Source: Candidatus Sulfopaludibacter sp. SbA3 (GTDB taxonomy: Bacteria; Acidobacteriota; Terriglobia; 20CM-2-55-15). From it: DNA of 32,654 nt. The position numbers and the translations under genes were made by a program. The stretch spans positions 1-32,654 of the forward strand of contig CAMBFR010000044.1 of assembly GCA_945865815.1 (NCBI GenBank), in the 5' to 3' direction. This document shows, piece by piece, positions 1 through 32,654 of the stretch; positions within the stretch are counted from its first letter, which is position 1; the number at the start of each line of letters is the position of its first letter. The notes below the pieces were generated by a model that ran no database searches, had not been told where the DNA came from, and was given only the letters and a program-made list of their open reading frames with translations.

Positions 1-73
1 CCCCCCCCCCCCCCCACTGGTGGTGGTGCCCAGAGTCCCGATTTTCTCGGGTTGTTTTCCGGGAAAGTCGTAT

Positions 74-952
74 ATGCTGGCGGGCATTATGACGACCACA
101 CTTCCTGTATATGCACTGGCACTGTGGCTTGCAGCCGCTCCGTTTCAACAATCGACCGACACCCGCGTGATTGCCTCCACCGGAGATTGGTCCATTACGG
201 CGCAGCAGTTCGACGCCATACTGGCAACGTTGCCCGACCAGGCCCGCGCCTTTTATTCCGTTCCCGAAAACCGGCGCAAGTTCCTCGATGAAGTCATCGA
301 GATGTGGGTCATGGCGGCCGAAGCCCGGGCCCGCGGCGTCGACAAGGAAGCAGGCACGCGCGCGATCCTCGATTTCTACACCAACAACATCATCAGCAAT
401 GAATACAACAAGGTGATTGCGGAAACCAATCAGGTCAGCGACGCGGCGATCGAGGCGGCTTACAAAGCGAACGAAAACGAGTACCAGGAGGTGCGGCTCT
501 CTCACATCCTGATCATCAATGCCGACGGCCCGGCCATTCGCGGCCAGAACGTTCCGGATGCGCTGCCCGCGGACGAAGCGCGGAAGAAGATCGATGAGAT
601 CAAAGCCAGACTTACCGCCAACGGCGCCAACTTCGCGGAGATCGCAAAAGAGTTTTCACAGGATCCCGGAAGCGCGGCCAATGGCGGCGATCTCGGATTC
701 ATCACGAAGGGTCAGCTCGTTCCCGAAGTGGAGACGGTTGCCTATCAACTTGCTCCGGAAACGTTGAGCGATGTCGTCGAAAGCCCGTTCGGCTTTCACA
801 TCCTCCGGGTCAGCGAGCGGAAGGCAACGGCCCTGGCAGACGTGCGCGATGCCATTCGAACAAAGGTAAGCTCCGAGCAGGTAATCATTCAGATTCAAGA
901 CAAGATCAAGGCGGCCAACGTGAAGGTCGACGAGGGGTACTTCAGCCGGTAA
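74..952 (+). CDS. Periplasmic PpiC-type peptidyl-prolyl cis-trans isomerase (SurA/PrsA-like)
   Basis: Likely an exported parvulin that speeds cis-trans isomerisation at prolines and helps outer-membrane or periplasmic proteins fold. An N-terminal hydrophobic stretch (TLPVYALALWLAAAPF) looks like a signal peptide or anchor. A helical region with chaperone-like character follows, and a parvulin domain fills the C-terminal half: the SHILII strand, FAEIAKEFSQDPGSAANGG, a GDLGF turn and PFGFHILRV are all family hallmarks. The start is uncertain. The frame is open from GTG at 20, but ATG at 74 has GGGAAAG six bases upstream, and ATG at 89 would also leave an intact signal. The 3' end overlaps the convergent kdsC by 11 nt. 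The family is clear; the exact client role is not. Confidence 0.87.
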   Translation: MLAGIMTTTLPVYALALWLAAAPFQQSTDTRVIASTGDWSITAQQFDAILATLPDQARAFYSVPENRRKFLDEVIEMWVMAAEARARGVDKEAGTRAILDFYTNNIISNEYNKVIAETNQVSDAAIEAAYKANENEYQEVRLSHILIINADGPAIRGQNVPDALPADEARKKIDEIKARLTANGANFAEIAKEFSQDPGSAANGGDLGFITKGQLVPEVETVAYQLAPETLSDVVESPFGFHILRVSERKATALADVRDAIRTKVSSEQVIIQIQDKIKAANVKVDEGYFSR

Positions 953-1444
953 AGCCGCGGAGGATCTCCTCCCACTTCCCCTGCGCTTTGACGATAAGCT
1001 CCACCACTTCGCGTATGGCGCCTCGGCCACCGGATGCGCTGGTGACATAAGCGGCGCGGGACTTCACCTCGGGATGCGCGTTGGCCACCGCCACGGGAAA
1101 GCCGACGCGCGCCATCACACCGAGATCCACCAGATCATCTCCGACGTAGCACACATGCTCGGGCGCGACGCCGGTTTTGCCCAGCAGATCCTTCAACGCC
1201 TCGCGCTTGTCCTTGATTCCCAGGTAGACGTGATCAATCAATAGTTCTTCAGCGCGGTGGCGGATCGCCGGAGACTGGCGATTCGAAACGATCGCGGTGC
1301 GGATGCCGGCTTTGCGGCACATGACAATGCCGCCGCCGTCGGTCACGTCGAACGCCTTGGGTTCGGCGAACGATCCGTCGGGCATGGGTATCCAGACGAT
1401 CTGGCCGTCGGTAAGAACGCCATCGACATCCATCACCAGCAGTT

Positions 1445-1463
<19 letters not shown>
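942..1463 (-). CDS. kdsC: 3-deoxy-D-manno-octulosonate 8-phosphate phosphatase (KdsC)
   Basis: A HAD-superfamily phosphatase that removes the phosphate from Kdo 8-phosphate to give Kdo for LPS. The 173 aa length is normal for KdsC, which lacks a large cap domain. The nucleophile motif DVDGVLTDG places the two catalytic aspartates at residues 12 and 14. The SNR motif follows, and the C-terminal metal-binding motif VGDD is at residues 107-110. The start is GTG and overlaps the 3' end of kdsA by 19 nt, so translation is probably coupled. It is the last gene of the kdsB-pyrG-kdsA-kdsC run and ends against the convergent prolyl isomerase, with no terminator visible between them. Confidence 0.93.
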
Positions 1464-4658
<3,195 letters not shown>

Positions 4659-4813
4659 CGACCACCGCACCTCAGCTTAGCATGGAACGCGCGACGTAGT
4701 TCTTTCAACTTGGTGGACTTATGGAAGGTCTCAAGACAAGAGGACAAAGCAGGTCCCGATTTCAGACTACTTGCCGTTGGCACTAAAACCGCCAACAAAA
4801 TGGACTAAACGGG

Positions 4814-4842
4814 TTGCAACTTGTAGAACCGCTACCTATAAT
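4814..4842 (+). promoter_or_regulatory. Sigma70-like promoter for the VWFA gene pair
   Basis: TTGCAA at 4814-4819, a 17-nt spacer, and a perfect TATAAT at 4837-4842. Transcription would start near 4849, giving a leader of about 45 nt before the GTG at 4894, which has its own AAGGAGAG ribosome-binding site at 4880-4887. It lies in the 235-nt gap between divergent kdsB and the first VWFA gene; the rest of that gap shows nothing I can name. Confidence 0.72.
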
Positions 4843-4893
4843 TGCGACACCTAAGACCTAATTTGAGACTTGTCCCGGCAAGGAGAGAGCCGA

Positions 4894-5886
4894 GTGACTA
4901 GACAAAAGAGCATCATCGTATTCGTGCTGGTCCTTCTGACGATTCCCGTCATGATGGCAGGATACGCGGCCCAGCTGCAGACGGAACAAACTGCGGCGAC
5001 GCAGAATGCTGCGCCAACTCTCCAACCCCCACAGACTTTGAAAGTGGACGTCGACCTGGTGCAGGTGAACGTCACCGTAACGGACCCGCAGAATCGATAC
5101 GTTACGGGATTAGAGAAAGAACACTTCCAGGTCTGGGAAGACAAGGTCGAACAAACCATCGAGTACTTCTCCGCCGAAGACGTGGCGCTGAGCCTTGGCA
5201 TCATTTTCGATGTCAGCGGCAGCATGAAAGACAAGATCTCAGAAGCGCGGGACGCCGCCGCAACATTCCTGAAGACAGGCAGTCCCGACGACGAGCACTT
5301 CCTGATCAGCTTCAGCAATCGCGCAGAAATTGCCGAAGACTTCACATCCGACCCTGGCCGCATCCAGAACAGGCTCATCTTCTCTCCCGCAAAGGGCATG
5401 ACCGCGCTCTACGACGCCGTCTACATGGGACTCGAGAAACTCAAGGAAGGAAACAACCCCAAGAAGGCCCTGCTTCTCATTACGGATGGCGAAGATAATC
5501 GCAGCCGTTACACGTTCTCGAACGTCAGAGAATTTGTGAAGGAGCAGGACGTTCAGATTTATGCCATCGGCATCGTCAGCGACTTCAACTCGCAACTCGG
5601 CAGCGGCCGGACGGGCCGCGCGCTGATCGATGATCTTGCCGAAATCACGGGCGGCCGCGCTTTCTTTCCGGATTCAGTCTATGAGTTGGAAGACATCTGC
5701 ACGAAGATTGCGATCGAGTTGAAGAACCAGTACGTGCTTGGCTATAAGTCCACCAACGAGGCGAAGGACGGCAAGTGGCGCAAGCTCAGCATGAAGATGA
5801 ACGCTCCCAAAGGCTTGCCCCGGCTGAACATCCGCGGAAAAGCCGGCTACTATGCCGCGGTTGGCGACACGGCCGCCAGCAAATAA
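4894..5886 (+). CDS. Secreted VWFA-domain protein, acidobacterial type (first of a tandem pair)
   Basis: A 330-aa exported protein with one von Willebrand factor A domain. The start is GTG at 4894, backed by AAGGAGAG six bases upstream; the frame is open to 4870 but that has no support. Residues 6-26 are a signal peptide or anchor. A short beta-rich region (VDLVQVNVTVTD...GLEKEHFQVWED) follows, typical of the VWFA-related domain family seen mainly in Acidobacteria (TIGR03436, recognised by eye). The metal-binding MIDAS motif DVSGS is at 106-110, with the later Thr (GMTALYDAVY) and Asp (LLITDGED) also present, so metal binding should be intact. The ligand or partner is unknown. The second copy starts 19 nt after its stop. 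Confidence 0.9.
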   Translation: MTRQKSIIVFVLVLLTIPVMMAGYAAQLQTEQTAATQNAAPTLQPPQTLKVDVDLVQVNVTVTDPQNRYVTGLEKEHFQVWEDKVEQTIEYFSAEDVALSLGIIFDVSGSMKDKISEARDAAATFLKTGSPDDEHFLISFSNRAEIAEDFTSDPGRIQNRLIFSPAKGMTALYDAVYMGLEKLKEGNNPKKALLLITDGEDNRSRYTFSNVREFVKEQDVQIYAIGIVSDFNSQLGSGRTGRALIDDLAEITGGRAFFPDSVYELEDICTKIAIELKNQYVLGYKSTNEAKDGKWRKLSMKMNAPKGLPRLNIRGKAGYYAAVGDTAASK

Positions 5887-5905
5887 CCCGGATCGAGTTT
5901 CTGAC

Positions 5906-6892
5906 ATGTCACGTTTCATTATCTTCGCACTCCTGATTTCTCTCTGCAGCGCCATCGTCTTCGCGCAAACGCAGGGCCAGCAGGGCCAGCAGCCCCGGAG
6001 ACAGGACGATCGCAACTTCACGCTCAGCGTCGACGTTGAACTAGTGCAACTTCCCGTCTCGGTGGTCGACAAGGATGGCCGCCCTGTGAGCGGCCTGGCG
6101 AAAGAACACTTCCAGGTCTTCGAAGACAACACGCTTCAGGACATTTCTCTTTTTAAATACGAGGACGTGCCGCTGAGCCTCGGACTTGTGATCGACAACA
6201 GCGGCAGCATGCGCAACAAGCGTGAGCGCGTGAACAGCGCCGCGCTGTCTTTTGTTCGCGCAGGCAACCCGGACGACGAAACCTTCATCGTGAACTTCGA
6301 CGATGCGGCATACCTCGAACAGGATTTCACGGGCAGTATCGGCGATCTCATCGACGTGCTCGATAACGTCGACACGCGCGGCGAAACCGCACTGTATGAC
6401 GCGATCTACCTTTCACTCGATCACGCCAAGGCCGGAAAAAGAGACAAGAAGGCGCTGCTGCTGATCAGCGACGGCGAAGACAACAAAAGCAAATACGGCA
6501 TCAACAGAGTCATTGAGGCCCTGCGCGAATCGAAAGTAACCGTGTATGCGATTGGCCTGATGGAAGAGAACGATCAGCGCGGCGGCCTGTTCCGGAAATC
6601 GCCTTCGAAGAAAGCCAAAGAAGCGCTGGAGCAGTTTGCCGAACTGACCGGCGGCCAGGCGTATTTTCCGAAATCGATCGATGAGGTCGAGGAAATCTGC
6701 AAGCGCATCGCCCACGATCTCCGCAACCACTACACCATCGGCTACAACCCTTCCAACAAGAAGCTGGATGGAACGTGGCGGGAAGTCCGCGTCAAAGTGA
6801 ATCCCCCAAAGAACGCTTCGAAAGTCTCTTCGATTTTCAGTAAGCCCGGCTACTACGCTCCCACCTCAGAACCGGTTTCGAGCAATCAGTAG
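5906..6892 (+). CDS. Secreted VWFA-domain protein, acidobacterial type (second of a tandem pair)
   Basis: A 328-aa paralogue of the gene just upstream with the same layout: signal peptide (residues 1-20, cleavage likely after VFA), the VELVQLPVSVVDKDGRPVSG beta region, EHFQVFED, then a VWFA domain with MIDAS DNSGS at 97-101, GETALYDAIY and LLISDGEDNKS. The ATG at 5906 gives a clean signal peptide; the in-frame codon at 5852 would overlap the first gene. The ribosome-binding site is weak, so translation may depend on the upstream gene. Between the copies, the IDAS-proximal sequence and the C-terminal GYNPSNKKLDGTWREVRVKV/GYKSTNEAKDGKWRKLSMKM blocks are clearly alike, so this is a tandem duplication. 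Function unknown. Confidence 0.9.
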   Translation: MSRFIIFALLISLCSAIVFAQTQGQQGQQPRRQDDRNFTLSVDVELVQLPVSVVDKDGRPVSGLAKEHFQVFEDNTLQDISLFKYEDVPLSLGLVIDNSGSMRNKRERVNSAALSFVRAGNPDDETFIVNFDDAAYLEQDFTGSIGDLIDVLDNVDTRGETALYDAIYLSLDHAKAGKRDKKALLLISDGEDNKSKYGINRVIEALRESKVTVYAIGLMEENDQRGGLFRKSPSKKAKEALEQFAELTGGQAYFPKSIDEVEEICKRIAHDLRNHYTIGYNPSNKKLDGTWREVRVKVNPPKNASKVSSIFSKPGYYAPTSEPVSSNQ

Positions 6893-6930
6893 AATTCCAG
6901 AGCAGTGGGCTTCGAGATAAGAAGTTGCCT

Positions 6931-7212
6931 CTACTGAACGACCTCGACGCCCTTCCAGAACGCCACGTGGTCTTTGATCTGTTTTGCGGCTTCGCTGGGT
7001 TCGGGGTAGAACCACGCCGCGTTTTCATTCACAGCGACGCCAACGACCACGTCGTAGTAGCTGGCGACGCCCTTCCAATGACAGGTTGTGTGATGGCCGC
7101 TCGGGCGAAAGTATTCGTTATGGAGTGAATCTCTCGAAAAGTAATGATTCCCTTCCATCACAACGGTCGAATCGCTTTCGGCCAATGTCTGGCCATTCCA
7201 GACTGCTTTCAT
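6931..7212 (-). CDS. DUF427-family protein
   Basis: A small 93-aa protein beginning MKAVWNGQTLAESDSTVVMEG. It contains the conserved stretches NHYFSRDSL, HHTTCHWKGVASYYDV and NENAAWFYPEPSEAAKQIKDHVAFWKGVEV, which I recognise as the DUF427 fold. The open frame continues upstream to 7359, but that part overlaps the propeller gene; the ATG at 7212 gives the normal family length. It starts 11 nt after the stop of the propeller gene 7224-8045 on the same strand, so the two are probably co-transcribed. It converges with the second VWFA gene across a 38-nt gap. No biochemical function can be assigned from sequence. Confidence 0.85.
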   Translation of the reverse strand: MKAVWNGQTLAESDSTVVMEGNHYFSRDSLHNEYFRPSGHHTTCHWKGVASYYDVVVGVAVNENAAWFYPEPSEAAKQIKDHVAFWKGVEVVQ

Positions 7213-7223
7213 AACGCCTGTCC

Positions 7224-8045
7224 TTAGAAAATCTCCGGAAAGTAATACGTCAGCACCCAGTTCAGGGCCATGTCCGCGACGATGATTTCCTTGTTTGCGG
7301 GATTGATCGCCACTCCGCGGGGCTTTTTCAGGGCGCTCATCGGCCCTCCGATTTTCCACCGGGGTGCAACGTCTCCGTTATCGTCGATACTCCAAATGCC
7401 GACAAAAGCGCCCTCGGGCTCCCGCTGATCTCCACGGCCGGGCATGCTCGCGATAATCCATCCCTTTTGAGGATAGATCGCCATCTGGTTTATCCGGATA
7501 ATCCCGGTCCTGGGACCGCGGATGACGGCGCGAGGCCTGGTGTTCCCCTGGTCGGTACGGTTGAAGATGAGGAGGCCACCGCCGCCCGCCTCAGCCCTCC
7601 GGTCCTGGGTCCCCACGACGATCAGGTTACGAACGGGATCCACCACCACGGACTCCGCGTTCACGAGGGCCGTGTCGGGGCCCTCCAGAATGCGAATCGG
7701 TGCAACATCTCCGTTCGCCGTCCGGGAGAACACCAGAATGCGATTTCCTTCGGGAACGAGAATTTCGTTGTTCACGGGATCCACTTCAAGCCGGTCGGGA
7801 GCCACGATCGTTGTTTTGGGTCCCTGAATGAAGCGGATCGGCGCTTCTTCGCCGCTCGCGGCGCCTCGAAAAACGAGGATGGCGCTGGCGAAGGGATTGC
7901 TCACCAGCAGTTCGTCATGCACTTCGTCGTACCGGATATCGTGCATGGTCCGGCTCAGCAGAGTTTTCTGACCCGCGAGCAATCGGGCAGGCACTGCATT
8001 TTCCCCCGCCAGCCTGGCGAAGGCCGCAATCTGCGGGTGAGCCAC
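7224..8045 (-). CDS. C-terminal half of a split beta-propeller (NHL/lactonase-like) protein
   Basis: A 273-aa frame starting, formally, at a GTG directly after the TGA that ends the upstream gene, and in the same reading frame. It has no signal peptide and begins in the middle of a propeller repeat (QIAAFARLAGENAVPARLL). It then carries repeats of about 45 residues with the pattern VDP-x-x-NEILV...ILVFSR-x-ANGDVAPIRILEGP. Counting both halves I see about 12 repeats; this half holds the end of repeat 7 and repeats 8 to 12. The gene is therefore best read as the distal part of one protein spanning 7224-9419, broken by a nonsense codon, a base error or recoding. If made separately it would be leaderless in the export sense. 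Binding partner unknown. Confidence 0.75.
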   Translation of the reverse strand: MAHPQIAAFARLAGENAVPARLLAGQKTLLSRTMHDIRYDEVHDELLVSNPFASAILVFRGAASGEEAPIRFIQGPKTTIVAPDRLEVDPVNNEILVPEGNRILVFSRTANGDVAPIRILEGPDTALVNAESVVVDPVRNLIVVGTQDRRAEAGGGGLLIFNRTDQGNTRPRAVIRGPRTGIIRINQMAIYPQKGWIIASMPGRGDQREPEGAFVGIWSIDDNGDVAPRWKIGGPMSALKKPRGVAINPANKEIIVADMALNWVLTYYFPEIF

Positions 8046-9419
8046 TCAGTTCGGTACCAGGATCTGGCCGCGTCTGCTGTCATATGCGACCGCTCCCGGA
8101 TTCCCGATCGCCAGGGCCTGCTTTCCGGCAGGCGCCGCGCGAACCGTACGGATGGGGGCGGCATTACCATTGGCGTCGCGCGCAAACACGGTGGCCGAGT
8201 GATTCCCCATGTTGGACACGAAGAGTTCCTGATTCCGGGTGTCCACGAAGATTCCCGTGGGGTTCTTGATTCCCGTCCTCGGTCCCTTGATCGCGCGGAC
8301 GGGAGCGGCATTTCCATTTGCGGTTCCGCGAAACACGAGAATCGAATCATCGGCGTCATTGGCCACGAACAGTTCATCGCGGTCCGGGTCGAAGTAGAGG
8401 CTCGAGGGCCAGTTCAGGCGTGTCTGTTGCCCTTCGATAATGCGCAGCGGGCTCGCATTGCCCTGGGCATCGATCCGATAAACGGTGATCGATGGCGGAT
8501 CAAAGCGTCCGGACCCGGTCACAACCGTATCCGAAGCGCCGCCCGAGGCGGCATCCCCGCGATACCAGGCCGCAGCGTCGCCGCCAAAATCCCGCGCGTG
8601 GCCGTGATTGCTCACGAAGATCAATCCGTTTTTGGGATCGAGCGCGATTCCGTGCGGATCTTCCATCTGCGTCGCGGGTCCCTGAATCGTGCGCAGCGGC
8701 TTCTCTTCCCCTTCGGCCATCTTTCGGTAAACGACAACCGAATTCGTATGCTGGACGGTCAAGTACATCTCTTCCCGGCTCTCATCCACCACAATTCCGA
8801 ACGTACCGTGCGGCGTGTGCAACTGCCGAGTCGGAGGCACGTTTCCGCGAGCGTCGCGCGAGAAAATCGTCAGCGTGTCGATGGTGTCGTTGGCGACGGA
8901 ATAAATGTTCCCGGTCTTCGGGTCCACGTATAAGCCGCAGTTGAACTCCACTTTGGTGAGTGGCCCTCCGATCACTCGCTTCGGCTCCGCGATAGCGGCC
9001 GGCGGAGTGTTGGAGGTTCGGTCGTACACCATGATTTGAAACAGGTTCTCATCCTGAAGAATGAGTTCATTGTTCGCCAGGTCCACCGCTACGGCGCTAT
9101 ACGTGGGGTAGGTGTCGCGGATCACCCGGACTGGCGCCGTGGACGAGTCCGCCACCGGCCGGTTGCGCTGCGGTTCCGCTTGAGGCGCAGCCATGCTTGT
9201 CATCAACGAAACGCCGGCGCTTTGAGGCTCCACGATGCACATCTCTCCGGACATCTCGGGCATCTGTTGAATCGAAACCAGCTGCGGAAAGCCGGCCGGC
9301 GTCCGCAAATCGGTGCGGCCGAAGCCGAAACCGTCTGTTTCCAGCGCCGGATCTTGTCCGCCCGCCAGTACCCAGGCGCCAAAGGCTGCAAGTGCAAGGA
9401 TGAAGGCCCGTCGAACCAT
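8046..9419 (-). CDS. Exported beta-propeller (NHL/lactonase-like repeat) protein, N-terminal part
   Basis: A 457-aa protein with a signal peptide (MVRRAFILALAAFGAWVLAGG). After a low-complexity lead-in to about residue 105, repeats of about 45 residues follow (for example DRDELFVANDADDSILVFRG and TRNQELFVSNMGNHSATVFARD, each followed by a GN-x-APxRxIxGPxT tail). Six and a half repeats fit before the stop. Start: ATG at 9419 with GGGAGGA at 9427-9433; the frame is open to 9491 without support. One repeat carries a glycine- and alanine-rich insertion (GHARDFGGDAAAWYRGD and after). The TGA at 8046-8048 falls inside repeat 7 and the frame resumes at once in 7224-8045. Probably periplasmic or surface, protein- or ligand-binding; function unknown. 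Confidence 0.8.
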   Translation of the reverse strand: MVRRAFILALAAFGAWVLAGGQDPALETDGFGFGRTDLRTPAGFPQLVSIQQMPEMSGEMCIVEPQSAGVSLMTSMAAPQAEPQRNRPVADSSTAPVRVIRDTYPTYSAVAVDLANNELILQDENLFQIMVYDRTSNTPPAAIAEPKRVIGGPLTKVEFNCGLYVDPKTGNIYSVANDTIDTLTIFSRDARGNVPPTRQLHTPHGTFGIVVDESREEMYLTVQHTNSVVVYRKMAEGEEKPLRTIQGPATQMEDPHGIALDPKNGLIFVSNHGHARDFGGDAAAWYRGDAASGGASDTVVTGSGRFDPPSITVYRIDAQGNASPLRIIEGQQTRLNWPSSLYFDPDRDELFVANDADDSILVFRGTANGNAAPVRAIKGPRTGIKNPTGIFVDTRNQELFVSNMGNHSATVFARDANGNAAPIRTVRAAPAGKQALAIGNPGAVAYDSRRGQILVPN

Positions 9420-9521
9420 GCGAGTATCCTCCCGTAATGTTGAAACTAAGGATACGCGAACTCGGTTGTGCCGCGCTGCAATTCGGAGCAAAATTCACAA
9501 AAGTAAACAGGAGCTTTGATC

Positions 9522-9700
9522 GGTAGTGGCGCCTGCAATTCCCCTCCTGTTTTAGGAGGGGTGGCGCGAAGCGCCGGGGTGGTATTGAAGGTCCAAAGAG
9601 TCTCTCGATCTTTTTACCACCCCGCCCTCGCTGTCGCTCGGTCTTCCCCTCCTGAAACAGGAGGGGAATTTGATCGCCAAATTCAAAGGACACCACTACC
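9522..9700. repeat. Palindromic intergenic element with nested hairpins
   Basis: Between the divergent propeller gene and the GlcG/HbpS gene. The outer 8-nt ends GGTAGTGG (9522-9529) and CCACTACC (9693-9700) are inverted. Inside, about 26 nt starting AATTCCCCTCCTGTTTT (from 9538) are repeated inverted near 9645-9670, each copy itself a small hairpin (CCCCTCCTG...AGGAGGGG). A further GGCGCGAAGCGCC hairpin lies at 9563-9575, and GGGGTGGTA/TACCACCCC form an inner pair. It resembles a REP- or MITE-like dispersed repeat. The whole gene-free gap is 9420-9725; outside the element it holds the propeller ribosome-binding site and AGGAGG at 9715-9720 for the next gene. Confidence 0.7.
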
Positions 9701-9725
9701 CTTTACCGTTTGATAGGAGGGAATG

Positions 9726-10874
9726 ATGAAACGTTTTCAACGTCTGGGATTGATTTGCGCCGCCATGACGCTTGCGGTCACCGCATCGGCGCAGAATTTG
9801 CCGCAGCAATTTGTCATTGGCGGAGAAGCTGCGAAGCGGATCCGCGACTTCACCACGATCAATCTGGCGACCGCGGAGCGCATTGCCGAGACATGCGAGC
9901 GCCTGGCGCGCGAGCAAGGGGTCGGGGTCAGCATCTACATTCTTGATAACGACGGCAACCACGTCTACATGCATCGCATGGACGGGCAGGGCTATCTCAA
10001 CATCGTCACCGCCGAAATGAAGGCGCGAACTGCCTTGATGGGCCGTGAGCCGAGCAAGAACCGGATGAACCGTGTCATTCAGAATCCGGATGCCGAATTA
10101 CAGCAGATCCAGCTCGGCTTCTTCCCCAACTCGGGTGGGCTTCCCATCGTCGTCAACGACCAGTTGATCGGCGCAATCGGCGTCGGGGGATCGGCGCCAC
10201 GGGTGGCGCAGGGCTGGAGCGACGAAATCTGCGCTCACAAGGCGATGATCGAAGTGCTTGGGCCGCAGCCGCCGCTGGTTGAGGACCTGCCGCCACAGGC
10301 GCCACAGGGATCAAGCACCCAGGCCACCGCGCCGGTCCCGCGCTTCGACCTGCCCCAGGGCACGGCCCCGCGCTCGTCCCTGCCCGCGGAATTCGTCGTG
10401 TCCGGACGCGCCGCGGCGACCATATTCGATGCCAATCAGATTTCCAGCGAAGCCGCGAAGAAGGTCGCCCGCACCTGCCGTGCGTGGGCCGCGGAGCGCG
10501 GCGGGACTGCCTCCATCTACATCATCGACACGCACCGCACATTCGTGCATCAGGAGCGGGGCGATGGACAGGTCTACAACAACATCCATACTGCCATGCT
10601 CAAGGCGCAGACGGCGCTGACTACGCGTCAGCCTACGTCTATCCGTGCAGCTCAACTACGCAACGACCCGCGCGGACTGCCACGTCAGTTGATGCAGTTC
10701 GGCTTCTTTGCCGTCTCGGGAGGACTTCCCATCGTTGTCGACGGCGAGATGATCGGCGCCATCGGCGTCGGCGGCGGCGCCGGCGGGGGTGACGAGAATT
10801 GCGCCATCGAGGGCCTCAAAGCCACCTTCGGCAATCGCGTCCTTCTGCCGGTCTATCCGGCGCAGCAAGACTAG
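9726..10874 (+). CDS. Exported protein with two tandem GlcG/HbpS-like domains
   Basis: A 382-aa protein with a signal peptide (MKRFQRLGLICAAMTLAVTASA, cut before Q). Two copies of the GlcG/HbpS fold (Pfam PF03928, formerly DUF336) follow, at roughly residues 28-180 and 222-375. They share the hallmark SGGLPIVVNDQLIGAIGVGG in the first and SGGLPIVVDGEMIGAIGVGG in the second, plus matching ASIYIIDTHRT/VSIYILDNDGN strands. A Pro/Ala/Gln-rich linker separates them. Family members such as HbpS of Streptomyces bind haem; others sit in glycolate loci, so haem or small-molecule binding in the periplasm is a guess. AGGAGG at 9715-9720 favours the ATG at 9726 over the one at 9723. Confidence 0.87.
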   Translation: MKRFQRLGLICAAMTLAVTASAQNLPQQFVIGGEAAKRIRDFTTINLATAERIAETCERLAREQGVGVSIYILDNDGNHVYMHRMDGQGYLNIVTAEMKARTALMGREPSKNRMNRVIQNPDAELQQIQLGFFPNSGGLPIVVNDQLIGAIGVGGSAPRVAQGWSDEICAHKAMIEVLGPQPPLVEDLPPQAPQGSSTQATAPVPRFDLPQGTAPRSSLPAEFVVSGRAAATIFDANQISSEAAKKVARTCRAWAAERGGTASIYIIDTHRTFVHQERGDGQVYNNIHTAMLKAQTALTTRQPTSIRAAQLRNDPRGLPRQLMQFGFFAVSGGLPIVVDGEMIGAIGVGGGAGGGDENCAIEGLKATFGNRVLLPVYPAQQD

Positions 10875-10902
10875 ATACGGTGGAAGATCCGGTCGGAATA
10901 GC

Positions 10903-10911
10903 TGATATACT
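10903..10911 (+). promoter_or_regulatory. Possible extended -10 promoter for the radical SAM gene
   Basis: TGATATACT matches the extended -10 form TGnTATAAT with one mismatch. No convincing -35 is present. The start codon is at 10922, so transcription from here would leave a leader of only a few bases, consistent with the absence of a ribosome-binding site before that ATG. Confidence 0.35.
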
Positions 10912-10921
10912 CAGGCTTCGA

Positions 10922-12049
10922 ATGGACTTCCACCACAAAGAAATATTGAAGCGCTACGCGCGGATGACTACAGGCCGCCCTTTTGCCCCGATCCTGTTGA
11001 ACATCCTGATCACGTCAGTTTGCGACATGCGGTGCGTCCACTGTTTTTTCACGGACGAACTGGACGACAAGGCGCGCAAGAAGCTCCAGATGACCACAGC
11101 CAACGTCGAGCGCATCAGCGAAACGCTGGGCGCAAACCTGGCCGTGCTGATTGTGGCTGGCGGAGAGCCGTTCACACGCAAGGACCTTCCCGAGATCGCC
11201 CGCGCGTTCTACAGGAACAACAATCTGGAGTCGATCTACCTGATGTCGAACGGCCAGATTCAGCAGCGCATTATCCCGGATGTCACGCGCATCCTCGAAG
11301 AGTGCCCGAAACTGAACGTGACTGTCGCGCTCGGAATCGATGGCATGAAGGAAGATCACGAAAAGATCCGCCAGAAGCCCGGAAGCTGGGATATCGTCAT
11401 CGACACCGCGCGCCGCCTCCAGCAGATCAAGAAGGAATACGGCCGGCTCGACATCCAGACATGCACGTGCCTGATGAACAGCAACCAGGCCCGCATCCTG
11501 GACTGGTACAGCTTCCTGAAAAACGAACTCAAGCCGGATAAGGTGAACTTCAATTACATTCGGCCTCCGTCGGCTCGGCCCGAAGAGCTCGTTATCGATA
11601 AAGGCCTGTACCACCGGTTGTCTCACATGATCAGCGAGGATTCGCGTCATGCGGCAATCAAGAACAGCTATACCGGCGACGCCGGTTTCTTCAAAGCCGC
11701 AATCGATATCTACATGCACGAACTGATTGCGAAAACCGCCCTCGAAGGGCGCCCTCAGCTTCAATGCTGGGCCGGAACAGCCGGCGCGGTCATCTATGAC
11801 GAAGGAAGCCTTTCGAGCTGCGAGATACTCGCGCCCACCGGAAATCTTCGCGACTATGACTGGGACTTCTCAAAGCTCTGGTACTCGCCCGCAATGGACG
11901 GCCGGAGAGAGACAGTCGCCAACGGCTGCTTCTGCACGCACGAGAGTAACTGCTACTATCCGTCGCTTCCGTTCAACCCCGATCACCTGGTCGAGATCAA
12001 GAAACTCGAAGGTGAAATGAAGGAAGCGGCAGCCGAAGTTCACGCGTAA
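10922..12049 (+). CDS. Radical SAM protein with C-terminal auxiliary-cluster (SPASM/twitch-like) region
   Basis: A 375-aa radical SAM enzyme of unknown substrate. The CxxxCxxC motif CDMRCVHC places the cluster cysteines at 34, 38 and 41, followed by the SAM-binding GGEP at 80-83 and an LGIDG strand near 138-141. The C-terminal part has five more cysteines (282, 300, 336, 338, 344; motifs QCWAG, SSCEIL, GCFCTHESNC), laid out as in SPASM or twitch domains that hold a second Fe-S cluster. Such enzymes often modify peptides or enzymes, but no precursor-peptide gene is visible beside it. Start: ATG at 10922; the frame runs back to 10799 only by overlapping the previous gene. The mutY ATG begins one base after its stop, so the pair is probably co-translated. 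Confidence 0.88.
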   Translation: MDFHHKEILKRYARMTTGRPFAPILLNILITSVCDMRCVHCFFTDELDDKARKKLQMTTANVERISETLGANLAVLIVAGGEPFTRKDLPEIARAFYRNNNLESIYLMSNGQIQQRIIPDVTRILEECPKLNVTVALGIDGMKEDHEKIRQKPGSWDIVIDTARRLQQIKKEYGRLDIQTCTCLMNSNQARILDWYSFLKNELKPDKVNFNYIRPPSARPEELVIDKGLYHRLSHMISEDSRHAAIKNSYTGDAGFFKAAIDIYMHELIAKTALEGRPQLQCWAGTAGAVIYDEGSLSSCEILAPTGNLRDYDWDFSKLWYSPAMDGRRETVANGCFCTHESNCYYPSLPFNPDHLVEIKKLEGEMKEAAAEVHA

Positions 12050-12050
12050 A

Positions 12051-12977
12051 ATGACCGGCGCGCTGGTTGCCTGGTTCGAAGAGAATCAGCGCGACCTGCC
12101 CTGGCGCCGCACATACGATCCCTACCATGTCTGGATTTCCGAAGTCATGCTGCAGCAGACACAGGTGGAGACCGTTCTTCCCTACTACGCACGCTTCCTG
12201 AAAGAATTCCCCACCCTCGAGGCGCTCGCCATCGCCGATGAGCCGAAGGTTCTGGGATTGTGGGCCGGACTTGGCTACTACAGCCGGGCAAGGAATTTGA
12301 TGGCAGCCGCGCGGGAGATTGCAGCAAGACACGGAGGCCGCGTTCCGTCCGATTATGACGCCTTGATTGCGTTGCCCGGCGTGGGCCGGTACATGGCCGG
12401 AGCGATCCTTAGCATTGCTTTCAACAAACCGTATCCGATAGTCGATGGCAATGTGCGGCGGGTGCTGTCACGGATTTTCGGCTGGACGGATGAGAATCCA
12501 AAGGCGCTGTGGGAAGCGGCCACACGCCTGGCGCAATCCGCAGAGCCCCGTCTCGTGAATCAGGCCCTGATGGAACTCGGAGCGACAGTGTGTTCGTTCA
12601 AGTCCCCGCGCTGCATGGTGTGTCCGTTGCAGGGCGAGTGCGTGGCATTCAAAACCGGAATGCAGGACAGGATTCCGCCGGCGAAGAAACGGCCGGCAGC
12701 CGTACACGTGCGGCTGTGCGCCATTGTGCAGGGAACGAATGGACGCTACCTGATGAAGTGCGCCGATGGCCTCTGGGAATTCCCGATGTTCGCCGAATTA
12801 CCGGCCGGGGCCTTCAATGAAGTCGGATCGTGCCGCCACACGATCACGCATCATCGAATCAGCGTGACTGTGTATGCGGGTTCGCTGGCGCAGCAGAATG
12901 GGTATGCGTGGAAGGAGTTTGAGAACGTCCCCGTGTCGTCGTTAACGCGGAAGATTCGTGGGCAGGCTTCCCCTTAA
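12051..12977 (+). CDS. mutY: Adenine DNA glycosylase (A/G-specific)
   Basis: Removes adenine mispaired with 8-oxoguanine in base-excision repair. The N-terminal HhH-GPD domain shows catalytic Glu31 in SEVMLQQTQVE, the helix-hairpin-helix LPGVGRYMAGAIL and catalytic Asp132 in VDGNV. The Fe-S cluster loop Cys181-x6-Cys188-x2-Cys191-x5-Cys197 is complete. A C-terminal NUDIX-like domain for 8-oxoG recognition follows (LWEFPMF, HTITHHRISV) and ends at SSLTRKIRGQASP. At 308 aa it is shorter than E. coli MutY (about 350), but no key part is missing. One base separates it from the radical SAM gene. Its last codons lie in the left arm of a long inverted repeat. Confidence 0.96.
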   Translation: MTGALVAWFEENQRDLPWRRTYDPYHVWISEVMLQQTQVETVLPYYARFLKEFPTLEALAIADEPKVLGLWAGLGYYSRARNLMAAAREIAARHGGRVPSDYDALIALPGVGRYMAGAILSIAFNKPYPIVDGNVRRVLSRIFGWTDENPKALWEAATRLAQSAEPRLVNQALMELGATVCSFKSPRCMVCPLQGECVAFKTGMQDRIPPAKKRPAAVHVRLCAIVQGTNGRYLMKCADGLWEFPMFAELPAGAFNEVGSCRHTITHHRISVTVYAGSLAQQNGYAWKEFENVPVSSLTRKIRGQASP

Positions 12978-13084
12978 ATGAGAATTGAACATTGAACAAT
13001 GAACATTGAACAAGTGTCCGATTGATAAATCAGACGATTTTTCAATGCTCACTGTTCAATGTTCAATTCACATTTAAGGGGAAG
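12967..13084. terminator. Long inverted repeat between convergent genes; probable two-way terminator
   Basis: Arms of 44 nt at 12967-13010 and 13041-13084 pair with only three mismatches; the loop contains a further 8-nt hairpin (GTCCGATT/AATCAGAC). The arms carry iterated TTGAACA/TGTTCAA units. The left arm encodes the last residues and stop of mutY; the right arm encodes the last ten or so residues of the aminotransferase on the other strand. A stem this long at a convergent junction should stop transcription from both sides, though neither side has a classic T-run. It may be a dispersed repeat captured here. Confidence 0.7.
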
Positions 13085-14251
13085 CTCACTCATAAATTCG
13101 GCAATCCGAGTAAGCCCCCTATCCAACTGCTCCATCGACGTCGCGTAGGAGATGCGCACATGTTGCTTTGTGCCAAAAGCTTCTCCCGGCACGACAGCAA
13201 CGAATTTCTTCTCCAGAAGCTTCACTGAAAACTCCAAAGGGTCCTTGATGCCGCGCTCGAACGCCGACGAAATATTCGGATAGGCGTAAAACGCTCCGCC
13301 AGGCTCGGCGCACCGGATTCCGGGAATCGCGCGAAGCCTTTCGATCACGTACTTGCGGCGCCGGGCATACTCGGCCAGCATTTCGCCCACGGACTCCTGC
13401 GGCCCTGTCAGCGCCTCGAATGCGGCTTTCTGCGAAATCGAAGCCGGATTCGACGTCGAATGACTCTGTAGCTTATTGGCGCCCGACACGATTTCAGGAG
13501 TAGCGAGGATGTAGCCGATTCGCCAGCCCGTCATGGCGTAGGTCTTGGACAGCGATCCGGCAATGATGATGTGGCTCTTAAGGTCCAACTGGGATCCGAT
13601 CGAAAACGGCTTTCGGCCATCGTACAGGAAGTGGTCATAGCACTCATCGGAGAGGATGAAAATATCGCGCTCCCGGCAGAGCCGCGCGATTTTGACAAAC
13701 TCATCATCATCCAGAACCGCGCCGCTGGGGTTATTCGGCGAATTCACCACGAGGAGCCGGGTCTTCGGCGTCAACGATCGTGCCAGCATGTCGGCGGTCA
13801 GGCGAAATCCTTCATCTTCCTTTGTATGAACGAAGATCAGGTTCGCCCCGACATACCGGGCGACGTCGGCAAATGTAACCCAGTACGGAGTCGGAATAAT
13901 CACGTCATCGCCCTCATTGATGACGGCGGAGAAGATGTTGAAAATCGAATGTTTCCCCCCGACATTCACGATGCACTCCGGCACTCCGTAATTCGAGCCG
14001 AAATCGCGGGCGTGTTTCTCTGCTATGGCTTTCTTCAGGTCTGTTATTCCACCTACGGAGGTGTATTTCGAGAAATTCGACTGGATGGCCCGGATGGCGG
14101 CTTGTTTGATGTTTTCGGGCGTTGGAAAATCGGGCTCGCCGGGACCGAAGTCCACGACGTCGACGCCCTTCTCTCTCAGCTTTAAAGCGGCTTCTGCAAC
14201 AGCCATGGTCTGAGAGACAGAGATACGGGACATGCGCGCCGCTAAAGCCAT
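13049..14251 (-). CDS. aspC: Class I/II pyridoxal-phosphate aminotransferase, aspartate type
   Basis: A fold-type I PLP enzyme that moves the amino group between aspartate and 2-oxoglutarate, or a close relative acting on other amino acids. Seen: VDFGPGEPDFPTP near the N-terminus, the NSPNNPSG motif at 170-177, SDECYDHFLY at 201-210, and the PLP lysine Lys236 in SLSKTYAMTGWRIGY. The C-terminal Arg is in HVRISYA. The 400-aa length is typical. ATG at 14251 is used, with AGGAG 12 bases upstream in the end of coaD; a second ATG at 14233 is possible. It is the last gene of the nfeD-to-aminotransferase run. Its final residues (PLKCELNIEQ) are encoded by an inverted-repeat arm and are unlikely to be functional. 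Confidence 0.92.
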   Translation of the reverse strand: MALAARMSRISVSQTMAVAEAALKLREKGVDVVDFGPGEPDFPTPENIKQAAIRAIQSNFSKYTSVGGITDLKKAIAEKHARDFGSNYGVPECIVNVGGKHSIFNIFSAVINEGDDVIIPTPYWVTFADVARYVGANLIFVHTKEDEGFRLTADMLARSLTPKTRLLVVNSPNNPSGAVLDDDEFVKIARLCRERDIFILSDECYDHFLYDGRKPFSIGSQLDLKSHIIIAGSLSKTYAMTGWRIGYILATPEIVSGANKLQSHSTSNPASISQKAAFEALTGPQESVGEMLAEYARRRKYVIERLRAIPGIRCAEPGGAFYAYPNISSAFERGIKDPLEFSVKLLEKKFVAVVPGEAFGTKQHVRISYATSMEQLDRGLTRIAEFMSELPLKCELNIEQ

Positions 14252-14256
14252 TTCGG

Positions 14257-14745
14257 TTATTTTCTCCTGAGTTTCCGGATCAGTTGTTCTTCAACCAATG
14301 GGGGAACAAGGCCCGACACGAAGCCGCCGAGCGCCGAGATTTCCTTAACAAGGCGTGAGCTCAGATAAGAGTAATTTTCAGACGGCATCATGAATACGGT
14401 TTCGATATCCGGCGCCAGGCGGCGGTTCATGAGGGCCATCTGGAACTCGTACTCGTAGTCGGCGACGGCGCGAATGCCGCGCACGATCGTCTGCGCCTTC
14501 TTCTGCCGCGCATAGTCGACCAGCAGACCGTGGAACGAATCGATCTCGATGTTCTTGAAGCGCGGAAGCAGGATTTCGCGAAGGATCTCGATGCGTTCTT
14601 CCACTGAAAAGAGCGCTTCCTTTTGCGGATTGGTCAGTACGGAGACGATCACGCACTCGAACAGGCGCGTGCTGCGGTCGATGACATCGATGTGGCCATT
14701 CGTCAATGGATCGAATGAACCGGGATAAACGGCCCTCGTTCCCAC
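14257..14745 (-). CDS. coaD: Phosphopantetheine adenylyltransferase
   Basis: Transfers AMP from ATP to 4'-phosphopantetheine, the fourth step of coenzyme A synthesis. The nucleotidyltransferase motif YPGSFDPLTNGHIDVI opens the protein, with the TxGH-type signature as TNGH. The substrate-binding VRGIRAVADYEYEFQMALMNR and MMPSENYSYLSSRLVKE blocks are complete; 162 aa is the usual length. The start is GTG, overlapping the rsmD stop by one base (TAGTG), with GGAGGA just upstream inside rsmD. The adjacent rsmD-coaD order is widespread in bacteria and supports both calls. Confidence 0.97.
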   Translation of the reverse strand: MGTRAVYPGSFDPLTNGHIDVIDRSTRLFECVIVSVLTNPQKEALFSVEERIEILREILLPRFKNIEIDSFHGLLVDYARQKKAQTIVRGIRAVADYEYEFQMALMNRRLAPDIETVFMMPSENYSYLSSRLVKEISALGGFVSGLVPPLVEEQLIRKLRRK

Positions 14746-15308
14746 TATTCCTCCAGTCCCAATTGATAAAACGCGAGGGCGCCGTCGCCCTGAATAAGCG
14801 ATCGCGTTTTACATAGTGCTCCCCACTTCTCAGGCGCCTCTTTTCGTTTCGAGTGTTCCATAATCAACAGCCCTTCAGGGGCGAGCAGGCCGGCCTCGGA
14901 AAACTTTTTGAACGCGCTCTCATAGATATCGTCACGGTCCCAGGGAGGATCGATAAACGCGATATCAAATTGAATGCTTTCGCTGGCGCAAAGGCCAAGC
15001 GCCTTCGCGAGGTCCATCTCCAGAATCTTATATCCTTCCTTGATATCGAGCGACTGAAGGTTTTCGCGAATGATGCGGCACGCCTTCCGGGATTGCTCCG
15101 CAAACACCACCTGCGACGCGCCGCGGCTGAGCGCCTCGATTCCGATTCCGCCGAGGCCGGCACAGCCATCGAGGAAGGTCGCGCCGGCAACACGAGTGGC
15201 CAGAATGTTGAAGATCGTTTCCTTCAGCTTGTCGCTGGTCGGGCGAATGCCTGATGGAGGCGTGGTGTTCAGTCGGCGGCCTTTGAATTGTCCGGAGATT
15301 ACTCGCAT
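14745..15308 (-). CDS. rsmD: 16S rRNA (guanine966-N2)-methyltransferase
   Basis: Methylates G966 of 16S rRNA using S-adenosylmethionine. The N-terminal RVISGQFKGRRL and RPTSDKLKETIFNIL blocks, the SAM-binding FLDGCAGLGGIGIEALSRGA, and the catalytic DPPW at 120-123 are all present; 187 aa is normal. An in-frame ATG at 15332 would add eight residues that read as a near copy of the true start and are encoded by the end of a palindromic repeat, so I prefer 15308. It follows recG in the same run, with the repeat 15324-15434 filling the gap, and overlaps coaD by one base. Confidence 0.95.
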   Translation of the reverse strand: MRVISGQFKGRRLNTTPPSGIRPTSDKLKETIFNILATRVAGATFLDGCAGLGGIGIEALSRGASQVVFAEQSRKACRIIRENLQSLDIKEGYKILEMDLAKALGLCASESIQFDIAFIDPPWDRDDIYESAFKKFSEAGLLAPEGLLIMEHSKRKEAPEKWGALCKTRSLIQGDGALAFYQLGLEE

Positions 15309-15323
15309 GTGGTCAAAGCTTAT

Positions 15324-15434
15324 AACCCTCATCCGGCCCTTCGGGCCACCTTCTCCCGGAGGGAGAAGGACATGTTAGAGGAGTGTGTCCTTCTCCCACC
15401 GGGAGAAGGTGGCCCGAAGGGCCGGATGAGGGTT
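15324..15434. repeat. Palindromic dispersed repeat, copy 1 (near-perfect arms)
   Basis: Arms of about 48 nt (15324 onward and ending 15434, outermost bases AACCCTCATCC/GGATGAGGGTT) pair with one clear mismatch. Within each arm are the self-complementary GGCCCTTCGGGCC and CTTCTCCCGG. The loop holds TTAGAGGAGTGTGTCC at 15375-15390, a core shared with the copy at 21557-21666. It occupies most of the recG-rsmD gap. REP-like repeats of this kind are common in GC-rich bacteria; it could act as an mRNA-stabilising hairpin or attenuator between recG and rsmD. Confidence 0.85.
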
Positions 15435-15442
15435 TCTGCACG

Positions 15443-17536
15443 TTACCCCACCGTTACCAGCCCGGCCGGGCCGGCGCCGCCGAACCGCTCCGACAGAGCT
15501 CGAATCAGCCTCTCGCGTTCATCCTGCCGGCCTGCCCAGCGTTCGGCCTCCTTTTGTGCGAGCGCCAGCAACTTCGAATCCATCATGAGATTCGCGACGC
15601 GAAACTCCGGCATTCCGGATTGCCGCGTTCCTGCCATTTCCCCGGGACCTCGAATTTGAAGGTCGACCTCGGCCAGGCGAAACCCGTCGGTTGTCGACAC
15701 CATGGCCCGAATCCGCTGCCGGGCAACGTCACTCATGCCGCCGGGCGTCATGAGAATACAGGACGACGATCCGCTTCCCCGCCCCACACGGCCACGCAAC
15801 TGATGCAACTGCGCCAGGCCGAATCGCTCGGCGTGCTCGATCAGCATCAGGGTCGCGTTCGCTACGTCCACGCCGACTTCGATCACGGTCGTCGATACCA
15901 GGATGTCGATCTCGCCGGCCGCAAAGGAACGCATTATAGACTCTTTCTCTTCGGCCTTTAGCCGGCCGTGCAGCAACGCCACTCTCCGCGATTTGAAGAT
16001 CTCCGAGAGTTTATTGAAACCTTCCGTCGCCGAACGCAGATCCACCTTTTCCGATTCTTCAATCAGCGGATACACAACGTAACACTGCCGCCCCTCTTGA
16101 ATTTGGCCGGCGATCATGCGCTGCGCGCGCTCGGTATCGCGGTCGGTCATGTGAACGGTCTTGATCGGGGTGCGGCCGGGAGGCATCTGGTCGATCACGG
16201 AAAGATCCAGGTCCCCATACAGGGTCATGGCCAGGGTGCGCGGAATCGGCGTCGCGGTCATGACCAGCGTGTTGGGATTTTCGCCTTTCGACATCAGGCG
16301 CAAACGCTGAACAACGCCAAATCGATGCTGCTCATCCACGATGACAAGGCCAAGCTTCCTGAACTCCATTTGCTGCTCGATCAGGGCATGCGTGCCAATG
16401 ACAACCTGCATCTCGCCGGCGGCGATCTGCCGGATCAGTTCGGCCTTTTCGGCCTTCCTTATACCGCTTCGGACGGCGCACATTCGATATCCCAGCGGAG
16501 CCAGGATGCGCTTCACGTTGATGTGGTGCTGTTCGGCAAGGATCTCGGTTGGCGCCATCAGGACCGCCTGGTATCCGTTTTCGACGGCGAGGACAATCGC
16601 CTCGAACGCCACGATCGTCTTCCCGCTGCCGACATCGCCCTGCAAAAGCCTGTTCATCGGATACGGCGCTTTGAGGTCTTCCACGATTTCCTTCAACACA
16701 CGTTTCTGCGCATCGGTGGGATGGAACGGCAGAATCTTTTTCACCTGGTCGCGAATCCCGGCCGACGTCTCAAACCGGACTCCCTTCACGCCGCGTCCCT
16801 CGATCCGCCTCAGCGCGAAAACCAGTTCGAGCAGGAAGAACTCCTCGAAGATGAAGCGCCGGTGATACGCGGAATCGCGGTTGTTGAGCAGGGCGAGGTC
16901 GTCAGGCGGCTCGGGGAAATGAATTCGCCGCAGGGAGGTTCCAAGATCGGGGAATCCGTTCGCGGTCCGAATTTCTTCGGGAAGCGGATCCTCGATGTCC
17001 TGCGCAAGATCCGCCAGGGCGGCCCATACGATGCGTCTCAACTGGCGGCTGGTGATTCCCGCGACTTCTTCGTAGACCGGCACGTAGCGCCCGATATCGA
17101 GCGAAGCCGATTCGCCGGCGTCCTCGAGCATCTCGAATTCCGGATTGAAGAGGACGAACGTGGACTCGTGCCTGTCAAATTCGACGCGGCCGAATAGAAC
17201 GAGCTCACGGCCCGGCAGGAACGTCTTCTTCTGAAGGTATCCGCCGTGAAACCACTTGGCATGGATGAAGCTGGTGCCGTCGGTGAGAATCGCGTCCTGT
17301 ATGCGGCCGCGGGTCCGCGTTTGAATGACGCGGCTCCGGTAGATCCTGGCGCGCACCGCGGCATCCTGCCCCACGTGTAGAGCGTTCAGTTGAACGAAGT
17401 TCGCGCGGTCCTGGTAGGACTTGGGAATGTGGAAAAGAAGATCCTGAACCGTCCGAATGCCCCGCGAACTGAGCAAATCCCCCCGGCGCGGGCCGACTCC
17501 TTTTATAAATTGGACGCCGGAATCAAGGCGAAGCAT
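15443..17536 (-). CDS. recG: ATP-dependent DNA helicase RecG
   Basis: Remodels stalled replication forks and branch-migrates Holliday junctions. The N-terminal wedge/OB region (to about residue 250) begins GVQFIKGVGPRRGDLL and includes the OB segment with RARIYRSRVIQTRTRGRIQDAIL. The helicase core has Walker A GDVGSGKT at 300-307, the DEQH box at 401-404, MTATPIPRTLAMTLYGDLD, then the second RecA-like domain with STTVIEVGVDVANATLM and QLRGRVGRG. At 697 aa it is full length. It starts 18 nt after prfB. Its stop is 9 nt from the repeat element that separates it from rsmD. Confidence 0.97.
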   Translation of the reverse strand: MLRLDSGVQFIKGVGPRRGDLLSSRGIRTVQDLLFHIPKSYQDRANFVQLNALHVGQDAAVRARIYRSRVIQTRTRGRIQDAILTDGTSFIHAKWFHGGYLQKKTFLPGRELVLFGRVEFDRHESTFVLFNPEFEMLEDAGESASLDIGRYVPVYEEVAGITSRQLRRIVWAALADLAQDIEDPLPEEIRTANGFPDLGTSLRRIHFPEPPDDLALLNNRDSAYHRRFIFEEFFLLELVFALRRIEGRGVKGVRFETSAGIRDQVKKILPFHPTDAQKRVLKEIVEDLKAPYPMNRLLQGDVGSGKTIVAFEAIVLAVENGYQAVLMAPTEILAEQHHINVKRILAPLGYRMCAVRSGIRKAEKAELIRQIAAGEMQVVIGTHALIEQQMEFRKLGLVIVDEQHRFGVVQRLRLMSKGENPNTLVMTATPIPRTLAMTLYGDLDLSVIDQMPPGRTPIKTVHMTDRDTERAQRMIAGQIQEGRQCYVVYPLIEESEKVDLRSATEGFNKLSEIFKSRRVALLHGRLKAEEKESIMRSFAAGEIDILVSTTVIEVGVDVANATLMLIEHAERFGLAQLHQLRGRVGRGSGSSSCILMTPGGMSDVARQRIRAMVSTTDGFRLAEVDLQIRGPGEMAGTRQSGMPEFRVANLMMDSKLLALAQKEAERWAGRQDERERLIRALSERFGGAGPAGLVTVG

Positions 17537-17554
17537 GGCTAGTGTGGTGTCTTT

Positions 17555-18662
17555 TCACTTTCCCACCGCTTGCTGCGTCCTTGCCTGCAGATAAGCCAGC
17601 ATGAATGGGTTCAGGTCTCCACTCAGCACGCGGTCCACGTCGCCGATCTCCATTTTCGTGCGATGGTCTTTCGCAATGCGGTAGGGCTGCAGCACGTACG
17701 AGCGGATCTGGCTTCCCCATGCAATATCCAGCTTGCTGTCTTCGACTGCCTGGGATTCGGCTTTCTGCCTGTCCAATTCGCGTTCGAACAAACGCGAGCG
17801 AAGGACTTTCATGCAGACCAGCTTGTTCTTGTGCTGCGATCGCTCGTTCTGGCACTGGACGACGATGTTGGTCGGCAGGTGGGTTATCCGGACCGCGGAG
17901 TCCGTTGTATTGACGTGCTGTCCGCCCTTGCCTGCGGAACGATACGTATCGATGCGCAGATCCTTATCTTCGATCTTGATTTCGATCTTGTCGTCCACTT
18001 CCGGATACACGGCAACGGAAGCGAAAGACGTGTGCCGGCGTTTCTGCGCGTCGAATGGCGAAATGCGGACCAGGCGGTGAACGCCGGTTTCCGATGCCAG
18101 GTAGCCGTAGGCGTATTCGCCGATCACGTTGAACGTGGCGGATTTCAGGCCCGCTTCTTCCCCGTGCTGGTAATCCAGAATGGTGGTTTTGAAGCCGCTC
18201 TTCTCCGCCCACCGAAGATACATGCGATGGAGCATCTCCGCCCAGTCCTGGGCTTCGACGCCCCCGGCTCCCGGATGGATGGTGACGATCGCGTTCAACC
18301 GGTCGTGTTCGCCCGACAGGAGAACCTTGGTCTGGACGCCATCGATAAAACCTTCCAGTTGCCTTAACTGTGACGAAAAGTCATCGCCGACGGGTTCACC
18401 CTCGCGGGCCAGTTCCATCAGGGCCTGCACGTCATCGACCTGGCGGATGATCTGGTGATCGAGTTCGATATCCTCTTCCAGGCGGGCGCGCTGCTGGTTG
18501 ATCCTGCTGGAGCGTTCCTGGTCGGACCAGAAATTCGGCTCAGCGATCTGCTTCTGAATCTCGCCGAGGGTGCGTTGCTTCGATTCCGCGTCAAAGAAAC
18601 CTCCGGACTTCCTCGCTGCGAGATCGTACCTGGCCGAATTTCTCAATTAATTCTTCGTGCAT
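17555..18662 (-). CDS. prfB: Peptide chain release factor 2, made by programmed +1 frameshift
   Basis: Terminates translation at UGA and UAA. The true start is ATG at 18660-18662. The first frame reads 23 codons (MHEELIEKFGQV...RRFL) to an in-frame TGA at 18591-18593; a +1 slip on CTT then enters the long frame, giving 368 aa. The body has the stop-codon recognition motif SPF (about 201-203), the catalytic GGQ (about 246-248) in AGKGGQHVNTTDSAVRI, and a complete C-terminus. A plain frame search would start it wrongly at 18646 with a false N-terminus (MRNSARYDLAARKSGG). It starts three bases after the lnt stop, so the two are coupled, and recG follows 18 nt later. Confidence 0.96.
18590..18605 (-). 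promoter_or_regulatory. RF2 programmed +1 frameshift site
   Basis: Read on the minus strand: CGGAGG (18600-18605), TTT, CTT, TGA, C. This is the conserved RF2 autoregulation signal: an internal Shine-Dalgarno-like hexamer three bases before the CTT slip codon, followed by TGAC. Low RF2 makes the ribosome pause at TGA and slip forward, raising RF2 synthesis. Spacing is identical to that known in E. coli (AGGGGG TAT CTT TGA C). Confidence 0.95.
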
Positions 18663-18665
18663 CGG

Positions 18666-20195
18666 TCATCCTCCATCCTTGATGGCTGCGCCCTGGCCGC
18701 TCATCGCAAATACCAGCGCAATTGCAACACAAAGCGCGTTCAAGTACGCGAACACATCGCCATACTCCGTATAAAAAGTGCGTTCGGAACGAAAGTGCGC
18801 AACTCCATCCAAAACCATCCGCACGCCTATTGGCGTGCTCGCCTCGACCCGTCCGTACGGATCGATGATCGCGCTGATGCCGGTATTGGCGGTCCGCACG
18901 ATGTAGCGGCGATTCTCAACCGCCCGGACGATTCCCATTCGCAGATGCTGATAAGGCGCCGATGATTCCCCGAACCATCCGTCGTTCGTGATGACCACGA
19001 TAAGTTCGGAGCCTCGCTTCACGAATTGCCTGACAAGATCCGGGAAGATGCTTTCGTAGCAAATGGCGGCTGAGATGCGGCGGTTATCAAGCGAGCTGAC
19101 GGTATATTCGGCTCCCGGCGTGAAATCCCCCACCTGCCTCGTCAAGCTCTCCGCAAAGAACAACAGCTTCTTGAATGGGACGTACTCGCCGAACGGAACG
19201 AGGTGAATTTTATCATACCTGGACACGACCTCCCCGGCCGGACTCAGCACGGCGGCGCTGTTGGATGGAGATTCACCGGTCATCCCGATATATCCGAGCA
19301 GGAAATAAGCGCCGGCCTTCTGCGCAATGTTCTCCGCGCGCGCCCGGAACGCCGGATCTTCCGCGAGGTAAAAAGGGGCCGGCACCTCCGGCCAGACGAT
19401 CAACCGCGGGGCATTGGCCTGAAGGGCATTCAGGGCCGGGCTCGAAGGAAGCGGGGCGGTCGAAAGTTCTCCAAGCTCATCCAGCAATCCGGCGGCTGCA
19501 GGTTCCCGCCACGGCTGATCGATGGAGATGTTGGTTTGAACCAGGCGCACGGCGATCGGATCATTCGATGAAGTCTCGCCGAAGACCGGCAGGAGCCACG
19601 CCGCCGCCATCGCGGCTCCTGCAGGAGCGAGCCATACCCAGCGTCTCGATGCCACGGCGTACGCTATCGCCCCATTCACCCCTGCCACCACGAACGACAG
19701 GCCATAAACGCCGGTCCACGACGCCATCTGCAAAACGCCGGTGTAAGGCACCAGCGCATATCCGAAAAGCATCCAGGGGAACCCGCTGAACAGGAAAGTC
19801 CGCATCAGCTCGATGGTCACCCACAAAGGCGGCGCTGCGAGCAATGCGCGAGCGCCATACTTGCGAACAAGGAGGTGAAATGCGAAACCAAAGAGGGCGA
19901 AGTACAGCGCCCAGGTGATTGAAAAGAGAACGGCGACGCCGGCCGCAAGCGTCACCGGCAGCCCGCCGTAGATGTTCATGGTGCCGGCGAACCAGTAACA
20001 GGTTCCGGCAAAGAACACCACTCCGGCCGCATAGGCTGCAATCACGGCCCGTAGTGCGCTGGTTTCCAGGGTGGCGGCATACAGCAGCGGGACCAGGGCG
20101 ATCCATGCCAGCGGGTAAAGGTCTGGTTTCGGAAGGCAAACAACGAGCAGAACGCCGGAGCACACGCCGAGCAGGATAGAGTTGCCGAGCCGCAT
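18666..20195 (-). CDS. lnt: Apolipoprotein N-acyltransferase
   Basis: An inner-membrane enzyme that adds the third acyl chain to lipoproteins, the last step of lipoprotein maturation. About six N-terminal membrane segments (residues 5-205) are followed by a periplasmic nitrilase domain and a last membrane segment near 485-505. The catalytic triad is visible: Glu270 in WPE, Lys329 in YDKIHLVPFGEY and Cys379 in CYESIFP. At 509 aa it is full length. Its ATG overlaps the SPOR gene stop by one base (TAATG), and its TGA lies three bases before the prfB start. Confidence 0.97.
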   Translation of the reverse strand: MRLGNSILLGVCSGVLLVVCLPKPDLYPLAWIALVPLLYAATLETSALRAVIAAYAAGVVFFAGTCYWFAGTMNIYGGLPVTLAAGVAVLFSITWALYFALFGFAFHLLVRKYGARALLAAPPLWVTIELMRTFLFSGFPWMLFGYALVPYTGVLQMASWTGVYGLSFVVAGVNGAIAYAVASRRWVWLAPAGAAMAAAWLLPVFGETSSNDPIAVRLVQTNISIDQPWREPAAAGLLDELGELSTAPLPSSPALNALQANAPRLIVWPEVPAPFYLAEDPAFRARAENIAQKAGAYFLLGYIGMTGESPSNSAAVLSPAGEVVSRYDKIHLVPFGEYVPFKKLLFFAESLTRQVGDFTPGAEYTVSSLDNRRISAAICYESIFPDLVRQFVKRGSELIVVITNDGWFGESSAPYQHLRMGIVRAVENRRYIVRTANTGISAIIDPYGRVEASTPIGVRMVLDGVAHFRSERTFYTEYGDVFAYLNALCVAIALVFAMSGQGAAIKDGG

Positions 20196-20710
20196 TACCT
20201 CTTTATCAGGGATTTGTATCCGGCAGATTCGAGCTGACGTCTCACCGCTTCGGCTTCGGTTGGATCGGTGAACGGACCCACCTGAATCCTGTAAAACGGG
20301 TTTGGATCACCAGGCCGGGGCGCAAGGATGAACGCGCGGAATCCCTTTCCCTTTACCTCGTTGAGAAGCTTTTCCGCATCCCCGGACTGCCGGACGGCGC
20401 CGACTTGAAAATTGACCGCGTTAGCGGCCGCCGGACGCGGAGTTTCCAGGGGCGCCGTTTCGTTCTTCTCGACGGATTCGTAAAACGTCAGGTCCTGGGC
20501 CTCAGCGGCGGCATTGGCTTCAGCCTGCGCAACCGCTGCGGTCTCGGCCGCGGCATCAGCTTCCGCGGAGGTCACGACCCTCTGGCCCTGCATCCGGCCC
20601 ACGAGCATTCCGAGAATGAAGAAGATCGCGCAAAGCACGACAATTCCCGAGAAGACCACGAGTGTGAAAGCGTGGCCTTTCCAGGTTGTCTGTTCTTCCA
20701 TGGGTTCCAT
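20195..20710 (-). CDS. Single-pass membrane protein with C-terminal SPOR domain
   Basis: A 171-aa protein: short cytoplasmic tail, one membrane helix at about 15-38 (LVVFSGIVVLCAIFFILGML), an Ala/Glu-rich linker (about 48-95), then a SPOR domain from about 96 (NFQVGAVRQSGDAEKLLNEVKGKG ... FYRIQVGPFTDPTEAEAVRRQLESAGY). SPOR domains bind septal peptidoglycan lacking stem peptides, so a septum-linked role is plausible. Start ATG at 20710 with GGAG about eight bases upstream; a second ATG at 20701 is possible. It sits 15 nt after the slipin gene and overlaps lnt by one base. Confidence 0.9.
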   Translation of the reverse strand: MEPMEEQTTWKGHAFTLVVFSGIVVLCAIFFILGMLVGRMQGQRVVTSAEADAAAETAAVAQAEANAAAEAQDLTFYESVEKNETAPLETPRPAAANAVNFQVGAVRQSGDAEKLLNEVKGKGFRAFILAPRPGDPNPFYRIQVGPFTDPTEAEAVRRQLESAGYKSLIKR

Positions 20711-20725
20711 GCATTATCTCCAGGT

Positions 20726-21490
20726 CTAAGTCTTCGCCTCCCGGCTCTTGACGAAGTAATCCAGAAGATCAATCGGCAGGGGAAACACGATCGTCGTGTT
20801 TTTCTCCATGCCGATCTCGGTCAGTGTCTGCAGATACCGAAGCTGCAACGCAACCGGCTCGGTGGCTATGGTGTTGGCAGCGGCAGCCAGCTGTTTCGAA
20901 GCTTCGAATTCGCCCTGCGCATGGATGACCTTCGCCCGCTTTTCCCGCTCGGCTTCGGCCTGCCGCGCCATGGCGCGTTGCATGTTTTCCGGAAGATCCA
21001 CGCCTTTGATCTCCACCAGGGCAACCTTGATGCCCCACGGATCGGTATGCTTGTCCAGAATCTCCTGCAGACGCAGGTTAAGCATCTCGCGTTTGCTCAG
21101 CAAATCGTCCAGCCCAACTTCTCCAAGAACCGATCGGAGCGTCGTTTGTCCCAATTGAGACGTCGCGTACAGGTAGTTTTCTACCTCGACGATGGCCCTA
21201 GCGGGGTCCACAACCCGGAAGTAAACAACAGCATTTACCTTGACGGTGACGTTGTCGGCCGTGATGACATCCTGCGTCGGAACATCCATCGTAATTGTCC
21301 GCAGGCTCACCCGGACTATCCGGTCGATCGGCCAGAGTACCCAAACCAGGCCGGGACCCTTTGCACTCTCCAGCAGACGGCCAATGCGGAAAATGACGCC
21401 CCGCTCGTACTCCCGCAACACGTTCAGCGAGTTGAACAGCCAGATACCGAATATCACCACAACCACGAGAAGTAACTGCAATCCATCCAT
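20726..21490 (-). CDS. Slipin (stomatin/SPFH-family membrane protein)
   Basis: A 254-aa SPFH/band 7 protein: an N-terminal membrane hairpin ([19 protein letters not shown]), then the band 7 domain ([18 protein letters not shown]...[20 protein letters not shown]) and a C-terminal coiled-coil helix rich in Arg, Glu and Ala ([25 protein letters not shown]). The start at 21490 has AAAGGAAAT upstream; the frame is open to 21565, into the repeat, without support. Slipins commonly pair with NfeD proteins, as here, and form oligomers in membrane microdomains. The partner gene nfeD is upstream across a 188-nt gap that contains a palindromic repeat. Confidence 0.93.
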
Positions 21491-21556
21491 AATATTTCCT
21501 TTTCTAAAGGCTTCTGAACACTGGGCGGCCCTGCACGCCCTTGCCCAAAGCGTTTG

Positions 21557-21666
21557 AACCCTCATCCGGCCCTTCGGGCCACCTTCTCCCGGAGGGAGAA
21601 CGACTCAACTTAGAGGAGTTTGTCCCTCTCCCCCTGGAGAGGGTGCCGCGAAGCGGGGGGTGAGGG
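21557..21666. repeat. Palindromic dispersed repeat, copy 2 (hybrid arms)
   Basis: The left half (from AACCCTCATCC at 21557) is nearly identical to the left arm at 15324, including GGCCCTTCGGGCC and CTTCTCCCGGAGGGAGAA. The core TTAGAGGAGTTTGTCC is at 21610-21625. The right half differs (CTCTCCCCCTGGAGAGGG, then GCCGCGAAGCGG), so its long stem is weaker and it looks like a mosaic of two related repeat types. It lies between nfeD and the slipin gene. Confidence 0.8.
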
Positions 21667-21678
21667 CCCGGCCCGCGG

Positions 21679-22974
21679 TCACATGTCCGCTTCGACCTCG
21701 ATCCTGAGACCCTGCACGCGGGTAACGCGAACCCTGGAACCTGCGGTAACAGGCGCCTGGGATGAAGCGTTCCAGTATTCGCCATGCACCTGAACCTTTC
21801 CATCGCTGTGGATGTCGGTTATCGCGACACCCGTTTCACCGATCATGCCTTGCCCGCCGGTCACGGACTTTCTGCCTTGCGAGAGGTAGGCAAGCCTTAC
21901 TAGAAACACCGAAATGAGTGCGAGCGGAATTGAAACCGCCAGCGTTGTGGAAAGCTGAATCCGCAGCTGCGGAATCGGGCCTTCCACGAGCATCAGCGCG
22001 CCCCAGACCATTGCAACAAGGCCGCCAAGAGCAAGGATGCCGTGGCTGGTAATGGTGGCTTCGAGGACGAAAAGGGTGATTGCCACAAGAATGAGAGCCG
22101 CGCCTGTCCAGTTCAGAGGCAGCAGGTTGAAAGAAAACAGGGATAAAACGAGGCTTATCGCGCCGATGACGCCGGGCAGGATGAGACCTGGAGCCGAAAT
22201 CTCAACATAAATTCCGACAATGCCCAGAAGCGCCAGTACGAGCGCGACGTTCGGATTCAACACGCGCGACAGCAATCGCTGCCGCAGCGAGACATCGAAT
22301 CTTTCGACAACGGCGCCCTGAAGGTTGAGTGTTTCGACGCGGCCGTCGAAGCGGGTTACGGTTCTGCCGTCAAACGTTTCGATGATCGCGGGAACATCCG
22401 CCGCTACCGCGTCAATGAGCCGGTCCCTGAGCGCTTCCGCATCCGTAAACGACTTGCTGTCGACAACCGCCAGTTCGGCGGCTTCCGGATTCCGGCCGCG
22501 CTTTGTCACATAACTGCGAAGATACGCGGTTGCGTCGCTGACGACCTTCTTCTCCATCACCTCGTCGATTCGCGCTCCTGTTATCGAAACCGGGTGCGCG
22601 GCGCCGGTGTTGGTGCCGGGCGACATGGCAGCGATATCTCCGGCAACGAGAAGAAAGAATCCGGCGGAAGCGGCTCTCGACCCGCTCGGTCCGACCCATG
22701 TGATGACGGGCACCGGAGAATTCAGGATCGCTTCGACGATCTCCCTCATCGATTCCATGAGACCGCCCGGCGTATTGATGCGAATGATCGCGGCCCGCGC
22801 GCCGATTTCGCGCGCGTGATCCAGGCCCTCGCGAACGTACTGGGAGCTGACCGGGTGGACGATATCGTCGAGGTCGATTTGAACGATTGTAGGGCTCTGG
22901 GCGCCCGCCGTGAGTGCCGTGAGCACCACGAACGCCGCGAGGAAAACGAGATAACTCAGACGGGGGGACTGCAC
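21679..22974 (-). CDS. NfeD-family membrane-bound ClpP-like serine protease (long form)
   Basis: A 431-aa protein of the long NfeD class. A signal peptide (PRLSYLVFLAAFVVLTALTAGAQ, split here across the cleavage region) precedes a ClpP-like protease domain. That domain has the GG oxyanion region INTPGGLMESM, the likely nucleophile Ser in SGSRAASAGFFLL, and a lysine after the GAAHPVSITG stretch. Then come four to five membrane segments (about 245-370) and a C-terminal OB-like NfeD domain (GETGVAITDIHSDGKVQVHGEYWNASS). Start: the ATG at 22992 overlaps a TATAAT; GTG at 22974 lies exactly one turn after it and gives a clean signal peptide, so I use it. It pairs functionally with the downstream slipin. 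Confidence 0.9.
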   Translation of the reverse strand: MQSPRLSYLVFLAAFVVLTALTAGAQSPTIVQIDLDDIVHPVSSQYVREGLDHAREIGARAAIIRINTPGGLMESMREIVEAILNSPVPVITWVGPSGSRAASAGFFLLVAGDIAAMSPGTNTGAAHPVSITGARIDEVMEKKVVSDATAYLRSYVTKRGRNPEAAELAVVDSKSFTDAEALRDRLIDAVAADVPAIIETFDGRTVTRFDGRVETLNLQGAVVERFDVSLRQRLLSRVLNPNVALVLALLGIVGIYVEISAPGLILPGVIGAISLVLSLFSFNLLPLNWTGAALILVAITLFVLEATITSHGILALGGLVAMVWGALMLVEGPIPQLRIQLSTTLAVSIPLALISVFLVRLAYLSQGRKSVTGGQGMIGETGVAITDIHSDGKVQVHGEYWNASSQAPVTAGSRVRVTRVQGLRIEVEADM

Positions 22975-22980
22975 CGCGTG

Positions 22981-22986
22981 ATTATA
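22981..22986 (-). promoter_or_regulatory. -10 element (TATAAT) for nfeD; possible leaderless transcript
   Basis: A perfect TATAAT on the minus strand, with no good -35. The base seven after it is the G of the GTG at 22974, so the mRNA could begin at the start codon. No ribosome-binding site precedes either candidate start, which fits a leaderless message. Confidence 0.5.
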
Positions 22987-23050
22987 CCCCACCGCTTCAC
23001 GTGTGCTATTGTTCGAAAATATCTGGATTTATGACGGACTGGCCCTATCC

Positions 23051-24223
23051 ATGCGCATTGCGATCGACATCCGGAAGATTAACGAGTTTGGCGTCGGAAC
23101 CTACATCTGGAACCTCGTTCGCAATCTTGAGAATATCGATCGCCGCAATGAATACCTGCTGATCGGTTCGAGACGCCACTTTCACGAACTGGGACCACTC
23201 CCGTCAAACTTCAACCAGCTTTACCAGCCCGACGAAGAGACACTCTGGGGCAACAACTGCACGATTCCGCTGAGCCTGCGCCGCAACGGGGTCGATGTGT
23301 TTCATGTTCCCCATCACGAAGCTCCTTTTTTCGTGCCGTGCAGGCTGGTGGTGACGATGCATGACTGCGTGCACCTGCTGTTTCCGCCGGAAGGCTCGTC
23401 AAAATTCCAGAAGTACAGTCTGTACCTGCGAACCAGGCGCGTGGTTGAACGCGCAAGCCACGTTGTAGCGGTATCGAAGTCGACAAAGGACGATCTGATC
23501 GACATCTTCCATACGAATGAAGCGAAGATTTCGGTTGTTTACAATGCGCTCGATGAGCGGTTCGCACCGGCGACTCCTGCCGCAGAAGAGCGGACAAGGG
23601 TGCTGGAGCGTTACCAGCTCAATGACCCATTCATCCTTTATTCCGGGAAGATCCGCCCTCACAAGAATCTGCATCGGCTGATCGAAGCGTTCGCAGTGCT
23701 CAAGACCGAACTGGTGGACGATGCGCGCTACAAAAATATCAAGCTCATCATCATCGGCGACGAATTGAGCAAACATCAGTACCTGAGGCTTACGGTTATT
23801 CGAAGCGGCGTGCAGCACGATGTTCGTTTTTTCGGCTTTGTGCCGTACTCGACACTGCGGGTGTTCTACCAGTCGGCGTCGCTGTTTGCTTTTCCTTCGC
23901 TGCACGAAGGGTTCGGGCTGCCTCCGCTGGAGGCCATGGCGAACGGCCTGCCTGTGCTGGCGTCGAACACATCGTCACTGCCCGAGGTGCTCGAGGAGGC
24001 GGCGGTGCTGGTAACTCCTGAAAACGTCTTCGAGATAGCGCGCGGCATGAAACTGATTCTTTCGGACGAGGCTCTTCGGCGGCAGCTCATTCAGAAGGGC
24101 ATGCAGCAGGTCGCGAAATTTTCGTGGAATGTGGCCGCCGAGAGGGTCGTCCAAATCTACGAATCGGCCGCGTCGCAAACGGCTCCCGTCTTTACTGAAT
24201 CTCGCTCGACTTCAATGGATTAG
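23051..24223 (+). CDS. Glycosyltransferase family 4 (GT-B fold)
   Basis: A 390-aa retaining glycosyltransferase. The N-terminal Rossmann half starts [22 protein letters not shown] with the Gly-rich acceptor loop. The C-terminal half has [20 protein letters not shown] at about 195-214 and the donor-binding E-x7-E motif (Glu286 and Glu294) in [15 protein letters not shown]. Such enzymes build LPS, exopolysaccharide or glycolipids; the sugar and acceptor cannot be told here. The ATG at 23051 begins the domain directly; the frame is open to 23003. It is a stand-alone gene, divergent from nfeD, and its 3' end overlaps the convergent unknown gene by 32 nt. Confidence 0.92.
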
Positions 24224-24800
24224 ATTCCGCAACAGGCTCGAACTTGAAATTCGAAATGGTCGCGATGCGCGTTCCCGGCGTATCGATACGCGTTGTGGAA
24301 GGGCCGCGCGTGATCGTCAACGCCTGGCCCACGATGCTGATGGATTGAGGCCCGGGCAACGTGGTCAGCGAAATCGTCTTGGTGGACATCGGAGTGACAA
24401 ACTTGTCAATTTCGGCCCTGCTGATCTTGACGATGTTCTCCGTGAACTTGTCGCCTTGATTGATCCTGTCGACGATGGTGTACACGCCGTGACTCGTGGT
24501 CCCGCCGCTCAAAATTTCAACTACCGTCGTAACGTCCGCGGGAAGGCCAAAGTCGTCGGTGATTGCCAGCCTGTGGTGAAGATCGAAAGTAAACTTGCCG
24601 CCTTTTTTCGTATAGGGCAGCTTGATCAGTACTCCGGAACTCGGCTGTCTGGTGATGATGACATCCCAGAACTCAACGCCGGTCGCCGCGCCTTTTCCCA
24701 TCAGAAGATTCCGGGGGGCTCGGATGTCAAACGAAGTATCGCCGGAATCCTGCGCCAGCGGCGCGAGCGCCATTAAAAACGACATCAAGAGAGAGATCAT
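24192..24800 (-). CDS. Unrecognised exported protein
   Basis: A 202-aa protein that I do not recognise. Residues 1-16 (MISLLMSFLMALAPLA) form a likely signal peptide. The mature part is rich in Thr, Ser, Ile and Val, with alternating hydrophobic residues typical of beta strands; it has no cysteine and no catalytic motif that I can name. The start is firm: ATG at 24800 with CGGAGG at 24805-24810. It lies 18 nt downstream of the JAMM gene on the same strand and may share its transcript, though a TATAGT (24823-24828) inside the end of that gene could be its own -10. Its end runs 32 nt into the convergent glycosyltransferase gene. Confidence 0.75.
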   Translation of the reverse strand: MISLLMSFLMALAPLAQDSGDTSFDIRAPRNLLMGKGAATGVEFWDVIITRQPSSGVLIKLPYTKKGGKFTFDLHHRLAITDDFGLPADVTTVVEILSGGTTSHGVYTIVDRINQGDKFTENIVKISRAEIDKFVTPMSTKTISLTTLPGPQSISIVGQALTITRGPSTTRIDTPGTRIATISNFKFEPVAESNPLKSSEIQ

Positions 24801-24818
24801 GCGGCCTCCGAAAAGTGC

Positions 24819-25226
24819 CTACACTATAACATGAAGTTCGATTTCGTCCGCCTGTCCGCCGGCAATCCGGAAAGCCCGGACCTGCGGCTGGAGAGGTTCC
24901 GCCAGCGAGACGATCAGGTAGGCGGAATCGGGATATAAGGCGCGGGCGATGTCGCGTTTTGAAGGCTCCGCGGGCGACGAAGGATGGGAATGATAGATGG
25001 CCGCGAGCTCCTCGCCGCTTTCGCGGAGCGCCCGCAGGGCGCGGATCAATTGCCCGGGATCCATCTCATACTCACTCTTGCTGGCAAGACAGTTCTCCAT
25101 GGGCAGCAATCGAGCGGCATAACCGCCTTGCCCCACCAGCAGACCACAGCTTTCCATGGGATAAGAGGATTTGGCGTGCTCGACAATCTCGTCAAGAACG
25201 CCAGGACCGAGCGTGAGGGATTCCAT
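24819..25226 (-). CDS. JAMM (MPN+, M67) metallopeptidase
   Basis: A 135-aa zinc-dependent isopeptidase-like protein. The full JAMM signature is present: Glu25 in PMESCGLLVG, then His79-x-His81-x7-Ser89-x2-Asp92 in YHSHPSSPAEPSKRD. Bacterial relatives cut C-terminal tails from ubiquitin-like sulfur carriers (as with Mec in cysteine synthesis), but no ThiS, MoaD or E1-like gene is near, so the substrate is unknown. The frame is open to 25412 but would cross the hairpin and ftsZ; the ATG at 25226 gives the normal domain length. No clear ribosome-binding site precedes it; a strong hairpin ends 11 nt upstream. It is probably downstream of ftsZ on the same transcript. Confidence 0.9.
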   Translation of the reverse strand: MESLTLGPGVLDEIVEHAKSSYPMESCGLLVGQGGYAARLLPMENCLASKSEYEMDPGQLIRALRALRESGEELAAIYHSHPSSPAEPSKRDIARALYPDSAYLIVSLAEPLQPQVRAFRIAGGQADEIELHVIV

Positions 25227-25236
25227 AGGGTGCACT

Positions 25237-25331
25237 AGCCGCGGAGCGGCGGAAGACTGCCAGCCACGGGCTGCCGCCCGTGGCCAACGTGTTTCGCCGC
25301 TCCGCGGCTTTTTTGTGGAAAGCCGCGGAGC
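25237..25331 (-). promoter_or_regulatory. Alternating hairpin region between ftsZ and the JAMM gene
   Basis: Three segments share the AGCCGCGGAGC core. On the minus-strand transcript, segment 1 (25321-25331) can pair for 11 bp with segment 2 (25299-25309); segment 2, extended to 25295-25309, can instead pair for 15 bp with segment 3 (25237-25251), which encloses a 9-bp stem (GCCACGGGC/GCCCGTGGC, 25263-25284). The two folds exclude each other. On the plus strand the 15-bp stem is followed by six T (25309-25314), so it would be a good terminator in that direction, although no plus-strand gene reads into it closely. Confidence 0.6.
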
Positions 25332-25335
25332 CTTC

Positions 25336-26448
25336 CTACTTTGCCCTGCGGAGGAATGCCGGAATCTCCAATTCGGGCATGATGATCTGTGGCTGCAGCT
25401 TGGCAGACACAACCGAGGATGTAGCGTGAACCGAGGAGCCGAGACCCATCGCCTCCGCCCGCCGATCGAAACCGGTCGCGATAACCGTGATCTTCACTTC
25501 ATCCTTCATGCGCTCATCCAGGACGGCGCCGAAAATGATGTTCGCGTCGGCATCGGCGGCATCATGAATGATGGCCGACGCTTCGCTCACTTCGTGGAGA
25601 AGCAGGTCCGGTCCGCCGGTAATGTTCAACAGAACGCCACGGGCGCCCTGGATCGAGCCCTCCTCCAGCAGCCTGCTGGAAATCGCCTTCTTCGCCGCCT
25701 CGACAGCCCGATTCTCTCCCGAAGCCGTGCCGGTGCCCATCAACGCCATGCCCATTCCCTGCATGACGGTTTTGACATCCGCGAAATCCAGATTGATCAA
25801 ACCCGGAACGGTGATCAGATCCGAAATGCCCTGCACGGCCTGGCGAAGGATGTCGTCGGCGATCTGGAACGCATCGAAGAGGCTCGTGCCCCGCTCGAGC
25901 GTGGCAAGCAGGCGTTCGTTCGGTATTGTGATGACCGTGTCGACGCACTCCTTCAGGTCGGCGAGTCCTCTCTCTGCCTGGGCAAGACGCCGCTTCCCCT
26001 CGAACGCGAAGGGTTTCGTCACGACGGCAACGGTCAGGGCATTCAGTTCCGCCGCAAGACTGGCCACGATGGGCGCGGCGCCCGTTCCGGTTCCGCCGCC
26101 AAGACCGGTGGTGACAAACACCATGTCCGAGTCTTCGAGCGCCTCGATGATCTTGTCGGTATCCTCAAGCGCCGCCTGGCGTCCCACATCCGGGTTGGCG
26201 CCGGCCCCGAGACCCTTCGTAAGCTTCGCGCCGATCTGGATCTTCACCGAAGCCCTGGACTCCTTCAGCGCCTGCACGTCCGTGTTGGCGACGAGAAACT
26301 CGACGCCTTCCAGCCCCGCCGTGATCATACGGTTTACAGCGTTGGAACCACCGCCACCCACACCAATGACTTTGATGCGGGCCCCCGCGCGCAGTCCTTC
26401 GTCGAACAGAAATTTGATGGAAGTATCGACAGGTACTTTTGCCGCCAC
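25336..26448 (-). CDS. ftsZ: Cell-division GTPase FtsZ
   Basis: The tubulin homologue that forms the division ring. The GTP-binding region [17 protein letters not shown] is at 25-41, the tubulin signature GGGTGTG at 117-123, and the catalytic T7 loop near [13 protein letters not shown]. The conserved C-terminal peptide that binds FtsA is present as [13 protein letters not shown] at the very end. At 370 aa it is of normal length with a short linker. GTG start at 26448 with AGGGGG at 26454-26459. It is the last gene of the dcw run; ftsA ends 15 nt upstream. Confidence 0.98.
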
Positions 26449-26463
26449 CGCGCCCCCTCTCTC

Positions 26464-27696
26464 CTAAATAAAGGTTCTGAACTTTGCTACCAACCTTTTC
26501 AACGTTGAACTTCCGTTCGCATGAAAATCCTGATGTCTTTTCCTGCGATCGCCATACAAAATCAAGCCCGTGACAGTCGAGTATTCCGGCCCCTCGAGCT
26601 GGGGCAGCTTTGAAATCGCCTGTTCCGAAAAGGCTCGAACCGTCCCTATCCGTACCGGCAGATCCAGAATGTCCTCGGCCAATTCCGCGAATCCCCGCAT
26701 CATCGCGGCCCCGCCGGTAAGAACGACGCCGGCGCCCGCCTGCCGTTCGTAGCCGGCATGCCGGATTTCGCTCCGGACGAAATGAATGATTTCTTCGGCC
26801 CTGGGCTGCACGATGTCGCTTAACAGCTGCTGGGCGATTGCGCGAGGCTGGCGCGAGCCGACGCCGACGAACTCGAAGACGTTCTCGTTGTCGGCCATCG
26901 ACGACATGGCGCATCCCTGTTCCAGCTTCAGGCGCTCCGCCTCCGGAATGGATGTGCGCAGGCCGACTGCGATGTCATTCGTAAAGTGCTCGCCGCCGAT
27001 CGGAACGACAATCGTGTGGCGCACCGCGCCGTGATGGTAGATCGCCACGTTCGTCTTCCCGCCGCCCACGTCCACCAGGACGGCGCCAAGCTCCTTCTCG
27101 TCATCGTTGAGAATGGCTTCGCCGGCCGCGATGGGCTCCAGCACCGTATCTCCCACGAGCAACCCGCTGCGGTTGACGGCCGTGATGATGTTCTGGGCCG
27201 CGGTCGTCGAACTCGTGACAATGTGCACGTTCACTTCGAGCCGCGTGCCGACCATTCCCAACGGATCGCCTATTCCGTATTGATCGTCGACAATGAATTC
27301 CTGGGGCAGGATATGCACGATCTCGCGGTCGGGCGAGAGAGCCACGGCGCGGGCGGTTTCGATAACCCGGCGAACGTCGTCGCTCGTGATTTCGCGCGGA
27401 CGCGCGGCAATCGGTATGACCCCCCGGCTGTTGAAGCTCTTGATGTGCGATCCGGAGAGGCCCACGTAGACCTCCTCGGCCTCGCAACCGGCCATCGTTT
27501 CAGCGTCGGCTACGCTTTGCTTGATGGCCTCGACTGCGTCGTCGAGGTTGACTACAACGCCTTTCTTCAGACCCCTGGACGCCGCGACGCCGAGCCCGAC
27601 AGGCTCCAAACCCGATTCGCGGGAAACCGCGATCAGCGTGCACACCTTGGTGGACCCGATATCCAGGCCTACAATGCTCTTTTCTCTACGTCCCAT
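26464..27696 (-). CDS. ftsA: Cell-division protein FtsA
   Basis: An actin-like ATPase that ties FtsZ filaments to the inner membrane. Phosphate-1 motif VGLDIGSTKVCTLIA opens the protein; VLVDVGGGKTNVAIYHHG is the phosphate-2 loop, and VVLTGGAAMMRGF the adenosine motif. The C-terminal amphipathic helix (TLKRLVAKFRTFI) serves as the membrane anchor. At 410 aa it is normal. Its ATG overlaps the end of ftsQ by 28 nt. Confidence 0.98.
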   Translation of the reverse strand: MGRREKSIVGLDIGSTKVCTLIAVSRESGLEPVGLGVAASRGLKKGVVVNLDDAVEAIKQSVADAETMAGCEAEEVYVGLSGSHIKSFNSRGVIPIAARPREITSDDVRRVIETARAVALSPDREIVHILPQEFIVDDQYGIGDPLGMVGTRLEVNVHIVTSSTTAAQNIITAVNRSGLLVGDTVLEPIAAGEAILNDDEKELGAVLVDVGGGKTNVAIYHHGAVRHTIVVPIGGEHFTNDIAVGLRTSIPEAERLKLEQGCAMSSMADNENVFEFVGVGSRQPRAIAQQLLSDIVQPRAEEIIHFVRSEIRHAGYERQAGAGVVLTGGAAMMRGFAELAEDILDLPVRIGTVRAFSEQAISKLPQLEGPEYSTVTGLILYGDRRKRHQDFHANGSSTLKRLVAKFRTFI

Positions 27697-28436
27697 ACAA
27701 TTTTTTCACCGGCGTCGTCATCTCTCATTCTTACGATGACCTGGTTTTTAAATCGCAGATCCACTCGAACAGCGTCAGGGTACTGCTGCATGATCTGCGG
27801 CTTGAGTTGCAGAAACTTGATCCACCGGATTCGGAAATCCTCTTTGCCCAGGTTCACCAGCAGCGCGTCGCTGGCAGACACGAGAGATGCCTCGCCGGTA
27901 TCGTTGATATGAACCTCCGAGAGCTCGGTTTCGCCCACTTCTTCAAGCACTCTCTCGTACGTCTGGACCTTCATGAGATTGCCGGCCATATCTCCGCGGT
28001 GAAGACCGTCGACAATAGGAAAACTCACCGTGCTGACGGCATCGAGATCGAGGATCGTCGCATCGACGTCGAATTGATAGACCTCTCCATCGATACGGCC
28101 GAGGCCGATCGGCTGGCGTTCGTTGACCTTGATCAGGATCTGGTCGGGCAATATGCGCTTTACGATCGCATGACGCACCCATTCCAACTGCTCGACACGC
28201 TCGCGAATATCGTCGAGATCCGCCTTGAAGACGTTGGTCCCTACCTCGAATTCCACCTTGGCCAGCACCTGGTTCTCATCGACCCGGTGCAGGCCCGAAA
28301 CCGCCACCCTCTGGACCTCGTAGCGCGGTGACGTATGGAAGTAGCTGACGACCGCGTAGGCCGACCAGCCCAAAGCCACCAGTGATACAGCAAACAAGGA
28401 AATGTAAAACGACCTGAGGACCTTTGCTTTAGTCAT
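27669..28436 (-). CDS. ftsQ: Cell-division protein FtsQ (POTRA domain)
   Basis: A single-pass divisome protein of 255 aa: short cytoplasmic tail, membrane helix at about 10-31 (YISLFAVSLVALGWSAYAVV), POTRA domain (YEVQRVAVSGLHRVDENQVLAKVEFEVG...) and the beta domain (ILIKVNERQPIGLGRIDGEVYQFD). Sequence is variable in this family; order between murC and ftsA makes the call firm. ftsA overlaps its 3' end by 28 nt, and murC ends 9 nt upstream. Confidence 0.95.
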   Translation of the reverse strand: MTKAKVLRSFYISLFAVSLVALGWSAYAVVSYFHTSPRYEVQRVAVSGLHRVDENQVLAKVEFEVGTNVFKADLDDIRERVEQLEWVRHAIVKRILPDQILIKVNERQPIGLGRIDGEVYQFDVDATILDLDAVSTVSFPIVDGLHRGDMAGNLMKVQTYERVLEEVGETELSEVHINDTGEASLVSASDALLVNLGKEDFRIRWIKFLQLKPQIMQQYPDAVRVDLRFKNQVIVRMRDDDAGEKIVWDVEKRAL

Positions 28437-28445
28437 GTGCTTCCA

Positions 28446-29819
28446 TCATGCGCTCTCCGAAAATCTGGCCGAAAGTGTGTCCGAAAGCTTCGTGACGCTG
28501 CCGGCGCCCATCACAATCACGGCGTCGCCTTCCTTCGCGTTCGCGATGATGTAGGACTCGATCATCTCGAATGTCGGGGCGTAGAGCGCGTTCTTGTGGC
28601 CGAAGCTCTTGATCTTCTCAATCAGGGCGGGTGTCGTTATTCCGGGTATCGGGGCTTCTCCCGCCGGATAGATATCCAGAATCAGCGCGACATCGGCGAG
28701 ATTGAAAGCGCGGGCAAAGTCGTCAAAGAGATGGAACGTCCGTGTAAATCGATGCGGTTGAAAAATCGCAAAGAGCCTGCGGAAGTTCGCGGACTTGGCC
28801 GCGCTGAGAGTAGCCCGGATCTCGGTCGGATGATGCGCGTAGTCGTCGATAACGGTAATGCCGTCCTGCGATTTGATCTGGAAGCGCCGTTCAACGCCTT
28901 GAAACCCGGCCAGCGCTTCCGCGCTCACGGCGGGCTCGACGCCCATATCGCGGGCGGCGGCAAACGCGGCTGTCGCGTTGAGCACGTTGTGCATGCCTGG
29001 TATCCGCAGTTTCATTTTCTGCAGTCCGCCGCCGTTGTAACGCAGGGTAAAGGTGGAACCAAGCCCCTCCTGTACGACATCGAAAATCGTGATGTCGGCC
29101 TGGGCGGCAGTGCCGTACGTAACGATGCGGCGCTTGATCTGTGGAATCAGCGACTGCACGGCCGGCTCATCGAGACAGAGAACGGCCGCTCCATAGAAGG
29201 GCACCTTGTTGACGAACGAGAGAAAGGCGGACTGAATGTCTTCAAGATAGCGGTAGTGGTCCAGGTGATCGGCTTCGATATTGGTCACAACGGCAATCGT
29301 CGGCGAAAGCATCAGAAAAGACCGGTCGCTTTCGTCCGCCTCGAGCACGATGAAGTCCCCCTTGCCCAGGCGCGCGTTGCTGCCGATCGTATCCAGGACG
29401 CCGCCCACCACAATCGTCGGGTCGAATCCGGCCCGATCGAGAATTGTCGCTATCATTGAAGTGGTTGTTGTCTTTCCGTGCGTACCGGCGATCGCAATGG
29501 CGTACTTCAGGCGCGCCAGTTCCGCCAGCATTTCGGCGCGCGCGATAACCGGGATCTTGCGGCGGCGGGCTTCAGCCGTCTCCGGGTTGTCGGAACTCAC
29601 CGCCGAAGAAACGACCACAACATGTGCGCCAACTACATTCTCCGCGGCGTGCCTGTAAAACAATGTCGCTCCGCTGCTCTCGAGCCTCTCGGTGATCGGA
29701 GAGACACGCACATCCGAGCCACTGACCTTGTAGTCCAGGTTCAACAGAACCTCGGCAATGCCGCTCATGCCGATTCCGCCGATGCCCACGAAATGAACGC
29801 GTTTGATGTGCTTGAACAT
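28446..29819 (-). CDS. murC: UDP-N-acetylmuramate-L-alanine ligase
   Basis: Adds L-alanine to UDP-MurNAc, the first amino-acid step of peptidoglycan precursor synthesis. The N-terminal Rossmann motif [12 protein letters not shown], the ATP-binding [10 protein letters not shown] at 111-120, [20 protein letters not shown] and the C-terminal domain segment [10 protein letters not shown] are all there; 457 aa is normal. AAAGGAA precedes the ATG. The expected neighbour murB (and ddl) is missing: ftsQ follows directly after 9 nt. Confidence 0.98.
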
Positions 29820-29898
29820 TTCCTTTATGGCCTCGCCCTCTGCCTAAGGTTTCGCGCTATCGCGCTCACGCTTCGCGCGGGCTTGCATTCGCAGCCGC
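29820..29898. other. 79-nt murG-murC spacer with GC-rich self-complementary units
   Basis: The only sizeable gap in the dcw run. It contains iterated CGCG blocks (29853-29879) that can form short competing hairpins, and the murC ribosome-binding site at its left end. No frame or promoter is evident. It may be a degenerate repeat. Confidence 0.35.
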
Positions 29899-30984
29899 TC
29901 ATGACTGGCGCCGCCTTTTCTCGATCGCCGCTTCGACCAGATCCACAATCCGTTCCTCTGCATTCACGATCGCAATACGCCGCGCATTCGTTTCCATTTC
30001 TCCGAGCCGGCCGGGCTCGCTCAGCATTGCGATGATCGTCTCTGCCAGACGCTTCCCGCTGAGATCCGAGTTCGCAACCATTACGGCCGCGCTCTCTTCG
30101 GCCATGGCCCGCGCGTTCTTCGTCTGGTGGTCGTCGGCTGCAAAAGGAAACGGCACGAGTATTGCCGCGCGCCCCGCCGCTTTGATTTCAGCCACGGTGG
30201 TCGCGCCGGCGCGTGCGACGATCAGGTCTGCCGCGGCGTACTGCTGATGAAAGTCATCGAAGAAGACGCGCACGTCGGCGTCGAATCCGTTTTCCGCATA
30301 TGCCGTCCGGACTTCCTGCATCTGGCTGTCTCCGGTCTGATGGACAAAATGCAGCCGGGTCTTCCAATCCGAGAGAAACTGAAGCGCATCCACGACAGCG
30401 CGATTTATGGACTGCGCTCCCTGGCTCCCACCGAAAATGAGCACTGTAAATGGGGCAGTGTGCCGTTTCGGCGAAATGTGTTTGAATTCCGGCCGGACCG
30501 GATTGCCGGTCACAACCGCCCGATCGCCGAAATAGGAACACGTCCTTGGATCGGACACCGCCGCGAAATCAACCGACTTGCCCAGGACGCGATTCGCGAG
30601 CCCCGGAATCGCGTTCTGCTCCATGATGACGCGAGGGTAACCGCCCAGGACCGCGGCGCCGACCATCGGGAACGAGGCATAACCGCCGACGCCGATCACC
30701 ACGTCGGGCCTGAACTCCGCAAGGATCCGTCTTGCCTTCAGCAGGCCGCTCAATGCCGCCAGCAGGTTCTTTATCCGGGACCACCAGCCCATGCCCTTGA
30801 TGCCGCCCAGCGGAAGCGTGCGCAGCGGAAAGCCTTCCCGGGGCACGATGCGCGCTTCAACGCCGCGCTCCGCCCCCACGAACAACACGTCCGAGCCCGG
30901 ATGCCGCCGGTGAATCTCGCGAGCCACGGCAATTCCCGGAAACAGATGTCCGCCCGTGCCGCCACCGGCAATGATTGCCCTCAT
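29899..30984 (-). CDS. murG: UDP-N-acetylglucosamine-lipid I N-acetylglucosaminyltransferase MurG
   Basis: Adds GlcNAc to lipid I to make lipid II at the inner face of the membrane. GT-B fold with the Gly-rich loop AGGGTGGHLFPG at the N-terminus, MEQNAIPGLANR, the second Gly loop IFGGSQGAQSINRAV, and RAGATTVAEIKAAGRAAILVPFPFAADDHQTKNA. At 361 aa it is normal. The frame is open to 31017, inside ftsW; the ATG at 30984 has GGAG seven bases upstream and begins the domain directly. It starts 10 nt after ftsW ends. Confidence 0.97.
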   Translation of the reverse strand: MRAIIAGGGTGGHLFPGIAVAREIHRRHPGSDVLFVGAERGVEARIVPREGFPLRTLPLGGIKGMGWWSRIKNLLAALSGLLKARRILAEFRPDVVIGVGGYASFPMVGAAVLGGYPRVIMEQNAIPGLANRVLGKSVDFAAVSDPRTCSYFGDRAVVTGNPVRPEFKHISPKRHTAPFTVLIFGGSQGAQSINRAVVDALQFLSDWKTRLHFVHQTGDSQMQEVRTAYAENGFDADVRVFFDDFHQQYAAADLIVARAGATTVAEIKAAGRAAILVPFPFAADDHQTKNARAMAEESAAVMVANSDLSGKRLAETIIAMLSEPGRLGEMETNARRIAIVNAEERIVDLVEAAIEKRRRQS

Positions 30985-30994
30985 AAGCTCCAGA

Positions 30995-32086
30995 TCAGCT
31001 CGACTGCTGTGAAACATTCAACAATATCCCCACCGACGCCAGCATGACCACAAACGAGCTCCCGCCGTAACTCAGAAACGGCAGCGGAATCCCCTTCGTG
31101 GGAAGCAGGCTTAACACGACGCTCATATTGACGAAGGCCTGCACGCAGACCATCATCGTGATTCCAAGCGCGAGATAGAATCCGAACAAGTCGGGCGCGC
31201 GCAGGGATGCTCGAAGCCCGCGCCACAGGAACAGGACGAAAAGCGCCAGGACTGCCGCCGTGCCGACCAATCCAAGTTCCTCTCCGACGACCGCATATAT
31301 GAAGTCGGTATGCGCTTCGGGCAGGTAGAACAATTTCTGCTTGCCCTCCATATATCCGAGCCCGGCGATGCCGCCCGCTCCAACCGAGACCAGCGACTGG
31401 ATGATCTGAAAGCCGCGTCCGAGCGGTTCCTGCCACGGGTCCATGAACGCCAGGATGCGCTCGCGGCGATACCGGACCCGGAAAACCAGCAGGTAAAACG
31501 CCGGTACGGCGAAGATGACCGACACGGCGATCCACCGCAGGTCCAGCCCCGCGACAAAGAGCAGAATGCCCGCGGTTGCGAGCAGGGTGAGGGCGGTCCC
31601 CAGATCCGGCTGCAGGACGATCAAACCTGCCAGGACGGCCACAACCACGGCAATCGGCACAAGCGTGAACGCGATGTGATTGATGTTGGTCTTGCGCTTT
31701 TCCAGGAAATACGCGAGAAACAAAATGAGGGCGAGCTTCGCAAGCTCCGAAGGCTGCAGGGAAAGCCCCGGAAGGTTGATCCAGCGATGCGTATTCGCCG
31801 CGGCAGGCAGAAAGAACACGAGCACCAGCAAAGCCACGACGGCCGCAAGCACCGAGAATATGACGGCGGGATGGCGATAGAAGTGGTAGTCGATCTTCAT
31901 CACCACGAACATCACTGCCAGCCCGAGCGCCGCCGCGATCAACTGCTTGAAGGAAAAATAATTCGGGTCGCCGAACTTCTCTTCGGCCGTAACCGCGGAA
32001 GAACTGAAAACCATCGCGAGACCGGCGCCCACAAGGATCAGCGTGATCAGGAAGAGGAAACGATCGGGTTTTAGCTTCCTTGCCAT
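30995..32086 (-). CDS. ftsW: SEDS-family peptidoglycan glycosyltransferase FtsW
   Basis: A polytopic membrane protein of 363 aa with about ten helices, which polymerises lipid II at the septum together with a class B PBP. Family features: WINLPGLSLQPSELAKLALILFLAYFLEKR, LQPDLGTALTLL (catalytic Asp region), GYMEGKQKLFYLPEAHTDFIYAVVGEELG and LPTKGIPLPFLSYGGSS. Its ATG follows the mraY stop with no base between (TAGATG). The neighbourhood (mraY, murG) favours FtsW over RodA. The usual murD between mraY and ftsW is absent. Confidence 0.95.
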   Translation of the reverse strand: MARKLKPDRFLFLITLILVGAGLAMVFSSSAVTAEEKFGDPNYFSFKQLIAAALGLAVMFVVMKIDYHFYRHPAVIFSVLAAVVALLVLVFFLPAAANTHRWINLPGLSLQPSELAKLALILFLAYFLEKRKTNINHIAFTLVPIAVVVAVLAGLIVLQPDLGTALTLLATAGILLFVAGLDLRWIAVSVIFAVPAFYLLVFRVRYRRERILAFMDPWQEPLGRGFQIIQSLVSVGAGGIAGLGYMEGKQKLFYLPEAHTDFIYAVVGEELGLVGTAAVLALFVLFLWRGLRASLRAPDLFGFYLALGITMMVCVQAFVNMSVVLSLLPTKGIPLPFLSYGGSSFVVMLASVGILLNVSQQSS

Positions 32087-32654
32087 CTATCTCAATTTCA
32101 ACGTCGACAGGCTGAACAACGCGAAGATCAGCGACGCAATCCAGAAGCGGATGATGATCTTCGACTCACTCCAACCCTGCAGTTCGAAGTGATGGTGTAT
32201 GGGAGCCATGAGAAAAATGCGTTTCCCGCGAAACTTGTACGAAACCACCTGCAGCATGACCGACACCGCTTCGATGACGAACACGCCGCCGATGAATACA
32301 AGCAGCAACTCCTGTTTGATGCTGACCGCGACCGTGCCGATCGCTCCGCCCAGCGCCAGCGAACCCACGTCACCCATGAAGACTTCGGCCGGGTGCGCGT
32401 TGTACCAAAGGAAGCCCAGGCTCGCGCCCACCATCGATCCGCAGAAGACCGTCAGCTCGCCGACGCGTGGAATGTTCTGAATGTCGAGATAGGCCGAGAA
32501 CACGGCGTGGCCGGTGATGTAGGTGACCGCGGTGAGGGCTGCGGAGGCGATCAGCGTGCATCCGATGGCAAGGCCGTCGAGCCCATCGGTAAGATTAACG
32601 GCGTTGGACGTTCCAACCATGACGATCGACACAAACAACAGAAACGGCAGATAT
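32087..32654 (-). CDS. mraY: Phospho-N-acetylmuramoyl-pentapeptide-transferase, C-terminal part (cut by window edge)
   Basis: Transfers phospho-MurNAc-pentapeptide to undecaprenyl phosphate to form lipid I. Only the last 188 codons are in the window; the frame runs off the right edge (YLPFL at the first complete codons). Visible motifs: [15 protein letters not shown] with the catalytic Asp pair, [23 protein letters not shown], and the MraY-specific [19 protein letters not shown] near the C-terminus. Several membrane helices alternate with these loops. It is the first visible gene of the dcw run. Confidence 0.97.

Follow-up and report, generated by a model that had tools for sequence, protein, structure and literature searches.

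The window (the whole 32,654-nucleotide stretch of DNA analyzed here) contains a minus-strand gene whose lone in-frame TGA is very probably a selenocysteine (Sec) codon, which would place the gene in a family of exported, twin-propeller selenoproteins (Table 1). Sec is the most likely reading of the UGA because the TGA is conserved, because the hairpin that follows it is SECIS-like and shows compensatory changes, and because the Sec machinery is complete. Translation of positions 7224 to 9419 bears out the initial annotation, in which one frame is split by a single TGA without any shift; a GGAGG-like site precedes the ATG at 9419. Read-through, which that annotation had also raised, is likewise supported, with the evidence pointing to Sec, a residue it had not named. 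In the mechanism we propose, SelB carrying Sec-tRNA(UCA) would bind a hairpin with an AGGYU loop 22 nt downstream and decode the UGA; the product would be an exported protein of 731 residues with two six-bladed, NHL-like propellers and Sec458 on the face of the second. When selenium is low, translation would stop at the UGA after propeller 1 and half a blade, making a truncated by-product possible.

Table 1. Features of the propeller gene and of the RNA around its in-frame TGA (feature; window positions; strand; details)
Proposed selenoprotein gene, full length	7224-9419	minus	731 codons plus stop; ATG 9419-9417, terminal TAA 7224-7226
In-frame TGA, proposed Sec codon (residue 458)	8046-8048	minus	TGA in 57/57 homologues and 36/36 full-length profile matches
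N-terminal hydrophobic helix	9357-9419	minus	helix 2-19 in model; hydrophobic N termini across homologues
Conserved Cys61 in flexible/disordered linker	9237-9239	minus	40/42 aligned homologues; linker pLDDT <50
First six-bladed propeller	8130-9110	minus	residues ~104-430; AlphaFold2 and structural alignment
Second six-bladed propeller	7227-8087	minus	residues ~445-731; AlphaFold2 and structural alignment
SECIS-like hairpin	8003-8023	minus	8-9 bp stem; apical A-GGC-U at 8015-8011; covariation, RNAalifold, bSECIS constraints
Smaller upstream hairpin CCGCA-GAU-UGCGG	8024-8036	minus	between UGA and SECIS-like hairpin; 87% of cells paired

The identity of the in-frame codon is invariant across the family. 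In a non-redundant set of 57 homologues and paralogues, all from Acidobacteriota, every member has TGA at the same column, and none has TAA, TAG or a sense codon (Cys included), although at their true ends these genes use a mixture of stops (26 TAG, 17 TGA, and 11 TAA). Since family members range from ~42 to 93% identity to the window's protein, the TGA must be old. When 399 genomes of the class were searched with a profile, the 36 full-length matches each had exactly one TGA, and family members were also present in relatives at the level of genus, family, class and phylum, the second half always beginning right after the stop. The conserved sequence context is AAY UGA GUR, corresponding to the protein motif PNUV. 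Homologues with Cys in place of Sec are usual, existing for nearly all known selenoproteins, although they are not obligatory; none occurred among the full-length matches, in a search covering part of the public genomes. Measured against the copy carried by a second genome of the genus, both halves of the propeller gene are under equal purifying selection (dN/dS of 0.039/0.418, or ~0.09, for the N part and 0.030/0.429, or ~0.07, for the C part). Global reassignment of TGA is ruled out by the 17 family genes that terminate with this codon. A candidate from another phylum (L050, filed as Zixiibacteriota) matches only over residues 91 to 142 and gives no support for a presence there, and the junction pattern found no match in viral contigs.

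Downstream of the UGA, the family shares a hairpin with the consensus UUCGCC-AGGYU-GGCGAA (loop AGGYU or GGY) and compensatory changes in its stem. It begins 22 nt 3′ of the UGA, with 30 nt between the UGA and the loop (the first loop base being nt 31). The main stem was recovered independently by RNAalifold, and the minimum free energy (MFE) is −7.5 kcal/mol or lower in 54 of 56 hairpins. Three of the five pairs in the smaller upstream hairpin also show compensatory changes (e.g., CCGCA/UGCGG to CCGAG/CUCGG); it is absent from the RNAalifold prediction and is less certain as a real element. To our knowledge, the standard bSECIS model does not include such a tandem arrangement, in which a second hairpin separates the UGA from the SECIS. 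When both hairpins are considered together, 91.5% of cells pair, versus 33 to 51% when the pairing is slid by 1 to 3 positions; double changes affect 7 of the 14 pairs, some of them changing the encoded amino acid on each side (GCC to CCC together with GCG to GGG), and the covariation score was reached by none of 500 shuffles.

Synonymous constraint reaches its maximum for the whole gene at codons 459 to 471, immediately after the TGA (0.37; mean 0.06, standard deviation 0.05), the next-best unrelated segment scoring 0.17. Codon choice here is nearly fixed: Val is GTG in 56 of 57 genes and Arg is AGG in 54 of 56. The 70-nt segment 3′ of the TGA is not unusually stable as a whole (z = 0.87), conservation being confined to the local hairpin, and an Rfam scan of the TGA site produced no match. 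The published bSECIS model specifies a loop of 3 to 9 nt, a stem of 4 to 16 bp, a G at loop position 1 or 2, a distance of 16 to 37 nt from the UGA, and an MFE of −7.5 or lower (PMC13188914). The family hairpin lies within these bounds: a G is found within the first two loop places, next to a closing A-U, with a 30-nt distance and a stem of 8 to 9 bp.

The source genome encodes the complete machinery for Sec incorporation: SelA (564 bits), SelB (387 bits), SelD (362 bits), and a tRNA-Sec with anticodon tca (UCA). Its SelD (locus L136, G000:C15:15603-16520) has its own in-frame TGA, in the context KSAG-U-AGKLGPGD and accompanied by an AGG-loop hairpin; SelD with an in-frame TGA is a known type of selenoprotein, and this gene served as a built-in positive control. 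Among the 25 family-bearing genomes, SelB scored over its cut-off in 23 and tRNA-Sec was found in 20, with at least one of the two in 24. The exception (G043, 82% complete, with 14 family copies) has neither SelB nor tRNA-Sec detected, and its 100%-complete genus mate has both. Across 101 relatives, the presence of the family and that of the Sec machinery are not significantly associated (Fisher p ~0.24) because the machinery is widespread in the class; as such, their co-occurrence is consistent with Sec decoding but not discriminating.

An AlphaFold2 model built with 46 homologues (pLDDT 88.2, pTM 0.84) resolves twelve blades into two six-bladed propellers. The twelve repeats, the stop within repeat 7, and the pairing of six-bladed propellers with the stop near their boundary, all proposed from the initial inspection, thus recur in the model: residue 458 lies just past strand B of blade 7, with which the second propeller begins. 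Structural alignment places single NHL propellers on residues 88 to 730 of the model (~265 residues at 2.2 to 2.6 Å) and others on residues 104 to 430. The N-terminal helix is likely an export signal or membrane anchor, judging from the model and from the homologous N termini; the C part of the gene has no export signal. Strand 98-100 seems to provide blade 12 with the outer strand it lacks and thereby to close propeller 2, in which case the complete fold would require the read-through chain. His493 is invariant (46 of 46); it belongs to the D-A loop of blade 8, and Sec458 to the B-C loop of blade 7. The B-C and D-A loops of propellers share the functional face, and our best guess is therefore that propeller 2 bears a putative redox or metal site, formed by Sec458 and His493 and perhaps joined by the mobile Cys61. 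From sequence we infer Sec insertion, export, and this redox or metal role alike.

The alternative that survives best, although we consider it very improbable, is termination followed by reinitiation, in which a second protein would begin from the GTG that immediately follows the TGA, and the halves would assemble. GTG can serve as a start codon and adjoins the TGA in 56 of the 57 genes; however, the remaining copy has GTA, which is not a usual start, ATG occurs in none, and none of the 57 has a Shine-Dalgarno (SD)-like motif before this position. Moreover, TAA and TAG never occur as the stop, the C part has no export signal, the division between the two products would lie within a blade, and the final blade apparently depends on the N-terminal strand. 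A coupled start would also have no need of a covarying hairpin 22 nt downstream. The designed two-product gene that had been suggested for this locus is disfavored as well, by the missing SD-like motifs, the GTA copy and the lack of an export signal in the C part. Less probable still is that the UGA is read through as another amino acid, by near-cognate Trp or a suppressor tRNA and promoted by downstream RNA structure: the conserved AAY UGA GUR context and the structure could stimulate decoding without Sec, but TAG and TAA never replace TGA, the hairpin conforms to the bSECIS model, and the source genome encodes Sec machinery along with a SelD of the Sec type. A sequencing error or recent pseudogene, as a lone in-frame stop in one gene might suggest and as was initially proposed, is excluded by the identical TGA in 57 genes from many independent assemblies and by the purifying selection acting on the C part.

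With Sec as the preferred reading, the family resembles bacterial selenoproteins with a bSECIS (such as FdhA and SelD) in its in-frame UGA, its GG-loop hairpin 16 to 37 nt downstream, and the presence of SelA, SelB, SelC and SelD in the genome, but it differs in having an uncatalogued fold, no Cys form found, and many paralogues per genome. Each half of the protein has the same fold as the NHL propellers (TRIM2/3/71, Brat, PAL, and the designed Pizza; VIA-align Z of 26 to 30 and 2.2 to 2.9 Å over 245 to 275 residues), with a profile match to Pizza6-SH at 8e-12 and an NHL Pfam match in the N part (28.5 bits against a cut-off of 20); unlike these, the window protein has two propellers per chain, Sec in blade 7, and only 13 to 20% identity. 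Sequence likeness to YncE and 6-phosphogluconolactonase is weak (33 of 46 members match PRK11028 and 15 of 46 match YncE), at 24.8 bits versus the curated NCBIfam cut-off of 370, and YncE is by annotation a single seven-bladed propeller. SBP56 (selenium-binding protein/methanethiol oxidase) is a beta-propeller linked to selenium that uses Cys rather than Sec; it is not among the structural matches listed, which is uninformative either way.

A May 2026 review catalogues 119 prokaryotic selenoprotein families (PMC13188914); its Table 1 contains no propeller of a similar kind. NCBIfam release 20 gave no match at its cut-off, and we found no propeller selenoprotein in the literature searched, although further papers and supplementary tables could still describe one. 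By our own assessment, this is a new selenoprotein family, unusual in its fold, its copy number and its absence of Cys forms, and with it the catalogue of selenoproteins would gain a new fold. GrdA is likewise a selenoprotein described as lacking Cys homologues (PMC12013277), although it belongs to PF04723, has a CxxU motif and is unrelated by annotation, whereas the present family combines a double propeller with PNUV. By its own description, the deep-Sep finder may discard families that lack Cys homologues (PMC12013277), and filtering of this type would explain how the propeller family was overlooked. Its genes are annotated as two broken halves, which would hide the family from ordinary pipelines and from any selenoprotein finder that requires Cys homologues.

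Copy number ranges from 1 to 40 per genome, often in clusters: 10 in the source genome, 21 in each of two others, and ~40 in G055, where the copies lie on many contigs of an 83%-complete, 4.2-Mb assembly and strain co-assembly could inflate the count. Such numbers would suggest that some Acidobacteriota of soil and groundwater use selenium heavily, and they raise the question of why dozens of exported propellers would each need Sec and never Cys. Tentatively, the family may represent a lineage-specific explosion of exported, obligate-Sec proteins, as many as 40 to a genome, in which the UGA would double as a selenium-dependent switch between one- and two-propeller products; although we think this somewhat doubtful, a single family would, if it is true, rival the largest known bacterial selenoproteomes.

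Of the 47 copies in three genomes, 26 have TonB-type outer-membrane proteins (PF25183) within 5 kb, where ~7 would be expected, an excess that is inflated by clustering and is clear in the source genome (G000) and G023 but not in G030. Such proximity is only a hint, one that fits an exported protein working with outer-membrane uptake. In the source genome, PF25183 proteins lie close to family members at G000:C22:17430-39501 and on contigs C85 and C84.

Upstream of the propeller gene, the palindrome CCCCTCCTNNNNNAGGAGGGG is present in two perfect intergenic copies (window positions 9541-9561 and 9646-9666; none expected by chance) and may be a dispersed repeat. The divergent neighbor beyond them (9723-10874) encodes HbpS-like and GAF domains and shows no sign of forming an operon with the propeller gene.
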